A stretch of 64,000 nucleotides of DNA from Pseudomonas synxantha. Its GTDB lineage: Bacteria; Pseudomonadota; Gammaproteobacteria; Pseudomonadales; Pseudomonadaceae. Position 1 is the first letter of the stretch, and each line of letters begins with the position of its first letter. The notes under the pieces are model-generated. The model did no database searches. It saw nothing but the letters and a program-made list of their open reading frames with translations, and was not told where the DNA came from. The stretch lies in NCBI RefSeq assembly GCF_900105675.1, contig NZ_LT629786.1:4340001-4404000 (forward strand). The letters run 5' to 3'. The translations under genes were made by a program, and so were the position numbers. Of the stretch, positions 1 through 64,000 are shown piece after piece.

Positions 1-766
1 GGCTCTGTCGCCCCGGAGCCACCGCGCCACTGAGCTGCAGCAGGTTGGTGCCATGGCGGCGGTTGATTCCATAGGTGTTGCCCGGCCCACTCACGGCGCG
101 ATTGCTCAGTTGCAGGTAATCGGTGGGCGGGAAGATATCGACACTCACCGGCGAGCCAGCCCGCAACGGCGCCTTGGCGGTGACCAGTACGCTGCCGGCA
201 TCGAAATCTGCATTGGGTGCCACGGTCAGCGCCGAAATCTGCGCGCCGTAGTAGGTGGTTTCATCATCATGGGACCAGTCGACGCCCAGCCGCTCGGCAT
301 CGAACCAGGTGTCATCGAACACCAGGTCACCCTGAACCTGGCGCACACCCTGGCTGGCCAACTGCGCGGCGAGGGCCTGGTAGTCGGCGAACTGGATGCT
401 CGGGTCGCCGAGGCCACGCAGGTACAGGTTGCCAGTCAGACGGTCGCCCTGGCGTATGCCATCACTGACTAACTGAGTAGAGAAACGGTACTGCGGCCCC
501 AACACATCCATCGCCGCCGCGGTGGTCAGCAGCTTGAGGTTGGAAGCGGGCACCAAGCGGGTGCGCGGGTTGTGCTGGTAGAGCGTGGTGCCAGTGCGGG
601 CATCGCGCACCATCAGCGACACCGTGGCGCCGTGCAGCGCAGGGTCGGTTAACAGTTTGTCCAGGGTGGCAGGCGTGGACGTCTGCGAAACGCTGGCGCA
701 GCCGCCCAGCAACAAGCTCAAGCCGACCAGCAGGGCGCTGGTGTGAAACCATTTTGCAAAATGCAT
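1..766 (-). CDS. dacB: D-alanyl-D-alanine carboxypeptidase/endopeptidase, PBP4 type (3' part outside window)
   Basis: The first 255 codons of a minus-strand gene that runs off the left edge. PBP4 enzymes trim or cleave peptidoglycan cross-links in the periplasm. The N-terminus is a lipoprotein signal (MHFAKWF, then a hydrophobic run ending in the lipobox LGGC at residues 20-23). Penicillin-binding motif 1, SxxK, is seen as ASNLK near residue 75, and the stretch YGAQISALTVAPNAD is typical of the S13 family. The ATG at 766 was chosen because it opens directly into the lipoprotein signal; a longer overlapping reading frame from 788 is out of frame with these motifs. The SxN and KTG motifs should lie beyond the window. 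Family length is about 480 residues, so roughly half is missing. Anchoring as a lipoprotein is inferred from the lipobox. Confidence 0.88.
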   Translation of the reverse strand, partial: MHFAKWFHTSALLVGLSLLLGGCASVSQTSTPATLDKLLTDPALHGATVSLMVRDARTGTTLYQHNPRTRLVPASNLKLLTTAAAMDVLGPQYRFSTQLVSDGIRQGDRLTGNLYLRGLGDPSIQFADYQALAAQLASQGVRQVQGDLVFDDTWFDAERLGVDWSHDDETTYYGAQISALTVAPNADFDAGSVLVTAKAPLRAGSPVSVDIFPPTDYLQLSNRAVSGPGNTYGINRRHGTNLLQLSGAVAPGRQS

Positions 767-820
767 CAGTCGCGTTTTCCATAAGCATCGAATGCCCGCA
801 ACGCTAACAGCTCAGGTGTC

Positions 821-914
821 AATGTGGGAGGGGGCTTGCCCCCGATAGCGGTGTGTCAAGCAACATTAGTGTTTGCTGACACACCGTCATCGGGGGCAAG
901 CCCCCTCCCACATT
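821..914. repeat. REPIN (paired REP palindrome), GGGGGCTTGC class
   Basis: Two inverted copies of the Pseudomonas REP core: AATGTGGGAGGGGGCTTGCC on the left and its reverse complement ending CCCTCCCACATT on the right, enclosing GATAGCGGTGTGTCA...TGACACACCGTCATC. It lies between the receptor stop and the dacB start. A degenerate single arm (GGGCAAGCCTCCTCCCAC) follows at about 962-979. Such elements are mobilised in trans by RAYT transposases; none is in the window. Confidence 0.9.
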
Positions 915-996
915 TGATCTTCGCTGCTTTAAGCATTTCGTTCGCTTAACTGACTGGCATCAGGGCAAGCCTCCTCCCACACAAAGCGAACTGCAG

Positions 997-3411
997 TCAG
1001 AAGGTCAGGGTGCTGGACACTGACACCTGCCGCGCATCGCCTATGGACACAAACTGCGTATTCACCGACGAGGTGTAGTAAGTGCGGTCGAACAGGTTCT
1101 TCACGTTGAGCTGGAACTTGACCTTCTGCCCCTCAAGCCTGGTGTCATAGCTTGCGAACACATCGGCCACGGTGTAGCTCGGCAGTTCGAAGCTATTGGC
1201 CGCGTCCCCGGCGCGCTTGCCCACATAACGTGCACCAGCGCCGACCCGCAATTGATCGCCACCCAGGATGCTGCCGAAGTCATACACCGCCGACAGCGAG
1301 CCGGTGTTTTTCGCCACGTTCTGCAGGCGGTTGCCTTTGAGCGTCGGGTCTTCGGTGACCTCGGCATCGGTGTAGGCATAGCTGCCGATAAGGCTCCAGT
1401 TGTCGGTCAACTGGCCGCTGGCATCCAGCTCCAGGCCACGGGAGCGTACCTTGCCCGCCACGCTGTAGACCGACGTCAAGCCTTCACCCACCTGCACCAG
1501 CACATTGCGCTTGTCGATCGTGAACAGCGCCGCGCTCGCAGTGATACGTCCCGGCATATCGAACTTGGTGCCCAGCTCCCAGGCCTTGGACTCTTCCGGC
1601 TGCAGGCTGCCGTCCAGCATGGTTTTATTCGCCAGTGGCGCGATGGTGGAGTTGGGCTTGAACGACTCGGTATAGCTGCCGTAGAACGACAGCTCATCGG
1701 TGTAGCGATACACCAGGCCGGCACGCGGCACCCACTTCTGCCCGTTGCCATCAGTGTTGGCAGTGAACGGCACGCCCTTGCCGGCGTATTGGTCGTACAT
1801 CTGGTAGCGCGCACCGCCGACCAGGATCCACTGGTCATTGAGGTGGATGGCATCCTGAAAGAACAGCGAGTCGCTGCGCAGCAGGTCGGTCTGGTTGCTG
1901 TCGGGGGCGCTGACCCTGGAACCCGCCACTTCGTTGCCATACACGGGGTTGTTGTAGTCGAACGTGCCACGCGGCGCCTGGCGGATCAGGTCGGCACGGT
2001 AGATCTTGCGGTACTCGTCGTCCAGGCCGAACACCAAGTCATGTTGCATGCCGGCCACGTTGACCTTGCCTTCGAGGCTGGCGGTGGCAAAGCGGTCAGT
2101 GGTCAACGCGCCCTGGGTGCCATCCATGCTGCGGGTCAGGGTGCCGTTGGTGTTGACCTTGACCACGCGCACCTGGCTGGCATCGTAGGTCTCGCGGTTC
2201 CAGCTGTAGCCAAAGTGGGCCTTCCAGTCGTCGTTCAGATCGTGATCGACGGTGAGGCGGTATAAATCCGAGCGGCCTTCCATATTGTTGAATGGCTCAT
2301 CCAGGCGACGGGTGGCGGGGATGTTCAACGGGTGGTTGGTCTTGGGGTCGATGGCGGTGCCACGGTCGAACGGCGCGAGAAATTCGCGGTGCTCATAGGC
2401 CACTGCCACTTGGGTGGTGTCGCCATACCAAGCCAGGGACGGCGCCACCAGCGTCTCACGGTGGGTGCCGTAGTTACGCCAATAGTCTTCATCTTCATGA
2501 TCGACGATCAGCCGATAGGCCAGGCCGCTGTCACCGAGCGGGCCGGTGGTGTCCAGGTTGCCACCGCTGCCGTTCTTGCCGCTGCCGAAGCTCGAGCCAC
2601 GGGCGGTCAGGGAAGTGGACTGCACCAGCTCGGGCTTCTTGCTGACGATATTGACCACGCCACCCGGGTCCTGGATGCCATACAACAAAGACGACGGGCC
2701 CTTGAGCACTTCGACACGCTCGGCGGTCGCGTTCATGGCCCGGCCCTGCACCACCGGCATGCCGTCCTTCATGATCGAGCCATTACGGTTGTCGCCAAAA
2801 CCGCGCAACATCACCGCGTCCTGGGTGCTGCCGAGGGTGTTGGACTGGGTGATGCCGCTGACATTGCCCAGGGCGTCATCCAGGTTGCGCGGCTGTTGGT
2901 CGCGGAGCACCTGGGCCGGCACCACGTTGACGGTTTGCGGGGTTTCCAGCAAAAGGCCACGGGAGCGCATCACCGAGCTGGTGATCGGCGGCTGATAGCT
3001 GGTGCTGTCCTGGGTCGGGTTGGCTGCGCTGATGGTGGTGGCGCCGAGGCTCACCGCTGCGTCGGTAGGCACCGGCTCCAGGGCCAGGGTGCGGGCGTCG
3101 ATCTGGCGGAAGGTAAAACCTGAATGGCTCAGCAGGTGTTGCAGGGCCTGGGTCGCACTCATCTGCCCGCTGACCTCCGGGGCATTGAGGCCATAGGGCG
3201 CGTCATCGGTGTAGATCACGCTCAGGCCCGTGACCCGGCTGAAATCGCTCAGGGCCTGGGGCAACGGTTTGGCGGCCAGGGCAAACTTGAACTGAGCGCT
3301 TTGCTGCTCCTGCGCCTGGGCGATGCCAAGCGGCAGCAATGCCAACCCCGACACCGCTAATACCGAGGCTCCCAGCCACTGTTTTACCCAACCGCTTGCC
3401 GTTGCCTTCAT
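997..3411 (-). CDS. TonB-dependent siderophore receptor with N-terminal signalling (STN) domain
   Basis: Outer-membrane receptor that would import a ferric siderophore using TonB energy. Domains in order: signal peptide (MKATASGWVKQWLG... cleaved after AQA), STN/secretin-like domain (about residues 35-115), plug domain with the typical ETPQTVNVVP, LRGFGD and VLKGPSSLLYG stretches, then a 22-strand-type barrel ending in phenylalanine (SVSSTLTF). About 804 residues, usual for ferrichrome/ferrioxamine-type receptors. The ATG at 3411 is preferred over the in-frame ATG at 3465 because it begins a standard signal peptide. STN domains normally contact a FecR-like anti-sigma factor, but no FecI/FecR pair lies next to it. 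The siderophore cannot be told from sequence alone. Confidence 0.9.
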   Translation of the reverse strand: MKATASGWVKQWLGASVLAVSGLALLPLGIAQAQEQQSAQFKFALAAKPLPQALSDFSRVTGLSVIYTDDAPYGLNAPEVSGQMSATQALQHLLSHSGFTFRQIDARTLALEPVPTDAAVSLGATTISAANPTQDSTSYQPPITSSVMRSRGLLLETPQTVNVVPAQVLRDQQPRNLDDALGNVSGITQSNTLGSTQDAVMLRGFGDNRNGSIMKDGMPVVQGRAMNATAERVEVLKGPSSLLYGIQDPGGVVNIVSKKPELVQSTSLTARGSSFGSGKNGSGGNLDTTGPLGDSGLAYRLIVDHEDEDYWRNYGTHRETLVAPSLAWYGDTTQVAVAYEHREFLAPFDRGTAIDPKTNHPLNIPATRRLDEPFNNMEGRSDLYRLTVDHDLNDDWKAHFGYSWNRETYDASQVRVVKVNTNGTLTRSMDGTQGALTTDRFATASLEGKVNVAGMQHDLVFGLDDEYRKIYRADLIRQAPRGTFDYNNPVYGNEVAGSRVSAPDSNQTDLLRSDSLFFQDAIHLNDQWILVGGARYQMYDQYAGKGVPFTANTDGNGQKWVPRAGLVYRYTDELSFYGSYTESFKPNSTIAPLANKTMLDGSLQPEESKAWELGTKFDMPGRITASAALFTIDKRNVLVQVGEGLTSVYSVAGKVRSRGLELDASGQLTDNWSLIGSYAYTDAEVTEDPTLKGNRLQNVAKNTGSLSAVYDFGSILGGDQLRVGAGARYVGKRAGDAANSFELPSYTVADVFASYDTRLEGQKVKFQLNVKNLFDRTYYTSSVNTQFVSIGDARQVSVSSTLTF

Positions 3412-3505
3412 GCTGTGAGAACCCGTGTAGAAAACGCTGTTAATGCGAATAGATCGCAGTTTCATGCACTACACGGATGGGTCGCGGGTTTACCTCACCT
3501 GAATC

Positions 3506-3519
3506 AGAAAATATTTTCT
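3506..3519. promoter_or_regulatory. AT-rich 14-bp perfect palindrome upstream of the receptor gene
   Basis: AGAAAATATTTTCT is a perfect palindrome between the receptor start (3411) and the GIY-YIG stop (3530). It could be a regulator site or part of the receptor promoter. It does not match a Fur box convincingly. Confidence 0.35.
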
Positions 3520-3529
3520 CGGATGCTCC

Positions 3530-3832
3530 CTAGTCGCCCCTGTCAATCAATGAGCCGCTCGCCGCCAGGCACTCCTTGGCGCTCTTCTTCAGCTTCTTGA
3601 TCAGCCGCTCCTGGCGCAACGCCTCCCCTTTGCTTGCACACTGCTCGGTATAAACCAGCGCAACAGCGGGGCTGGACAAGAAAAACCGCGCGCCCTTGCC
3701 GCTTTGATGGGAGGCAAAGCGGCGCACCGGATCATTGCTGATGCCGCAATACAGCGAGCCATTGGCGGCGCGCACCAGGTAGACAAACCAGGGTTTGGAT
3801 TCAGAAGGATCAGTCACAAGTCGTTTCGGCAA
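3530..3832 (-). CDS. GIY-YIG nuclease superfamily protein (YhbQ/UPF0213-like)
   Basis: A 100-residue protein consisting almost entirely of one GIY-YIG domain. The motif appears as FVYLVR near residue 17 and LYCGIS near residue 27, followed by the conserved arginine of the [17 protein letters not shown] stretch and a C-terminal Glu in [11 protein letters not shown]. Members of this small family are single-domain and of unproven role; nuclease activity on branched or nicked DNA has been proposed for relatives. It stands alone between the receptor and a SnoaL-like gene, both on the same strand. The final residues ([13 protein letters not shown]) extend past the usual domain. Confidence 0.85.
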
Positions 3833-3853
3833 ACCGCAGGGAGGCCAATCTTA

Positions 3854-4324
3854 TCAACGACCGGCCTGGAATGCCTTCAAGCCTTTGCGTGCCTGGGCAC
3901 GCACGGCGTTTTTCAGCGCTGGCGACCAGCCGAGCAACAGGCCCTTGAGGCCCAACGCCTGGCGCGACCAACGCCACAGGTCGAAGTGGTCATGGTGTTC
4001 GCAGATCTTGCCGTCGCGAAACACAAACCTGGCGCCGATATCGTTGACCACGGTATTGCCGGTGGCGCTGAACAGGTACGTCGCCACCCAGTGCGCGCTG
4101 CCGGTGGTTGCATCACTGCGCACCTGGTCGAACGTCAGGGAAAAGTCCTTGGCGCGGGTGGTGAGCATGCGCCACATGTCGCCGGCATCGCGCCCGCGCA
4201 ATTCACCGAAGGCCGGGTCGCTGAATATCACGTCATCGGTGTAGCAGGCGGCCATGGCTTCGGCGTCCAGGCGTTGGAAGGCCTGGTAGAACTGGGTGAT
4301 CAGGGCGTTATGGGCATCACTCAT
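3854..4324 (-). CDS. SnoaL/NTF2-like fold protein
   Basis: About 156 residues with the nuclear-transport-factor-2-like pattern: helix-rich start (ALITQFYQAFQRLDAEAMAACY), then TDDVIFSDPAFGELRG and later HDHFDLWRW. These conserved patches are typical of SnoaL-domain proteins that hold a small hydrophobic ligand or act as cyclases or isomerases; this member's substrate is unknown. The start MSDAHNAL at 4324 removes a basic extension present if the ATG at 4372 is used. The C-terminus (LGLKGLLLGWSPALKNAVRAQARKGLKAFQAGR) is basic and hydrophobic and may lie on a membrane or ligand. It lies 21 bp upstream of the GIY-YIG gene on the same strand and could be co-transcribed with it. Confidence 0.75.
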   Translation of the reverse strand: MSDAHNALITQFYQAFQRLDAEAMAACYTDDVIFSDPAFGELRGRDAGDMWRMLTTRAKDFSLTFDQVRSDATTGSAHWVATYLFSATGNTVVNDIGARFVFRDGKICEHHDHFDLWRWSRQALGLKGLLLGWSPALKNAVRAQARKGLKAFQAGR

Positions 4325-4425
4325 GGGCAGGTTTCGCACGTGGTTCAGGAAGGACTGAACGATAGTCCGCACCGCATGGGAAAGCCATGGCTATTCACCG
4401 CGTCGATGAGTGATGCCCGACCGTA

Positions 4426-5067
4426 TCAGAGGTAGACCACATCCAGTGTGGCGCTGCCGTCTATCTGGATCTCTTCGGTAATCGGCAGATTCCGCTTGTT
4501 GGTCAGCGTCGTGGCCACTTCCAGCACCCCCTTGAAGGTGGTCATCGCCAGCGGTGTCGGAGTGGGGTTGCCAGGGTCCTTGATGCTGCGTAGAAAGCCC
4601 GGCTGCCAAGCCGTACTGCCGGAGGCCTCGAGCCACATGTTGCCATTGGCCGACTCAATCGGGGTACCCGGTACGTCATCGGCGCTCACCTCAGCCATGT
4701 TGAGGACGTACCAGCCGATTTTTGTATTGTCACTGGCCAGGCCAAGTCCGAACACTGCCGTCGATCCATTGTTCCCACTCGAGGTACCGGGGCGATTATC
4801 GGTACTCTTGATTGCGATCAGCGTCGGCGCATCGCAGGTCACCGACACCTGCAAAGAGGAATCGGGAAGTTTGGTCTCAAGGTAGGGATGCAGGTCCTGG
4901 GCCGAGATCTTGCCGTGGTCGACCATGCCGCCATTGGACAAGAGGGGCGTACAGGCTGCCGGTGTGATCTTGCCGACCACACTGAGATCCACACTGGACG
5001 CAGCCATTACATTGGAAACACCCGCCCACAACAAGGCGGCGGTCATAAGTGCACGAGACGGTTGCAT
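4426..5067 (-). CDS. DUF1120 fimbrial subunit (pilin), distal copy
   Basis: A 213-residue secreted protein with signal peptide (ending VMAASS), the family start SSVDLSVVGKITPAACTP, two cysteines that would form the pilin disulphide (AAC near residue 40 and VTCDAP near residue 78), and a C-terminal beta-strand ending ATLDVVYL with the penultimate aromatic typical of chaperone-usher pilins. It is a paralogue of the plus-strand pilins at 7.4-14.4 kb but transcribed the other way, downstream of the two regulator genes. It probably supplies a subunit to the same fimbria. The ATG at 5067 is chosen over a GTG at 5079 because it begins the signal peptide. Confidence 0.85.
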   Translation of the reverse strand: MQPSRALMTAALLWAGVSNVMAASSVDLSVVGKITPAACTPLLSNGGMVDHGKISAQDLHPYLETKLPDSSLQVSVTCDAPTLIAIKSTDNRPGTSSGNNGSTAVFGLGLASDNTKIGWYVLNMAEVSADDVPGTPIESANGNMWLEASGSTAWQPGFLRSIKDPGNPTPTPLAMTTFKGVLEVATTLTNKRNLPITEEIQIDGSATLDVVYL

Positions 5068-5293
5068 ATCAATGCTCACTTTCGGCCGATTATCAACGGA
5101 TCGAACAACGCACTCCGGCGTTTTGCCAACCTGCAGTTCGGCTCAACTAATTAGACTAGGAATGTCAGCCCATCGCTATAACGACGAAAAGACCATGACA
5201 ACTTAGAGCAGGCCGCCTTCAAGTTGAATACAACTAATACGAATCCAAACTCACACACTAGTTAATTAACCACTGTCACAAAACTGCAACTTT

Positions 5294-5929
5294 CTAAGGC
5301 ACCATGCCTGCGGCACGCGCATAAGCGAACAAGTCCACATCCGTGGATATACACAACCGGTGCATGGCGGTGCTTTTTTGTTTGCTGATGGTGGAAATAC
5401 TGCGATTGACCCGCGCCGCAATCTGGCTGACGGTCATGCCGCTGGCGAGCATGCGCACCACCTCGCGCTCCTTGCCGGACAGCTGCGGCTGTTGCGATTG
5501 ATCACCCGGCCCCGCCTCCACCAACTGCTCGCGCAGGGACTCGCTGGCGAAGTTCTGGCCGGCGCTCACCGCCTTGATCGCCTGGGGCAGTTCCTTGGCC
5601 GAGGCGCTCTTGGCAACGATGGCGCGTGCGCCATGGGCAAATGAGGCACGCAAGGTGGCCACGTTGGCGAACATGGTTACCAGAATCACCGGCAGCGCCG
5701 GGTACTGGCGATTCAACAGGCTCAGCAGGCCGTAACCATCGGCCTGCTGGCCCCCAGGCATGGCGAAGTCAGTGACGAGCACATCGCAAGGCACCTTGGC
5801 CAATAAGTTGAGCAACTCATCGGGACCGTTGGCCTCACCAACCACCTTGCACTTGCCGCCCGCCTCAATCACCACTCTCTGCCCAATACGTACGATGGGA
5901 TGATCGTCAGCAATAATTACACGAAGCAT
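5294..5929 (-). CDS. LuxR/FixJ-type response regulator, RcsB-like
   Basis: About 211 residues. The receiver domain (residues 1-120) shows the acidic pocket IIADDHP, phospho-acceptor Asp in DVLVTDFAMPGG, the switch Thr in VILVTMF and Lys in VAKSASA. The C-terminal helix-turn-helix (LSGKEREVVRMLASGMTVSQIAARVNRSISTISKQKSTAM) resembles RcsB and BvgA in wording and layout. It lies next to a stand-alone receiver-Hpt protein and a DUF1120 fimbrial operon, so it probably receives phosphate through that Hpt domain and controls the fimbriae; this is inferred from context. Start taken at MLRVIIADDHP (5929); upstream in-frame codons only add residues before the conserved receiver start. Confidence 0.88.
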   Translation of the reverse strand: MLRVIIADDHPIVRIGQRVVIEAGGKCKVVGEANGPDELLNLLAKVPCDVLVTDFAMPGGQQADGYGLLSLLNRQYPALPVILVTMFANVATLRASFAHGARAIVAKSASAKELPQAIKAVSAGQNFASESLREQLVEAGPGDQSQQPQLSGKEREVVRMLASGMTVSQIAARVNRSISTISKQKSTAMHRLCISTDVDLFAYARAAGMVP

Positions 5930-6119
5930 AGATACCCACGAATGATGGCAAATTGAATGCACGCAAAATAACCTTGCTGACGATTGGTAACAACCGGTAA
6001 CAGCAAGTGAGGTTCAGCCGCACCCCATGTTTTGAAGGGGGTAGTTTTGAACTTACAGAACAAAAGGAAAATTCTTACACTCCAAAGTCACGACAAAACC
6101 GTTCAACTTCGACAAATCG

Positions 6120-6893
6120 TCACAATGCACGCAAGTAGTCGAGATAAGCCGCCAGATCGCGCTGGAAAACTTCCAACTTCTGCAGGTTGAATGCCACGCC
6201 ATGGGCACGTACCTCGCTGATCAAGACGCTGCCCCTGGACTCCAGCCCCGCGCTTCCCAAAAAGGCCAGGCTGCCCACGAGGCGATGCAAGCGCTCGGCG
6301 GTCAATCCGGCATCCAGGCTAGTAAGCGCGTGCGTCAGTGCCTGGGTGTCCTGCTGCGCTTCCATGAGCAGGCTGCGTAGCATCTGATCCACGATCTGCG
6401 GGCTGCCAAACAGCTCGACCAGGCTGGCGCGAGTCGGCCAACCCGGCGCAGAAGCGCCCGGCGACCGGCTCGAAAGCGCTGCCGGTTCGCCGGGCAGCCA
6501 GCGCATAAGCATGTCACGCAACGGTTCAAGGGCCAGCGGTTTGAGCAACCAGGCATCCATGCCGGCGTCGCGGCAGCGTTGCGGGTCGTCGTGCACCAGG
6601 TTACCGGTCAGCGCGATGATCGGCACTCGCTCACCCCCCAGGTCCTGCTCGCGCTGGCGTATGGCACGCGCCAGGCTATACCCATCCATGACCGGCATCT
6701 GGCAGTCGCTGATCACCAGGTCAAAACGCCGGCACGCCATGGCCGCCATGGCACTGCTGCCATTTTCGACCAATTGGTGGCTCAGCCCGAGCTTGTCCAG
6801 CTGCCAGCCCATCATCGCCCGGTAGGCGCAATGATCCTCCACCACTAACACACAATGATGCCGCCAATGTGCCGGCGTCGTGGCCTGGCGCAT
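6120..6893 (-). CDS. Stand-alone receiver-Hpt phosphorelay protein
   Basis: 257 residues. Receiver domain at about 14-135 (CVLVVEDH, phospho-acceptor Asp in DLVISDCQMPVMDG, IIALTGN, Lys in AWLLKPL). Hpt domain at about 150-257 with phospho-transfer histidine in ERLHRLVGSLAFLG. This is exactly the C-terminal half of BvgS/EvgS/RocS-type hybrid kinases, but no HATPase or dimerisation helix precedes it: an in-frame TAG stands about 22 codons upstream of the ATG, and no kinase-like reading frame is found between it and the divergent pilin gene. It should relay phosphate from an unlinked kinase to the RcsB-like regulator just downstream. The codons between the TAG and the ATG are open and read sensibly, so the true start may be non-canonical. 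Confidence 0.85.
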   Translation of the reverse strand: MRQATTPAHWRHHCVLVVEDHCAYRAMMGWQLDKLGLSHQLVENGSSAMAAMACRRFDLVISDCQMPVMDGYSLARAIRQREQDLGGERVPIIALTGNLVHDDPQRCRDAGMDAWLLKPLALEPLRDMLMRWLPGEPAALSSRSPGASAPGWPTRASLVELFGSPQIVDQMLRSLLMEAQQDTQALTHALTSLDAGLTAERLHRLVGSLAFLGSAGLESRGSVLISEVRAHGVAFNLQKLEVFQRDLAAYLDYLRAL

Positions 6894-7356
6894 CAGTTGT
6901 TCTGCGAAGCGACATCGCTCGAAAGCACGCCCGCCTACCTCATCAGGTGCTTCTTTGCAGTACTACTGGGGTTCGGGCAGCACTGACGTAACAGTCAGGA
7001 ACAACCATTCAAGGCACTGCATGGCGCAGCCCTTAAAGCCATTCAAATAACTGTAATCGCACAATCAAAATATCCTTTCAGATGCATAACTGACGATACA
7101 ACAACTACGAAAAACAACTTTCTCGCTTAAATAGCCTCACCACCGCGTCGCTCTACTCGCCTGCGGGCCAATGTCGTAAAAGTTGTATATCCGCGTATAG
7201 CGGCGATCACTAGATTGTGTGCACCCCGCCAGAGGGTAACGATCCGCCACATTTATCAGGGCGGTTATAACCCAGACCTGACAGCACTTGCCTTGCTGTC
7301 GTGGGTCGCCATGGGTCTGTTTTCACCTGCTGGCCACACACCGGAACAACACATCT
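6894..7356. promoter_or_regulatory. Divergent intergenic region between phosphorelay gene and fimbrial operon
   Basis: 463 bp without a convincing gene, AT-richer than its flanks. It must hold the promoter of the rightward pilin operon and that of the leftward regulators. No strong inverted repeat, sigma-54 site or invertible element was found by eye. The short rightward frame before 7357 is only a TTG extension of the first pilin. Confidence 0.6.
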
Positions 7357-7977
7357 ATGAACAAGCATTTGGTTGCCTTTGGCAGCATCCTGTTGATCAC
7401 CTGTACGCCATTCGTCTTTGCGGCCAGTTCCCAGGACCTCACCGTCAGGGGCGTGATTACTCCCAGCGCCTGCGACACCCAGATTACCGGCGGTGGCGTG
7501 GTCGATTTCGGAAAAATGTCGGCCAAGGAGCTCAATGCCGAGCAATACACACCACTGCCCAGGCAAACCGTGCAATTGAGCGTGAGCTGCGAAGGGCCAA
7601 CGCTGTTCACCTTGAACACCATCGACAACCGGCCCGGCTCCAGCGCCAATCACCCGCACTGGCATGGCCTGGGCATGACCCCGGAAGGCGAGAAGATCGG
7701 CGGCGCCGGCTTCAACCTGCATAACCCGCTGGCCGACAACCTGCCCGCCCAGACCATCAACTCAAGCGATGGTGGCACAACCTGGCAACTGGGCACCCAG
7801 CTCAACCCCACCGTATTGACGGCAGTGGCGATCAACAACGTGCCAGTGCCGGTAGCGGTGCGCCAGTTCCACGCCAACCTCAGGCTCAACACCCACATCG
7901 CGCCCAGCGACAACCTGACGCTGCTCGACGAAGTGCCGGTGGACGGCCACGCCACCGTACAACTCATGTACCTGTAA
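7357..7977 (+). CDS. DUF1120 fimbrial subunit 1
   Basis: 206-residue secreted pilin and first gene of the rightward chaperone-usher operon. Signal peptide MNKHLVAFGSILLITC...VFAASS, family opening SQDLTVRGVITPSAC, disulphide cysteines near residues 36 and 74 (SVSCEGP), and the C-terminal donor-strand-like segment HATVQLMYL. The ATG at 7357 is preferred over an in-frame TTG at 7288 because it begins a clean signal peptide. Three near-equal pilin paralogues in a row (this and the next two) suggest a fimbria of mixed or alternative shaft subunits; which is the major one cannot be told from sequence. Confidence 0.87.
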   Translation: MNKHLVAFGSILLITCTPFVFAASSQDLTVRGVITPSACDTQITGGGVVDFGKMSAKELNAEQYTPLPRQTVQLSVSCEGPTLFTLNTIDNRPGSSANHPHWHGLGMTPEGEKIGGAGFNLHNPLADNLPAQTINSSDGGTTWQLGTQLNPTVLTAVAINNVPVPVAVRQFHANLRLNTHIAPSDNLTLLDEVPVDGHATVQLMYL

Positions 7978-8013
7978 CTGCCGTACACAGCCCCTATCCA
8001 AGGAACACGTCCC

Positions 8014-8634
8014 ATGAAAACACTACTTGGCGCATTGACCGGCGCAACGCTGCTGTTCGCCACCACGACCACTTTCGCTGCCTCGACCGTGGACCTGACG
8101 GTCAAGGGCCTGATCGTTCCCAGCGCCTGCACGCCGAGCCTGTCCAGTGGTGGGGTGATCGACCATGGCAAGATTTCCGCCAAGGACCTTGACCCCGACA
8201 AACCCACCATCATCGGCAACCACACCCTGACAATGTCGGTGGCATGCGAGGGCAAGACCCTTATCGCGCTGCAATCGGAAGACAACCGCAGGGGGTCCTC
8301 GATCAGCACCAGCGACTACGGTCTTGGCCTGATCAATGGCACGCAGAAACTCGGCCACTACGTCCTCAGGATCGCCAACCCGATCGCCGACTCCGTTGAA
8401 GTACAGTCCATCGCATCTCTCAACGGCCAGGACAATTGGTACCTTGAAAAATTCTGGGACCCTACCCTGTATATGTCCATGGCTGACATGAGTGATACCA
8501 CCCAGCCAGTGCCGGTACAGGAATTGCTGCTGGACCTGGAGGTGCAAACTCTCATCAACCGCACCGATGGCCTGGACCTGAGCAATGAAGTACAGATCGA
8601 CGGTTCCGCCACCCTCACCGTGATGTATCTCTAA
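8014..8634 (+). CDS. DUF1120 fimbrial subunit 2
   Basis: 206 residues: signal peptide ending TTFAAS, then STVDLTVKGLIVPSACTPSL, VDHGK-like block (GGVIDHGKISAKDLD), second cysteine in SVACEGKT, and the C-terminal pilin strand ATLTVMYL. It begins 36 bp after subunit 1, with an AAGGAAC ribosome-binding site about 8 bases before the ATG. Very close in layout to the distal leftward pilin (4426-5067), including the SxxxVDHGKISAxDL block, so one probably arose from the other by duplication. No catalytic role is expected; it should be donated to the usher by the chaperone at 9382. Confidence 0.87.
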   Translation: MKTLLGALTGATLLFATTTTFAASTVDLTVKGLIVPSACTPSLSSGGVIDHGKISAKDLDPDKPTIIGNHTLTMSVACEGKTLIALQSEDNRRGSSISTSDYGLGLINGTQKLGHYVLRIANPIADSVEVQSIASLNGQDNWYLEKFWDPTLYMSMADMSDTTQPVPVQELLLDLEVQTLINRTDGLDLSNEVQIDGSATLTVMYL

Positions 8635-8724
8635 CCCGCTGGACGCCCATGCCTGCCTGGAAATCGGCGGTCATGGGCCATTTTTCGTATCGGCCACCCT
8701 CATTCGAACCAGTGACCTGCACCG

Positions 8725-9351
8725 ATGAACATGCGCCCTTGCCTTTTTGCTGTCGTACTCGCACTGACACTGACCGCCCAGGCGCTCGCGGCCTCTTTTG
8801 TCGACCTCACGGTGACCGGCCGGCTGACCCCTGACGCCTGTAATGTGGAACTGTCCGACAACGGCTCCGTCGATCACGGCCGCATTCCCGCCCACACCCT
8901 CAGCAGCGACGAATTCACCGTGCTGCCGGCCCAGTTGCTGGAACTGACGGTGCTCTGCAACCGGCCGATGCTGTTTGCCCTGGTGGGCATCGACAATCGT
9001 GCGGATTCATCATTGGCGCCGGACTACTTCTACGGCCTGGGCAGAAATGTCCACGCCCCGCAGGAACGCCTCGGCTCCGTGGCACTGTCCTTTCGCAACC
9101 CGGTGGGCGACGCGCAGAGCCTGCAGGTATTGGCCTCCTACGACAGCGGCGGAACCTGGGCGGCAGAGCCCAACGCCTATCCCAGGTCCTACATGGGGTT
9201 TGCCTTACCCGGCGACCGTCAACCGGACTTCATCCGCCAGCTGAGCGCCCAACTGCGGGTCGACACCTCAATCAACTTTTCGCAATACCTGACCCTGGAC
9301 CAGGAAGTGCCCCTCGATGGTTCCATCGTCCTGGACTTGCGCTACCTCTGA
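8725..9351 (+). CDS. DUF1120 fimbrial subunit 3
   Basis: 208 residues with signal peptide (MNMRPCLFAVVLALTL...ALAAS), family opening SFVDLTVTGRLTPDACNV, second cysteine in TVLCNRP and the terminal strand SIVLDLRYL. It is more divergent than subunits 1 and 2, for example lacking the usual KI in the DHG-KISAKDL block (DHGRIPAHTL). It sits 90 bp after subunit 2 and 30 bp before the chaperone gene in the same operon. It could be a minor or terminator subunit; nothing in the sequence settles this. Confidence 0.85.
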   Translation: MNMRPCLFAVVLALTLTAQALAASFVDLTVTGRLTPDACNVELSDNGSVDHGRIPAHTLSSDEFTVLPAQLLELTVLCNRPMLFALVGIDNRADSSLAPDYFYGLGRNVHAPQERLGSVALSFRNPVGDAQSLQVLASYDSGGTWAAEPNAYPRSYMGFALPGDRQPDFIRQLSAQLRVDTSINFSQYLTLDQEVPLDGSIVLDLRYL

Positions 9352-9381
9352 CTCCACCTTTTTCCCAATGGAAACTCCGTC

Positions 9382-10074
9382 ATGACGTCGACACGCTGCA
9401 CACTCGCGACCCTGGCCTTACTGTTGAGCCTCCACGCCCAGGCTGACGGCATGGTGCCCGACACGTCCGTGGTGATCATTCACGAAGCCGACGGCGAAGC
9501 GGCGGTCTCGGTCACCAACACCGACAGCAGCCTGGCCTTGCTGCACGTGACCTTGCAAGACATCCCTGAAGACACCGAGCCCCTTTTGGTGGTAACGCCA
9601 CCGCTGTCCCGAGTGGAAAGCGGCAAATCGCAACTGGTGCGCTTCATCTTGCAAAACCAGGCGCCGCTGAGCACCCAGCGCCTAAAACGCGCAATTTTCG
9701 AAGGCATGCCCCAGGGTCGTGCAGCCACCGAAGCCGGACACGCCCGGGTCGGCGTGACCGTGCGCCAGAACCTGCCGGTGATCGTGCATCCCAAGGGCCT
9801 GGCGATCAACCGTACACCCTGGACCGGCCTGACCTGGACCCTGCGCAACGGCACATTGCAGGTGCGTAACGATACGCCGTATGTGGTGCGCCTGGCCCAG
9901 GAGCTACGCCTGCTGCCCGGTGATGGTCAGGCGACCCTGCCGCGCACCTATGTGCTGCCCGGCCAAACCCTGAGCGTGCCGGCCACCGGCGGGCCCGCTA
10001 CCCAGGTGCGGTTGCAGCCGGCCACGGTGTATGGCTTTGCCGTGGCCGCCTACGACGCGCCCATCTCCCTTTGA
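9382..10074 (+). CDS. Periplasmic fimbrial chaperone (PapD-like)
   Basis: 230 residues with a signal peptide (ending HAQADG). Two immunoglobulin-like domains: the first ends with the family block VVTPPLSRVESGKSQLVRFIL, where the G1 strand's alternating hydrophobics would complete pilin folds by donor-strand complementation. The second runs from about residue 125 and contains NRTPWTGLTWTLRNGTLQVRNDTPYVVRLA. It delivers pilins to the usher encoded next. Start at 9382 follows the preceding stop by 30 bp. Such chaperones usually accompany DUF1120 pilins; no second chaperone is present. Confidence 0.87.
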   Translation: MTSTRCTLATLALLLSLHAQADGMVPDTSVVIIHEADGEAAVSVTNTDSSLALLHVTLQDIPEDTEPLLVVTPPLSRVESGKSQLVRFILQNQAPLSTQRLKRAIFEGMPQGRAATEAGHARVGVTVRQNLPVIVHPKGLAINRTPWTGLTWTLRNGTLQVRNDTPYVVRLAQELRLLPGDGQATLPRTYVLPGQTLSVPATGGPATQVRLQPATVYGFAVAAYDAPISL

Positions 10075-10182
10075 AATCAACAGGCGCCAGGCTGGCGCCT
10101 GCATAACGAGTGACGGCTCATCGACCGTTACCAGGACGCTGCCAACGTAGCCAGGGCCGGCATCGGGCGTCCACCAGATTGA

Positions 10183-12630
10183 GTGCCTTTCGTGAAAACA
10201 GTCTTGAGTTACCGTGACGGCGAAGCCGTGCCCGCTGCATCTGCCCGTCCACCGTTGGCGACCCTGGTATTGCTGTGCGCGCTGGTGCCGGCCAAGGCGT
10301 GGTCCGAGGCTGCGCCACGGCCGGGCTTCGACGCCCAGACCCTGCACCAGCGCGGCATCGACCCACAGCTGGCGAGCCTGCTGTTGGACGCGCCGCGCTT
10401 CACCGCCGGCCGGCATACGATCACCCTGCGGGTCAATGGCCAGCGTCGTGGCCGCCTGGAGGTGGCTTTCGATCAACAGGGCCGGCTGTGTTTCGATCGC
10501 GCCCTGCTGGAGGCTGCCCACCTGTTGACGCCCAACGACAGCGGCCCGTGCCACGACTTTCTCGGGCAGTACCCGCAAAGCCTGGTGGAGCCGGATCCGG
10601 CCACGCTTTCAGTGGCGCTGGTAGTGCCCACCGATGCCTTGCGCCCGGTGCCTCAGGATGTTTCGGGGTATGAAACCGGTGGTTTCGCTGGCCTGCTCAA
10701 CTATGACCTCAGTGGTTTCTACAATCGTTATGGCGATGACGCCAGCCGGTTCGGCTCGGCCAACACCGAAGTCGGATTCAATGCCGGCGACTGGATCGTG
10801 CGCAGTCGCCAGGTACAGACCTGGCAGGACGGCCTGTCGCGCAGCACCCATCTGGAAGCCTATGCCCAGCGCACCTTCGCCAACCACCAGGCGGTGCTGC
10901 AGGCCGGGCAGATCAACCTCTATAACCCGGTGCTGGCTGGCGCGCAGATCAACGGGGTGCAGGTGCTCACCGAACAAGCCCTGCAGGAGCAAGGCCAAGG
11001 CGCGGTGATCGAAGGGATCGCCAACAGCCCGGCGCAAGTCGAGGTACGTCAGAACGGCGCGCTGATCCACTCCACGGTGGTGCCCGCCGGGCCGTTTGCC
11101 CTGAGCGATGTGCGCCGCCTCAACACCCGCTCGGATGTGGAAGTCACGGTCAAGGAAAGCATCGGCGGTGAACGCCGTTTCACCGTGCCGGCGGCAATGC
11201 TGGGCCTCGGTTTGCCAGCGCCGGGCTATTCCCTGGCGGCAGGCCGCGTACGCAATATCGGCGACGCTCAGGGCACCGATCCCTGGGTGGTCAGCGCCGG
11301 CTGGACCGGCCCCGTGCACCCGCAACTGAGCGTCGGCGGCGGCATGACGGTGGCCGACGACTACCGTGCCGGCGGCGTCAGCCTGAGCTGGCTACCGTGG
11401 CTGGACAGCCAAGTGCAACTGACCAGCCAGGTGTCGAATAGCAGCGGCTGGGAACAGGCCTCTGGTGTGCAAACCGACCTGTCCTGGTCACAACGCCTGA
11501 ATGAGCGATGGTCATTCAGTGCCGCCAATTCCTGGCGCAGCCCCGGCTATCGCGAGCTGGAAGAAAGCACTTACCGCCAGGTCACCAACGAGCACAGCCG
11601 TTCGCGTTACCGCGACCAGCAAAGCGCCACCCTGGGCTGGTCCCATCCCTGGCTCGGCGCCTTCAGTGCCGGGGTGTCCCGCTCAGCCAGCTTCGACGGC
11701 CGCAGTAGCAGCCGCGCCCTGGCGTCCTGGGGCACCAGCGTCAGAGGCGTATCGCTGTCTGCCAGCGCCGAATGGCAGATGGGCGGGCAGGATCAACAGG
11801 ACAATGCCGTGTACCTGAATATCAGCCTGCCTCTGGGCGAGAATCGCCGGATGCGCGCCTGGGTGCGCAATTCCGGCGGCGAACATCGCACCGGCGTAGG
11901 CATGAACGACCAGCTCGACGATCAGTTGAGCTATCGCGTCAGCGCCGAGCATGACACTCGCGACAACCAGGTGGAAACCACCCTGGGCGTCTCTGCCCTG
12001 CCGCGCTACACCCAGCTCGACTTGAGCTACAGCCGCTCCGATGCAGAGCGTTCCAGCTACCAGGGCGGCGCACGCGGCGGCGTGGTGCTGCATGGCGATG
12101 GCGTGACGTTTTCACCCTACCCGGTGCGCGACACCTTCGCCTTGCTCTCAGTGGGCGAGATGAGCGGGATCAAGGTCAACACTCCCAGCGGGCCAGTATG
12201 GACCGACTGGCAAGGCCAGGCGGTTGTGCCCCAGGTGAGCGCCTATGGACGTAGCCCAGTGGAAGTCCAGACCCGTTCGCTGCCGCGCAACGCCGATATC
12301 ACCAACGGCCTGGCGGTGATTGCCGCAGGTCGCGGCGCGGTGGACCGGGTTGAGTTCGGCGTGGGCCTGACGCGCCGCGCCTTGCTCACCGTCAGCACCG
12401 ACGAGGGTGCGCCCTTGCCAAGGGGCGCCTCGGTCAGCACCGCAGCAGGCGAGTTCGTCACCCTGGTGCAGGATTCCAGCCAAGTGTTCCTGCCCAACGT
12501 GCTGGAGCAGCCGACGCTGTGGGTCACCTTGCCGGGCGGCAGCCGCTGCGTGCTGCGCTTCGAATTGCCGAACAAAGCCGACCCCACGGTGTATTTCGAA
12601 ACCGCGCCCGCCCGTTGCCAAACGCCTTGA
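10183..12630 (+). CDS. Fimbrial outer-membrane usher
   Basis: 815 residues, normal for PapC/FimD-type ushers, which form the outer-membrane pore and assemble pilins. The hydrophobic signal core (LATLVLLCALVPAKA) begins only at about residue 25, so the GTG start used here (10183) gives a long n-region; a GTG at 10192 is also possible. N-terminal domain with FNADWI-type wording is about residues 48-190, followed by barrel and plug regions (GLLNYDLSGFYNRYG; VQVLTEQALQEQGQGAVIEGIA; VEVRQNGALIHSTVVPAGPFALSDV) and a C-terminal domain carrying two cysteines (SRCVLRF and PARCQTP). Lies between the chaperone and tip-adhesin genes, 108 bp after the chaperone. Confidence 0.9.
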   Translation: MPFVKTVLSYRDGEAVPAASARPPLATLVLLCALVPAKAWSEAAPRPGFDAQTLHQRGIDPQLASLLLDAPRFTAGRHTITLRVNGQRRGRLEVAFDQQGRLCFDRALLEAAHLLTPNDSGPCHDFLGQYPQSLVEPDPATLSVALVVPTDALRPVPQDVSGYETGGFAGLLNYDLSGFYNRYGDDASRFGSANTEVGFNAGDWIVRSRQVQTWQDGLSRSTHLEAYAQRTFANHQAVLQAGQINLYNPVLAGAQINGVQVLTEQALQEQGQGAVIEGIANSPAQVEVRQNGALIHSTVVPAGPFALSDVRRLNTRSDVEVTVKESIGGERRFTVPAAMLGLGLPAPGYSLAAGRVRNIGDAQGTDPWVVSAGWTGPVHPQLSVGGGMTVADDYRAGGVSLSWLPWLDSQVQLTSQVSNSSGWEQASGVQTDLSWSQRLNERWSFSAANSWRSPGYRELEESTYRQVTNEHSRSRYRDQQSATLGWSHPWLGAFSAGVSRSASFDGRSSSRALASWGTSVRGVSLSASAEWQMGGQDQQDNAVYLNISLPLGENRRMRAWVRNSGGEHRTGVGMNDQLDDQLSYRVSAEHDTRDNQVETTLGVSALPRYTQLDLSYSRSDAERSSYQGGARGGVVLHGDGVTFSPYPVRDTFALLSVGEMSGIKVNTPSGPVWTDWQGQAVVPQVSAYGRSPVEVQTRSLPRNADITNGLAVIAAGRGAVDRVEFGVGLTRRALLTVSTDEGAPLPRGASVSTAAGEFVTLVQDSSQVFLPNVLEQPTLWVTLPGGSRCVLRFELPNKADPTVYFETAPARCQTP

Positions 12631-12641
12631 GGATAACCGCC

Positions 12642-13781
12642 ATGCTCCGAATGACTTTCCTGCGCCCCATCACCCTGTGGCTACTGCTCGGTTTGACTGG
12701 CAACGCCCTGGCGGTGGATGAATGCCAGCTCACGCTCAGCGAATCGCTGCTGGATTTCGGCTTGATGAGCCGCATCGCTCAGAACGACAGTGCGCCACAA
12801 CGCCTGCTCGGGGAACGACGCCTGAGCCTGACCTTCAACTGCCCCCAACCCCAAGACCTGAGCCTGTTCTATCGCGCCCTGGCCGCCGATGCGCAGCAAC
12901 TGCGCTTTACCGAGCACGGGCACTACCAGATTGAAGCCAGCAACGCCGTGGTCGATGGCAAGGCGGTGGAACTGGGCTTGCTCGCCGCCCCTGGGCAACC
13001 AGCGCTGAGCAACGCCAGCGTGCAAGACTGGCGTGCCGGCCACGGCATCGCACCGACCTTGCAGGGCAGCGTGGGCAACGGCAGCAACCTGTCCCTGCAA
13101 CTGACGTTGCGCGTCTGGGCCGACAGTGCCGCCACCCGGGTGCGAGACGCCACCACCTGGGAAGTGTCCGGAACGTTTTATTCGCCGCTACAGGGGCGCT
13201 ACCGCGAACTGACCTTACGTGCGCATTTTGCCCCGGCCGCCTGCCAGCCTTCGTTGTCCGACCATGGCGTGGTGGACTACGGCGTCCTGCCGGCCAAAAG
13301 CCTGAACGCCACCACCGAAACCCCGATGCCCCTGAGGACCCTGGGCTTTGCCGTCAGTTGCGATGCGCCGACCCCGTTCGCCCTGCGCATGCACGATAAC
13401 CGCGAAGGCTCGGCCACCGGTGGTATCGATGAGACCGCCTACGGCCTGGACCTGGATGCCAGCCGCAACAAAATCGGCGTGTATTTCGTCACGGTCGACC
13501 CGGCGGAATTCACCGCCGATGCCTTCACGTCGCTGTATCGAACCGACTCCACCAGCAACGGCGTGGCCTGGAGCAGCTCCAGCCAGCGCCAGATCCCCAT
13601 GGCCGCCAACAGCATCATGGGTTTCACCGACAGGCTCGGCACCACCACAGGGCCGGTGGCTATCCAGAACCTGAGCGGCACCGTGCGCATCAAGACCTAC
13701 CTGGCCCCCACGCAATCGCTGGACCTGCGCGAAGTGGTGCGTATCAACGGCTCCGGCACTATCGAAATCATCTATTTGTAA
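12642..13781 (+). CDS. Two-domain fimbrial tip adhesin candidate with C-terminal DUF1120 domain
   Basis: 379 residues: signal peptide (MLRMTFLRPITLWLLLGL...ALAVDE), an N-terminal domain of about 190 residues starting ECQLTLSESLLDFGLM with its own cysteine pair (EC and FNCPQP), then a DUF1120 pilin domain from about residue 195 (FAPAACQPSLSDHGVVDYG ... SCDAP ... GTIEIIYL). A lectin-like or receptor-binding head fused to a pilin domain is the standard design of chaperone-usher tip adhesins; the ligand is unknown. The ATG at 12642 follows the usher stop by 11 bp with a TTGAGGA ribosome-binding site; an upstream in-frame extension from 12519 would overlap the usher and lacks a signal peptide. Confidence 0.82.
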   Translation: MLRMTFLRPITLWLLLGLTGNALAVDECQLTLSESLLDFGLMSRIAQNDSAPQRLLGERRLSLTFNCPQPQDLSLFYRALAADAQQLRFTEHGHYQIEASNAVVDGKAVELGLLAAPGQPALSNASVQDWRAGHGIAPTLQGSVGNGSNLSLQLTLRVWADSAATRVRDATTWEVSGTFYSPLQGRYRELTLRAHFAPAACQPSLSDHGVVDYGVLPAKSLNATTETPMPLRTLGFAVSCDAPTPFALRMHDNREGSATGGIDETAYGLDLDASRNKIGVYFVTVDPAEFTADAFTSLYRTDSTSNGVAWSSSSQRQIPMAANSIMGFTDRLGTTTGPVAIQNLSGTVRIKTYLAPTQSLDLREVVRINGSGTIEIIYL

Positions 13782-13792
13782 GGAGTCGCCTG

Positions 13793-14443
13793 ATGAACAT
13801 CCACCGCACTGCACTGCCCGCCTTGTTGCTTGCGCTGAGCGCCGCGCCGACCCAAGCCGCCTCCAGCATCGACCTGAGTGTCCTGGGCCGTATCATCCCC
13901 ACGGCTTGCACGCCACTGTTGTCCGCAGGCGGAGTAATCGACTACGGCAAGATTTCCCACCAGGACCTGAACCTCGAGCAAGGCACGCGCCTGCCCGTCA
14001 AGACCCTGCAGATCAGCATCGATTGCAATGCGCCCAGTCGCTATGCCCTGCGCATGCGCGACAACCGCGACGGCTCGGCCACGGTCAACAGTGAGATTTA
14101 CTACGGGCTGGGTTTCGACCGCAGCGGCAACCGAATCGGCCTTTACTCCATGAGCTTTGACCCACGGCAAACCCAGGCGGACAACAGCGCGTCGATCTAC
14201 GGCACCGAGTCGACCACCGGCGGCGTGGCCTGGCGCACCGCCAACCTCAACCCTATCGACATAGGCGCCAACAGCTACCTGGGCTTTACCGACATCGAAG
14301 GCAGCGTCGCTGGCCCCTCGGCGATTGGCACGCTGACCGGCACCGTGAGTATCCACACCGTGATCAGCGCCCGGCGCAACCTCGACCTGAGCGTCGACAC
14401 GCCCCTGGATGGCTCCGCCACGCTGGAAGTGGTTTACCTCTAG
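13793..14443 (+). CDS. DUF1120 fimbrial subunit 4
   Basis: 216 residues with signal peptide (ending PTQAAS), opening SIDLSVLGRIIPTACTPLLSAGG, cysteine pair (TAC; SIDCNAP) and terminal strand ATLEVVYL. It starts 11 bp after the tip-adhesin gene with an AAGGAG ribosome-binding site and closes the operon. Its body closely resembles the DUF1120 half of the preceding gene (RMRDNRDGSAT versus RMHDNREGSAT; YGLGFDRSGNRIGLYSM versus YGLDLDASRNKIGVYFV), suggesting the adhesin arose by fusion of a head domain to a copy of this pilin. It may be the adaptor next to the tip. The stop overlaps the convergent exporter gene by 4 bp. Confidence 0.86.
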   Translation: MNIHRTALPALLLALSAAPTQAASSIDLSVLGRIIPTACTPLLSAGGVIDYGKISHQDLNLEQGTRLPVKTLQISIDCNAPSRYALRMRDNRDGSATVNSEIYYGLGFDRSGNRIGLYSMSFDPRQTQADNSASIYGTESTTGGVAWRTANLNPIDIGANSYLGFTDIEGSVAGPSAIGTLTGTVSIHTVISARRNLDLSVDTPLDGSATLEVVYL

Positions 14444-15705
14444 ACCTTCTCGCTGGTGACTTGCACATAGCGCGCCCGCCCGGCACCCAGGCCCGCCACG
14501 ATCGCGCCCAGGCCGATCACTGCGAAGATCCAGCCGGTAGCGTCCCAGCCACCGGTCCAGTCATGCACCGGGCCGACAGCGAACGGGCCCATGGAGGCCA
14601 GGGTGTAGCCGAAGCCCTGGGCCATGCTCGACAGGTTGGCGGCGACGTGGGAATCGCGCGAGCGCAGCACGATCAAGGTCAGCGCCAGGCTGAAGGTGCC
14701 GCCCTGCCCCAGGCCAAGCAGAATCGCCCAGCCCCACAGGCCATCCAAGGGCGCATAGAGACAACCAAACAGGCCGCCGAGGGTCAGCAGCATCACCACC
14801 ACAATGGCCAGGCGCTGGTCTTGGCCACGGGTGGCCAACCAGGGCGCGGCGAGCGAACTGAACAATTGCACAATGATCGAGCCGGACAGCGCCAACCCGG
14901 CCTCAGTAGCACTCAAGCCGCGCCCGATCAGGATCGACGGCAGCCAGCCAAACACGATGTAGGCCAGGGAAGATTGCAGGCCCATGTACAAGGTGACCTG
15001 CCAGGCCAGCGGGTCGCGCAGCAAACCTCTTACGCGATAGGCAACCTGATGGGCACCGTGTTTCGGCCCAACCTGGGGCAACCAGAACAACGCCGCCAGC
15101 AGCGCCGGCAGAATCCAGAACCCCAGGCCGATGTTCCAGCTGCCGCCGTAGTAATGACTCAACGGCACCGTAGCCCCCGCCGCCAGTGCGGCGCCCAGGC
15201 ACAGGGCCATGGTGTACACGCCAGTCATGGTGCCGGCGTGCCTGGCAAAGTCACGCTTGACGATGCCCGGCAACAACACGCCGATGATGCCGATACTCGC
15301 ACCGGCGATCAGGCTGCCGGCAAACAGGCCAACCTCACCCAAGGAGCTGCGCAGAATGATGCCGGCGGCCAGCGTCAGCAAAATTCCCAGCACCACCCGC
15401 TCAGCACCAAAGCGCCGCGCCAGCACCGGCGCCAGCGGTGCGAACAGGCCCAGGCACAGCACCGGCAACGTGGTCAGCAACCCGGCCTTGGCCGCCGACA
15501 ACCCCAGGCTCGCGGACACCTCGCTGAGCAGCGGCGCCATGCTCGACAGCGCCGGGCGCAGGTTCAGCGCCACCAGAATCAGCCCCAGCAGCAACAGCCA
15601 TGGGCGGGCGACGAGCGGCGACGTGTGTTGCACCACCTCGTCATCGGCTTCGGCGTCGATCAACAGTTCTTCAAGTTCAGTCTTGCGTTGGGTTTCAGGG
15701 TTCAT
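14440..15705 (-). CDS. MFS transporter, CynX/NimT family
   Basis: 421 residues with about 12 membrane segments starting at PWLLLLGLILVALNLRPALSSMAPLL, a wording typical of the CynX (cyanate)/NimT (2-nitroimidazole) family of major-facilitator permeases. The first 35 residues are an acidic cytoplasmic extension (ELEELLIDAEADDEVV). The substrate is unknown. Its start overlaps the stop of the upstream GntR regulator by 11 bp, so the two are probably translationally coupled, with the regulator controlling the transporter. It ends tail-to-tail with the fimbrial operon, with overlapping stop codons and no obvious terminator between them. Confidence 0.87.
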   Translation of the reverse strand: MNPETQRKTELEELLIDAEADDEVVQHTSPLVARPWLLLLGLILVALNLRPALSSMAPLLSEVSASLGLSAAKAGLLTTLPVLCLGLFAPLAPVLARRFGAERVVLGILLTLAAGIILRSSLGEVGLFAGSLIAGASIGIIGVLLPGIVKRDFARHAGTMTGVYTMALCLGAALAAGATVPLSHYYGGSWNIGLGFWILPALLAALFWLPQVGPKHGAHQVAYRVRGLLRDPLAWQVTLYMGLQSSLAYIVFGWLPSILIGRGLSATEAGLALSGSIIVQLFSSLAAPWLATRGQDQRLAIVVVMLLTLGGLFGCLYAPLDGLWGWAILLGLGQGGTFSLALTLIVLRSRDSHVAANLSSMAQGFGYTLASMGPFAVGPVHDWTGGWDATGWIFAVIGLGAIVAGLGAGRARYVQVTSEKV

Positions 15706-16354
15706 TGATCAACTGCCGGCAGAGGGATTTGGCGCGTTCGGGGTCTTGGTGTTCCACCGCGTCGAGCAAGGCGCTGTGCAGGTCGAGCACGGGCTGACGA
15801 CGTGGTGAGATGTTCAAGGTCTGGCGCAACTGCGCGCCGACGATGGCGGAAAAGTAGTGGTACAGCTCGCTCAACGCCGGGTTATGTGCGGCGTCTACCA
15901 GCCGACGGTGGAACACCAGATCAGCGTTGATGTAAGCCTCCAGGTCACCGTGATACAACTTGGCACTGGCCTGGAGCGCCTGGCGCAACGCGTCTAGGTC
16001 TTCATCGGTGCGACGCACTGCGGCGAGGCCGATAGCCTCCACCTCCAGGATCTGCCGCGTCTCCTGCGCCTGCTCCAGGGAGCAATGGGACAGCGCACGC
16101 ATTGTGCCCAGCGGGTCGGTCATCGAGCGCAAATAGCTGCCGTCACCCTGGCGGATTTCGATCAAGCCAGAGAATGCCAATACACGCATGGCCTCGCGCA
16201 CGGTATTGCGGCTGATGCCCAGCTCGGCAGACAGCTCCGGCTCGGTAGGCAGGCGTTCGCCGATGGCCCACACGCCTTGGGCAATGCGCAGGCGCAACTG
16301 CTCCAGGGCCTGGTCGACCAGGGAGCGTTTGATCAGTGGGGCGATGTCTGTCAT
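15695..16354 (-). CDS. GntR-family regulator, FadR subfamily (FCD domain)
   Basis: 219 residues. Winged helix at about residues 8-75 (LVDQALEQLRLRIAQGVWAIGERLPTE with the recognition region ELGISRNTVREAMRVLAFSGLI), then an all-helical FCD ligand domain with the metal/ligand residues carried in the D...FHRRLVDAAHNPAL and LHSALLDAVEH stretches. FCD regulators sense small organic acids or amino acids. Start taken as ATG at 16354; an in-frame TTG at 16375 adds seven residues. It leads a two-gene unit with the CynX-type permease. Inverted repeats directly upstream (16379-16395 and 16409-16426) are candidate operators. Confidence 0.87.
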   Translation of the reverse strand: MTDIAPLIKRSLVDQALEQLRLRIAQGVWAIGERLPTEPELSAELGISRNTVREAMRVLAFSGLIEIRQGDGSYLRSMTDPLGTMRALSHCSLEQAQETRQILEVEAIGLAAVRRTDEDLDALRQALQASAKLYHGDLEAYINADLVFHRRLVDAAHNPALSELYHYFSAIVGAQLRQTLNISPRRQPVLDLHSALLDAVEHQDPERAKSLCRQLINEP

Positions 16355-16378
16355 GGGGTTTGCGCTTTCGTCCAATCA

Positions 16379-16395
16379 TAGGATGAATTTTCCTA
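16379..16395. promoter_or_regulatory. Inverted repeat, candidate GntR operator
   Basis: TAGGA-N7-TCCTA, 25 bp upstream of the GntR start; a second TAGG follows at 16403. Position suggests autoregulation. Inference only. Confidence 0.4.
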
Positions 16396-16408
16396 CAGGC
16401 TATTAGGA

Positions 16409-16426
16409 GTTGCCTACAAAGGCAAC
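16409..16426. promoter_or_regulatory. Inverted repeat in GntR-mqsR divergent region
   Basis: GTTGCC-N6-GGCAAC, 6-bp perfect arms, midway between the divergent GntR and mqsR genes. Could be a regulator site for either gene. Confidence 0.35.
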
Positions 16427-16474
16427 GCACTAGGGTTCTTAGGCAGCAAAAGGAGCAGTATTTTCGATTGGTAA

Positions 16475-16495
16475 AATTACCCTCAGAGGGTAATT
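16475..16495. promoter_or_regulatory. Palindromic operator of the mqsRA operon
   Basis: Perfect palindrome with two 10-bp arms (AATTACCCTC and GAGGGTAATT) around a single A. It ends 18 bp before the mqsR start. Its place and the ACC...GGT core spacing resemble known MqsA operators, so MqsA autorepression is expected. Confidence 0.75.
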
Positions 16496-16513
16496 ATTGG
16501 ACTCAGGTGTCTT

Positions 16514-16825
16514 ATGGAAAAGTACACACCTCATTACGATTTGGCGGTAATAAAGGCAGATGTCAGACGGCTTCGAGAAAAGGCATTTACGTCCACTGCA
16601 AAGAACACAGGGAGGGCGCTCGGCTTTGAGATCCACGAGATGCAAGAGGTCATTTTTCAATTGCAAACCAGGATGTTGTACAAATCAATGACTACCTATG
16701 CAGATCATCGGATCTGGCAGGACGTGTACCACATCAGTTCACGCGATATGGAGATTTACATAAAGGTGACCTATCGCTCAGACGGTATCCCACCGGTAAT
16801 TTCCTTCAAGGAGTGCAACTCATGA
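16514..16825 (+). CDS. mqsR: MqsR toxin (mRNA interferase)
   Basis: 103 residues, close to E. coli MqsR (98 residues), which cleaves mRNA at GCU sites. Shared blocks: MEKYTPHYDL at the N-terminus and YKSMTTYADHRIWQDVYH in the middle, the region that carries the catalytic Lys/Tyr/Gln residues, and the closing VISFKE. The C-terminal strand IYIKVTYRSDGIPPVISFKE matches the RelE/YoeB fold end. First gene of a toxin-first operon, unlike most type II systems, with the antitoxin overlapping by ATGA. Preceded by a perfect palindrome (16475-16495). Confidence 0.92.
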   Translation: MEKYTPHYDLAVIKADVRRLREKAFTSTAKNTGRALGFEIHEMQEVIFQLQTRMLYKSMTTYADHRIWQDVYHISSRDMEIYIKVTYRSDGIPPVISFKECNS

Positions 16826-17304
16826 AAACTCAACAATGTTTTATCTGCGGTGTGCCCGACGGCATGACCCGATTCGAGGGCCGCAGCGAAACCCTTCGCG
16901 TCAAAGATATGGAACGTCGTGTCGATGATCTTTCTGGCTGGGAATGCCACGCCTGCAGCGACGGTATGTATGACCCGGACAGCTCAGAGCGTCACGCCAA
17001 GGCAGGTGATGAACTCGTCCACGCAGGGAAAAAAATGATTGGCTCGGAGATGAAACGTATCCGTCGCAAGCTGCACCTTACGCAAAAAGAAACCGTACAA
17101 CTGCTATCCGGTGGCGGTCACAACGCTTTTTCACGTTATGAACGCGGCGAGCTTCTGCCGCCGAAGCCACTGGTCCTGTTGATGCGATTATTGGACCGTT
17201 ACCCTCATTTGCTCGCCGACGCCAAGGTGTTGGCCGAAGGCGCTGACCTGCGCGGGTTCACTCATACCGTGAACACTGAAGATGAGGCGCTCAAGGCCTC
17301 CTGA
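16822..17304 (+). CDS. mqsA: MqsA antitoxin (YgiT-type zinc finger plus HTH)
   Basis: 160 residues. The N-terminal zinc-binding domain has CFICG near residue 6 and CHACSDG near residue 46 (two CxxC pairs); it is the toxin-neutralising half. The C-terminal helix-turn-helix (MKRIRRKLHLTQKETVQLLSGGGHNAFSRYERGELLPPKPLVLL) binds the operator. E. coli MqsA is 131 residues; this one is longer, with a C-terminal tail (LAEGADLRGFTHTVNTEDEALKAS). The ATG at 16822 overlaps the toxin stop and has AAGGAG about 9 bases upstream, so the pair is translationally coupled. In E. coli MqsA also represses stress genes such as rpoS; whether this one does is unknown. Confidence 0.92.
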   Translation: MKTQQCFICGVPDGMTRFEGRSETLRVKDMERRVDDLSGWECHACSDGMYDPDSSERHAKAGDELVHAGKKMIGSEMKRIRRKLHLTQKETVQLLSGGGHNAFSRYERGELLPPKPLVLLMRLLDRYPHLLADAKVLAEGADLRGFTHTVNTEDEALKAS

Positions 17305-17315
17305 ACAGACAAAAC

Positions 17316-17336
17316 AAACCCGGCCAGGCCGGGTTT
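17316..17336. terminator. Bidirectional rho-independent terminator
   Basis: Perfect 10-bp stem (AAACCCGGCC / GGCCGGGTTT) with a one-base loop, T-rich on both sides, between the convergent mqsA and aapP genes. Confidence 0.85.
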
Positions 17337-17353
17337 ATTTGTTCAAACACCGA

Positions 17354-18118
17354 TCAATGCAAAATCTGGCTCAAGAACAACTTGGTCCGATCATTCTGCG
17401 GGTTGTCAAAAAAGTCATTCGGCGCCGCCTGTTCCACGATCTCGCCCTTGTCCATGAAGATCACACGGTTGGCCACGGTGCGCGCGAAGCCCATTTCGTG
17501 GGTCACGCACAACATGGTCATGCCGTCTTCGGCCAGGCCGATCATGGTGTCCAATACTTCCTTGACCATTTCCGGATCCAGCGCCGAAGTCGGTTCATCG
17601 AACAGCATGATTTTCGGTTTCATGCACAAGGCACGGGCAATCGCCACACGCTGTTGCTGCCCGCCGGACAGTTGCCCAGGGAACTTGTGCGCCTGTTCCG
17701 GGATGCGCACGCGCTCCAGGTAATGCATGGCGATTTCCTCGGCCTTGCGCTTGGGCATCTTGCGCACCCACATCGGCGCCAGCGTGCAGTTCTGCAGGAT
17801 GGTCAGGTGCGGGAACAGGTTGAAGTGCTGGAACACCATGCCGACTTCACGGCGGATCGCTTCGATCTGCTTGAGGTCGTTGGTCAGCTCCACGCCATCA
17901 ACCACGATACGGCCCTGCTGGTGCTCTTCAAGGCGATTGAGGCAGCGGATGGTGGTGGACTTGCCCGAACCCGACGGGCCACACAACACGATGCGCTCGC
18001 CTTGCTTGACGTTCAGGTTGATGTCTTTCAACACGTGGAACTGGCCGTACCACTTGTTGACGCCCTGCATCTGGATAATGCCTTCAGGGCTCACAGGCTG
18101 CTTGATTGCTTCGCTCAT
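17354..18118 (-). CDS. aapP: General L-amino-acid ABC transporter, ATP-binding protein
   Basis: 254 residues of a polar-amino-acid ABC ATPase. Walker [10 protein letters not shown] near residue 48, Q-loop in [12 protein letters not shown], signature [15 protein letters not shown], Walker [15 protein letters not shown] and switch histidine in CVTHEMGFA. It powers uptake through the two permeases encoded just upstream. The ATG at 18118 begins [25 protein letters not shown], giving the family length; the gene starts 11 bp after aapM. Last gene of the aapJQMP operon, ending at the bidirectional terminator. Confidence 0.93.
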
Positions 18119-18129
18119 AAAAACCACTC

Positions 18130-19227
18130 CTAACGCTTGTGGCCGGTGTCGAGCTTGCGTTCCAGGTGCATGGAATAGCGCGACATGCCAAAACAGAAAA
18201 TCCAGAACACCAGGGCGGCGAACACGTAGCCTTCGGTGGCCATGCCCAGCCATTTGGGGTCGGCAGCGGCTTGCTTGACGCTGTTGAGCAGGTCGAACAG
18301 GCCGATGATGATCACAAGGCTGGTGTCCTTGAACAGTGCGATGAAGGTATTGACGATCCCCGGGATCACCATCTTCAGGGCTTGCGGCAGAATCACCAGG
18401 CCCGTGCTGCGCCAATAACCCAGGCCCATAGCTGCGGCGGCTTCGTACTGCCCCTTCGGAATCGCCTGCAAACCACCGCGCACCACTTCGGCCACATAGG
18501 CCGACTGGAACAGGATCACACCGATCAGCGCCCGCAGCAGTTTGTCGAAGTTCATGCCTTCGGGCAGGAACAACGGCAACATCACCGAGGACATGAACAG
18601 TACGGTGATCAACGGCACGCCGCGCCAGAACTCGATGAAGGTCACGCAAACCACCCGGATCGCCGGCATGTTCGAGCGCCGGCCCAGCGCCAGCACAATC
18701 CCCAGCGGCAAGGCGCCGGCGATGCCGACCGTGGCGATCACCAGGGTCAGCATCAGGCCGCCCCATTGGCTGGTCGCCACGGTGCTCAAGCCGAAGACGC
18801 CACCGTGCAGCAGGAAGTAGGCGATGATCGGGTACAGCACCAGGAAGCCCAGGCCGTAGATCGCCTTGCGTTGCCAGCGCGAGATGAACAACGGTGCCAC
18901 GCCGACAATGGCCAGCCACACCGTAAGGTCCACGCGCCAGCGCAGCTCGCCAGGATAGTAGCCGTACATGAATTGCCCGAAGCGTTGCTGGATGAACACC
19001 CAGCAAGCCCCCTCTTTCGTGCAATCGGCGCGGGTAGTGCCGACCCAGTTTGCGTCGAGAATGGCCCACTGCAGGATCGGCGGTACCACCAGGTACACCA
19101 GGTAAATCGCCAGCAGGGTCAGCAGGGTGTTGAGCCAGCTTGAGAACAAGTTGGCGCGCATCCACGCCACCGGCCCGAAGACTTTGCTCGGTGGCGGCAT
19201 ATCAGGTTTGAACGTATGCGTCGTCAT
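18130..19227 (-). CDS. aapM: General L-amino-acid ABC transporter, permease AapM
   Basis: 365-residue inner-membrane permease. The N-terminal third holds membrane segments and a periplasmic loop ([15 protein letters not shown]), typical of the long AapM/BztC permeases; the C-terminal HisM-type domain carries the EAA loop ([29 protein letters not shown]) that docks with the ATPase. Pairs with AapQ to form the channel. Ten bases separate it from aapQ. Confidence 0.92.
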
Positions 19228-19237
19228 GGGCGTTTCC

Positions 19238-20419
19238 TCACCGCTCGATCAGCGCAATGCGCTTGTTGTACCAGTTCATCAGCAGGGAAATGCTGATGCT
19301 GATCGCCAGGTACACGCTCATGGTGATGGCAATGACCTCGATAGCTTGGCCGGTCTGGTTGAGCACCGTGCCGGCAAACAGCGAAACCATTTCCGGGTAG
19401 CCGATACCGGCGGCCAGCGAGGAGTTTTTCGCCAGGTTCAGGTATTGGCTGGTCAGCGGCGGAATGATCACGCGCAGCGCCTGCGGGATGATGACCTTGC
19501 GCAACGTTGGCCCCGGGCGCAGGCCCAGAGAACGCGCGGCTTCGGTCTGGCCGTGGCTCACGGACTTGATCCCCGAGCGCACGATCTCGGCGATAAACGC
19601 CGCCGTATACACCGTCAATGCCAGAGTCAGCGCCAGCAGTTCAGGGATCAATACCCAGCCACCGACGAAGTTGAAGCCTGCAAGCCGGGGCATCTCCCAG
19701 TGCAACGGCGCGCCGAAGATCAACGCACACAACGCCGGGATCACGATGAACAGCGCCAGGCCGGCCCAGAATTTATGGAAGGGTACGCCAGTGGCTTCAA
19801 AGCGCCTGTTGGCCCAGCGGGTCATCAGCACGATGGCGACAATGGCGATCACCAGGCTGGCGACAAATGGCCAGAACCCGTCGGCCGCCAGGGCTGCCGG
19901 CATGTTCAGACCACGACTGCTGACGAAGAAGGTATCACCGAAGTTATGGCTGTTGCGCGGCCCCGGCATGGTCAGGAACACCGCGAAATACCAGAACAGG
20001 ATTTGCAGCAAAGGCGGGATATTGCGAAAGACTTCTACGTAGACCGTCGCCAGCTTGCTGATCATCCAGTTGGGCGACAGCCGCGCCACGCCGATGATAA
20101 AGCCCAGCAGGGTTGCCAGCACCACGCCGATCACGGTCACCAGCAAGGTATTGAGCAAGCCGATCACAAACACCCGGGCATAGCTGTCCGATTCGGTGTA
20201 GTCGATCAAATGCTGCGCGATGCCAAAGCCGGCACTGCGCTCAAGAAAGTCGAAACCCGAGGTGATGCCCCGGTGTTGCAGGTTGGTCTGGGTGTTATGG
20301 AACAGGTACCAGCCCAGCGAGACAACCGCCACGATGGTGATGATCTGGAATAGCCACGCGCGCACTTTGGGATCGCTGAAGCTGAGCTTCTGCTTGGGTG
20401 CGCCGATTTGATTTTGCAT
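19238..20419 (-). CDS. aapQ: General L-amino-acid ABC transporter, permease AapQ
   Basis: 393 residues, several membrane segments. Family marks: long first periplasmic section (LFHNTQTNLQHRGITSGFDFL), the first membrane-domain helix NTLLVTVIGVVLATLLGFIIG, VEVFRNIPPLLQILFWYFAVF, and the EAA loop EAARSLGLRPGPTLRKVIIPQALRVIIPP. Works with AapM. It follows aapJ after a 72-bp gap holding a stable hairpin, which commonly gives excess binding protein over permease. Confidence 0.92.
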   Translation of the reverse strand: MQNQIGAPKQKLSFSDPKVRAWLFQIITIVAVVSLGWYLFHNTQTNLQHRGITSGFDFLERSAGFGIAQHLIDYTESDSYARVFVIGLLNTLLVTVIGVVLATLLGFIIGVARLSPNWMISKLATVYVEVFRNIPPLLQILFWYFAVFLTMPGPRNSHNFGDTFFVSSRGLNMPAALAADGFWPFVASLVIAIVAIVLMTRWANRRFEATGVPFHKFWAGLALFIVIPALCALIFGAPLHWEMPRLAGFNFVGGWVLIPELLALTLALTVYTAAFIAEIVRSGIKSVSHGQTEAARSLGLRPGPTLRKVIIPQALRVIIPPLTSQYLNLAKNSSLAAGIGYPEMVSLFAGTVLNQTGQAIEVIAITMSVYLAISISISLLMNWYNKRIALIER

Positions 20420-20448
20420 GAAGTGCCCCGCAAAGAATGGAACAGAAC

Positions 20449-20477
20449 ATCACCCGGCGGTTGGCCCACCGAGTGAT
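20449..20477. terminator. Intercistronic hairpin between aapJ and aapQ
   Basis: On the coding strand ATCACTCGGTGG pairs with CCGCCGGGTGAT around a 5-base loop, 12 pairs including two G-U type mismatches. No T-run follows, so it is more likely an mRNA stabiliser or partial attenuator than a full terminator. Confidence 0.6.
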
Positions 20478-20491
20478 AGAACCATCAGCGA

Positions 20492-21523
20492 TCAGCGCAC
20501 AGGGGGTGCGTATTGGATGCCGCCGTTGTTCCACAGCGCGTTCAGGCCACGGTCAATTTCCAGTGGTGTGCTCTTGCCCAGGTTGCGCTCGAACATTTCG
20601 CCGTAGTTGCCCACCTGCTTGACGATCTGTACGACCCAGTCCTTCTTCACTTTCAAGTCTTTGCCATATTCACCGTCGGCACCGAGCAAACGCGCGACGT
20701 CGGGGTTCTTGGTGGACTTGGCTTCGGCTTCAACGTTTTTCGAGGTCACACCGGCTTCTTCAGCGTTGAGCATGGCGTAGCCCACCCAGCGCACGATGGC
20801 CAGCCACTCGTCGTCACCGTTACGCACGACCGGGCCCAGAGGCTCCTTGGAAATGGTTTCCGGCAGCACCACGTAGTCTTTCGGCGCGGCCAGCTTGCTG
20901 CGCTGGGCAAACAGTTGCGACTTGTCAGACGTCAGCACGTCGCAACGCCCGGATTCCAGCGACTTGGCGCTTTCGTCGGAGGTGTCGAAGGTGATCGGGG
21001 TGTACTTGAGGTTATTGGCGCGGAAGTAGTCGGAAACGTTCAGCTCCGTGGTGGTACCGGCCTGGATGCAGATGGTTGCACCGTCCAGTTCCTTGGCGCT
21101 TTTCACGCCGAGCTTGTTGTTGACCAAAAAACCGATGCCGTCGTAGTAGGTAATGAAGCCTGGGAATTTCAAGCCCATGCCCGCATCGCGAGAGCTGGTC
21201 ATGGTGGTGTTGCGCGACAGGATGTCGACTTCGCCCGATTGCAGCGCGGTGAAACGCTCCTTGGCATTCAACTGGCTGAACTTGACCTTGGTGGCGTCGC
21301 CGAAGACCGCAGCGGCCACGGCGCGGCAGTAGTCAGCGTCGATGCCGAGGATCTTGCCACTGGCATCCGGCACCGAGAAACCCGGCAAGCCATCACTCAC
21401 GCCACATTGCACAAAGCCTTTCTTCTGCACGGCATCCAGGGTGGCGCCCGCCTGGGCAAACCCGCTGACACCCAGTACAGCCGCCGCAGTGACGATGGCC
21501 AGGGTGGATTTCAATACCTTCAT
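20492..21523 (-). CDS. aapJ: General L-amino-acid ABC transporter, periplasmic binding protein
   Basis: 343 residues. Signal peptide MKVLKSTLAIVTAAAVLGVSG (cleaved after AQA), then the SBP family 3 fold: LDAVQKKGFVQCGVSDGLPGFS, GIDADYCRAVAAAVFGD and the ligand-arginine region ILSRNTTMTSSRDAGMG. Binds a broad range of L-amino acids and feeds AapQM. The ATG at 21523 has a strong GGAGG ribosome-binding site. About 180 bp upstream is a good sigma-54 promoter match, suggesting nitrogen-regulated expression. Confidence 0.93.
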   Translation of the reverse strand: MKVLKSTLAIVTAAAVLGVSGFAQAGATLDAVQKKGFVQCGVSDGLPGFSVPDASGKILGIDADYCRAVAAAVFGDATKVKFSQLNAKERFTALQSGEVDILSRNTTMTSSRDAGMGLKFPGFITYYDGIGFLVNNKLGVKSAKELDGATICIQAGTTTELNVSDYFRANNLKYTPITFDTSDESAKSLESGRCDVLTSDKSQLFAQRSKLAAPKDYVVLPETISKEPLGPVVRNGDDEWLAIVRWVGYAMLNAEEAGVTSKNVEAEAKSTKNPDVARLLGADGEYGKDLKVKKDWVVQIVKQVGNYGEMFERNLGKSTPLEIDRGLNALWNNGGIQYAPPVR

Positions 21524-22525
<1,002 letters not shown>

Positions 22526-22620
22526 AACCTGCATTTATGTAGCCGTATGACAGACGCACTACGCCGCGCCCGATTCTTGCATTACACTGGCCGGCGTATA
22601 TTCCTTAACCAATTAATGAG

Positions 22621-24087
22621 ATGACCGTGCTCAAAGCACTCAAGAAGATGTTCGGCAAAAGCGCGGCTGAGCCGCTCGCGCCTGTTCCCAGTGCTCCTGC
22701 CCCCAAGCCCGGCAACCGCAATGACGGTCAACAGCCTGGCCGGACCGCGCCCGCCGCCGCACCGAAACAACCCTCGGTGACGCCGCCTGAACAGGCCCAG
22801 CCTGCCGAGGTCGCTACGGCGCCTGCGGCCAAACCACGTCGCGAACGCGCGCCCAAGCCGCCGGTAACCCCATGGAAACTCGAAGACTTCGTCGTCGAGC
22901 CCCAGGAAGGCAAGACCCGCTTCCACGACTTCAAGCTGGCCCCGGAACTGATGCACGCCATCCAGGACCTGGGCTTCCCGTACTGCACGCCGATCCAGGC
23001 GCAGGTGCTGGGCTTCACCCTGGCAGGCAAAGACGCCATCGGCCGCGCCCAGACCGGTACCGGAAAGACCGCCGCATTCCTGATCTCGATCATCACCCAG
23101 CTGCTGCAGACGCCGCCGCCGAAAGAGCGCTACATGGGTGAACCGCGCGCATTGATCATCGCCCCGACCCGGGAGCTGGTGGTGCAGATCGCCAAGGACG
23201 CCGCCGACCTGACCAAGTACACCGGCCTCAACGTGATGACCTTCGTCGGCGGCATGGACTTCGACAAACAGCTCAAGCACCTCGAAGCCCGCCACTGCGA
23301 CATCCTCGTTGCCACCCCGGGCCGCCTGCTGGACTTCAACCAGCGCGGCGACGTGCACTTGGACATGGTCGAAGTGATGGTACTGGACGAAGCCGACCGC
23401 ATGCTCGACATGGGCTTTATCCCGCAAGTACGCCAGATCATCCGCCAGACCCCGCCCAAAGCCGAGCGCCAGACCCTGCTGTTTTCCGCGACCTTCACCG
23501 AAGACGTGATGAACCTCGCCAAGCAGTGGACCACCGACCCATCCATCGTCGAGATCGAGGCGCTGAACGTCGCCAGCGAAAACGTCGAGCAGCATATCTA
23601 TGCCGTGGCCGGTGCCGACAAGTACAAGCTGCTCTACAACCTGGTCAATGACAACGGCTGGGAGCGCGTGATGGTGTTCGCCAACCGCAAGGACGAAGTG
23701 CGCCGCATCGAAGAGCGCCTGGTACGCGATGGCGTCAACGCTGCGCAACTGTCGGGCGATGTGCCGCAGCACAAGCGCATCAAGACATTGGAGGGTTTCC
23801 GCGAAGGTAAGATCCGCGTGCTGGTGGCCACCGACGTGGCCGGGCGCGGCATTCACATCGACGGCATCAGCCACGTGATCAACTTCACCCTGCCGGAAGT
23901 GCCGGACGACTACGTGCACCGCATCGGCCGTACCGGGCGGGCCGGGGCCGCGGGTGTGTCGATCAGCTTTGCCGGGGAAGATGACTCGTACCAATTGCCG
24001 TCGATCGAAGCCCTGCTGGGGCGCAAGATCAGTTGCGAGACACCGCCGACGCACCTATTGCGGGCAGTGGAGCGCAAGCGCCCCTAA
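22621..24087 (+). CDS. rhlB: ATP-dependent RNA helicase RhlB
   Basis: 488 residues. A low-complexity Pro/Ala/Lys-rich tail (residues 1-85, rich in APAAAPK) precedes a complete DEAD-box core: Q motif [10 protein letters not shown], motif I AQTGTGKT, Ia [31 protein letters not shown] and [12 protein letters not shown]. RhlB unwinds RNA and works with the RNA degradosome. The long N-terminal tail is usual in pseudomonads. Single gene followed by a degenerate REPIN that separates it from the convergent RHS gene. Confidence 0.93.
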
Positions 24088-24103
24088 GCTGAAATACGCT
24101 CAA

Positions 24104-24210
24104 AATGTGGGAGGGGCTTGCTCCCGATTGCGGTGTGTCAGTCAACAAAGATATCGATTAATCCACCCCAATCGGGAGCACCTCGAATCGTCGCGCCCCC
24201 CTCCTACATT
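24104..24210. repeat. Degenerate REPIN between rhlB and the RHS gene
   Basis: Left arm AATGTGGGAGGGGCTTGCTCCCGAT and an eroded right arm (ATCGGGAGCACC...CCCCCCTCCTACATT). The outer pairing is kept but the inner right arm carries several changes and an insertion. Confidence 0.7.
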
Positions 24211-24218
24211 CGTTTGCA

Positions 24219-27200
24219 TCAAGCGTCACCTCCCCCCTGTATCAGCCCACTCAGGATAGGCTGGCGAATACGCCAGGCCTCGTCCCTGAATGCATCGAAA
24301 TATTCGACGCTGCTGCTCACCATATCTTTCAAGCTGCTGAGGGCGGGTTGCGTTTGAGGCTGTGTCGAAGCAGAAAAACTACCCTTATTGCCTTCAGGCA
24401 CGGCGTTCTCCCTCGTCTGACTTCTACTTTCGATTGATCGGCCAAGATTGGTAAATCTCAAAATAGCTCGCGTACCACCGAACATCTGGCTGTACGGGGT
24501 AACTCCAGCTTTATCGGTAAATTTATAGGTCAACCCCAACATGCGGTCTCGCGATGCCAACACAGCACTGCCGATCGGTGTATCAGACAGGTTACCCACA
24601 CCGGTCCATTTTGCTGCGGCTCCCTTGTAGGCCATATGCGCCGAGGTATAGGCCCCTCCCACGCCCACAGCCAATGAGGCTATGGAGAACCCGAACGCGG
24701 CCCATCCCAAGTTATTGATGTGGTTCGAGCGGTCCCAACCCATTGCTTTATCGACCTCGGCAACGCCCAGTGCTGCGGTGCTCAGTGTTCCGCTGACGAC
24801 CCCCAACCCCGCACCAACCAACACTGCCGCCTTGGAAGCGATAAGCATCCCCGCCGCACCTGCCGACACAGCCGCCGCGAGCGCTGGAGCTGCAAACCCT
24901 ACCGTAACGATGGAGAGCGCCAACGCCGCGCCGGTCAATACCCACTTCAACCAGCTAGGCCATAAACCGCTAGGGTCTACCATGTTGCTCGGGTTACACG
25001 CACAGTAGGCATAGCCGTTGAGCCCGCCCTTACCAAAAGGGGTCAGCTCGTCGACCTGCAAAAACACCATCAGCTCCGGATCGTAGGCACGACGACCGTT
25101 GCCCAGGAAGTAGAGCCTGGATGCCGCATCTAATCGCTGGCCATTGAACGCTGGTAGTTGCAGGTCTGCCATGGTGCGGGTCTTGCCATCATCCAGAGGA
25201 ATTTTGGTATAGCCGTAAGGCGTGTATTGTCGCCGCACATGAGCCTGCCCCGGCGCCGATATGCCACGCACGCTGCCGGCGGCATCGTTGGTATGCAGTT
25301 GCGGCCCGTCCACGCCACCACCACGCGCCATTACTTGGTCATCGCCGTTGAAATAGCGGATCTTTTTACTGCCTTCAACTAAGGATTCAAGGTGCTCGCC
25401 TGCATACGCCAGCATCACGGGCTGTTCATTTCCACGCCAAGCGAGTACCTGACGGGATTCTGCGTCGTACCGGTAGCTGTATTGAAAGCCATCGGCCCTT
25501 ATGTCGGTCAATTGATCAAACTCGTTGTATGTGTAGAGCTGGCCTGACGGCCCAACCAATAAATTGCCCGCCGCATCATAGGTCAGGGTGACATCCTGCA
25601 CCGGGAGCGTGTGAGTCAAACGCGTCAGCTGGGTGGGGTCGGTGCCGGTGAAAAACCGTTCACAAACATCTTGCGTATTACCGACAAAGGAGGTGACCAC
25701 ATGGGTAATGTTATTGAGGCTGTCAAAACTGAAGTCTTGACCGACGATGCTACGCCCCAAGCGATCCTGTGGGTGTTCGCGGCCTTCGCAGCGATAAGTC
25801 TTCAAGCGCAAGTAGGCGTCGTAGCTAAAGGTCTCACCGATGACCAGCTGTGCTTTCGCGTCTCGAAAAACCCGCTTCGCCAACATACTGTTGGGGTGAT
25901 ACTCACTGGTCATCACCTGCAACAGCTCGCCGTTTTGCTCAAAGCGGCGCTCGGCTTCTCGCCCCAGTGAGTCGTAGGTAATCCTGGTGACGACTCGCGT
26001 ATTCTCGTAAACGGCGGTCAGCGTCTGAGGCCGACCAAATATATCGTAATCCTGCTCGATCACCATTGAGCCGGTGGTCATCCGCAGGAAACGCCCGTGT
26101 GCATCATAATCGAACTGGCTTCGCTGGCCATCGGCTGTGATTTGATACTTCAAGCGCCCGCCGGGGGAATAGTCATACAGTGTGGTAACGGACGTACCAC
26201 TGACCGTTTGAACATCCTTTTCGGGATTGCCGTTGACGTCGTAAACAACCTCATGAATCGAGCCATCGGTCTGCGAATGCGTCAAAGCGCCGGACATCAG
26301 GTCATGTCGGTAGGTGTTGACTGAGCGCCCTGCTATTTCAATACGACTGGGCCTGTTCAGCTCTCTGTTATAAAAACGTTTCTCACGAACACCGAGTGGG
26401 GAAACAATGGAGGCAGGCTCCATCCATCCGGCCTCATACTCCAAAATCATGGCCTGCCCTTTCCCGCGGACCTGGCTGATCATGCGGCCCAGGCTGTCAT
26501 ACGTACGGGCCCCCACAAGTTTGCCGTCGATCATGAGTGCAGTGGCTGATTCGCTACTGGTACCGCGTGCGTATTCGATTTTACGCAGGCGCTGTGCAGT
26601 GCCATCGGCAGGTTTTTGCAAAACGGTTACCTGTCGATTGAAAGCATCGTAGGTGAATTCGGTGAGATTTTTACCCACATCCAGCACCGAAAGGCATCGG
26701 CCCAGCCCATCGTAGGTGCGCGACTCAATTTCGACGCTGTTGTCGTTAACGTCGAGGCGCTCGACCTTCGCCGGCTGGTTATGCTCATTGAACCAAGTCT
26801 TCAGGCGTTCACCGCCTTCCACCCCCTCGATCTTGAGGTTCAGCAGGGGATCGTACTCATCGATCAACACACTGCCATCAGGACGCTTCACACGGCTGAG
26901 GTTGCCCCAGCGATTATAGGTGTAGGTAGTCTCGAGTGTCCGAGTCCCGTCGCTCAGATAATCGGTATGCACCTCTTCGACGCATTGCCCAAGGGCGTCA
27001 TACCGCCAGGTCCCAGTGATAAGCTCCGGCACGCCCAGCGAGTGAACTTCGGAGACCTGGCGCCCGAGACCATCATAGTAGGTGATGACCTGGGTGCCTT
27101 GGGCATCGATGGTGATCAAATGTGCCCCTCGGGTGGGCGTGGCAAAATGGTAGGCATAACGGCGCCAGGCCTGTTCTGGTTTACCGGCTGACACCGTTTC

Positions 27201-28967
27201 CGCTGTCATTCGGCCATTGACGTCAAACGCCATGGTCAGCGTGCTGCCACCATCGCGGGTCATGGACAACAGGCGACGGTTGACCAGGGAGAGGCTGCGC
27301 ACTGACTCAAGCCACTGCCCCTCGCGTCCTTTCAAACGCCGGGTTTCAACCAGGTTATCACCGGTAATGGCGTAGCTGATTTCGCTGACTGAAGTGAGTC
27401 CGTCAATGGTGGTGGAAATACTCTTCAACCGGCCCGCCAGCTCGACAGGGGTTTGGTAGTGGGTATGCCGAGTGCTGGATACACCCGCCTGGGTACTCGA
27501 CTCCTGGACGACAGAATAATCACCACTGCCCCGTTGTATACCTGTGTAGGTGTACTCGGTGATTGGCAGCGCAGGCGTGCCTCCTGCTGGAATAAGCCGC
27601 TCCTGCTTCACATAGCGCTTGAACAGGCCGTGGGGGTCGGCCGGACACTTGCCTGTCTCTCCCTGTATCGGGTAATAACTGTATTCGGTGCGCACTCCGG
27701 AGGCTGCGGTACGGCTGAGTTCATTACCATATTCATCAGTTTCAATTTGCTGAACCTCTTCCCTTGGCGCCCCACCGGCCAGCAATTCAAAGCGCTTGGT
27801 AATAGTCTTAGGTAGATGCAGGTTGGCTGGTTGCGCGGGAAACAGGCCGGGTTCGATATTGTAGGCCATCGTCGTCGTGGTCACGGTGCCTTCGCGACGG
27901 ACCTGCTCCTCGGTCAACAGATGAAACTTGTTGTAGGTTGTTTTAGTGGCGCTCAGCTCAACGTTGTTATTAGCAGTATCAATGCACTTCTCCTCCGTCC
28001 AGTAGTTATAGGGCGAACCCACCAGATACAGATTGTCCTCACCCTCGCGAAAGCCACCGGAGAAGGGATAGCCAGTGAAGTTCAAGCCGGGGCTGTAGCC
28101 ATAGGTTCTGGAAATGCCTGGTTGACCGGCTGCGGGTGTCTGAACCCAACTGGTGACACGCGGAATGTGCTGCCCATTGGCATACTGATGGCCGTTTTCT
28201 GCATAGCGGATCAACTCATCACCTCCCATCGGCGGCCGCACACGATTGATAGCGATCATGCCGTTTCGAAAGGGAGCTGTGTACTCAAGCACATAACCTG
28301 CAGTCGCTGCCGGTCCACTGCGATCATACGGGACGGTAATACCTGTCAGCCGCCCATTGGAATAGCTAAAGCGGATACGTGCATAGCGGTCGCCATCAAC
28401 CCGCGTATCTGCCATCGCCAAGCGCCCGCCTGTGTACGTGAGCAACAGCAATACTTGCTGGCGATGATCCAGAATCCGCTCAAGCGATCCGCCCGGGGCA
28501 TATTCCCACGTCAAGCGCTCGCCACTTTCAAACTCAATAGCAACAATACGATAGGGCGTAGTGCTACCCGTGCGTCGCAACACTTCAACGGTGCCGTCCT
28601 TGTAAATTACATGAAGCGTATTGGCATCCGGCCTTTTGACCATCCAATTCTTAAGCTTGCGATCCTTGATCACCAGCGTTGCGCCTACCGGGGGCAGGCT
28701 CTGGGTTTTAAATTGCTCACCGGTAAGCAATGTGAGCCTAGAACGTGCAATATCAAATTCAGTATTGCTGATCCTGCAACCGTGACCGTAAACACCAGAT
28801 GTCATATCCATCATGGAAAACGAAAGCGCGATACTTCTGCTCACTTCAAGCGAGCCCTGCGGGTAAAAATTTGCCAAGTGAACTTGGTATCTGTATTGAC
28901 CGGTACGTGCATCTACCGCACCGCCAAAATAAGAACTGAAATTGAAAGCTTGAGAGTAAATATCCAT
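24219..28967 (-). CDS. RHS/YD-repeat protein, TccC-like, with variable C-terminal tail
   Basis: 1582 residues. No signal peptide and no PAAR domain; N-terminal 100 residues (MDIYSQAFNFSSYFGGAVDARTGQYRYQVHL) are followed by many YD repeats (for example YDGLGRQVSEV, YDALGQCVEEV, YDANGN-like YDVNGNPEKDV, YDSLGRMI). The RHS core ends near residue 1332 in the standard block NGYAYCACNPSNMVDPSGLWP, where relatives self-cleave to free the tail inside the shell. The tail (about 245 residues) begins with two hydrophobic helices (WVLTGAALALSIVTVGFAAPALAAAV and AAGMLIASKAAVLVGAGLGVV) and ends in a polar Ser/Gln-rich part; I do not recognise a toxin fold in it. It starts 44 bp after the duplicated companion gene. 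No immunity gene follows. Confidence 0.88.
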   Translation of the reverse strand: MDIYSQAFNFSSYFGGAVDARTGQYRYQVHLANFYPQGSLEVSRSIALSFSMMDMTSGVYGHGCRISNTEFDIARSRLTLLTGEQFKTQSLPPVGATLVIKDRKLKNWMVKRPDANTLHVIYKDGTVEVLRRTGSTTPYRIVAIEFESGERLTWEYAPGGSLERILDHRQQVLLLLTYTGGRLAMADTRVDGDRYARIRFSYSNGRLTGITVPYDRSGPAATAGYVLEYTAPFRNGMIAINRVRPPMGGDELIRYAENGHQYANGQHIPRVTSWVQTPAAGQPGISRTYGYSPGLNFTGYPFSGGFREGEDNLYLVGSPYNYWTEEKCIDTANNNVELSATKTTYNKFHLLTEEQVRREGTVTTTTMAYNIEPGLFPAQPANLHLPKTITKRFELLAGGAPREEVQQIETDEYGNELSRTAASGVRTEYSYYPIQGETGKCPADPHGLFKRYVKQERLIPAGGTPALPITEYTYTGIQRGSGDYSVVQESSTQAGVSSTRHTHYQTPVELAGRLKSISTTIDGLTSVSEISYAITGDNLVETRRLKGREGQWLESVRSLSLVNRRLLSMTRDGGSTLTMAFDVNGRMTAETVSAGKPEQAWRRYAYHFATPTRGAHLITIDAQGTQVITYYDGLGRQVSEVHSLGVPELITGTWRYDALGQCVEEVHTDYLSDGTRTLETTYTYNRWGNLSRVKRPDGSVLIDEYDPLLNLKIEGVEGGERLKTWFNEHNQPAKVERLDVNDNSVEIESRTYDGLGRCLSVLDVGKNLTEFTYDAFNRQVTVLQKPADGTAQRLRKIEYARGTSSESATALMIDGKLVGARTYDSLGRMISQVRGKGQAMILEYEAGWMEPASIVSPLGVREKRFYNRELNRPSRIEIAGRSVNTYRHDLMSGALTHSQTDGSIHEVVYDVNGNPEKDVQTVSGTSVTTLYDYSPGGRLKYQITADGQRSQFDYDAHGRFLRMTTGSMVIEQDYDIFGRPQTLTAVYENTRVVTRITYDSLGREAERRFEQNGELLQVMTSEYHPNSMLAKRVFRDAKAQLVIGETFSYDAYLRLKTYRCEGREHPQDRLGRSIVGQDFSFDSLNNITHVVTSFVGNTQDVCERFFTGTDPTQLTRLTHTLPVQDVTLTYDAAGNLLVGPSGQLYTYNEFDQLTDIRADGFQYSYRYDAESRQVLAWRGNEQPVMLAYAGEHLESLVEGSKKIRYFNGDDQVMARGGGVDGPQLHTNDAAGSVRGISAPGQAHVRRQYTPYGYTKIPLDDGKTRTMADLQLPAFNGQRLDAASRLYFLGNGRRAYDPELMVFLQVDELTPFGKGGLNGYAYCACNPSNMVDPSGLWPSWLKWVLTGAALALSIVTVGFAAPALAAAVSAGAAGMLIASKAAVLVGAGLGVVSGTLSTAALGVAEVDKAMGWDRSNHINNLGWAAFGFSIASLAVGVGGAYTSAHMAYKGAAAKWTGVGNLSDTPIGSAVLASRDRMLGLTYKFTDKAGVTPYSQMFGGTRAILRFTNLGRSIESRSQTRENAVPEGNKGSFSASTQPQTQPALSSLKDMVSSSVEYFDAFRDEAWRIRQPILSGLIQGGGDA

Positions 28968-29011
28968 ATCAGACTTGCGCCCTGCAAAGAAATTGATAGC
29001 CGCCCCTTACC

Positions 29012-31030
29012 TCAATCGCCCTTAACCAACCTTAAACGTTCGCCCCAATGATATTGCTCAAGACGAAATACATGTTCGACCCCGAAATTATCCCATAACC
29101 GCCAGTTACTTTTAGTATCGAGGTGCGGATTCGAAGCATCACTCACAAGTGCAACTACAGCACGCATTATCGTAGGATACTTATTTAACCTGATATACTT
29201 TTCACGACCATCGGCCTGCTCGAGGACAATATCTTCCAGTGTAACCACGGGATTTAAAACATCCTTATTAATCACCACCCCACCTTTTGCATAGAATCGA
29301 AAATCCCTTCTATAAAGATAAGATGTTCGAAAACTGGCACCTTCCCGCCATGCGGGTACTGGATTATCAAACCCCCGATTGACTAGAAACCGCAAACCTG
29401 GCGGTGGCATCCAGTAATAAGCCTTGACATTATGCTGTTCATCAGCAAAAGCATCATTATCGACATACTCGACGAGATCAGTGACCAACAACCTATAGGA
29501 TTCTTGAGGATGAATTATTACTCGCGAATTAAAATTCACATCACCCACCTGGTAGTTAGTCGAATACTTAACTCCGCCCACCTCGATAGTCGCCATAAAT
29601 ACAGCAGGTATGACAGTTAAATTTGGCTTGCGACGCATATATCGATAAACAATTTCTACTGCCATTGAGGTACTACTTCTCGAAGACTCTGAATCTCCAG
29701 TTTGCCGGCCTTTTTCACGACTTTGAGATCTCAACCCGGCATCGAATATATTTTTCTGTTTGTCACAGCTCCAACCTTCGGGAAGCGGCGCATCTGGATC
29801 TGCTGAAAATTGCGTAATCGCAAAGCTGTCGAGCTCAGCCTGCGTCAATCTCACGGCTTCCCAACCCTTATCGGGATCCCATTGCTCAGCAATGATCTCA
29901 ACAAAAACTACGCATTGATGACGATCATTCGGATATAACTCTCTCGTATACTCCAGACCATTGGGTAGCTTAATTTCAAAATGCACTAACTTTCGAGGAG
30001 GAGGAGCAATGGCGCCGCCTAATATTAGGTAAGGATGACCTGGCACTTCGACACTAGGTACGGTCAATGTAAACTTTTGTTCAGTACCATAGTTATCCAA
30101 CAACCTCCAAAAACTTTTCGTATCGTTATTTTCAGCAGTCAAGGTCGACTTCAATCTGACGGCTCGCATAATAGTCGGCCGTTCATTAAACCTGCATTGA
30201 GGGTTCGCCGAAGGCGCTGGCAAACCTGGGCGTATCTCATCCAGATAAAGCCTTGCGGAAGGATTATCTTTGTGTACAACTGTACCCACTACGTTTGACC
30301 AACGATTTTCAAGAGGATTTTGATAAAACAGCGTACTCTTGAAATCCTCGCCCTCACCGGGCAAATTCAGCGGCCTTTCAAATCCCAAGTTTCTAACGAA
30401 CTGCATTTTCCCAGGAGGCGTCCAGTAGTAAATATGTACTTCCGTTCGATAAGTAGCGCCGGCTATGTAGCCTTGGTTATCCATGTAAAGATCGAGGTCG
30501 GACGCTTTTAGTTCAAATGGTGCAACGGCGCTGATAGTGACAGTAGAGCCAACTCCCTTGCTTAAGCCATCACTAGTATAAATACCCCCGCCAATCACCA
30601 CTCGCGCCATAAAAACTTCCGCACCAACAGGCGCATTCGGATCACAACGCAAGTAGCGGCTGATACTTTCCCCGCTTGCCTCGCCAACGTCTCCAGCGAC
30701 CTGCCAATACTCGAATTCCTCCGATGGACTATCCATCCAAAGTCCGAGAACAAATTCATTTCTTTCCTTATCGCAACTCCACCCTGCTGTTAGCGTTTGA
30801 TTGTCGTGTTCTGAGCAACTGACCACTGCGACACTGGCACGCTCCTCATCCGTCAAGAGCGAACGACCCCAAACGCCATCAGGGCCGCATGTTTCTTTAA
30901 CCACATCAATAATGACTTCACATTGATGGCGGCCATTGGCATAGAGTCCGTTGGCCACCTCCGTCCCAGCGGGGCGCCTGATACTTAAACCCGACAAACG
31001 ACAGTTGCTTGTACTTGCGTGAGTAGCCAT
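29012..31030 (-). CDS. Unrecognised protein of two tandem ~334-residue repeats, RHS companion
   Basis: 672 residues, no family recognised. It contains two copies of one unit. Each has an RHQC motif (near residues 33 and 367), GWSCDK, a YRYxR block, FMAxxxxGGxxYxT, YYWxPPG, RxLVxN/RNLGF, PTIMRAV and a closing WRLxDNxGxEhxF block (near residues 307 and 641). The units align with a constant offset of about 334 residues. No signal peptide, membrane segment or catalytic motif was seen. Base composition is clearly more AT-rich than the flanking genes, as is typical of an acquired gene. It lies upstream of, and on the same strand as, the RHS gene, so it may be its carrier, chaperone or secreted partner. 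Start taken at MATHASTS (31030); an ATG at 31132 adds an arginine-rich lead. Confidence 0.72.
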   Translation of the reverse strand: MATHASTSNCRLSGLSIRRPAGTEVANGLYANGRHQCEVIIDVVKETCGPDGVWGRSLLTDEERASVAVVSCSEHDNQTLTAGWSCDKERNEFVLGLWMDSPSEEFEYWQVAGDVGEASGESISRYLRCDPNAPVGAEVFMARVVIGGGIYTSDGLSKGVGSTVTISAVAPFELKASDLDLYMDNQGYIAGATYRTEVHIYYWTPPGKMQFVRNLGFERPLNLPGEGEDFKSTLFYQNPLENRWSNVVGTVVHKDNPSARLYLDEIRPGLPAPSANPQCRFNERPTIMRAVRLKSTLTAENNDTKSFWRLLDNYGTEQKFTLTVPSVEVPGHPYLILGGAIAPPPRKLVHFEIKLPNGLEYTRELYPNDRHQCVVFVEIIAEQWDPDKGWEAVRLTQAELDSFAITQFSADPDAPLPEGWSCDKQKNIFDAGLRSQSREKGRQTGDSESSRSSTSMAVEIVYRYMRRKPNLTVIPAVFMATIEVGGVKYSTNYQVGDVNFNSRVIIHPQESYRLLVTDLVEYVDNDAFADEQHNVKAYYWMPPPGLRFLVNRGFDNPVPAWREGASFRTSYLYRRDFRFYAKGGVVINKDVLNPVVTLEDIVLEQADGREKYIRLNKYPTIMRAVVALVSDASNPHLDTKSNWRLWDNFGVEHVFRLEQYHWGERLRLVKGD

Positions 31031-31203
31031 TTCCCGACGTCTCCAATAAGTAGCGCTGGTGCAACGGAACGGCGCTGAAACACGCCCTCGGTGCCTTGAC
31101 CTCATCAGAACCGCTGGGGAGACGCGAAACAACTGTAAGAATTGACAGTTTTATAGAAGTATTTGAAATATCACTCGTAACTTAAAGATGCTGGATGGAC
31201 CCC

Positions 31204-31656
31204 TTAAGACTTCCAACGCTCTGCCGCAGCGTGATCACTACCCCGCCCTTCCACCCACCGTGCGCCGTCCGGGGTATTTTCCTTCTTCCAAAACGGCGCC
31301 CGCGTCTTCAAGTAATCCATCACAAACGCACACGCCTCAAACGCCGCCTGGCGATGAGCACTGGCTGCCGCGACAAACACAATCGGCTCGCCCGGCTCCA
31401 GCGCGCCGATGCGATGCAGCACCTCCAGCTTGAGCAACGGCCAACGCTGTTCAGCTTCGACGGCGATCTTGGTCAAAGCCTTTTCGGTCATGCCGGAGTA
31501 GTGCTCAAGAAACATCCCCGACACCTCGCGCCCGTCATTGAAGTCGCGCACATAACCGACAAAACTCACCACCGCGCCCACGCCGACATTGGCGTCGTGC
31601 ATGGCGTTGACTTCAGCGCCGGGATCAAAGGCTTCGACTTGCACACGAATGGCCAT
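31204..31656 (-). CDS. moaE: Molybdopterin synthase catalytic subunit
   Basis: 150 residues. Converts precursor Z (cPMP) to molybdopterin with sulphur from MoaD. Family blocks: VGAVVSFVGYVRDFNDG, LEHYSGMTEKAL, AAASAHRQAAFEACAFVMDYLKTRAPFWKKE, the last carrying the catalytic lysines. Starts 2 bp after moaD. Third gene of a moaCDE unit. Confidence 0.95.
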   Translation of the reverse strand: MAIRVQVEAFDPGAEVNAMHDANVGVGAVVSFVGYVRDFNDGREVSGMFLEHYSGMTEKALTKIAVEAEQRWPLLKLEVLHRIGALEPGEPIVFVAAASAHRQAAFEACAFVMDYLKTRAPFWKKENTPDGARWVEGRGSDHAAAERWKS

Positions 31657-31658
31657 GG

Positions 31659-31901
31659 TCAGCCTCCGGTCACGGGTGGGAAAAACGCGACTTCATCGCC
31701 GGCTTGCAGTGGCTCGTCGAGGCCACATAGCTCCTGGTTGCGGGCGCACATCAGGCTGGTCTCGTCGAGCACTTCGAAGCCCGGATCGACCGCCAATGCT
31801 TGGCGTACGGCGTCGACGGTGGCGAAGTCACCTTCCATCTCCAGCGAATCCAGGCCAATCGCTTCGCTGTAGCGGGCAAAAAAAAGCACGTTGATACTCA
31901 T
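31659..31901 (-). CDS. moaD: Molybdopterin synthase sulphur-carrier subunit
   Basis: 80 residues, ubiquitin-like fold ending in the double glycine (FFPPVTGG) that is adenylated and thiocarboxylated to carry sulphur to MoaE. Also [14 protein letters not shown] at the N-terminus. Its ATG overlaps the moaC stop by 4 bp (ATGA), indicating coupled translation. Confidence 0.95.
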
Positions 31902-32371
31902 ACCTGATCCGCCTTGAAGTGCCCGCTCTTACCGCCCAGCTTTTCCAGCAGGCGAATGCTTTCGATGGTCATGCCACGGTCCACGGCCTTGCACATGTCG
32001 TAGATGGTCAACGCCGCGACACTGGCTGCCGTCAGCGCTTCCATCTCTACACCGGTCTGCCCGGAAAGCTTGCAGCGCGCCAGGATATGCACGGCATCCA
32101 CGCCATCGGCGCGCAGTTCGACCTTGACGCCGGTAAGCATCAGCGGGTGGCACAAAGGGATCAAATCACTGGTTTTTTTCGCTGCCTGGATCCCGGCGAT
32201 GCGGGCCACGGCGAATACGTCGCCCTTGGGGTGGGCGCCGTCGACAATCATTGTCAGGGTTTCGGGCAACATTCGCACCCGCGCTTCGGCCACCGCTTCA
32301 CGGAATGTCACGACTTTGTCGGTGACGTCGACCATATGGGCGCGACCTTGGGAATCGAGATGAGTCAGCAC
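31898..32371 (-). CDS. moaC: Cyclic pyranopterin monophosphate synthase
   Basis: 157 residues. Completes formation of cPMP in molybdenum cofactor synthesis. Family blocks [17 protein letters not shown] at the start, [12 protein letters not shown] and [21 protein letters not shown]. The GTG at 32371 is preferred: it begins the conserved LTHLDSQG and has CAGGAG seven bases upstream, whereas the longer TTG start at 32398 includes this ribosome-binding site in the coding part. First gene of moaCDE. Confidence 0.94.
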
Positions 32372-32445
32372 AGGGATACTCCTGATCAGAAGCGGCAATT
32401 GTAAACCCGTGGGTCAAATTTGCGCAGGGCTGTTTATTGCATAAA

Positions 32446-32470
32446 TAAAGGGGTGCAGCGCCCCCCTTTA
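32446..32470. terminator. Terminator downstream of the autotransporter gene
   Basis: 8-bp stem TAAAGGGG / CCCCTTTA with a 9-base loop and a T-rich tail on the minus strand, 17 bp after the autotransporter stop. Confidence 0.7.
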
Positions 32471-32486
32471 ATCACAACATCCAAGG

Positions 32487-35400
32487 TTAGAAACGGAAGG
32501 TAAACCCGGCATTGATCCCGTTGTTGTTACCGCGGTTGGACAGCAAGCCGCTGTAGTTCAACGAAACCAGGGTGTCCCTGGTCAAGGCCATTTCCGCACT
32601 GGCCTTGATCACCGCGCCATCCCGGGCCACGGGCACGCTGTTGACGGCAAAGGCGGTGTCGCTGCCGGCAAACTTCAGCGAGGCTTCGCGGTCGGTGTCA
32701 CCGAACTGATGCTCCCAACCCAACTCACCGCGCAAGGTCACCGCCGAGGTGGCGCTGATCGGCAACTGCGTATGCGCACGCAGGCCCAGGGTCGACAGCG
32801 TCGCGTCCTGGCTTTGCTTACTGGCGTGCAAGGCAGCGGCGCCACCTTTCTCCTTGAACGAGTCGCTTTGATAGTTCAGGTACGTGAGGTTGGCGAAGGG
32901 TTCGAGCAGGTTCCATTGGGTATAGCCGATCTCGGCGAACACTTGGTCGGTGCGTGCGCTGTAGTCGGCCTTGGCGTAGTCCGACTGATTGGCGTAGGCC
33001 ACCCGCCGCGAAGTGTCCAGGCGGTGCCAGGTGGTGGCGCCACCCAGGCGCAGGGCAATGGCTTCGAAGCGCTTACCGCCATATACCGACAGGTGATAGT
33101 TGTCGCTGTCTGCCGAAGCCGACTGGCCATTGAGGTGGCTCTGGGTATAACCGGTCGCCGCCCCCACCCGCCAGCCATCACTCACCTCGGTGTCCAAACC
33201 CAACAGCACGCCGCTGGTGGACGACGAGTAGCCACTGGCGTTGTTGTCACCGCTGACGTTATTACGCCCCCCTAGCAGTTGCACCCAGCCGCCGTTGTCG
33301 CTGGTCTGGATCTGCGCGCTGGAATCCAGCGCCTGGGCCTGCTGCAGACGCCCGTTGACCGCTTCGCGCAGGTAGCGGCTGTCGGCCATTTGCGCCGCCG
33401 CCACATCCGAGTGCAGTTGTCCCGACAGTTGCTTGAACGCGTCCCGTGCCTGGTCGGTTGAATCCGAAGCCAACAGGCTTTCGTAAACCGGGCTGCCGGC
33501 GCCCAGCGTCTCGGCCGCCGTCGCCACCGCCCGCTCGTTGCGGGTTTGCGCGACGCTGGCGAAGCTGGTCTGGTTGCGCGCTATCGCCAGGGTCAGCTGG
33601 TTGGGTTGGTAGTTGAGCTGCGTGCCAATGAACAGGTAGTTGGGCGCGAATGCGGCAAACTGGCCATTGATGCCCTGGCTGGCGCTGAGGATGCTGAACT
33701 GCTGGCCCAGCAAGCTGCGCGCCTCACTGGCGGACAGCAGGTTGGGGCTGTTCTCCAGGGACACGCTCACCACGCCGCCATTGAGAGTCGCCACACCGCT
33801 GCTCTGGATCTGGTCGCTGCGGCCATTGGCACCGACTTCGACGGCATACACCGAGCCCGGATTGAAGGTCACGTCGCCGGTATGCAAGGTGCCAATCGAA
33901 TGGCCCGGCGCCACACGTCCGCCGTTGTTGACGCTCAAGGGCCCTACCGTGCCGTTGCCGGCCAGGGTGCCGCCCAAGGTGGTCAGCACGCCGTTATCCG
34001 CATTGCGCGTACCCACGGCGCTGCCATCCACCGTCACGGCAGAGGTCAACGTGCCGTCCACCGACAGTTTGCCACCGCGCAGCCAGGTGCTGCCTGAATA
34101 GGTGTTCTGGCCCTCCAGCACCAGTTCACCGTCCCCCAACTTGACCAGGCTGCCAACGTAGGTAGCGCTGGTGAGCCGGTCCTGGCCACGGGTGAGCGTC
34201 GCCTGCTCGCGGGCATGGCCGATCTCGTATTCGAACTGATCATCAGCCGACGCATTGTTGGGCAGGCCATTGAGCCAGCCCTTCTGCTGCTTGGTAGCCG
34301 TCCAGGTCGCCTGCTCGGCTGCGTCTTCCACGCGCCGGGCGCGAACGGCCTCATCGGAAATCGGGTTGGCCCAGATATCGCGGGTACCGGTAGGCAAGGC
34401 CACTGCCATTGAACCAAGGAACTGCCCCGGCCCTTGCATGGCTTTTTGCAGGTTGGGCAAGCCCCAGCCGCTGACCACACCCGGCACTTGCGGCGTACCC
34501 GGGGCGGCATCGTGCACCGGCTGCAGGTTGTCGTAGGTGCGGCCACCTGTCAGCGCACCGACAGGCGTGTCCGGGCCATCCGGCGCCTGCAGGCTGGAAG
34601 TGGTGAGCAATACGTCCCGCGCCTGGCTGGCGGTCATGTAGGGAAAGCGCTGGATCACCAGGGCCAAGGCGCCGGAAACGCTCGGCGCGGCGGCGGAGGT
34701 GCCGTTGGCGTTGGGGATGATTTCACCCTCCGGCCCCGCGGACGGGATGCCCGACACGCCCATCACGCACCACCACTTCGAGGTGCCGCAACGGTTGTAG
34801 ACCTGGGCGCTGGTCTCGTCATAGCCGGTGATCGCGAGGAATTTGCCTTCGATGTCCGGCTTGAAAAACGGCAGGTTGGCGTTGGTGTCCGGGTTGGCAC
34901 CGTGGCTGTCGTTGCCCGCCGAGATGATCTGGATGAAGCTGTTTTGCCGTGCGGTGTCAGCCATGGCGTCCATCCAGGTCTTGTGACCGGCGTGGGCCTT
35001 GTCCCAGAACGGGCGATAGGCCGCAGTCATGTCTCGCAGGTTTTGCGCGGCGCTGTCGCCGACAGTACCGAAGTGGTTCTCCACGTCATCGCGCGAGCTT
35101 TGCCCCCAGCTCTGGTTGACGATCGACACGTTCTTCGCCGCCAGGGCGTTATAGCTGGCCATGAACGCGTTGTAGTCGAGGTCGTTGGAACCCTGGTACC
35201 GATCGTTGTCGCTGCCGCCGGTGTTGGCGACAAAGATGTTCGCATCGAAGGCAATGCCGTGCATACCGGTGCCGTTGCGGCTGGCCCCGAGCACACCAGA
35301 CATTTCCGTACCGTGACCATCGTTGAACGCCGGGTCGTATTCCCCGGGAATACTGAAATGCTCACCCTGCTTGAACTCGCCGCTGGGCACCTCAAGGCGG

Positions 35401-36215
35401 TAGCGCGGATGGGTGGCGTAGTACTCGCCGGTGGAGGTCACCGCCTGCACGCGGTCCTGGCCCTGGGCATTCTTGCCCTGGAATTCGAAGTGTTTGGTAA
35501 GGACGCCCGAGTCGAGCACGCCGACATTCACCCCCTTGCCGGTGATGCCCAGGGCATAGGCGTAGTACGCGTTGGTGCGGTCCAGGCCAGAGTTGACCTG
35601 GGCTTCCGGGGTCTTCCAGGTTTGTGCATTGGCGCTCCAGTCACGGGTTGCGCCAGCCCAGGATTGCCCGGCGCTCAGTTGCCCATTGAGATTGCTGCTC
35701 ACGCCCGGCTCTACGTAGGTATAGGGCTTGGCGGTCGGCAGGTTGGCGATGATCGCCTTGGAGAAATCGAGAATATTGGTGGTGTAGCGACCATTGTTGC
35801 TGAACAGCCGGCTGCGGTAGTAATCCAGGCGCGAGGTGTAGTCCAGCGGTCTCCGGGTATCGCCGAGCATTGCGCCGATGGTGAGGTTTTCGGGCTGCAG
35901 TTCGTAGTTCTGCTTGAGGGCCGAGTCGAACTTGCCGGACTGGGCAGCGAAGTCCTTGGCCGCCAGATCGACGATATCTGCGTAGGCAAACCGCAGGTTC
36001 TTGTACACGCCGGTGCCGGGGCCGAAGGAGGCGACGGCTTTGCGGAATGCCGACTCCAGTACCTGGGAGGTGTAGGGATTGTCTTCGGCCCAGGCCATGG
36101 AACCCTGGCCCAGCCAGAGGGCCAGGCCGAGCGCGACGGGCGTCAGGGGTATCTGCTTGAAGCGAGTGGCGTGCTTGTGTTGCGACAAAGTGAAGCCATT
36201 ACCTGCTACGTCCAT
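32487..36215 (-). CDS. Subtilisin-type (S8) autotransporter serine protease
   Basis: 1242 residues. Extended signal region (hydrophobic core TPVALGLALWLGQGSMAWA), peptidase S8 domain at about 200-600 with catalytic Asp in VGVLDSGV, His in DGHGTEMSG and Ser in NGTSAAAPSVSG. A beta-helix passenger-associated repeat follows (LVLEGQNTYSGSTWLRGGKLSV) and a C-terminal 12-strand autotransporter barrel (from about 970) ending in NAGFTFRF with terminal Phe. It would be displayed on or released from the cell surface, like SphB1, EprS or PspA/B proteases that mature adhesins or degrade host proteins. The ATG at 36215 has AAGGAA four bases upstream. Single gene with its own terminator. Confidence 0.93.
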   Translation of the reverse strand: MDVAGNGFTLSQHKHATRFKQIPLTPVALGLALWLGQGSMAWAEDNPYTSQVLESAFRKAVASFGPGTGVYKNLRFAYADIVDLAAKDFAAQSGKFDSALKQNYELQPENLTIGAMLGDTRRPLDYTSRLDYYRSRLFSNNGRYTTNILDFSKAIIANLPTAKPYTYVEPGVSSNLNGQLSAGQSWAGATRDWSANAQTWKTPEAQVNSGLDRTNAYYAYALGITGKGVNVGVLDSGVLTKHFEFQGKNAQGQDRVQAVTSTGEYYATHPRYRLEVPSGEFKQGEHFSIPGEYDPAFNDGHGTEMSGVLGASRNGTGMHGIAFDANIFVANTGGSDNDRYQGSNDLDYNAFMASYNALAAKNVSIVNQSWGQSSRDDVENHFGTVGDSAAQNLRDMTAAYRPFWDKAHAGHKTWMDAMADTARQNSFIQIISAGNDSHGANPDTNANLPFFKPDIEGKFLAITGYDETSAQVYNRCGTSKWWCVMGVSGIPSAGPEGEIIPNANGTSAAAPSVSGALALVIQRFPYMTASQARDVLLTTSSLQAPDGPDTPVGALTGGRTYDNLQPVHDAAPGTPQVPGVVSGWGLPNLQKAMQGPGQFLGSMAVALPTGTRDIWANPISDEAVRARRVEDAAEQATWTATKQQKGWLNGLPNNASADDQFEYEIGHAREQATLTRGQDRLTSATYVGSLVKLGDGELVLEGQNTYSGSTWLRGGKLSVDGTLTSAVTVDGSAVGTRNADNGVLTTLGGTLAGNGTVGPLSVNNGGRVAPGHSIGTLHTGDVTFNPGSVYAVEVGANGRSDQIQSSGVATLNGGVVSVSLENSPNLLSASEARSLLGQQFSILSASQGINGQFAAFAPNYLFIGTQLNYQPNQLTLAIARNQTSFASVAQTRNERAVATAAETLGAGSPVYESLLASDSTDQARDAFKQLSGQLHSDVAAAQMADSRYLREAVNGRLQQAQALDSSAQIQTSDNGGWVQLLGGRNNVSGDNNASGYSSSTSGVLLGLDTEVSDGWRVGAATGYTQSHLNGQSASADSDNYHLSVYGGKRFEAIALRLGGATTWHRLDTSRRVAYANQSDYAKADYSARTDQVFAEIGYTQWNLLEPFANLTYLNYQSDSFKEKGGAAALHASKQSQDATLSTLGLRAHTQLPISATSAVTLRGELGWEHQFGDTDREASLKFAGSDTAFAVNSVPVARDGAVIKASAEMALTRDTLVSLNYSGLLSNRGNNNGINAGFTFRF

Positions 36216-36460
36216 TTTCCTTTCCCTTTGGATATGTGCGTCGTCAATGAGCGATGTATCGGGCTTTTGTAATAGGCAGGGTCACGGTGAAAACCCTAGA
36301 TAGGTCTTCAAAACGTTCGTCGAATCAAGGAGGTGGCGTTCCGACGGGGTCGTGGAGTGTTCTTATTGTTTTTACCGCGAGAAAAAATGTAACAAAATAA
36401 TTACAAAAACCACAAGCACCCAGGGCGCGTTATCGCAGACAAATGTCGCCCACAACAAAA

Positions 36461-36488
36461 ACCCCGGATTTCGTGAAAAATCCGGGGT
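36461..36488. terminator. Rho-independent terminator of the phoH-family gene
   Basis: 11-bp perfect stem (ACCCCGGATTT / AAATCCGGGGT) with a 6-base loop and a T-run on the minus strand, 27 bp after the stop codon at 36515. Confidence 0.85.
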
Positions 36489-36514
36489 GGTTCGTGGCAT
36501 TTAGCCACTCATTG

Positions 36515-37909
36515 TTACAGGTGGGATTCGGCGTATTCAGCCAGGATCGAACGAGGTACCCCTTGCAGCGCGATATGCACGCCGTTGGGGAAGTCTTTGA
36601 AGCGTTCCGTCAGGTAGGTCAGCCCGGAGCTGGTCGCGGACAGGTAAGGGGTGTCGATCTGTGCCAGATTGCCAAGGCACACCACTTTGGAACCGGCGCC
36701 GGCACGGGTGATGATGGTTTTCATCTGGTGCGGGGTAAGGTTCTGGCACTCATCGATCAGGATCAGGCTCTGCTGGAAGCTGCGCCCGCGGATGTAGTTG
36801 AGGGATTTGAACTGCAACGGCACTTTGCTGAGGATGTAGTCGACGCTGCCATGGGTGTTTTCGTCATCCATGTGCAAGGCTTCGAGGTTGTCGGTGATCG
36901 CCCCCAGCCACGGCTCCATTTTTTCCGCTTCGGTGCCAGGCAGGAAGCCGATTTCCTGGTCCAGGCCCTGCACGCTGCGAGTGGCGATGATGCGGCGATA
37001 GCGCTTGGTCACCATGGTCTGCTCGATGGCGGCAGCCAGGGCGAGGATGGTTTTGCCCGAGCCGGCAGCGCCGGTCAGATTGACCAGATGGATGTCCGGG
37101 TCGAGCAGCGCGTACAGCGCCAGGCTCTGGTAGATATCCCGCGGTTTCAGGCCCCAGGCTTCCTGGTGCAACAGGGGTTCCTGATGCAGGTCGAGGATCA
37201 ACAGCTTGTCGACCTGGATCTCTTTGATCCAACCCACGAAGCCCTGTTCGTCGACGATGAATTCATTGATGTGCACGGCCGGCAGGTTGTCGATCAACTG
37301 CACCTGGTGCCAGGTACGGCCGTGGTCCTGGCGGGTCTCGACCTTGCTGACACGGTCCCAGAACGAGCCGGTCATCATGTGATAACCACGGGAGAGCATC
37401 GACACGTCGTCGACCAGCTGGTCGGTGCTGTAGTCCTCGGCAGCGATCCCACACGCTCGTGCCTTGAGGCGCATATTGATGTCTTTGGTCACCAGCACTA
37501 CGCGCAGGTCCTTGTCGCGCGCGTGCAGGTCGATCAACTGATTGATGATCTTGTTGTCGTTGAGGTTTTCCGGCAGCAGGCTATTGGGCTCGCTGCGCTT
37601 GCTCATCAGGATCGATAGCAAGCCCTTGGGCCCGCTCTTGCCACGCTGGATCGGCACGCCGAGCTCAACGTCATCGGGCGAGGCTTCGCCCAACGTCTTG
37701 TCGATCAGGCGGATGGCCTGGCGGCATTCGGCGGCAACGCTGTGGTGCCCGCTTTTGAGTTTGTCGAGCTCCTCAAGCACGATCATCGGGATGGCGACGT
37801 GATGTTCTTCGAAGTTAAGCAGTGCGTTTGGATCGTGGATCAATACGTTGGTATCAAGCACGTAAAGGATTGGCTGGTCGGAAGAAGGGGTGCGTCCATG
37901 ATCATCCAT
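36515..37909 (-). CDS. PIN-PhoH ATPase (PhoH2/YlaK type)
   Basis: 464 residues. N-terminal PIN ribonuclease-fold domain (about 14-150) with acidic residues in VLDTNVLIHDP, VLEELDKLKSG and VTKDINMRLKA. C-terminal PhoH P-loop ATPase with Walker A LTGAAGSGKT near residue 275, IATRSVQGLDQEIGFLPGT, and Walker B LILIDECQNLTP. PhoH2 proteins studied elsewhere are RNA helicases/RNases; the cell role here is unknown. Monocistronic between a terminator and a 339-bp gap. Confidence 0.92.
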   Translation of the reverse strand: MDDHGRTPSSDQPILYVLDTNVLIHDPNALLNFEEHHVAIPMIVLEELDKLKSGHHSVAAECRQAIRLIDKTLGEASPDDVELGVPIQRGKSGPKGLLSILMSKRSEPNSLLPENLNDNKIINQLIDLHARDKDLRVVLVTKDINMRLKARACGIAAEDYSTDQLVDDVSMLSRGYHMMTGSFWDRVSKVETRQDHGRTWHQVQLIDNLPAVHINEFIVDEQGFVGWIKEIQVDKLLILDLHQEPLLHQEAWGLKPRDIYQSLALYALLDPDIHLVNLTGAAGSGKTILALAAAIEQTMVTKRYRRIIATRSVQGLDQEIGFLPGTEAEKMEPWLGAITDNLEALHMDDENTHGSVDYILSKVPLQFKSLNYIRGRSFQQSLILIDECQNLTPHQMKTIITRAGAGSKVVCLGNLAQIDTPYLSATSSGLTYLTERFKDFPNGVHIALQGVPRSILAEYAESHL

Positions 37910-38248
37910 ACTCGGTCACCTTTGTGGGAGCCAGTCGACGCAATACCTGGGCGGTGCTGCGCCTCGATTCGACCACCGACCACACCTGAGTGACGTCAAG
38001 TGCAGTGCCCACATGAGGAGTCTTGGAAGACGCCACCTGTGTTGCAGGGTTCGGCGGTCTGACTTCGTAATACCGCAAAACCCATGACAGGAAAAAGCAC
38101 TTTGACGCTTTTTTGAAGTTTATTTTTCAGGATGACGAATAGCACTAGCCGAGTGCCAGCTGCCCCGTTAAAGTCGGAAGTCCGCCTGCATCGAAATGTC
38201 GCAGCAAATCACCCCAAAAAATCCTCATCCCCAACAGGGCCGGCCTTC
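37910..38248. promoter_or_regulatory. Intergenic region upstream of the phoH-family gene
   Basis: 339 bp between the NodB-like stop and the phoH-family start, both minus strand. It should hold the latter's promoter and the former's terminator. Several T/A runs (TTTTTTGAAGTTTATTTTTC near 38109) but no clear hairpin or consensus promoter was identified; the short reading frames here look like chance. Confidence 0.45.
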
Positions 38249-39373
38249 TCAGCGAAATGCCTCGCGGCACTCCTGCCAACCCAAGCCACTCTGCGCCGTA
38301 GCCTGCAACACCATCGGTAATGCCACCCGCGCCTTGTCCTGGGTGTCGTGAAAGGCAATCACGCCTTTGCGCCACAGCAGCATCAGCGTCAGCACCCGCT
38401 GCGCCGACTCATCGGTCTTGAGCTTGCCCGGCTCGTCCTGGGAATCGATGTCCCACAACGCCACCTGCAAACCCTGCTGCTGGAAGAAACCCTGGCTGTC
38501 CGCGCGGCGCTGCCCATAGGGTGGGCGGAACAGCGGCAGATAGTTTTCCGGCATCAGGTTCTGCACCAGCGCGGCACTGCGGGTGATGGAGCTTTGCCAG
38601 TCAACCCAATGGCTGTGGGAACGGTACTCCCAACCCTGGATACCTACGCACTGCCCCTGGTACAGCGCCTGCACATCGGCAGCAGAGCTGCGCTCTACAC
38701 GGGTTTGCAAGCTGCTGCCGAGGGCAAAGAAGGTCGCGTTCATCTTCTGTTTGCGCAGGTAGTCGGTGAGCCAGTCGGTATTACCACCAACCGGTGCCGG
38801 GCCGCCATCGAACGTCAGCAAGAACATGCGGTCATTGAGCTCGTCGCCATTGCGCTCATGCTCGCCAAAGCGCGCCACTTCGCTGCTGATCTGCGGGAAC
38901 AGCGCAGCCTTGCGCAGCAGTTCGTCGAGGTAGCGCTCGTGGAAGTGCCGGCTGGGGGCGGCCCAGCCTATATAGAAAGAGTTGTCACTGACCTCGAACT
39001 TGCCGGCCTGCTCACGCAGGTCGTCCATGTTGTCCACCAGGAAGCAGAACGAGGCATCTTCTTCGCAGCTTTGCTGGGCGAAGCTGTAGTTCTCCAACAG
39101 CCGTTGCCACAACTGGCGACGCAGATCGTCGATAGCCGCCAGGTTGATGATCTTCAAGCCCAGCCGCTGCTTGAGCGCCGTTTCGTCCTGGGCCTCGCTG
39201 GTCAGCAGGCTGTGGGCAAACATCAGGATTTCCGCACGCGAAGCCACATCGAACAGCGCCGGGCTGCTGAGTTTTTCCGGCCAGGTGCTGCGGTCGAGGC
39301 TGGCTACGTCAACCGGCGCCGCCTGGACATTCAGGCAGAGCAGGCAAGCCGACAATAAAAGCGCTAATCGCAC
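38249..39373 (-). CDS. NodB-fold polysaccharide deacetylase-like protein, metal site altered
   Basis: 374 residues with signal peptide (ending VQAAPVD). An N-terminal all-alpha region (about 20-190) precedes a NodB homology domain. Motif 1 reads LLTFDGGP instead of TFDDGP, so the metal-binding second Asp is Gly; the usual His-x3-His of motif 2 is not present (only SHSHW). Motif 3 RPPYG, motif 4 DIDSQDE and motif 5 FHDT are kept. It may be inactive, use another metal site, or act as a sugar-binding periplasmic protein. Context gives no partner; yaaA lies upstream and divergent. Confidence 0.8.
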
Positions 39374-39417
39374 ACGGGGTCTTCCTTTCCAGAGTTACCG
39401 GCCATCATAGCGGATCG

Positions 39418-39438
39418 CACCTATCACCATCATAGGTG
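39418..39438. promoter_or_regulatory. Inverted repeat in the deacetylase-yaaA divergent region
   Basis: CACCTAT-N7-ATAGGTG, perfect 7-bp arms, 68 bp before yaaA. Possible operator; its spacing resembles but does not match an OxyR half-site pattern. Confidence 0.4.
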
Positions 39439-39505
39439 GAGTCAAAACGCCCCAACCCCTAGAATCGCGCCCACGCTACACGCCACGATTCCAGGAGCCA
39501 ACTTC

Positions 39506-40285
39506 ATGCTGATGGTGATTTCCCCCGCCAAAACCCTCGACTTCGAGTCAAAGCCGGCCACTGCGCGCTTCACCCAGCCGCAATACCTGGACCATTCCCA
39601 GGAACTGATCGAACAGCTACGCGAACTGAGCCCGGCACAAATCAGCGAGTTGATGCACGTCTCCGACAAGATCGGTGGCCTCAACGCCGCCCGCTTCGGC
39701 AGCTGGACGCCCGCCTTCACCCCGGCCAATGCCAAGCAGGCGCTGTTGGCATTCAAGGGCGATGTGTACACCGGTCTCAACGCCGAGACCTTCAGCGATG
39801 CCGATTTCAGCTACGCCCAGGATCACCTGCGCATGCTCTCCGGCCTCTACGGCCTGCTGCGCCCCTTGGACCTGATGATGCCGTACCGCCTGGAGATGGG
39901 CACCAAGCTGGCCAACGCCCGTGGCAAGGACCTCTACGCCTTCTGGGGTACACGTATCAGCGAGTGGCTGAACGAAGCATTGGCCGCACAGGGCGATGAC
40001 GTGCTGCTCAACCTGGCTTCCAACGAGTACTTCTCGGCGGTCAAGCGCCCGGCCCTGAATGCGCGGGTCATCAACACCGAGTTCAAGGACCTGAAGAACG
40101 GCCAGTACAAGATCATCAGCTTTTACGCAAAAAAGGCCCGGGGCATGATGAGCCGCTTTGTGATCGAAGAGCGCATCAACGACCCGGCCAAGCTCAAGCA
40201 GTTCGATGTACAGGGCTATCGCTTCGATGCGGAGCAGTCCAAGCCGGATAACCTGGTGTTCTTGCGTGATCACGCACCGGAATAA
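39506..40285 (+). CDS. yaaA: Peroxide stress protein YaaA
   Basis: 259 residues, full length of the YaaA/DUF328 family, which limits free iron and DNA damage under peroxide stress. Family blocks: [13 protein letters not shown] at the start, [45 protein letters not shown] and [14 protein letters not shown]. Divergent from the NodB-like gene and followed by a REPIN that separates it from the alginate promoter region. Confidence 0.95.
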
Positions 40286-40318
40286 GGCGTTACGCCCCTC
40301 TTTCAGACAGTGAGATCC

Positions 40319-40413
40319 AAATGTGGGAGGGGGCTTGCCCCCGATTGCGGTATTTCAGTCAACACTTCAGTGACTGACGCACCTCTATCGGGAGCAAGCC
40401 CCCTCCCACATTT
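40319..40413. repeat. REPIN between yaaA and the alginate promoter
   Basis: Arms AAATGTGGGAGGGGGCTTGC and its exact reverse complement, enclosing CCCCGATTGCGGTATTTCAGT...ACTGACGCACCTCTATCGGGA. May also terminate yaaA transcription. Confidence 0.9.
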
Positions 40414-40514
40414 GCTCGTATTTCAAACCAAAAATCGTCATTTATTTGGCGCCAGAAAAACATCCAGATACAACCCTAACGATTTCTTCACTCGACACTC
40501 GTCGGTTTTTTTCG

Positions 40515-40624
40515 TAGTGGCACCACTTTTTTTAATCAGTAGTGGCACAAAACTATCTTCTCTCTCCAACTCCCCATAACTACTGGCTTAAATAGCAAGT
40601 GCTATCACTATAGTGCCAGTGCCA
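40515..40624. promoter_or_regulatory. Cluster of TAGTGGCAC/AGTGCCA repeats upstream of the algD promoter
   Basis: Four copies of an 7-9 base element: TAGTGGCAC at 40515 and 40540 (25 bases apart), and two overlapping inverted copies AGTGCCA at 40612-40624. The first is also part of AGTGGCACCACT (a palindrome at 40516-40527), and CACTATAGTG at 40606-40615 is palindromic. They sit 50-160 bases before the -35 box, a plausible regulator array (AmrZ is a known algD regulator in this genus; assignment unproven). Confidence 0.5.
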
Positions 40625-40672
40625 TCTTTTCTAATATTTCAAGAAATTTCCGGAAACAGGATGAGCGGCCAG

Positions 40673-40699
40673 GAACTTCACCCTGAAGCGCCGCTCATA
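40673..40699 (+). promoter_or_regulatory. AlgU (sigma-22/RpoE-like) promoter of algD
   Basis: GAACTT at 40673-40678, 16 bases, TCATA at 40695-40699, matching the AlgU consensus GAACTT-N16/17-TCTGA. Transcription would start near 40706, giving a leader of about 480 bases before algD, comparable with the long algD leader of P. aeruginosa. Confidence 0.75.
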
Positions 40700-41186
40700 C
40701 CACCGGTAACGAAATTCTCTGTTTACGTAAGAGATGACTTACACAGCGACCAACGGAAGTAGTCAAGTTGTCATAAAACACTTTGACTCTATGGTCATAA
40801 TATCAACTGTATGAGTTGAGGGTAGCGATAAGCACTTATTGCCAACCCCTGAAGGCCAAGGCAGCGCTGACCTAAATGAGCCAGTGGTGAAAACCCAAGG
40901 CATTGATATCAAAAGGCTTTCAGCCTATATCAAAGCCCTGCGGCACTGGCGCCGGAGCCCTCCGCCAAGGAAGCCCGGCTGCATTTCAGGGCAAGCCCCA
41001 ATAAAAAGGCCAAGTTGCGCACAACTTGAGTGCAATAGTTAGTCACTCACTATTCAACATGCCTGCACGCGGCAAGTCGGCGTCTATTCGCCTAACTTTC
41101 GCGGCATCAGTGACGCTTGCAAACATGAACTCCGGCCATCTATTGGCATGATTAAGAACGTCTTCAGTGACAAAGAGGTAAATGCG
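40700..41186 (+). promoter_or_regulatory. Long algD leader
   Basis: About 480 bases with no convincing gene. Contains GACCAACGG at 40748-40756, one mismatch from the reverse complement of the AlgR consensus CCGTTCGTC. A short reading frame (40839-41042) has no ribosome-binding site or family resemblance. The algD start has GAGG (41175) and the ATG at 41187. Confidence 0.5.
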
Positions 41187-42503
41187 ATGCGTATCAGCAT
41201 ATTTGGTTTGGGTTACGTTGGCGCAGTCTGTGCCGGTTGCCTGTCTGCCCGTGGCCACGAAGTGGTCGGCGTAGACATCTCCAAGGAAAAGATCGACCTG
41301 ATCAACGCGGGTAAATCGCCAATCGTTGAACCGGGTCTGGGCGAACTGTTGAGCCAGGGTATCGAGACTGGCCGGCTGCGCGGTACCACCAACTTCGCCG
41401 AAGCCATTCGTGACACCGATCTGTCGATGATCTGCGTCGGTACGCCAAGCAAGAAAAACGGCGACCTGGAGCTCAACTACATCGAATCGGTATGCCGCGA
41501 GATCGGTTTTGTGCTGCGTGACAAGACTACCCGCCACACCATCGTGGTGCGCAGCACCGTATTGCCGGGCACCGTGGCCAACGTGGTGATCCCGATTCTT
41601 GAAGACTGCTCCGGCAAGAAAGCCGGCGTCGACTTCGGCGTTGCGGTCAACCCGGAATTCCTGCGTGAATCCACCGCTATCGCTGACTACGACCTGCCAC
41701 CGATGACCGTCATCGGCGAGTTCGACAAAGCCTCCGGCGATGTCCTGCAGTCGCTGTACGAAGAACTCGACGCGCCGATCATCCGCAAGGACATCGCCGT
41801 TGCCGAGATGATCAAGTACACCTGCAACGTGTGGCATGCCACCAAGGTCACCTTCGCCAACGAAATCGGCAACATCGCCAAGGCCGTCGGCGTCGATGGT
41901 CGCGAAGTAATGGAAGTGGTGTGCCAGGACAAAACCCTCAACCTGTCCCAGTACTACATGCGTCCAGGCTTCGCCTTCGGCGGTTCGTGCCTGCCAAAAG
42001 ACGTGCGTGCCCTGACCTACCGCGCCGGCTCCCTGGACGTGGAAGCGCCGTTGCTTAACTCGCTGATGCGCAGCAACGAGTCCCAGGTACAGAACGCCTT
42101 CGACATCGTTTCCAGCCACGACAAACGCAAAGTCGCGCTGCTGGGCCTGAGCTTCAAGGCCGGTACCGACGACCTGCGTGAAAGCCCACTGGTGGAACTG
42201 GCGGAAATGCTGATCGGCAAGGGCTACGACCTGAGCATCTACGACAGCAACGTCGAGTACGCCCGTGTGCACGGCGCAAACAAGGACTACATCGAAGGCA
42301 AGATCCCCCACGTGTCGTCTTTGCTCAACTCGAACTTCGACGACGTGATCAACAACTCCGACGTGATCATCCTGGGCAACCGCGATGAGAAGTTCCGTGC
42401 CCTGGCGCAGAACGCCCCGCATGGCAAGCAAGTGGTCGACCTGGTGGGCTTCATGTCCAAGGCCACCAGCGTGAGCGGCCGTACCGAAGGTATTTGCTGG
42501 TAA
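41187..42503 (+). CDS. algD: GDP-mannose 6-dehydrogenase
   Basis: 438 residues. Oxidises GDP-mannose to GDP-mannuronate, the committed step of alginate synthesis. Rossmann start MRISIFGLGYVGAVCAGCLS (NAD site), central EFLRESTAIADYDLPPM and the catalytic cysteine in FGGSCLPKD near residue 268. C-terminal domain closes the active site (GLSFKAGTDDLRESPLVELAE). The ATG at 41187 gives the conserved N-terminus; the upstream in-frame ATG at 41148 adds 13 residues absent from the family. First gene of the 12-gene operon, controlled by the AlgU promoter and long leader upstream. Confidence 0.97.
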   Translation: MRISIFGLGYVGAVCAGCLSARGHEVVGVDISKEKIDLINAGKSPIVEPGLGELLSQGIETGRLRGTTNFAEAIRDTDLSMICVGTPSKKNGDLELNYIESVCREIGFVLRDKTTRHTIVVRSTVLPGTVANVVIPILEDCSGKKAGVDFGVAVNPEFLRESTAIADYDLPPMTVIGEFDKASGDVLQSLYEELDAPIIRKDIAVAEMIKYTCNVWHATKVTFANEIGNIAKAVGVDGREVMEVVCQDKTLNLSQYYMRPGFAFGGSCLPKDVRALTYRAGSLDVEAPLLNSLMRSNESQVQNAFDIVSSHDKRKVALLGLSFKAGTDDLRESPLVELAEMLIGKGYDLSIYDSNVEYARVHGANKDYIEGKIPHVSSLLNSNFDDVINNSDVIILGNRDEKFRALAQNAPHGKQVVDLVGFMSKATSVSGRTEGICW

Positions 42504-42517
42504 CAGCAACGGCAAGT

Positions 42518-42560
42518 TTCAGGCTGCAAGTGTCTTTATCCCCAGCGCTTGCAGCCTGAA
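42518..42560. repeat. Perfect 13-bp inverted repeat between algD and alg8
   Basis: TTCAGGCTGCAAG and CTTGCAGCCTGAA with a 17-base loop. A GCTGCAAG-type REP unlike the other two classes in the window. It would form a hairpin in the alg mRNA just after algD and could lower downstream expression or stabilise the algD part. Confidence 0.75.
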
Positions 42561-42586
42561 GCCTCCTCCCCCTGCGGATGACGCTT

Positions 42587-44068
42587 ATGTCCAAGTTAAA
42601 ACATATATTTCTGCAAGCGGCCGGCTGGTTGTTCTTCCTCAGCCTGCTGATGGGTCTCGCCCTGCTGTTGCCGACGAGCACCTTCGATTCGCAATCGAAG
42701 AATTTTATTTTCCTGATTGGTGCCGTGGGTATCTGGCGCTACTCCATGGGCGCGACGCATTTCTTTCGCGGCATGCTGTTCCTGTACGTGGTCTATCCGC
42801 ACCTGCGCCGCAAAGTGCGCAAGCTGGGCAAGGCCGCCGACCCGTCCCATGTGTTCCTGATGGTCACCAGTTTCCGCATCGACGCGCTGACCACCGCCCA
42901 GGTCTACAGCTCGGTGATCCGTGAAGCCATCGAATGCGGCTTCCCTACTACCGTGGTCTGCTCGCTGGTGGAAATGTCCGATGAGCTGCTGGTCAAGAGC
43001 CTCTGGGAAAAGATGAACCCGCCGGCCCACGTCAAGCTCGACTTCGTGCGCATCGCCGGTACCGGCAAGCGTGACGGCCTGGCCTTTGGTTTCCGTGCTA
43101 TCTCTCGCCACCTGCCGGATGACCGCGCCGTAGTAGCCGTAATCGATGGCGACACCGTGCTCGCTGAAGGCGTGGTGCGCAAGACCGTGCCTTGGTTCCA
43201 GCTGTTCGGCAATGTCGGCGGCCTGACCACCAACGAATTCTGCGAAGTGCGCGGCGGCTACATCATGAGCGAGTGGCACAAGCTGCGTTTTGCCCAGCGC
43301 CACATCAACATGTGCTCCATGGCCCTGTCCAAGCGCGTGCTGACCATGACCGGGCGCATGTCGGTGTTTCGTGCCAGCGTGGTCACCGACCCGGGCTTTA
43401 TCGCCGATGTGGAAAGCGACTCGCTGCAACACTGGCGCCTGGGGCGTTTCAAGTTCCTGACCGGCGATGACAAGTCCAGCTGGTTCAGCCTGATGCGCCT
43501 GGGCTACGACACCTTCTACGTGCCGGACGCCGCGATCAACACCGTGGAACATCCGCCGGAAAAAAGCTTCATCAAGGCCAGCCGCAAGCTGATGTTCCGC
43601 TGGTATGGCAACAACCTGCGCCAGAACTCCCGCGCCCTCGGCCTGGGTGTACGTCGCCTCGGCCTGTTCACCAGCGTAGTGCTGTTCGATCAGCGCGTGT
43701 CGATGTGGACCTCCCTGCTGGGCCTGACCGTGGCGATGATTGCCACCTTCAAGTACGGCGGCGCGTTCATCCTGGTCTACCTGCTGTGGATCGGCCTTAC
43801 CCGCCTGATCCTGACCCTGCTGCTGTCGTGCTCGGGCCACAAGATCGGCCCGGCCTACCCGATGATTCTCTATTACAACCAGATCATGGGCGCGTTGGTG
43901 AAGATCTACGTGTTCTTCCGCCTTGATCAACAGTCCTGGACCCGCCAGGACACCAAACTGACCCGCGATTTGGCCAGCTTTCAACGTTGGTTCAACACCT
44001 GGTCGTCTCGGACCATGACCTTCTCCGCCGGCAGCATCTTCGTTGCCGTGTTGCTGATGATGGTCTGA
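42587..44068 (+). CDS. alg8: Alginate polymerase, glycosyltransferase 2
   Basis: 493 residues in the inner membrane. N-terminal membrane segments ([17 protein letters not shown] and [13 protein letters not shown]), cytoplasmic GT-A domain with VIDGDTVL (metal/UDP-type DxD), [24 protein letters not shown] and the QxxRW-like block [17 protein letters not shown]-terminal membrane helices ([26 protein letters not shown]). Joins mannuronate from GDP-mannuronate with Alg44. The ATG at 42587 is preferred (GGA nine bases upstream); 42578 is an alternative. Confidence 0.95.
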
Positions 44069-44105
44069 CCCTGCCAAGCCTGAATTAACTAGGAACTAGA
44101 ACATT

Positions 44106-45272
44106 ATGAACAGCCAAGTAAACGCCAACGTTGTCCACGAATCCGAAGCCCAGCGCCAACATGCACGGGTCAAAATCCCGGCCAAGCTGCGCTTCTTCAA
44201 CAGCGACCGCACGCCGACCGAAGCGCGGGTCATCGACCTGTCCGCCGGCGGCCTGGCCTTCACCGCGACCCAACCGCTCACCGTCGGCCAGGTGCACAAG
44301 GGCCGCCTGCAATTCGTCATCGATAACCTCGGCCTGGCCATGGATGTGGAGCTGCAGATTCGCTCCTACGACCGCCAGACCGGCCGCACCGGCTGCCAGT
44401 TCCAGAACCTCGATGCCCAGGACATTTCCACCCTGCGCCACCTGATCACCTCGCACCTGTCCGGCGACATCGTGACCATGGGCGACGTGCTGGCGACCCT
44501 GCAACGCGACAACTTCACCAAGGCACGCAAGGTCAAGGACGGCGGCAGCGGCATGACCGCATTCGGTCGCCTGCGCGCCGTGACGTTCAGCCTGGCGATT
44601 TTCCTGGTGGGCCTGGCCGCGTTCGGTTTTGTCTTCAAGTCCCTCTACGGCATGTACTTCGTCAGCCACGCCCAGGCCGGCCTCGTCAGCGTGCCGGGCA
44701 TGAACGTGACCATGCCGCGTGACGGCACCGTGCAGAGCTTGCTCAAAGGCGATTCGGTTGCGGCCAAAGGCGCGCCACTGGCGACTTTCAGCACCAGCAT
44801 GCTCGACGTCCTCAAGGGCCACCTGGACGAAGACCAACTACAACCGGCCAAGGTCGAAGAGCTGTTCGGCAAGCAAATGACCGGCACCCTGACCTCGCCA
44901 TGCGATTGCGTGGTAGCCCAGCAACTGGTCGCCGACGGCCAGTACGCCAGCAAGGGTGATGTGATCTTCCAACTGGTGCCACGCGGCAGCCAAGCCAATG
45001 TGGAAGCACGCTTCACCTATCGCCAGTTCGGTGATGTGCGCCCAGGTACGCCGGTGAGCTTCCAGGTAGCCGACGAAGAACAGGTTCGCACCGGCACCAT
45101 CGTCAGCAGCACCAGCCTGAACAGCGCCGACCTGTCCTCCGACATCCGCGTGCAGATCAAGCCGGATGCACCGCTGGACAGCACCTACGCCGGCCGCCCG
45201 GTGGAAGTCACCAGCGACCGTGGCCCTTCCCTGAACTGGCTGATCGATAAAGCCATGGCTCACGGTCTGTAA
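44106..45272 (+). CDS. alg44: Alginate co-polymerase, c-di-GMP receptor
   Basis: 388 residues. N-terminal PilZ domain with RQHARVK (RxxxR) near residue 17 and DLSAGG (DxSxxG) near residue 43, so c-di-GMP binding is conserved. One membrane helix (AVTFSLAIFLVGLAAFGFVFKSLY, about residues 155-180) leads to a periplasmic membrane-fusion-like domain (VPGMNVTMPRDGTVQSLLKGDSVAAKG). Activates Alg8 and links the membrane to the periplasmic export complex. Confidence 0.95.
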   Translation: MNSQVNANVVHESEAQRQHARVKIPAKLRFFNSDRTPTEARVIDLSAGGLAFTATQPLTVGQVHKGRLQFVIDNLGLAMDVELQIRSYDRQTGRTGCQFQNLDAQDISTLRHLITSHLSGDIVTMGDVLATLQRDNFTKARKVKDGGSGMTAFGRLRAVTFSLAIFLVGLAAFGFVFKSLYGMYFVSHAQAGLVSVPGMNVTMPRDGTVQSLLKGDSVAAKGAPLATFSTSMLDVLKGHLDEDQLQPAKVEELFGKQMTGTLTSPCDCVVAQQLVADGQYASKGDVIFQLVPRGSQANVEARFTYRQFGDVRPGTPVSFQVADEEQVRTGTIVSSTSLNSADLSSDIRVQIKPDAPLDSTYAGRPVEVTSDRGPSLNWLIDKAMAHGL

Positions 45273-45286
45273 GCGAGGACATGCCT

Positions 45287-46804
45287 GTGAACTCTATTCC
45301 AACAACACCGCTGACCTCTGTGGGAGCCGGGCTTGCCCGCGATGCAGGCGACTCGGTGCATCAGTTGCACCGCAGCGATGCCATCGCAGGCAAGCCAGCT
45401 CCCACACAGAGCAGATCCCACACTGCCCTGGCTTATTGCGCTCTGGCACTGGCAGTGAGCCTCGCCGGTTGCGCCGGCCTGCCCGACCAACGCCTGGCCA
45501 ATGAAGCGCTCAAGCGCGGCGATACCGTCACCGCCCAGCAGAATTACCAGCAACTGGCAGACCTGGGCTACAGCGAGGCCCAAGTGGGCCTGGCTGATAT
45601 CCAGGTAGGTACCCGTGATCCGGCGCAAATCAAACAGGCCGAAGCCACTTACCGTGCGGCCGCGGACATTTCGCCCCGTGCCCAGGCACGCCTCGGCCGC
45701 CTGCTGGTGGCCAAGCCCGGCGCCACCGAAGCTGAACACCATGAAGCCGAAACCCTGCTGAAAAAAGCCTTTGCCAATGGCGAAGGCAATACCCTGATCC
45801 CGCTGGCGATGCTGTACCTGCAATACCCGCACAGCTTCCCCAACGTGAATGCCCAGCAGCAGATCAGCAAATGGCAAGCGGCCGGTTACCCGGAAGCCGG
45901 CCTGGCCCAGGTGCTGCTGTATCGCACCCAGGACACTTACGACCAGCATCTGGATGATGTGGAGCGCATCTGCAAGGCCGCGTTGAACACCACCGATATC
46001 TGCTACGTCGAGCTGGCCACGGTCTACCAGAAAAAAGCCGAGCCGGAAAAACAGGCCGAGTTGCTCAAGCAGATGGAAGCAGGCTACAGCCGTGGCAGCG
46101 TCACCGCCCAGCGCGTCGACAGCGTCGCCCGCGTACTCGGTGATGCCAGCCTCGGCACGCCGGACGAAAAAACCGCCCAGGCTTTGCTTGAAAAAATCGC
46201 CCCTGCCTACCCGGCCTCCTGGGTCAGCCTGGCGCAACTGCTCTACGACTTCCCCGAAATGGGCGACGTCGACCAGATGATGAAGTACCTCGACAACGGC
46301 CGCGCCGCCGACCAGCCGCGCGCCGAACTGCTGCTGGGCAAGCTCTACTACGAAGGCAAGTGGGTGCCGGCCGACGCCAAGGCCGCCGAAGCCCACTTCG
46401 AAAAAGCCGTGGGCCGTGAAGTGGCCGCCGATTACTACCTCGGCCAGATCTACCGCCGTGGCTACCTGGGCAAGGTCTACCCGCAAAAAGCCCTGGACCA
46501 CCTGCTGACCGCTGCGCGCAACGGCCAGAACAGCGCCGACTTCGCCATCGCCCAACTGTTTTCCCAAGGCAAGGGTACCAAGCCCGACCCATTGAACGCC
46601 TATGTCTTCAGCCAACTGGCCAAGGCCCAGGACACGCCAGAGGCCAATGACCTGGCTACCCAGCTCGAGGCGCCATTGACCCCTGAGCAACGCGCCGAAG
46701 GCCAACGCCTGGTGCAACAGGAACTGGCCGCCCGCGGCACCCTGGCCCAAAGCACGCTGCAACTGCACGCCCTGCAAGAAGAAGACGGCGAGGAATCCCT
46801 ATGA
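45287..46804 (+). CDS. algK: Alginate biosynthesis TPR lipoprotein AlgK, N-terminus carries a REPIN
   Basis: 505 residues. Periplasmic-facing outer-membrane lipoprotein built of TPR-like Sel1 repeats that places the porin AlgE. The lipobox LAGC (cysteine near residue 62) and the mature start [19 protein letters not shown] match AlgK of other pseudomonads. Unusually, a whole REPIN (45316-45410) lies in frame between the start and the hydrophobic core [17 protein letters not shown], giving about 43 extra residues before it (P. aeruginosa AlgK has a lipobox near residue 27). The start is taken as GTG at 45287, eight bases after GAGG; ATG at 45281 is only two bases after it. Stop overlaps algE by 4 bp. 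Confidence 0.9.
45316..45410. repeat. REPIN (CTGGCTTGC class) inside algK coding sequence
   Basis: Arms CTCTGTGGGAGCCGGGCTTG and CAAGCCAGCTCCCACACAGAG, enclosing CGCGATGCAGGCGACTCGG...GATGCCATCG. It is read through in frame as [18 protein letters not shown]... GKPAPTQS and sits just after the start codon. Confidence 0.9.
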
Positions 46805-48288
46805 AGCTCAACCCATTCGTCAAGGCCGGCATCGGCCTGACCTTCGCCCTGCTGTGGTCGTGCCCGACCCTGGCCGCGCTGACCGAAGCCAAGAACTTCG
46901 GCCTGGAGGTCAAAGCCACTGCACAGTCCGAAGATGACCGCGACCTCGGCACCCAGAAAGGCGGCGACGTCAACGGCATCGGCCTCGACCTGCGCCCGTG
47001 GATCTACGGCGAAAGCGGCGCGTGGAGTGCCTACGCCATGGGCCAGGCCGTCGTGTCCAGCGACATCATCGAGACCGACACCTTGCAACAGTCGGCCGAT
47101 GACACCACCGAACAATCGAGCAACGACGACCGCAAGGCCAAGAAAAACTACCTGGCCCTGCGCGAGTTCTGGGTTGGCTACAGCGGCTTCACGCCCTACC
47201 CCGGCGAGATCCTCAAGTTCGGTCGCCAGCGCCTGCGCAATGACGACGGCCAATGGCGCGACACCAACATCGAAGCGCTGAACTGGACCTTCGACACCAC
47301 CCTGCTCAAGGCCAATGTCGGCGCCGCCGAACGTTTCAGCGAGTACCGCACCGACCTCAAGGAACTTTCGCCCAAGGACAAGGACCGCCAGCACTTCTAC
47401 GCCGACGCCGCCTACCAGTGGACGCCGGGCCAGTGGATCGGCCTGCGCGGTCACCACACCCATGACGACGGCAAGCTCGACTACGCCGAACCAGGCGTGG
47501 CCACGGACCCGTTGGACAAACGCGAGAACGGCGACCTGACCTGGCTCGGCATCGAAGCCAACAGCGACGCCTACAACTGGCGCAATACCAACACCGTCAA
47601 CTACTGGGCCAGCATCACCGGCATGCGCGGCGACCGCGACACCGTAAATGCCTTGAATGCCGACGGCACTCGTCCGACCAATGCCAAGCGCAGCGATAAC
47701 GTGAGTGGCTGGGCCACCGACCTCGGCGTGCGCCTGCGTCTGGACCCGCAATGGCAAGTGGGCGCGGCCTACTCCCGCGCCAGTGCCGAGTACGAGCAGA
47801 ACGGCCTGCAAAGCAACCGTTCGAACTGGACCGGCACCCAATCCCGCGTGCACCGCTTCGGCGAAGCGTATCGCGGCGAGATGAACAACATGCAGTCCAT
47901 GAGCTTGTTCGGTTCCTGGCAGCTGCGCGAGGACTACGACGCCAGCCTGGTGTACCACAAGTTCTGGCGCGTGGACGGCAACAAGCCGGTGGGCAGCAAC
48001 GGTATCGATGCGGTGCAGAACAACACCGATGACGTCACCGGCGCGATCCTCTCCAGCACGTCCCTGCCTCTGGAAGACGGTAAGAAAGACCTCGGCCAGG
48101 AGATGGACCTGGTGGTCACCAAGTACTTCAAGAAAGGCTTGCTGCCCGCCGCGCTGAGCCAGTCGATCGACGAGCCGTCGGCCCTGGTGCGCTTGCGTGC
48201 CGGCGTGTTCAAGCCGGGCGACGCCTATGGCAGCCAGGTCGACTCCTACATGCACCGCGCGTTTGTCGACGTGGTCTGGAAATTCTGA
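46801..48288 (+). CDS. algE: Alginate outer-membrane export porin
   Basis: 495 residues. Signal peptide [25 protein letters not shown], then an 18-strand-type barrel with many alternating aromatic/polar strands, [18 protein letters not shown] block ([33 protein letters not shown]) and terminal phenylalanine (FVDVVWKF). Exports the polymer through the outer membrane. Its ATG overlaps the algK stop (ATGA). Confidence 0.95.
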
Positions 48289-48302
48289 TGGGAGCCTGCG
48301 CC

Positions 48303-49856
48303 ATGAATGCTCAAAGCCTACTCGTCGCGGCAATGCTGTTGGCCAGCGCCACAGCGTTCGCCGATACGACGGCCAAGGCGCCGATCATCGCCAAGGAACT
48401 GCAACAGGCCAAGACCTACACCATTTCCAGCCCGCCCACCGCGCCGCTGGAAATGGCCAAGCCTGCCCTGCCGGACCTGTCGGGCTACACCGCCGCAGCC
48501 ATGGAAAAGAAGATCGTCAAGACCAAGCCGGGCAAGATCAGCGTGCGCCGCATGATGCAGGAAGACGCGCTCAAGGACTTTATCGGTGGCGATAACAAGA
48601 TGGCCGAATGGGTAGTGCGCCAGCACGGCATTCCCCAGGCGATCTTTGTCGACGATGGCTACATGAACCTCAAGGACCTGGTGGGCAAGCTGCCCAAGCA
48701 GTACTTCAGCGAAACGTCGCCGGGTGTCTTTTTGGCCAAGCTGCCGATCGTGGTCGGGCGCAAGGGCATCCTCGATATCGACAAAAATACCCAGGAATTG
48801 CGTCTGTCCCAGCAAGCCGGCTCGTTTTTGATCAACGACGGCCAGCTGTTTGTGCGCGATACCAAGGTCACCGGTTGGGATGAAAAAGCCAACGGCCCGG
48901 CGCTGTTCAAGTCGGCCAAGGAATTCCGCCCGTTCCTGCTGGCCTGGGGCGGCACCGAGACCTATATCTCCAAGACCAAGATGGCCAGCTTCGGCTACGC
49001 CAACAGTAAGTCCTACGGGGTGAGTATTTCCCAGTACACGCCAAACATGGCCAAAGTGCTCAAGCGTCCTGAGCCGACCGGCTGGATCATCGACTCCGAG
49101 TTCTCGGACATGTGGTACGGCTTCTACTGCTACGAGACCACAGGCTTCGTGATCAAGGGCAATACCTACAAAGACAACATCGTCTACGGCATTGACCCCC
49201 ATGACCGATCCCACGGCCTGATCATCGCCGACAACACGGTGTACGGCACCAAGAAGAAGCACGGCATCATCATTTCCCGGGAAGTGAACGACAGCTTCAT
49301 CTTCAACAACCGCAGCTACGACAACAAGCTCTCGGGCCTGGTGATCGACCGTAACAGCGTGAATAACCTGATCGCCGACAACGAGATCTACCGCAACCAC
49401 ACCGACGGCATCACCCTCTATGAGAGCGGCGACAACCTGTTGTGGGGCAACAAGGTCATCGCCAATCGTCGCCACGGCATTCGTGTGCGTAACAGCGTGA
49501 ACATCAAGCTCTACGAAAACACCTCGATGGCCAACGGCCTGACGGGACTCTACGGCCACATCAAGGACTTGACCGACACCGACCGCGACATTGCCCTCGA
49601 CCCGTTCGACGCCAAGGTCTCGCTGATCGTGGTTGGTGGTGAACTGGCGGGCAACGGCAGCGGGCCGCTGTCCATAGATTCACCGCTGAGTGTCGAGCTG
49701 TACCGCGTGTCGATGCTGGCGCCGACCAAATCCAGCGGCATCAGCTTCAACGGCATTCTTGGCGAGCGCCAGGAAGAAATTCTCGACTTGCTGGTGCGCC
49801 AGCAGAAAGCCGTGCTGATCGACCCTGTCGAACGCCAGACCGAAATGCAGGACTGA
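48303..49856 (+). CDS. algG: Mannuronan C5-epimerase
   Basis: 517 residues, periplasmic. Signal peptide MNAQSLLVAAMLLASATAFAD, an N-terminal linking region, then a right-handed beta-helix (CASH) with the catalytic DPHDR in YGIDPHDRSHGLIIADNTVYG near residue 300, followed by repeated NDSFIFNNRSYDN-type turns. Converts mannuronate to guluronate in the chain. The ATG at 48303 is chosen because GGGAG precedes it by eight bases; an ATG at 48288 overlaps the algE stop and adds five residues. Confidence 0.95.
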   Translation: MNAQSLLVAAMLLASATAFADTTAKAPIIAKELQQAKTYTISSPPTAPLEMAKPALPDLSGYTAAAMEKKIVKTKPGKISVRRMMQEDALKDFIGGDNKMAEWVVRQHGIPQAIFVDDGYMNLKDLVGKLPKQYFSETSPGVFLAKLPIVVGRKGILDIDKNTQELRLSQQAGSFLINDGQLFVRDTKVTGWDEKANGPALFKSAKEFRPFLLAWGGTETYISKTKMASFGYANSKSYGVSISQYTPNMAKVLKRPEPTGWIIDSEFSDMWYGFYCYETTGFVIKGNTYKDNIVYGIDPHDRSHGLIIADNTVYGTKKKHGIIISREVNDSFIFNNRSYDNKLSGLVIDRNSVNNLIADNEIYRNHTDGITLYESGDNLLWGNKVIANRRHGIRVRNSVNIKLYENTSMANGLTGLYGHIKDLTDTDRDIALDPFDAKVSLIVVGGELAGNGSGPLSIDSPLSVELYRVSMLAPTKSSGISFNGILGERQEEILDLLVRQQKAVLIDPVERQTEMQD

Positions 49857-49867
49857 GGATGACCCTT

Positions 49868-51316
49868 ATGCACCCACACATGATCAAACTGCTGAGCCTC
49901 TCGGGTCTGACCCTCGGCCTGCTCGCGGCCAGCCAGGGCGTGCGCGCCGACGAAGCCAAGGCGCCGACCTTCACCGCCGAACCATGCTGCAGCCTGTGCC
50001 CGGCCGCCCATGACGCGAAGAACTACACCACGCGCTACCAGCAGAACTTCACCACCCTGGTCCAAGCCCAGGGCGACTGGCTGTTCCGTACCCAGGAAGA
50101 CCTGCGCACCGAATTCGACACCACGCCCGCTGGCTACAAACGCATGCAGCAGTTGCACGATGCGTTCAAGGCCAAGGGCGTGGAACTGGTGGTGGTCTAT
50201 CAGCCGACCCGTGGCTTGGTGAACCGCAACAAGCTCAACCCTGAAGAAAAAGCCAAGTTCGACTTCGACAAGGCCCTGACCAACTACAAGACCATGCTTG
50301 GCCGTTTCGCCAAGATGGGCTACGTGGTGCCGGACCTTTCGCCACTGACCAACGAGCAATTGCCGGACGAATTGCCGGCCCACGATTTCTACTTCCGCGG
50401 CGACCAGCACTGGACCCCGTACGGCGCCCAGCGCACGGCGAAAATCGTCGCGGCCAAGGTCAAGCAGATGCCTGAGTACGCCGAGATTCCCAAGCGCGAA
50501 TTCGAGACCAAGCGCTCGGGCCGCATGGGCAAGACCGGCACCCTGCACAACATGGCCGGGCAACTGTGCGGCACCAGCTATGCGATTCAGTACATGGACC
50601 AGTTCACCACCGAGCCCAAGGGCGAAGCCGGTGACGGCGACCTGTTCAGCGATTCGGGCAACCCGCAGATCACCCTGGTGGGCACCAGCCACAGCGGCAA
50701 GAACTACAACTTCGCCGGCTTCCTCCAGGAGGAAATCGGCGCCGACATCCTTAACGTCGCCTTCCCCGGCGGTGGCCTGGAAGGGTCGATGATCCAGTAC
50801 CTGGGCAGCGACGAATTCCAGAAGACTCCGCCGAAGATCCTGATCTGGGAATTCTCGCCGCTGTACCGCCTCGACCAGGAAACCATCTATCGCCAGATGA
50901 TGGCGCTGCTGGACAACGGTTGCGAAGGCAAGACCGCGCAGATGTCCGCCAGCACCACCCTCAAGCCCGGCAAGAACGAGCTGATGGTCAACAGTGCCAA
51001 CAAGGACCTGCGCAACGCCAACCACCAGGTCGATATCCGCTTCGCCGATCCGTCGGTGAAAACCTTGCAAGCCACCCTCTGGTACATGAACGGTCGCCAC
51101 GAGGACATCAAGATCGAGAAACCCGAGACATCCGATACAGACGGGCGTTTCGCCTTTGAACTGCGCACCGATGAAGACTGGGCCTCGCAGAACTTGCTGG
51201 CCGTGGAAGTGCAGGGCCCGGAACAGGGTGCTGCCGCGCAGAAGGTCGAAGCGAAAATTTGCACACGAAACGTATTCCCAGCCGGCGGTCAACAAACCGC
51301 TTCAACCGGGCAATGA
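49868..51316 (+). CDS. algX: Alginate O-acetyltransferase AlgX
   Basis: 482 residues, periplasmic SGNH-like acetyltransferase. Signal peptide ending GVRADE, the Cys-rich EPCCSLCPA block, catalytic Asp-His in [10 protein letters not shown] near residue 180 and Ser in [11 protein letters not shown] near residue 272, followed by a C-terminal carbohydrate-binding module (from about 345). Transfers acetyl to the polymer and links the export complex. Either ATG 49859 or 49868 has a usable ribosome-binding site; the latter gives the [11 protein letters not shown] start. Confidence 0.94.
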
Positions 51317-51324
51317 GGTTACTT

Positions 51325-52434
51325 ATGCAAAAGTTATTGATTCCATCGTTGCTGGGCCTGGCGATCTTCGCCGGGGCAGCCAACGCCGCCGCGCCGCTGC
51401 GTCCGCCCCAGGGTTATTTCGCACCGATCGAAGCGTTCAAGACCGGCGACTTCAAGAATGACTGCGATGCCATGCCGGCGCCGTACACCGGCTCGCTGCA
51501 ATTTCGCAGCAAGTACGAAGGTTCGGACAAGGCGCGTTCCACGCTGAATGTGCAATCCGAAAAGGCCTTTCGCGACAGCACCGCCGACATTACCAAGCTG
51601 GAAAAAGACACCAGCAAGCGCGTGATGCAATTCATGCGCGATGGCAGGCCCGAGCAGTTGGAATGCACCTTGAACTGGCTGGCTACTTGGGCTCGGGCGG
51701 ATGCGTTGATGTCCAAGGACTTCAACCACACCGGCAAATCCATGCGCAAATGGGCACTGGGCAGCATGGCTTCAGCCTATGTGCGCCTGAAATTCTCCGA
51801 GTCGCAGCCGCTGGCCAAGCACCCGCAGGAATCCCAACAGATCGAAGCCTGGTTCAACAAGCTGGCCGACCAGGTGGTGAGCGACTGGGACAACCTGCCG
51901 CTGGAAAAAACCAACAACCACTCCTACTGGGCCGCCTGGTCGGTGATGGCGACTTCCATCGCCACCAACCGCCGCGACCTGTTTGATTGGGCGGTGAAGG
52001 AATACAAGGTCGGCGCCAACCAGGTCGATGCCCAAGGCTTTTTGCCGAACGAATTGAAGCGCCAACAGCGCGCCCTGTCGTATCACAACTACGCCCTGCC
52101 GCCGCTGTCGATGATCGCCAGTTTTGCCCTGGTCAACGGCGTGGACCTGCGCCAGGAAAACAACGGCGCACTCAAACGCCTGGGCGACAAGGTGCTGGCC
52201 GGGGTGAAAGACCCGGAGATCTTCGAGCAGAAGAACGGCAAAGAGCAGGACATGAAGGACCTCAAGGAAGACATGAAATTTGCCTGGCTTGAGCCCTTCT
52301 GCACGCTCTACACCTGCGCACCGGATGTGATCGAGCGCAAGCATGAGATGCAGCCGTTCAAGACATTCCGCCTGGGTGGCGACCTGACCAAGGTCTACGA
52401 CCCGGCGCACGAAAAAGGCAAAAAAGGTTCCTGA
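51325..52434 (+). CDS. algL: Alginate lyase
   Basis: 369 residues, periplasmic PL5 lyase that clears stray polymer. Signal peptide [39 protein letters not shown], the catalytic [12 protein letters not shown] (His) and [11 protein letters not shown] (Tyr/Arg region). The ATG at 51325 has GAGG six bases upstream; an in-frame ATG at 51313 overlaps the algX stop. Followed by a REPIN and G-tracts before algI. Confidence 0.95.
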
Positions 52435-52448
52435 GCAAACGCGGTAAA

Positions 52449-52544
52449 AAATGTGGGAGGGGGCTTGCTCCCGATGGCGGTGTAACAGTCGCCATCTGTG
52501 CTCAATGACACACCGCTATCGGGAGCAAGCCCCCTCCCACATTT
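52449..52544. repeat. REPIN between algL and algI
   Basis: Arms AAATGTGGGAGGGGGCTTGC and its exact reverse complement, enclosing TCCCGATGGCGGTGTAACAGT...ACACCGCTATCGGGA. Lies 15 bp after algL and separates the lyase from the acetylation genes within the operon. Confidence 0.9.
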
Positions 52545-52577
52545 GAAGCCGGTTTCGTCAGTAGAAATGCAATACAA

Positions 52578-52610
52578 CCTCCCCCGAAATCGTGGGGGGG
52601 TTTGGGGGGG
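52578..52610 (+). other. Paired G-tracts and C/G hairpin before algI
   Basis: CCTCCCCC, eight bases, GGGGGGG, TTT, GGGGGGG, 41 bp before the algI start. Could form a hairpin with the C-run or slip during replication or transcription. Confidence 0.6.
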
Positions 52611-52650
52611 CTCTGGCCCTTGACTGTTGGTTAAACATGGAGAGATCGGG

Positions 52651-54183
52651 ATGGTTTTCTCGTCCAATGTGTTCCTGTTTCTGTTCTTGCCGATCTTTCT
52701 CGGCTTGTACTACTTGAGCGGGCAACGCTATCGCAATCTGCTGCTGCTGATTGCCAGCTACGTGTTCTACGCCTGGTGGCGAGTGGACTTCCTGGCGCTG
52801 TTCGCCGCCGTCACGCTATGGAACTACTGGATCGGCCTCAAGGTCGGTGCCGCCGGCGTGCGTACCAAGCCGGCGCAGCGCTGGTTGCTGCTCGGCGTGG
52901 CAGTCGACCTGTGCATCCTCGGCTATTTCAAGTACGCCAACTTCGGCGTCGACAGCATCAACGTGATGATGAAGTCGGCGGGCCTGGAGCCTTTCATCCT
53001 CACCCACGTGCTGTTGCCGATCGGGATCTCGTTCTACATCTTCGAGTCCATCAGCTACATCATCGACGTGTACCGTGGCGATACCCCGGCGACCCGCAAC
53101 CTGATCGACTTCGCGGCGTTCGTAGCAATCTTCCCGCACTTGATTGCCGGCCCGGTGTTGCGTTTCCGTGACCTGGCCGACCAGTTCAACAACCGCACCC
53201 ACACCCTCGACAAGTTCTCCGAGGGTTGCACGCGGTTCATGCAGGGTTTCATCAAGAAAGTCTTTATTGCCGACACCCTGGCGGTGGTGGCCGACCATTG
53301 CTTCGCCCTGCAAAACCCCACCACCGGCGACGCCTGGCTGGGTGCACTGGCCTACACCGCGCAGCTGTACTTCGACTTCTCGGGCTACAGCGACATGGCC
53401 ATCGGCCTGGGCTTGATGATGGGTTTCCGCTTCATGGAAAACTTCAAGCAGCCGTACATCAGCCAGTCGATCACCGAGTTCTGGCGGCGCTGGCACATCA
53501 GCCTCTCTACCTGGCTGCGTGATTACCTGTACATCACCCTGGGCGGCAACCGCAAAGGCACGCTGACCACCTACCGCAACCTGTTCCTGACCATGCTGCT
53601 CGGTGGCCTGTGGCACGGTGCCAACATCACCTACATCGTGTGGGGCGCCTGGCACGGCATGTGGCTGGCAATTGAAAAAGCCATCGGCCTGAACACCGCG
53701 CCGCGCAGCTTCAATGTGCTGCGCTGGGCCTTCACCTTCCTGCTGGTGGTGATGGGCTGGGTGATCTTCCGCGCTGAAAACCTGCACGTTGCCGGGCGTA
53801 TGTACGGTGCGATGTTCAGCTTTGGCGAGTGGTCGCTGTCGGAACTCAACCGCGCCAATCTCACCGGGCTGCAAGTGGCGACCCTGGTGGTGGCCTACGC
53901 AACCCTGGCGTTCTTCGGCCTGCGCGACTTCTACACCAATCGCCCTGCCCAGAAAACCAAGCCGGCCGATCCGAGCCTGATCAAGGCGGTGCCTGGCGAC
54001 AACCCCGGCAGCATCCACGAGCCTGGTTTCAGCGTGGGCCGTGACGCTGCCGTGCAACCGGCCTACTGGACCGCTGAATGGCCACGCTACGCCATGCGCG
54101 CCGCGGTGCTGCTGCTGTTCGTAGCGTCGATCCTGAAACTGTCGGCGCAGAGTTTCTCGCCGTTCCTTTACTTCCAATTCTGA
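52651..54183 (+). CDS. algI: Alginate O-acetylation membrane protein (MBOAT)
   Basis: 510 residues, about 11 membrane segments starting MVFSSNVFLFLFLPIFLGLYYLSG. MBOAT core with the catalytic histidine in LLGGLWHGANITYIVWGAWHG and the AlgI-type block PHLIAGPVLRFRDLADQF. Moves acetyl groups across the inner membrane to AlgJ/AlgX. The ATG at 52651 follows GGAGAGATCGG; a GTG at 52627 adds eight residues not seen in the family. Confidence 0.95.
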   Translation: MVFSSNVFLFLFLPIFLGLYYLSGQRYRNLLLLIASYVFYAWWRVDFLALFAAVTLWNYWIGLKVGAAGVRTKPAQRWLLLGVAVDLCILGYFKYANFGVDSINVMMKSAGLEPFILTHVLLPIGISFYIFESISYIIDVYRGDTPATRNLIDFAAFVAIFPHLIAGPVLRFRDLADQFNNRTHTLDKFSEGCTRFMQGFIKKVFIADTLAVVADHCFALQNPTTGDAWLGALAYTAQLYFDFSGYSDMAIGLGLMMGFRFMENFKQPYISQSITEFWRRWHISLSTWLRDYLYITLGGNRKGTLTTYRNLFLTMLLGGLWHGANITYIVWGAWHGMWLAIEKAIGLNTAPRSFNVLRWAFTFLLVVMGWVIFRAENLHVAGRMYGAMFSFGEWSLSELNRANLTGLQVATLVVAYATLAFFGLRDFYTNRPAQKTKPADPSLIKAVPGDNPGSIHEPGFSVGRDAAVQPAYWTAEWPRYAMRAAVLLLFVASILKLSAQSFSPFLYFQF

Positions 54184-54194
54184 GGGAGCCGACC

Positions 54195-55382
54195 ATGACC
54201 CGTTCATTACGCGTCCTCTACATCAGCCTGTTCATGGTGCTGTTGCTGGCCCTGGGCGCCTGGTCGCTGCGCAGTTTCCTGGGCTTCAGCACCAACGCCG
54301 ATGCGACCGTGCTCAACGGTCGCTGGACCAAAGCCGTCGAGACTCATTACGACGACGAGTTCCCGATCAAGCGCATCGGCACCAACCTATGGGCAGCGCT
54401 GGACTACAAGCTGTTCAATGAAGGCCGCCCCGGCGTGGTGCTGGGCCGCGATCACTGGCTGTACAGCGACGAGGAATTCAACCCCGCCGTCAATGAAGAC
54501 CAGAACCTGGAGGGCAACTACGCCCTTGTCGAAGGCGTGCGCCAGAAGCTCAAGGCCCAGGGCATCCAACTGGTGATGGCGATCGTGCCGGCCAAGGTGC
54601 GCCTGTACCCGGAACACCTGGGTGAAGTGAAACCGGCGAGCATTCACGCCAACCTGTACCAGGACTTCCACGCCCGGGTTGCCGCCGACCAGATCATCGC
54701 CCCGGACCTGCTCGGCCCGCTGCAACAGGCCAAGCTGGGCGGCAAGCAGGTGTTCCTGCGCACCGACACCCACTGGACCCCGGATGGCGCGGAAATCGCC
54801 GCCAAGCAACTGGCAAAGACCATTGCCGACAAGACCCCGCTGAGCGGCGAGCCGCAGCACTTTGTCACCGAGGCCGAGAAGACCGAGCCACACAAAGGCG
54901 ACCTGCGTCTGTTCCTGCCCCTGGACCCGCTGTTCGAAAACCTGATGCCGCCCAAAGAGCCGCTGGAAAAACGCGTCACGCACCTGGCCGAAACCAAAGG
55001 CGACGACGCGCTGTTCAGCGACAGCGAAACCCCAGTGGCACTGGTGGGCACCAGCTACAGCGCCAACCCCAACTGGAACTTCGTCGGCGCCCTCAAGCAA
55101 GCCCTGGGCAGTGACGTGGTCAGCTACGCCGAAGACGGCCACGGCCCGATCCTGCCGATGCTCAGCTATCTGAAAAGCGACGACTTCAAGAACAACCCAC
55201 CCCAGGTGCTGATCTGGGAATTCCCCGAACGCTATCTGCCCGTAAATAACGAAATCGGTGATGCCGACCCATCGTGGGTTGCGCAGCTTAAACAAGCCGG
55301 TTCGCGCCAACAGAACATGGCAAGCAACACACCTGCTTTTAAAAATCAGAAACCCGAGACGCCCGACCGGGCGCAAAACTGA
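54195..55382 (+). CDS. algJ: Alginate O-acetyltransferase AlgJ
   Basis: 395 residues, signal-anchor (MTRSLRVLYISLFMVLLLALGAW) then SGNH-like acetyltransferase with Asp-His in RTDTHWTPDGA and Ser in VGTSYSANPNWNF. Paralogous to the AlgX catalytic part; acts with AlgI and AlgF. The ATG at 54195 follows GAGGGAG and lies 11 bp after algI. Confidence 0.95.
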   Translation: MTRSLRVLYISLFMVLLLALGAWSLRSFLGFSTNADATVLNGRWTKAVETHYDDEFPIKRIGTNLWAALDYKLFNEGRPGVVLGRDHWLYSDEEFNPAVNEDQNLEGNYALVEGVRQKLKAQGIQLVMAIVPAKVRLYPEHLGEVKPASIHANLYQDFHARVAADQIIAPDLLGPLQQAKLGGKQVFLRTDTHWTPDGAEIAAKQLAKTIADKTPLSGEPQHFVTEAEKTEPHKGDLRLFLPLDPLFENLMPPKEPLEKRVTHLAETKGDDALFSDSETPVALVGTSYSANPNWNFVGALKQALGSDVVSYAEDGHGPILPMLSYLKSDDFKNNPPQVLIWEFPERYLPVNNEIGDADPSWVAQLKQAGSRQQNMASNTPAFKNQKPETPDRAQN

Positions 55383-55398
55383 AAGAGAGGTAACTCAC

Positions 55399-56055
55399 AT
55401 GACTTTCACTACAACTCCTCGTCGTCTCGCCAAGACCCTGGCCATCGCTGCCGGCCTGAGCTTCGTATCGATGTCCGCCTTCGCCGGTGGTGACGCCGCC
55501 CTGTACGGCCCAACCGCGCCAAAGGGTTCGAGCTTCGTGCGCATCTACAACGCCAGCAACCAGGAAGTCAGCGCCACCGTCGGCAGCACCAACCTCAGCG
55601 ACGTGGCGCCATTGGCCAGCAGCGACTTCAGCTTCATGCCGGGCGGTGACTACAGCGCCAAGGTCGGCAGCCAGACCGTGCCGGTCAAACTCGCTGCCGA
55701 TCACTACTACACCCTGGTCAACAACAGCAGCGGCCAGCCTCAGCTGATCGAAGAGCCGCCGTTCAAGAACAAGCAGAAATCCCTGGTACGCGTGCAGAAC
55801 CTCAGCGACAAGGCCCTGACCCTGAAAACTGCCGACGGCAAGACCGATGTGGTCAAGTCGGTGGCCGCCAAGGGCCGTGGTGAACGCGAGATCAACCCGG
55901 TGAAGGTGAGCCTGGCGCTGTATGACGGCGACAAGAAGGTCGGCGATGTGAAGCCGGTGGCCCTGGAGCGCGGTGAGGCAGCGGTGCTGTACGTCACAGG
56001 TTCCGGTTCGAGCCTGTCGCCAGTCTGGGTCAAACGCCCGGTGTCGACCCGCTAA
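55399..56055 (+). CDS. algF: Alginate O-acetylation protein AlgF
   Basis: 218 residues, periplasmic. Signal peptide (MTFTTTPRRLAKTLAIAAGLSFVSMSAFAG), then two beta-rich halves with repeated RVQNLSDKALTLKTADGK and RIYNASNQEVSATVGS-like strands. Needed for acetylation; no catalytic motif is known. The ATG at 55399 follows GAGAGG; the upstream in-frame extension from 55258 lies inside algJ. Confidence 0.95.
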   Translation: MTFTTTPRRLAKTLAIAAGLSFVSMSAFAGGDAALYGPTAPKGSSFVRIYNASNQEVSATVGSTNLSDVAPLASSDFSFMPGGDYSAKVGSQTVPVKLAADHYYTLVNNSSGQPQLIEEPPFKNKQKSLVRVQNLSDKALTLKTADGKTDVVKSVAAKGRGEREINPVKVSLALYDGDKKVGDVKPVALERGEAAVLYVTGSGSSLSPVWVKRPVSTR

Positions 56056-56081
56056 CTATTTCCCTGAGTTGACACGCCCCC

Positions 56082-56149
56082 TTGTGGGAGCTGGCTTGCC
56101 TGCGATGGCGGTCTTGAAGGCGCCATCGCAGGCAAGCCAGCTCCCACAA
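56082..56149. repeat. Perfect 29-bp inverted repeat (REPIN) between algF and algA
   Basis: A 29-base arm starting TTGTGGGAGCTGGCTTGCCT and its exact reverse complement, with a 10-base loop (GTCTTGAAGG). The most perfect palindrome in the window, of the same class as the one inside algK. It would fold strongly in the alg transcript just before algA. Confidence 0.92.
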
Positions 56150-56242
56150 TGACCGGGTTTCAACTCAGGACCGAGACAAAAACAAGAGTGAAACGACAAA
56201 CCTTCGTAGCTCTGACCCAAACTGATTCAAGGAGAAACACCC

Positions 56243-57694
56243 ATGATCCCAGTAATCCTTTCCGGTGGTAGCGGCTCACGTCTTTGGCCGCTTTCGCGTA
56301 AACAGTTTCCCAAGCAGTTCCTGGCCCTGACCGGCGAGCACACGCTGTTCCAGCAAACCCTGGAGCGCCTGGTGTTCGAAGGCATGGACGCCCCTATCGT
56401 GGTGTGCAACAAGGACCACCGCTTCATCGTCAACGAGCAACTGAGCGCGCGTAAGCTCGAATGCCAGCGCATCCTGATGGAGCCCTTTGGCCGCAACACC
56501 GCACCGGCCGTGGCCCTGACCGCGATGATGCTGGTTAACGAAGGCCGCGACGAGCTGATGCTGGTGCTGCCCGCCGACCATGTGATCGACGACCAGAAAG
56601 CCCTGCAACGTGCCCTGGCCCTGGCCACCGTGGCGGCAGAGCGTGGCGAGATGGTGCTGTTCGGCGTACCGGCGACCCGTCCGGAAACCGGTTACGGCTA
56701 CATCAAGTCCACCAACGACTCGCTGCTGCCCGAAGGCGTGAGCCGCGTGCAACAGTTCGTGGAAAAGCCCGATGAAAAACGCGCCATCGAGTTCGTCAAG
56801 AGCGGTGGTTATTTCTGGAACAGCGGCATGTTCCTGTTCCGCGCCAGCCGTTTCCTCGAAGAGCTGAAAAAGCACGATCCGGACATCTACGACACCTGCG
56901 TACTGACCCTGGAACGTAGCGAGCAGACCAACGACACCGTGACCTTCGACGACGCCACCTTCGCCTGCTGCCCGGACAATTCCATCGACTACGCGGTGAT
57001 GGAAAAAACCCAGCGTGCCTGCGTAGTGCCGCTGAGTGCCGGCTGGAGCGACGTGGGTTGCTGGGCCTCGCTGTGGGCGGTCAATGACAAAGACGCCAAC
57101 GGCAACGTGAGCAAAGGCGACGTGGTGATCCAGGACAGCCGCAACTGCATGGTGCATGGCAACGGCAAACTGGTGTCGGTGATCGGCCTGGACAACATCG
57201 TGGTGGTGGAAACCAAGGACGCGATGATGATTGCCCACAAGGACAAGGTCCAGGGCGTCAAGCAGATGGTCAACACCCTCAACGAGCAAGGCCGCAGCGA
57301 AACCCAGAACCACTGCGAAGTCTATCGTCCGTGGGGCTCCTACGACTCGGTGGACATGGGCGGGCGCTTCCAGGTCAAGCACATCTCGGTCAAGCCGGGC
57401 GCGTGCCTGTCGCTGCAGATGCACCACCACCGCGCCGAACACTGGATCGTGGTCAGCGGCACCGCCGAAGTCACCTGTGACGAGAACGTGTTCCTGCTTT
57501 GCGAGAACCAGTCCACCTACATCCCGATCGCCTCGGTGCACCGCCTGCGCAACCCGGGCAAGATCCCGTTGGAGATCATCGAAGTGCAATCGGGCAGCTA
57601 CCTGGGCGAAGACGATATCGAGCGCTTCGAAGATATCTACGGTCGCTCGACGCCGGTTGAACGTGGCGTGTCGGTGAAAACTATCGCGCAGTAA
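56243..57694 (+). CDS. algA: Bifunctional phosphomannose isomerase / GDP-mannose pyrophosphorylase
   Basis: 483 residues. N-terminal nucleotidyltransferase with ILSGGSGSRLWPLSRKQFPK and VQQFVEKPDE, making GDP-mannose; C-terminal cupin isomerase with zinc-site block LQMHHHRAEHWIVVSGTA. Feeds AlgD. The ATG at 56243 has AAGGAG nine bases upstream. Last gene of the operon, followed by a strong terminator; the REPIN before it may separate its expression. Confidence 0.97.
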   Translation: MIPVILSGGSGSRLWPLSRKQFPKQFLALTGEHTLFQQTLERLVFEGMDAPIVVCNKDHRFIVNEQLSARKLECQRILMEPFGRNTAPAVALTAMMLVNEGRDELMLVLPADHVIDDQKALQRALALATVAAERGEMVLFGVPATRPETGYGYIKSTNDSLLPEGVSRVQQFVEKPDEKRAIEFVKSGGYFWNSGMFLFRASRFLEELKKHDPDIYDTCVLTLERSEQTNDTVTFDDATFACCPDNSIDYAVMEKTQRACVVPLSAGWSDVGCWASLWAVNDKDANGNVSKGDVVIQDSRNCMVHGNGKLVSVIGLDNIVVVETKDAMMIAHKDKVQGVKQMVNTLNEQGRSETQNHCEVYRPWGSYDSVDMGGRFQVKHISVKPGACLSLQMHHHRAEHWIVVSGTAEVTCDENVFLLCENQSTYIPIASVHRLRNPGKIPLEIIEVQSGSYLGEDDIERFEDIYGRSTPVERGVSVKTIAQ

Positions 57695-57716
57695 AACAGT
57701 CGTACAAGAAGTCCTC

Positions 57717-57769
57717 GCCCAGCCCATTGCGTCCCCTATCCGCAGTGGGTTGGGTGGGGGCTTTTTTTT
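57717..57769 (+). terminator. Rho-independent terminator of the alginate operon
   Basis: GCCCAGCCCATTGCG pairs with CGCAGTGGGTTGGGT (15 pairs, a few G-T) around a 9-base loop, then a GC stretch and eight T at 57762-57769. Twenty-two bases after algA. Confidence 0.9.
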
Positions 57770-57797
57770 GCTCGTTCACACCTGTTTCAGCACATCC

Positions 57798-60700
57798 TCA
57801 ACCGAAATAATCGGGGAACGTGTTCGGCCCCAGATACAGGAAGTTCGACGACGTCAGCTTGATTTCCTTGTCCATCTTGAGCTCAACGATCTGGCTACCG
57901 GCAGTGACGGGACCCAGCTCCTTGGGCACCTGGTCGGTGCTGAATATCACCTTGTATTCGCCTCTGCCCGCATAGCGTTCATTGCCCAGGAACAACAGGG
58001 TTTCAACGTTCTCACTGTTGAGTTGTTGGCCGGGAGGATTTACGTACACGCCGCCCTTTGAACCCGCGCGTGTTTCACCTCGGGCCAGGTCATTGATACC
58101 TTGGGCTCGAGCGATCGCTTCGGCGCCTTCCTTGCTGGTGTAGTGAATATAAACCGGTTGCCCATTGTGAAAGCCCGAATCCAATACCGATGACCAATCA
58201 GGGTGATTAGTCAAAGGGCGACTCACTATAGAGGGTGAAGGCGGATTGCCTTTGCGCGCGTTTTTTTGCGGTTGCAGCCTGATGCTGTCCACATCCGTAG
58301 CTTTTCTGCCCGCACCGACATTGACTGCCAATCGCCATTCGCCATTACCTTTGGGCACCAGCACCATCACCTGGTTTTTAGTTTCAGGATCAATGACCCG
58401 AATGGGTCTGCCCTTGCCCTGGTAGCGACGTTCAACCAGAAATGCCCGGCTCTCGCCCGTGCCATCGGTAAAGTTGACATAGAAGTCATCACCTACCTGG
58501 TAAGTACCGTCCTCCCTTAAGGGACGGCCCTCCAGAAAGTCCTCAGGCATGGCGTGAGCACTGTAGTCGCGGCGGATACCGGCAACGTCGGACGCCGCAT
58601 CGGACAATTTGACGGTGTCGTCAAGAGAAGAAGATTGCTTCTGCAATATGTCCTTCAACTCCCTGTAGCTACTCTTCAATACCGACTTGCTCCCCCTTGC
58701 CAAACCTTCCGCCAGGTCTCCAAGGCCATCAGCAGGGTTCAAGCCACTGACAGTCGAACGCAGGACCTTATCGGATGCCTTGAACGCTCGCGCGCCAAGT
58801 TTTCCGCTCAAGTTGCCCAAGGCTTTACCCGCTTGGCCCACGCCCTTGGCGACTGGAACGATGAAACCGAAAATATCCAGCGCAAAATCCCGGATCGCCG
58901 CGCCGGTATTACCCTTGACGGCGTTTTCAATTGCATTGGCGAATGGGATCAGCCCTTTTACAAAGTCATGGCCAGCCTTGATACCGGCCTCTTCCTCTTC
59001 CACCTTGGTCACACCCCTGGCGCCAGCCTGCATCGCTTCGCGATCATGCAGCAGGTGGCCGGCCACCACATTGGCAATCGTGTCGAACCGCGCATTCATG
59101 GCATCCGCTGCATTGGCGACCTGTCCTGGGCGCGGCTCGGGCAAGTAAGGCCCATCGAGCCGCTGCGTCAGGAGCCCTTGGGAGACTTTGCCTGGCTGGG
59201 GTGGGGTGCTGCTTTCATAGGCTTCATAATCGACCGCGACGCTGACCCCTTTGGCCTGGGTAGTGGCGTAAGTTTCAGCGTTGGCGACCCGAGGCGGGGG
59301 ATTGGGCAGATAGCGTGGCAGGTCATCGCGACGGCGGATGGTGCCTTGCAGAGGAAATACTTCGTAGTAGACATGCCGCAGGTTTTTTTCGTCCTGGTCG
59401 CTGCCACTTGGGTCGATCTTGGTCAGAACGCGCATCAACAACCCATAACGCCCCTTGGCAGCGCGTGCCTGGGCATCAGTCTCTTCCCCTTCAGCCTCCG
59501 CGACACTGGCTTTGCGTAGGGAGAAAAACTCGACCTTACCCGACGCGATGGTTTGCCTGTCTTCCAACGGTAGCTGCGACAACTGGTGTTTGACTGTGGT
59601 CGTGACCCCCTCTTTCAAACCGTTGAAGTAATCATCGAACTGAGTATTGAACTGCGCATTGACATCAGGAAGCGGCCTGACCCGCAGAAAACGGTTACCA
59701 ATCTGAAAGTCGTAGCGCTCCTTTTTGGGAATACGGTCCATTTTCCCTGACATGTAGATGTCCAGTAATGAGTGCTCGTCGCTCTCACTGGCATCGATGT
59801 TAACGATGCGCGTGTTGCGCACATCAAACGGACCGTTTTTGTAGACACTTTCCAGGTTGCCAGTCGCAATGCCTTCACGTGTCGGCATGGGCGCGCTTAA
59901 CTGGTCGTGGGCTTTTTTCAGCGCGGTGAGCTCCAGATCGAAGGCCTCGCGGACCTCAGTCACCTCTTGCACCGTATAATCGTCATCGTCCCTTCGATCA
60001 ATTTTGCCCTGGGCGATGCCCCATTGAATCAATGCGCTGGCCTGAGCCTTGGTCTCAATAATGACCTGCGCGGATGTAACAGGATTCAGTTCGGCCAGGC
60101 CCATGAAGGTTTTGAAATCGGTGTGCGTCGCTATACCCGGCGACCAAAACTCTTGCGCCTGCACAACCGCCGACAGTCGGGTAAACGCTGCAGACTTGAC
60201 CACCATGTTACTGGGCATATCCGCGACTATAAATGCCGGTTCAGACCCTGCAAGCAGCATACGTGCGGCGGCTGGCGCCATCTCGGCAGGCACCTTGCCT
60301 TGGTCCACCAGATACTGCTCAAGACGCGCCACCACCACCGCAGGATGAACGTCCCGGTTGGCCGGCTGATAAAGGTCGTAGCCTGCGACTACGCCGCGCT
60401 TGCTGCCCGCCTGGGGATCAAGCTCCAGGATCATGGCCGTCAATGCCCAATCAACCGCATCTGCGATTACCGCCGTGTCCGTGCTCTTGAAAGCAGTTTG
60501 CAGCGTTTGCCCCAAGCCTTTGATCTCGGCAGTACTCATCATGTATTCGAGGACTTGCGCCGCGCTCATGCCTTGGATCGACGCCCCATGCCGTTCATAA
60601 AAGGCCTGGAAGATGCCGTTGCCGGGCGATAGCTTGACCATTTCTGCCGTCGCCATTTCGCTCAGCTTCATGCGTCGCTCGCTGTCCAGGGTGTCTGGCT

Positions 60701-61286
60701 GGTTCAACAGCCCCCAGTGATTGCCGTAATCGGCCGGTTCGGGTAACGGCTGTTTAAATACCGCTATCAGGTTTGCCAGTTGCACGGGATCTTTCGGGAC
60801 CAACACTTGGTTTTCCCTCAGGAACCACGCCACCGAGTCCTCCTCACCCGGCCCGATGCCATGGGCGCGCGCAAATGCTGAATATTCATGAATGGAAAAC
60901 GTCTTCGTTTCCAGCAACGGCGCTACGTCCAGGCTCGGATCCTTGGCAATGGCCTCTTGGATCTGTTGTAACGCCGTGACGAGGCGATAGTTGTTTTGGA
61001 TGTTCCCCGTCAGTTGCTGCCAATGCTCAAGCGTCTGCCCGGCCATCAGCGCGCCTTCGCCAACAGGAGGGTTTTCCAGCTCAATACTGCGGCGCAATCG
61101 GGACAACGCAGGTTGACGAGGTACAGAAGGCATTTCGGATGCTTTATTGTCCACCGCTACGGCAGACGATTCGGCCGGCAAGGGCGACGGCGTGGCAAGG
61201 GCCACCGGCGGTGGCAGATAAGATGGGCTGGGCAAGTGACTGATCATCGACTCTATCTCACAGAAAAGGGATTGGAACCGGGACAT
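57798..61286 (-). CDS. Large multidomain toxin candidate with C-terminal ART (HYD1-like) domain
   Basis: 1162 residues, not recognised as a whole. N-terminal ~70 residues are Pro/Ser-rich and lack a signal peptide. A long central part (about 90-760) resembles the large pseudomonad toxin bodies. A hydrophobic amphipathic stretch follows near 770-830 (LIPFANAIENAV..., AIRDFALDIFGFIVPVAKGVGQAGKAL), which could insert in membranes. The last ~115 residues start VYIHYTSKEGAEAI, then GGVYVNPPGQ, LFLGNERYAGRGEYKVIF, a layout like HYD1-type ADP-ribosyltransferase toxin domains. Convergent with algA. Start is uncertain: ATG 61286 or ATG 61247 (MISHLPSPSYLPPP). No immunity gene lies next to it. Confidence 0.7.
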   Translation of the reverse strand: MSRFQSLFCEIESMISHLPSPSYLPPPVALATPSPLPAESSAVAVDNKASEMPSVPRQPALSRLRRSIELENPPVGEGALMAGQTLEHWQQLTGNIQNNYRLVTALQQIQEAIAKDPSLDVAPLLETKTFSIHEYSAFARAHGIGPGEEDSVAWFLRENQVLVPKDPVQLANLIAVFKQPLPEPADYGNHWGLLNQPDTLDSERRMKLSEMATAEMVKLSPGNGIFQAFYERHGASIQGMSAAQVLEYMMSTAEIKGLGQTLQTAFKSTDTAVIADAVDWALTAMILELDPQAGSKRGVVAGYDLYQPANRDVHPAVVVARLEQYLVDQGKVPAEMAPAAARMLLAGSEPAFIVADMPSNMVVKSAAFTRLSAVVQAQEFWSPGIATHTDFKTFMGLAELNPVTSAQVIIETKAQASALIQWGIAQGKIDRRDDDDYTVQEVTEVREAFDLELTALKKAHDQLSAPMPTREGIATGNLESVYKNGPFDVRNTRIVNIDASESDEHSLLDIYMSGKMDRIPKKERYDFQIGNRFLRVRPLPDVNAQFNTQFDDYFNGLKEGVTTTVKHQLSQLPLEDRQTIASGKVEFFSLRKASVAEAEGEETDAQARAAKGRYGLLMRVLTKIDPSGSDQDEKNLRHVYYEVFPLQGTIRRRDDLPRYLPNPPPRVANAETYATTQAKGVSVAVDYEAYESSTPPQPGKVSQGLLTQRLDGPYLPEPRPGQVANAADAMNARFDTIANVVAGHLLHDREAMQAGARGVTKVEEEEAGIKAGHDFVKGLIPFANAIENAVKGNTGAAIRDFALDIFGFIVPVAKGVGQAGKALGNLSGKLGARAFKASDKVLRSTVSGLNPADGLGDLAEGLARGSKSVLKSSYRELKDILQKQSSSLDDTVKLSDAASDVAGIRRDYSAHAMPEDFLEGRPLREDGTYQVGDDFYVNFTDGTGESRAFLVERRYQGKGRPIRVIDPETKNQVMVLVPKGNGEWRLAVNVGAGRKATDVDSIRLQPQKNARKGNPPSPSIVSRPLTNHPDWSSVLDSGFHNGQPVYIHYTSKEGAEAIARAQGINDLARGETRAGSKGGVYVNPPGQQLNSENVETLLFLGNERYAGRGEYKVIFSTDQVPKELGPVTAGSQIVELKMDKEIKLTSSNFLYLGPNTFPDYFG

Positions 61287-61467
61287 GTCGGGGTATCCGT
61301 TCTGACAAGCTCGGTCGCCTCCTGAGTGTCGATTCGTATCAATAACGCGACAAAAAGTTATTTAGGGATATGTCCCCTAGGCAGCGCCGCTCCTGCCTCG
61401 GCTCCTCCGATAGTCAATCCGGCCCGGCCACAGGTACGATGGCCTGTCCCTAAACGAGGTTGTCAGC

Positions 61468-61932
61468 ATGTTCTTTGGTGTTTTACTGATCATTACCTGG
61501 CTGATCCTGCTGCTGCGTTACCCGGCCAAGGCCTTGCCGGTGTCGCTGACGGCTGCCATCGGCCTGGGTCTCGTCGCCGTCTGGGTGGTGTGGCTGGACA
61601 ACCGCGAAGCCGCGCAGCTGGCGCGCCTTGAGTTGCGCATCACGTATGCCCCGCAGGAATGCCCGACCGACCGCCCACTGAAATTGACCCTCAACAACGG
61701 CAACGATGTACCGCTGACCGAATTGCGCTGGCGCGTCGCCGCCTATGCGCCGGGCGACACGGTCAACCTGGCCGACAACGTCTACGCCGCCCCACGCTAT
61801 CGTGGCCCCGGCGAATTGCAGGCCGGTGCCACCTGGGACGATTGCCTGCCCACACCGCCATTGCGCCCCGGCTATCGCCCACAAACCCTGGAATTTCGCG
61901 CCGAGCACCTGCAAGGCAGCTTCTCGGACTGA
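61468..61932 (+). CDS. Small conserved membrane protein with periplasmic domain
   Basis: 154 residues. Two membrane segments (MFFGVLLIITWLILLLRYP and ALPVSLTAAIGLGLVAVWVVWL), then about 100 residues outside the membrane with two cysteines (ECPTDRP and DDCLPTPP) that could form a disulphide. Pseudomonad homologues are annotated only as multidrug or membrane proteins; function unknown. Ends 14 bp before the SDR gene and is probably co-transcribed with it. Confidence 0.72.
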   Translation: MFFGVLLIITWLILLLRYPAKALPVSLTAAIGLGLVAVWVVWLDNREAAQLARLELRITYAPQECPTDRPLKLTLNNGNDVPLTELRWRVAAYAPGDTVNLADNVYAAPRYRGPGELQAGATWDDCLPTPPLRPGYRPQTLEFRAEHLQGSFSD

Positions 61933-61946
61933 CAAAGGAATGATGC

Positions 61947-62759
61947 ATGCCCAACGTACTGATCACCGGTTGCTCCAGCGGTATCGGCCGCGCCCTCGCC
62001 GACGCGTTCAAAGCCGCAGGCTTCAACGTATGGGCCAGCGCCCGCCAGCCCGATGACGTCGCCGCCCTCGCTGCCGCAGGCTTCAATGCCGTGCAGTTGG
62101 ACGTCAACGACAGCGCCGCCTTGCAACACCTGGCCGAGCAATTGAGCGAGCTGGATGTGCTGGTCAACAACGCTGGCTACGGCGCCATGGGCCCGTTGCT
62201 CGACGGCGGCACCGAGGCGATGCAGCGCCAGTTCCAAACCAATGTATTTTCTATCGTGGGCGTGACCCAGGCGCTGTTCCCCGCCCTGCGCCGCAGCAGG
62301 GGCCTGGTGGTGAATATCGGCAGCGTTTCCGGGGTGTTGGTGACGCCGTTCGCCGGCGCGTACTGCGCATCCAAAGCCGCTGTCCACGCCTTGAGCGACG
62401 CTCTGCGCATGGAGTTGGCCCCGTTTGGCGTACGCGTCATGGAAGTTCAACCCGGCGCGATCAACACCAGCTTTGCAAAGAATGCCGGGGCCCAGGCCGA
62501 ACTGTTGCTCAACGAAACATCGCCATGGTGGCCGTTGCGCGAAGGCATTCGTGCCCGCAGCCAGGCCTCTCAGGACAAACCCACCCCAGCCGGTGAGTTT
62601 GCGGCGGATGTGCTCAAGGCCGTGCAACTAAACCAGCCACCGCGCCTGCTGCGCTCGGGCAACGGCAGCCGCGCGTTGCCATTGATGGCGGCGCTATTGC
62701 CCAAGGGGTTGCTGGAGAAGGTGTTGAAGAAGCGCTTTGGCTTGAGCGGCAGCCTCTAG
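61947..62759 (+). CDS. Short-chain dehydrogenase/reductase
   Basis: 270 residues, classical SDR. NAD(P)-binding GCSSGIG near residue 8, NNAGYG, catalytic Ser in NIGSVSG and YxxxK as YCASK. Arg in SARQPDD after the second strand favours NADP(H). The C-terminus (SRALPLMAALLPKGLLEKVLKKRFG) is hydrophobic/basic. Substrate unknown. Its stop overlaps that of the convergent LysR gene by 4 bp. Confidence 0.9.
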   Translation: MPNVLITGCSSGIGRALADAFKAAGFNVWASARQPDDVAALAAAGFNAVQLDVNDSAALQHLAEQLSELDVLVNNAGYGAMGPLLDGGTEAMQRQFQTNVFSIVGVTQALFPALRRSRGLVVNIGSVSGVLVTPFAGAYCASKAAVHALSDALRMELAPFGVRVMEVQPGAINTSFAKNAGAQAELLLNETSPWWPLREGIRARSQASQDKPTPAGEFAADVLKAVQLNQPPRLLRSGNGSRALPLMAALLPKGLLEKVLKKRFGLSGSL

Positions 62760-63613
62760 CCCTTCATAAAATCAATAAACGCCCGCACCTTCAGCGGCAG
62801 GTGTCGGGTATCCGGATACATCGCGTAGACCCCTTGGGGCGCGAAGCGATGATTCGCCAACACACGCACCAGCCTTCCAGCCTCCAGGTCCTCCTGCACC
62901 AGCCATTGCGGCAAAATCGCCACACCGTGACCGCGCACGGCAAACGCTTGAAGCACCGCCGCGCTATCGGCCACCAACGCGGCAGGCCCGGCGCGGTATT
63001 GATATTGGCCACCCGCCGGGTCGGTCACGCTCAACTCAGTCAAGCGACCATGGCCCAGCCGTGGTACTTGCTCTAATTCATCCAGGTTTTGAACCCCGGC
63101 AAACTGCGGCGCCGCAACAGCAAACACATCGAACGTCGACAACTGCACCGCCCGATGATTGGAGTCAAGCAAGCGCCCCAGGCGAATCGCCACGTCGAAA
63201 CGTTCGGAGATCAAATCGGCGTGGGTGGAGGATGTGGATAAGTGAATATTCAGGTCCGGGTGCAGGCGGCGAAAGGCTTCCACCGCCGGGGCGACCACGG
63301 CCAGGGCATACTCCAGGGTGGTGGTGATACGCAGGGTGCCCTTGAGCTGGGCGTGCTCGGAGCGGGCTTCTTCCACCGCCAAACGGGCCTCTTCGAGCAT
63401 GCGCGTACAGCGAAGGTAGAAGCGTTCGCCAGCATCGGTGAGCGCGAGCTGACGGGTATTGCGGGTCAGCAGGGTAACGCCCAACTCCGCTTCCAGGCGC
63501 TTGAGGTTGAAGCTGACCACGGCGCGGGTCTGGCCGAGTAGATCAGCGGCGGCGGTGAGTGAGCCGGCCTCGACCACGGCCTTGAAGGTGTCGAATCGGT
63601 CCAGGCTGACCAT
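62756..63613 (-). CDS. LysR-family transcriptional regulator
   Basis: 285 residues. N-terminal winged helix (FDTFKAVVEAGSLTAAADLLGQTRAVVSFNLKRLEAELGVTLLTR) and LysR effector domain, of the CrgA/AaeR-like group that often controls a divergent transporter. Starts at 63613 as ATG; the perfect palindrome 63629-63649 lies directly upstream and the MFS gene is divergent, so that gene is the likely target. Confidence 0.9.
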   Translation of the reverse strand: MVSLDRFDTFKAVVEAGSLTAAADLLGQTRAVVSFNLKRLEAELGVTLLTRNTRQLALTDAGERFYLRCTRMLEEARLAVEEARSEHAQLKGTLRITTTLEYALAVVAPAVEAFRRLHPDLNIHLSTSSTHADLISERFDVAIRLGRLLDSNHRAVQLSTFDVFAVAAPQFAGVQNLDELEQVPRLGHGRLTELSVTDPAGGQYQYRAGPAALVADSAAVLQAFAVRGHGVAILPQWLVQEDLEAGRLVRVLANHRFAPQGVYAMYPDTRHLPLKVRAFIDFMKG

Positions 63614-63628
63614 GGGCCACGCCCTCCG

Positions 63629-63649
63629 TTGTCAAAATATTTTTGACAA
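63629..63649. promoter_or_regulatory. Palindromic operator between LysR and MFS genes
   Basis: TTGTCAAAA and TTTTGACAA, perfect 9-bp arms around TAT, 16 bp from the LysR start and 76 bp from the MFS start. Contains the T-N11-A pattern of LysR sites. Confidence 0.7.
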
Positions 63650-63724
63650 ACTAACAGCCAAACCGACGTATCTCAAACGTTGCGCCCGCCCTACCCTGCA
63701 CGCTTCATTCGCAGGATCGCGTTC

Positions 63725-64000
63725 ATGACCTACCGCTCGAAAGTCGCCTGGATCTTTTTACTGGGCTTTGCCCTGGACCTGGTGAACATGTTTGTCGCCA
63801 CCGTCGCCTACCCGGATATCGCCCGCGAACTGCAAGCCTCGGTCACGCAACTGGCGTGGATCAGCAATGCCTACATGCTCGGGTTGACGGTGATTATTCC
63901 CTTGAGTGTGTGGCTGGCGGCGATTATGGGCGAGCGCACGCTGATCGCCACCAGTCTGCTGCTGTTCGCAGGAGCCTCGGTGATGGTCGGCCAGGCCGGT
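63725..64000 (+). CDS. MFS transporter, DHA2-like (5' part only)
   Basis: The first 92 codons of a rightward gene cut by the window end. MTYRSKVAWIFLLGFALDLVNMFVATVAYPDIARELQ resembles the opening of 14-helix drug/metabolite MFS exporters, with WISNAYMLGLTVIIPLSVWLA and the motif-A-like GERTLIATSLLL. Probably regulated by the divergent LysR gene. Confidence 0.82.
   Translation, partial: MTYRSKVAWIFLLGFALDLVNMFVATVAYPDIARELQASVTQLAWISNAYMLGLTVIIPLSVWLAAIMGERTLIATSLLLFAGASVMVGQAG

Follow-up and report, generated by a model that had tools for sequence, protein, structure and literature searches.

The window, that is, the whole 64-kb stretch of DNA analysed, contains an alginate operon in which alg44 (44106-45272) is followed by algK, and its alg reading frames are open. 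AlgK is required for alginate secretion but not for viability, so the initial annotation of algK as an essential export gene holds for secretion only. From residue 51 on, the protein matches NCBIfam family NF038194 with a score of 806 bits, above the cut-off of 700; its signal ends in LAGC, and the solved P. fluorescens AlgK structure (PDB 3e4b) aligns to it from residue 65. Between the algK start and the hydrophobic core of the signal, the sequence holds a complete REPIN, in frame. The features of the locus, and two extragenic REPINs of the same operon used as controls, are the following.

45275..45279, + strand: Shine-Dalgarno-like GAGGA of algK (sequence)
45281..46804, + strand: algK, alginate-export TPR lipoprotein, 507 codons from ATG 45281 or 505 from GTG 45287 (open ORF, NF038194)
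45287..45289, + strand: GTG, probable start codon (Shine-Dalgarno spacing, relatives, database proteins)
45287..45318, + strand: 5' n-region ahead of the REPIN (sequence)
45319..45406, + strand: REPIN, translated in frame, residues 13-42 from the ATG (sequence, inverted repeat, class match)
45320..45343, + strand: 5' REP unit, variant 'A', PF13-like with one extra base (0 mismatches)
45383..45405, - strand: 3' REP unit, class PF12 (0 mismatches; class list of Nunvar et al., PMC3686654)
45407..45424, + strand: linker QSRSHT; its R45, counted from the ATG, is the last basic residue ahead of the core (sequence)
45425..45469, + strand: hydrophobic core, 15 residues to the residue before the Cys (sequence)
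45470..45472, + strand: lipobox Cys codon, residue 64 from the ATG or 62 from the GTG (sequence; ends LAGC)
52453..52540, + strand: control, extragenic PF1/2 REPIN in the algL-algI spacer (class match)
56084..56147, + strand: control, extragenic PF12 REPIN in the algF-algA spacer (class match)

Two codons compete as the algK start. The sequence ATG-CCT-GTG, with GAGGAC before it, begins 8 nt past the alg44 stop, which leaves 14 nt to the GTG. GTG 45287 is probably the start rather than ATG 45281, because it is better spaced from the Shine-Dalgarno-like sequence (8 nt from the end of GAGG, against 2 nt for the ATG), because locus L196 has ACG at the position of the ATG and keeps the GTG, and because the database proteins P0002 and P0003 start with MNP, which would correspond to GTG 45287. 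At the position of this GTG, loci L087, L140, and L147 start with TTG, a leucine codon. The initial annotation had placed the lipobox cysteine near residue 62, which is exact when counted from the GTG. It had also found no start between the REPIN and the core, and indeed there is no in-frame ATG, GTG, or TTG there: past the start, in-frame start-type codons occur in the window only inside the REPIN (GTG 45320, GTG 45356, and TTG 45365) or inside the core (GTG 45455).

The element itself had been placed at 45316-45410, which is right within a few bases. Its ends read TGTGGGAGCCGGGCTTGCCCGCGATG...CATCGCAGGCAAGCCAGCTCCCACA (45319-45406), and the flanking inverted repeat extends to 45311 and 45414. 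With class names taken from Table 1 of PMC3686654, the 3' unit belongs to class PF12 and the 5' unit (GTGGGAGCCGGGCTTGCCCGCGAT) is the PF13-like variant with one extra base that we call 'A', both without mismatch to their patterns. Like the REPINs and RAYT-associated REP doublets described in Pseudomonas (Bertels & Rainey 2011, PMC3116915; Nunvar et al. 2013, PMC3686654), the element is an inverted pair of GTGG/GTAG-tagged palindromes of described class sequence, close together and repeated in the genome. The 64-kb window holds nine matches to a related REP pattern, against a shuffled mean of 0.00; one REP pattern of another class had no match within it. In the own genome, the general REP pattern matched at 536+534 sites (control 0), and the algK element had 65 full or partial matches, itself included and with some places matched on both strands. 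The exact 5' unit is rare there, its 25-mer being found five times exactly and three times with one mismatch, algK copy included. What departs from the usual description is the location, which is not extragenic but in frame inside algK. By sequence and anatomy, the algK element is a REPIN in an atypical place. The TCCCACA at 45416-45422 may be the remnant of an older outer REP arm, judging from the nested elements described below.

We searched 398 Pseudomonas genomes for algK, of which 390 matched at a loose threshold, some through weak TPR matches only. The 220 loci compared comprise 30 from the genus search, 80 among the places listed, 30 from 40 genomes that were searched again, and 80 named loci, these last being the best 80 of 180 relatives. 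They yielded 182 distinct 5' ends, a sample weighted to the relatives of the window, in which some rows are strains of one species and to which two overlapping genome collections contributed. L217, with no recognised REP unit in a 60-residue signal region, was counted as REP-less, and L053 and L084 entered the REP-bearing group on the strength of one unit each, with four and three mismatches, respectively.

REP units lie between the alg44 stop and the cysteine codon in 132 of the 182 5' ends, with no recognised unit in the other 50. At least two units are present in 121 of the 132, and 191 of the 257 units match a class pattern exactly. Aligned across relatives, the extension is thus widespread and REP-derived; an ancient extension unrelated to REP sequence, which had been named as an objection to the initial annotation, is not what the 5' ends contain. 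The comparison also goes beyond that annotation, in that the feature is clade-wide, involves several REP classes that are sometimes nested, and is also found in algE of P. protegens-type strains. At least seven classes, assigned by comparison with the published class list (PMC3686654), occupy the algK site across the relatives, and they encode the following residues.

PF8-10: LWERACSR...REQARSH
PF14: LWELACQR...RWQASSH
A/PF12, the type in the window: VGAGLARD...AGKPAPT
PF17: CGEGACSRS...GSKLPRHK
PF13: VGAGLPAK...SRASPAPT
PF18: REQARSY...RRSELARES
PF20-like: VAAAAGC...SLRQRL

A PF17 REPIN follows a PF8-10 5' arm in L021, L031, L050, and L065. By eye, remnants of outer arms surround the type A element in L081, L087, L143, and L146 and the PF13 element in L185, L187, and L195, and the several insertion contexts and nestings are all in frame. 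The more distant sequences L210, L212, and L218 carry REPINs in other flank contexts. Empty sites occur in L086 (P. morbosilactucae) and L088 (P. chlororaphis), beside the PF18-bearing L085, L093, and L106, and the REP-less L180 and L193, which lie among REP carriers, look like deletions. Arms of two classes are combined in at least eight rows (B2> B1< in six, A3> B1< in two). Chimeric REPINs, with PF14 or PF12-like together with PF8-10 arms, were seen in L089, L091, L101, L108, L155, L160, L162, and L196, and they possibly arose by conversion of one unit. We had considered that PF1/2, the commonest class of the own-genome sample (135 of 170 REP units), was absent from algK. This was rejected, as seven of the 182 rows have a PF1/2-like unit with at most one mismatch (L027, L030, L042, L068, L073, L075, and L132; not the window).

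Whether such repeats are translated was judged from the reading frame, anchored on a conserved start motif, GAGGACATGCCTGTG. In all 120 REP-bearing rows with this motif, the length from the motif to the cysteine is divisible by three, over 16 distinct lengths and without an in-frame stop. The 12 REP-bearing rows without it were left out (L068, L084, L096, L100, L143, L146, L184, L196, L198, L210, L212, and L218). The motif also occurs in nine REP-less rows, all of them in frame. Length counts from starts chosen in the frame of the cysteine were dropped as a frame test because they are circular, as was the lack of stops in frame +0. In the other frames of the algK n-region, a stop occurs in all 132 REP-bearing rows (+1) and in 80 of them (+2). 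REPINs are not in themselves multiples of three, since only 17 of 53 in an 864-kb sample of the own genome have such a length. The control spacers, examined in the window and 30 sampled genomes with one locus missing at algF-algA, take all phases. Distinct lengths in phases 0/1/2 number 9/8/5 at algL-algI for all sequences and 7/6/3 for the REP-bearing ones, and 7/5/4 and 6/2/4, respectively, at algF-algA. As all phases are found at the extragenic controls, selection evidently holds the algK frame open through the repeats, from which it can be concluded that ribosomes read the algK REPIN. Judged by this comparison, algK translation starts upstream and passes through the repeat, as the initial annotation had proposed in describing a REPIN used as coding DNA within a long n-region.

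The opposite reading is that the start is mis-annotated, with translation beginning downstream and the REPIN being 5' untranslated sequence. In its favour, most REPs lie outside genes (in SBW25, a gene is overlapped by 14 of 1,067 16-mers; PMC3116915), an earlier study took the N-terminal REPs in ORFs of P. putida, C. koseri, and S. maltophilia to be for the most part non-coding (PMC3733652), and a start-type codon lies 13-22 codons before the cysteine in 75 of the 132 REP-bearing rows (ATG in 56, GTG or TTG in 19). However, the other 57, the window included, have no ATG, GTG, or TTG at this distance, and for this reason a later start cannot replace the upstream one in the window. The start motif is common to REP-bearing and REP-less relatives, the chosen start lies after the first REP unit in none of the 132 rows, and the frame is kept over all the lengths described above. 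We regard mis-annotation as very improbable, although internal initiation may contribute in some relatives, not in the window. Still more improbable is that the element inserted recently in this strain alone and impairs its AlgK; an impaired copy was one of the possibilities named in the initial annotation. The n-region is indeed far longer than is usual in REP-less relatives, in which the cysteine stands at residues 19-27 in 45 of 50 rows, against 40-76 in REP-bearing rows. Nevertheless, the extension occurs clade-wide, the alg frames of the window are open, and mature AlgK is strongly constrained, so the idea of an impaired copy is not supported.

The residues encoded by the repeat appear to be of little consequence. 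The pN/pS of the REP-coded n-region is 0.61 in class A (129 equal-length pairs) and 0.76 in class B (570 pairs), whereas the first 75 mature AlgK codons give 0.056 and 0.088, respectively. By this measure, the REP-encoded residues are barely constrained and mature AlgK is under strong purifying selection. Signal function was judged from the core, charge, and lipobox, and on these the signal presumably works: LAGC ends it in 155 of the 182 rows, and the net charge before the core is positive in 87% of REP-bearing rows vs 54% of REP-less rows.

The position of the elements points to the junction between the two genes. The first REP starts at a median of 48 nt from the alg44 stop (IQR 47-53, range 26-115, n = 132), and in the species plotted in PMC3733652, REPs between ORFs of the same direction sit near the 3' end of the upstream ORF. 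REPs are also present at algL-algI in 22 of 31 sequences and at algF-algA in 26 of 30, window included, with classes that vary between related genomes. A second junction of the operon supports this placement rule. In P. protegens FD6 (L100) and in L096, where the algK stop overlaps the algE start, algE carries an in-frame PF20-like REPIN in its signal n-region, and algK of each has one too; genome G061 (L393 near 9144) has the same algE arrangement as P. protegens FD6. In 503 kb around algK of the 80 named loci (the best 80 of 180), the algK n-region accounts for 122 REP units, and the four found elsewhere are all in algE. Only two of the 170 REP units in the 864-kb own-genome sample, those of algK, were judged by eye to be coding. 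Our home-made gene caller had flagged 25 units of the own sample as an open frame into a gene, and in G061 20 such units plus two 'inside' a gene. Apart from those of algK and algE, the flagged units of both were dismissed by eye, for want of an upstream start, for a clear later start, or as spurious calls; among them, one 'inside' unit (L389, three mismatches) was taken as chance, and a G061 unit outside the alg operon (L398:1679), which fell under the N-terminal rule of the script, as a spurious gene call. A protein search for REP-coded N-termini returned seven matches, namely six AlgK or AlgK-like proteins and one acyl-CoA dehydrogenase (P0007), the last probably with a mis-called start.

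The site seems to be mobile. L017 and L127 are 97.6% identical over the core, yet their 5' alleles are of types A and B. On an 810-nt tree built without support values, in which 23 of the 182 rows have a shortened algK part and recombination is likely, Fitch parsimony gave 53 changes of class and 21 of presence (shuffled means 91 and 44). For these reasons, counting gains and losses on this tree was dropped, and these figures serve solely as a sign of mobility. A change of class at algK may result from insertion, gene conversion, or allele exchange. A REP-less signal allele of the MSALRxLPVPLALAIALAGC type is scattered among REP-bearing relatives (L036, L044, L054, L060, L072, L076, L083, and others), which suggests that whole 5' alleles are exchanged by recombination. 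Insertion is presumably driven by RAYTs. The own genome has two Y1_Tnp matches, one flanked by PF1/2 REPs and the other by none of the classes tested, and thus no RAYT flanked by the class of the algK element was found among them. The copy in the window may for this reason be a relic, inherited by descent or received through allele exchange. The first of these matches (L410, C1:1367597-1367803) has PF1/2 REPINs on both sides.

Another way to account for the recurrence is that the REPIN was co-opted as RNA, with a hairpin about 40 nt past the start that tunes algK translation or the stability of the alg44-algK mRNA and is kept for that reason. The initial annotation had raised such translational control, and the predicted hairpin is indeed very stable. 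Predicted folding from start to cysteine averages -85 to -114 kcal/mol by REP class vs -24 for the REP-less rows, which are shorter; per nucleotide, it is -0.45 to -0.54 vs -0.33, and its shuffle z is -4.0 to -7.1 vs -0.1. Placement is also narrow, with 24-60 nt from start to REP (median 41, rows with two or more units), and the arms vary less than the loop. Diversity in class A (15 sequences) is 0.017 and 0.030 in the arms, 0.27 in the loop, and 0.30 at mature third positions, and in class B (68 rows, anchored on the units) it is 0.093 and 0.138, 0.314, and 0.349, respectively. However, the extragenic REPINs of the same operon are equally conserved in their arms (0.000-0.029, with loops at 0.21-0.25), the search patterns require near-intact arms and so favour conserved arms at both kinds of site, and class B columns grouped by total length alone, which mixes classes and offsets, have no clear arm conservation. 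The 50 5' ends without a recognised REP, some of them apparently through deletion (L180 and L193), the rows with arms of two classes, and the similar REP occupancy of the extragenic sites also speak against it. We thus dropped arm conservation as a sign of hairpin selection specific to algK, and recurrence and class turnover as proof of function, since the algL-algI and algF-algA sites turn over too. A hairpin function specific to algK is not claimed, as class turnover and arm conservation resemble those of the extragenic sites and nothing points to one; the co-option of the REPIN as RNA appears unlikely, and the element probably has no dedicated regulatory role.

We consider it quite probable instead that algK contains a real, coding REPIN of an operon junction, which fell into the length-tolerant n-region of AlgK and persists in frame. 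REPINs would establish themselves where operon genes adjoin and be replaced there over time, and an element about 48 nt past the alg44 stop would fall into the n-region of the AlgK lipoprotein signal because the alg44/algK spacer is no longer than 8 nt, or 14 nt if the GTG is the start. This n-region may tolerate nearly any length or sequence provided that the frame is open and the core and lipobox are intact, and elements that persist would therefore be in frame and free of stops. Translation would start upstream, probably at GTG 45287, the ribosome would read through the hairpin, and the REP-encoded residues are predicted to be removed with the signal peptide at Cys62/64. On the side of comparison, the relatives display the frame constraint, weak amino-acid constraint, recurrence, and class turnover of such a history. 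A bolder version, which we hold as a tentative possibility at best, is that signal n-regions at tight junctions are a standing habitat for coding REPINs, where REPINs of many classes arrive again and again, insert into one another, and displace one another, and that they supply a basic n-region together with a strong hairpin past the start codon, by which the host sets the output of algK and, in P. protegens, algE.

REPINs, intragenic REPs, and palindromic repeats inserted in frame are already known. REPs and REP dimers inside ORFs, as in algK, were described in 2013 (PMC3733652), including different REPs near one recB site in X. campestris and X. oryzae. The N-terminal cases of that study are mostly possibly not coding, whereas conservation of the frame shows the algK case to be coding, within a signal peptide and across many genomes and classes. 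The Rickettsia palindromic elements (RPEs), reviewed in PMC10969869, are palindromic repeats inserted in frame in protein genes, and the algK REPIN is likewise an in-frame insertion in a coding gene. However, RPEs occur in many unrelated genes and in the mature protein, whereas the REPIN is coding in algK, plus algE in a few strains (in the 864-kb own-genome sample, algK only), and lies in a cleaved signal. RPEs are also set apart by name, being other sequences in another genus, and the algK units match Pseudomonas REP classes. Unlike usual REPINs, the algK element is coding, with start-to-Cys lengths that are multiples of three only, nested copies included. A literature search, mostly at title level and among openly available papers, turned up no report of REPs in AlgK or of REPs in signal peptides. 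The clade-wide, multi-class, and partly nested occupation of a signal peptide by REPINs, with a quantitative control of the frame, thus appears to be new.

REPs are extragenic by their very name, and where they overlap N-termini, a wrong annotation has been the usual suspicion; comparison among many genomes, set against extragenic control sites of the same operon, shows that in algK a REPIN-occupied N-terminus is translated. The empty, single, nested, chimeric, and deleted elements form a natural series in one gene. With this series it can be tested whether protein-targeting sequence can come from mobile repeats, and how the ribosome and the Sec/lipoprotein pathway handle a coding hairpin of very high stability and an n-region that is two to three times as long as usual.

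Three further observations concern individual loci. The 60-residue signal region of L217 contains a CCTGTAGGAGCGGCC stretch, maybe an undescribed REP class. The lipobox end of L125 reads LAGCAGC, an apparent small in-frame duplication. In genome G306 (C1:4704457-4705852), algK is split into two frames near query residues 332-348, away from the REP.
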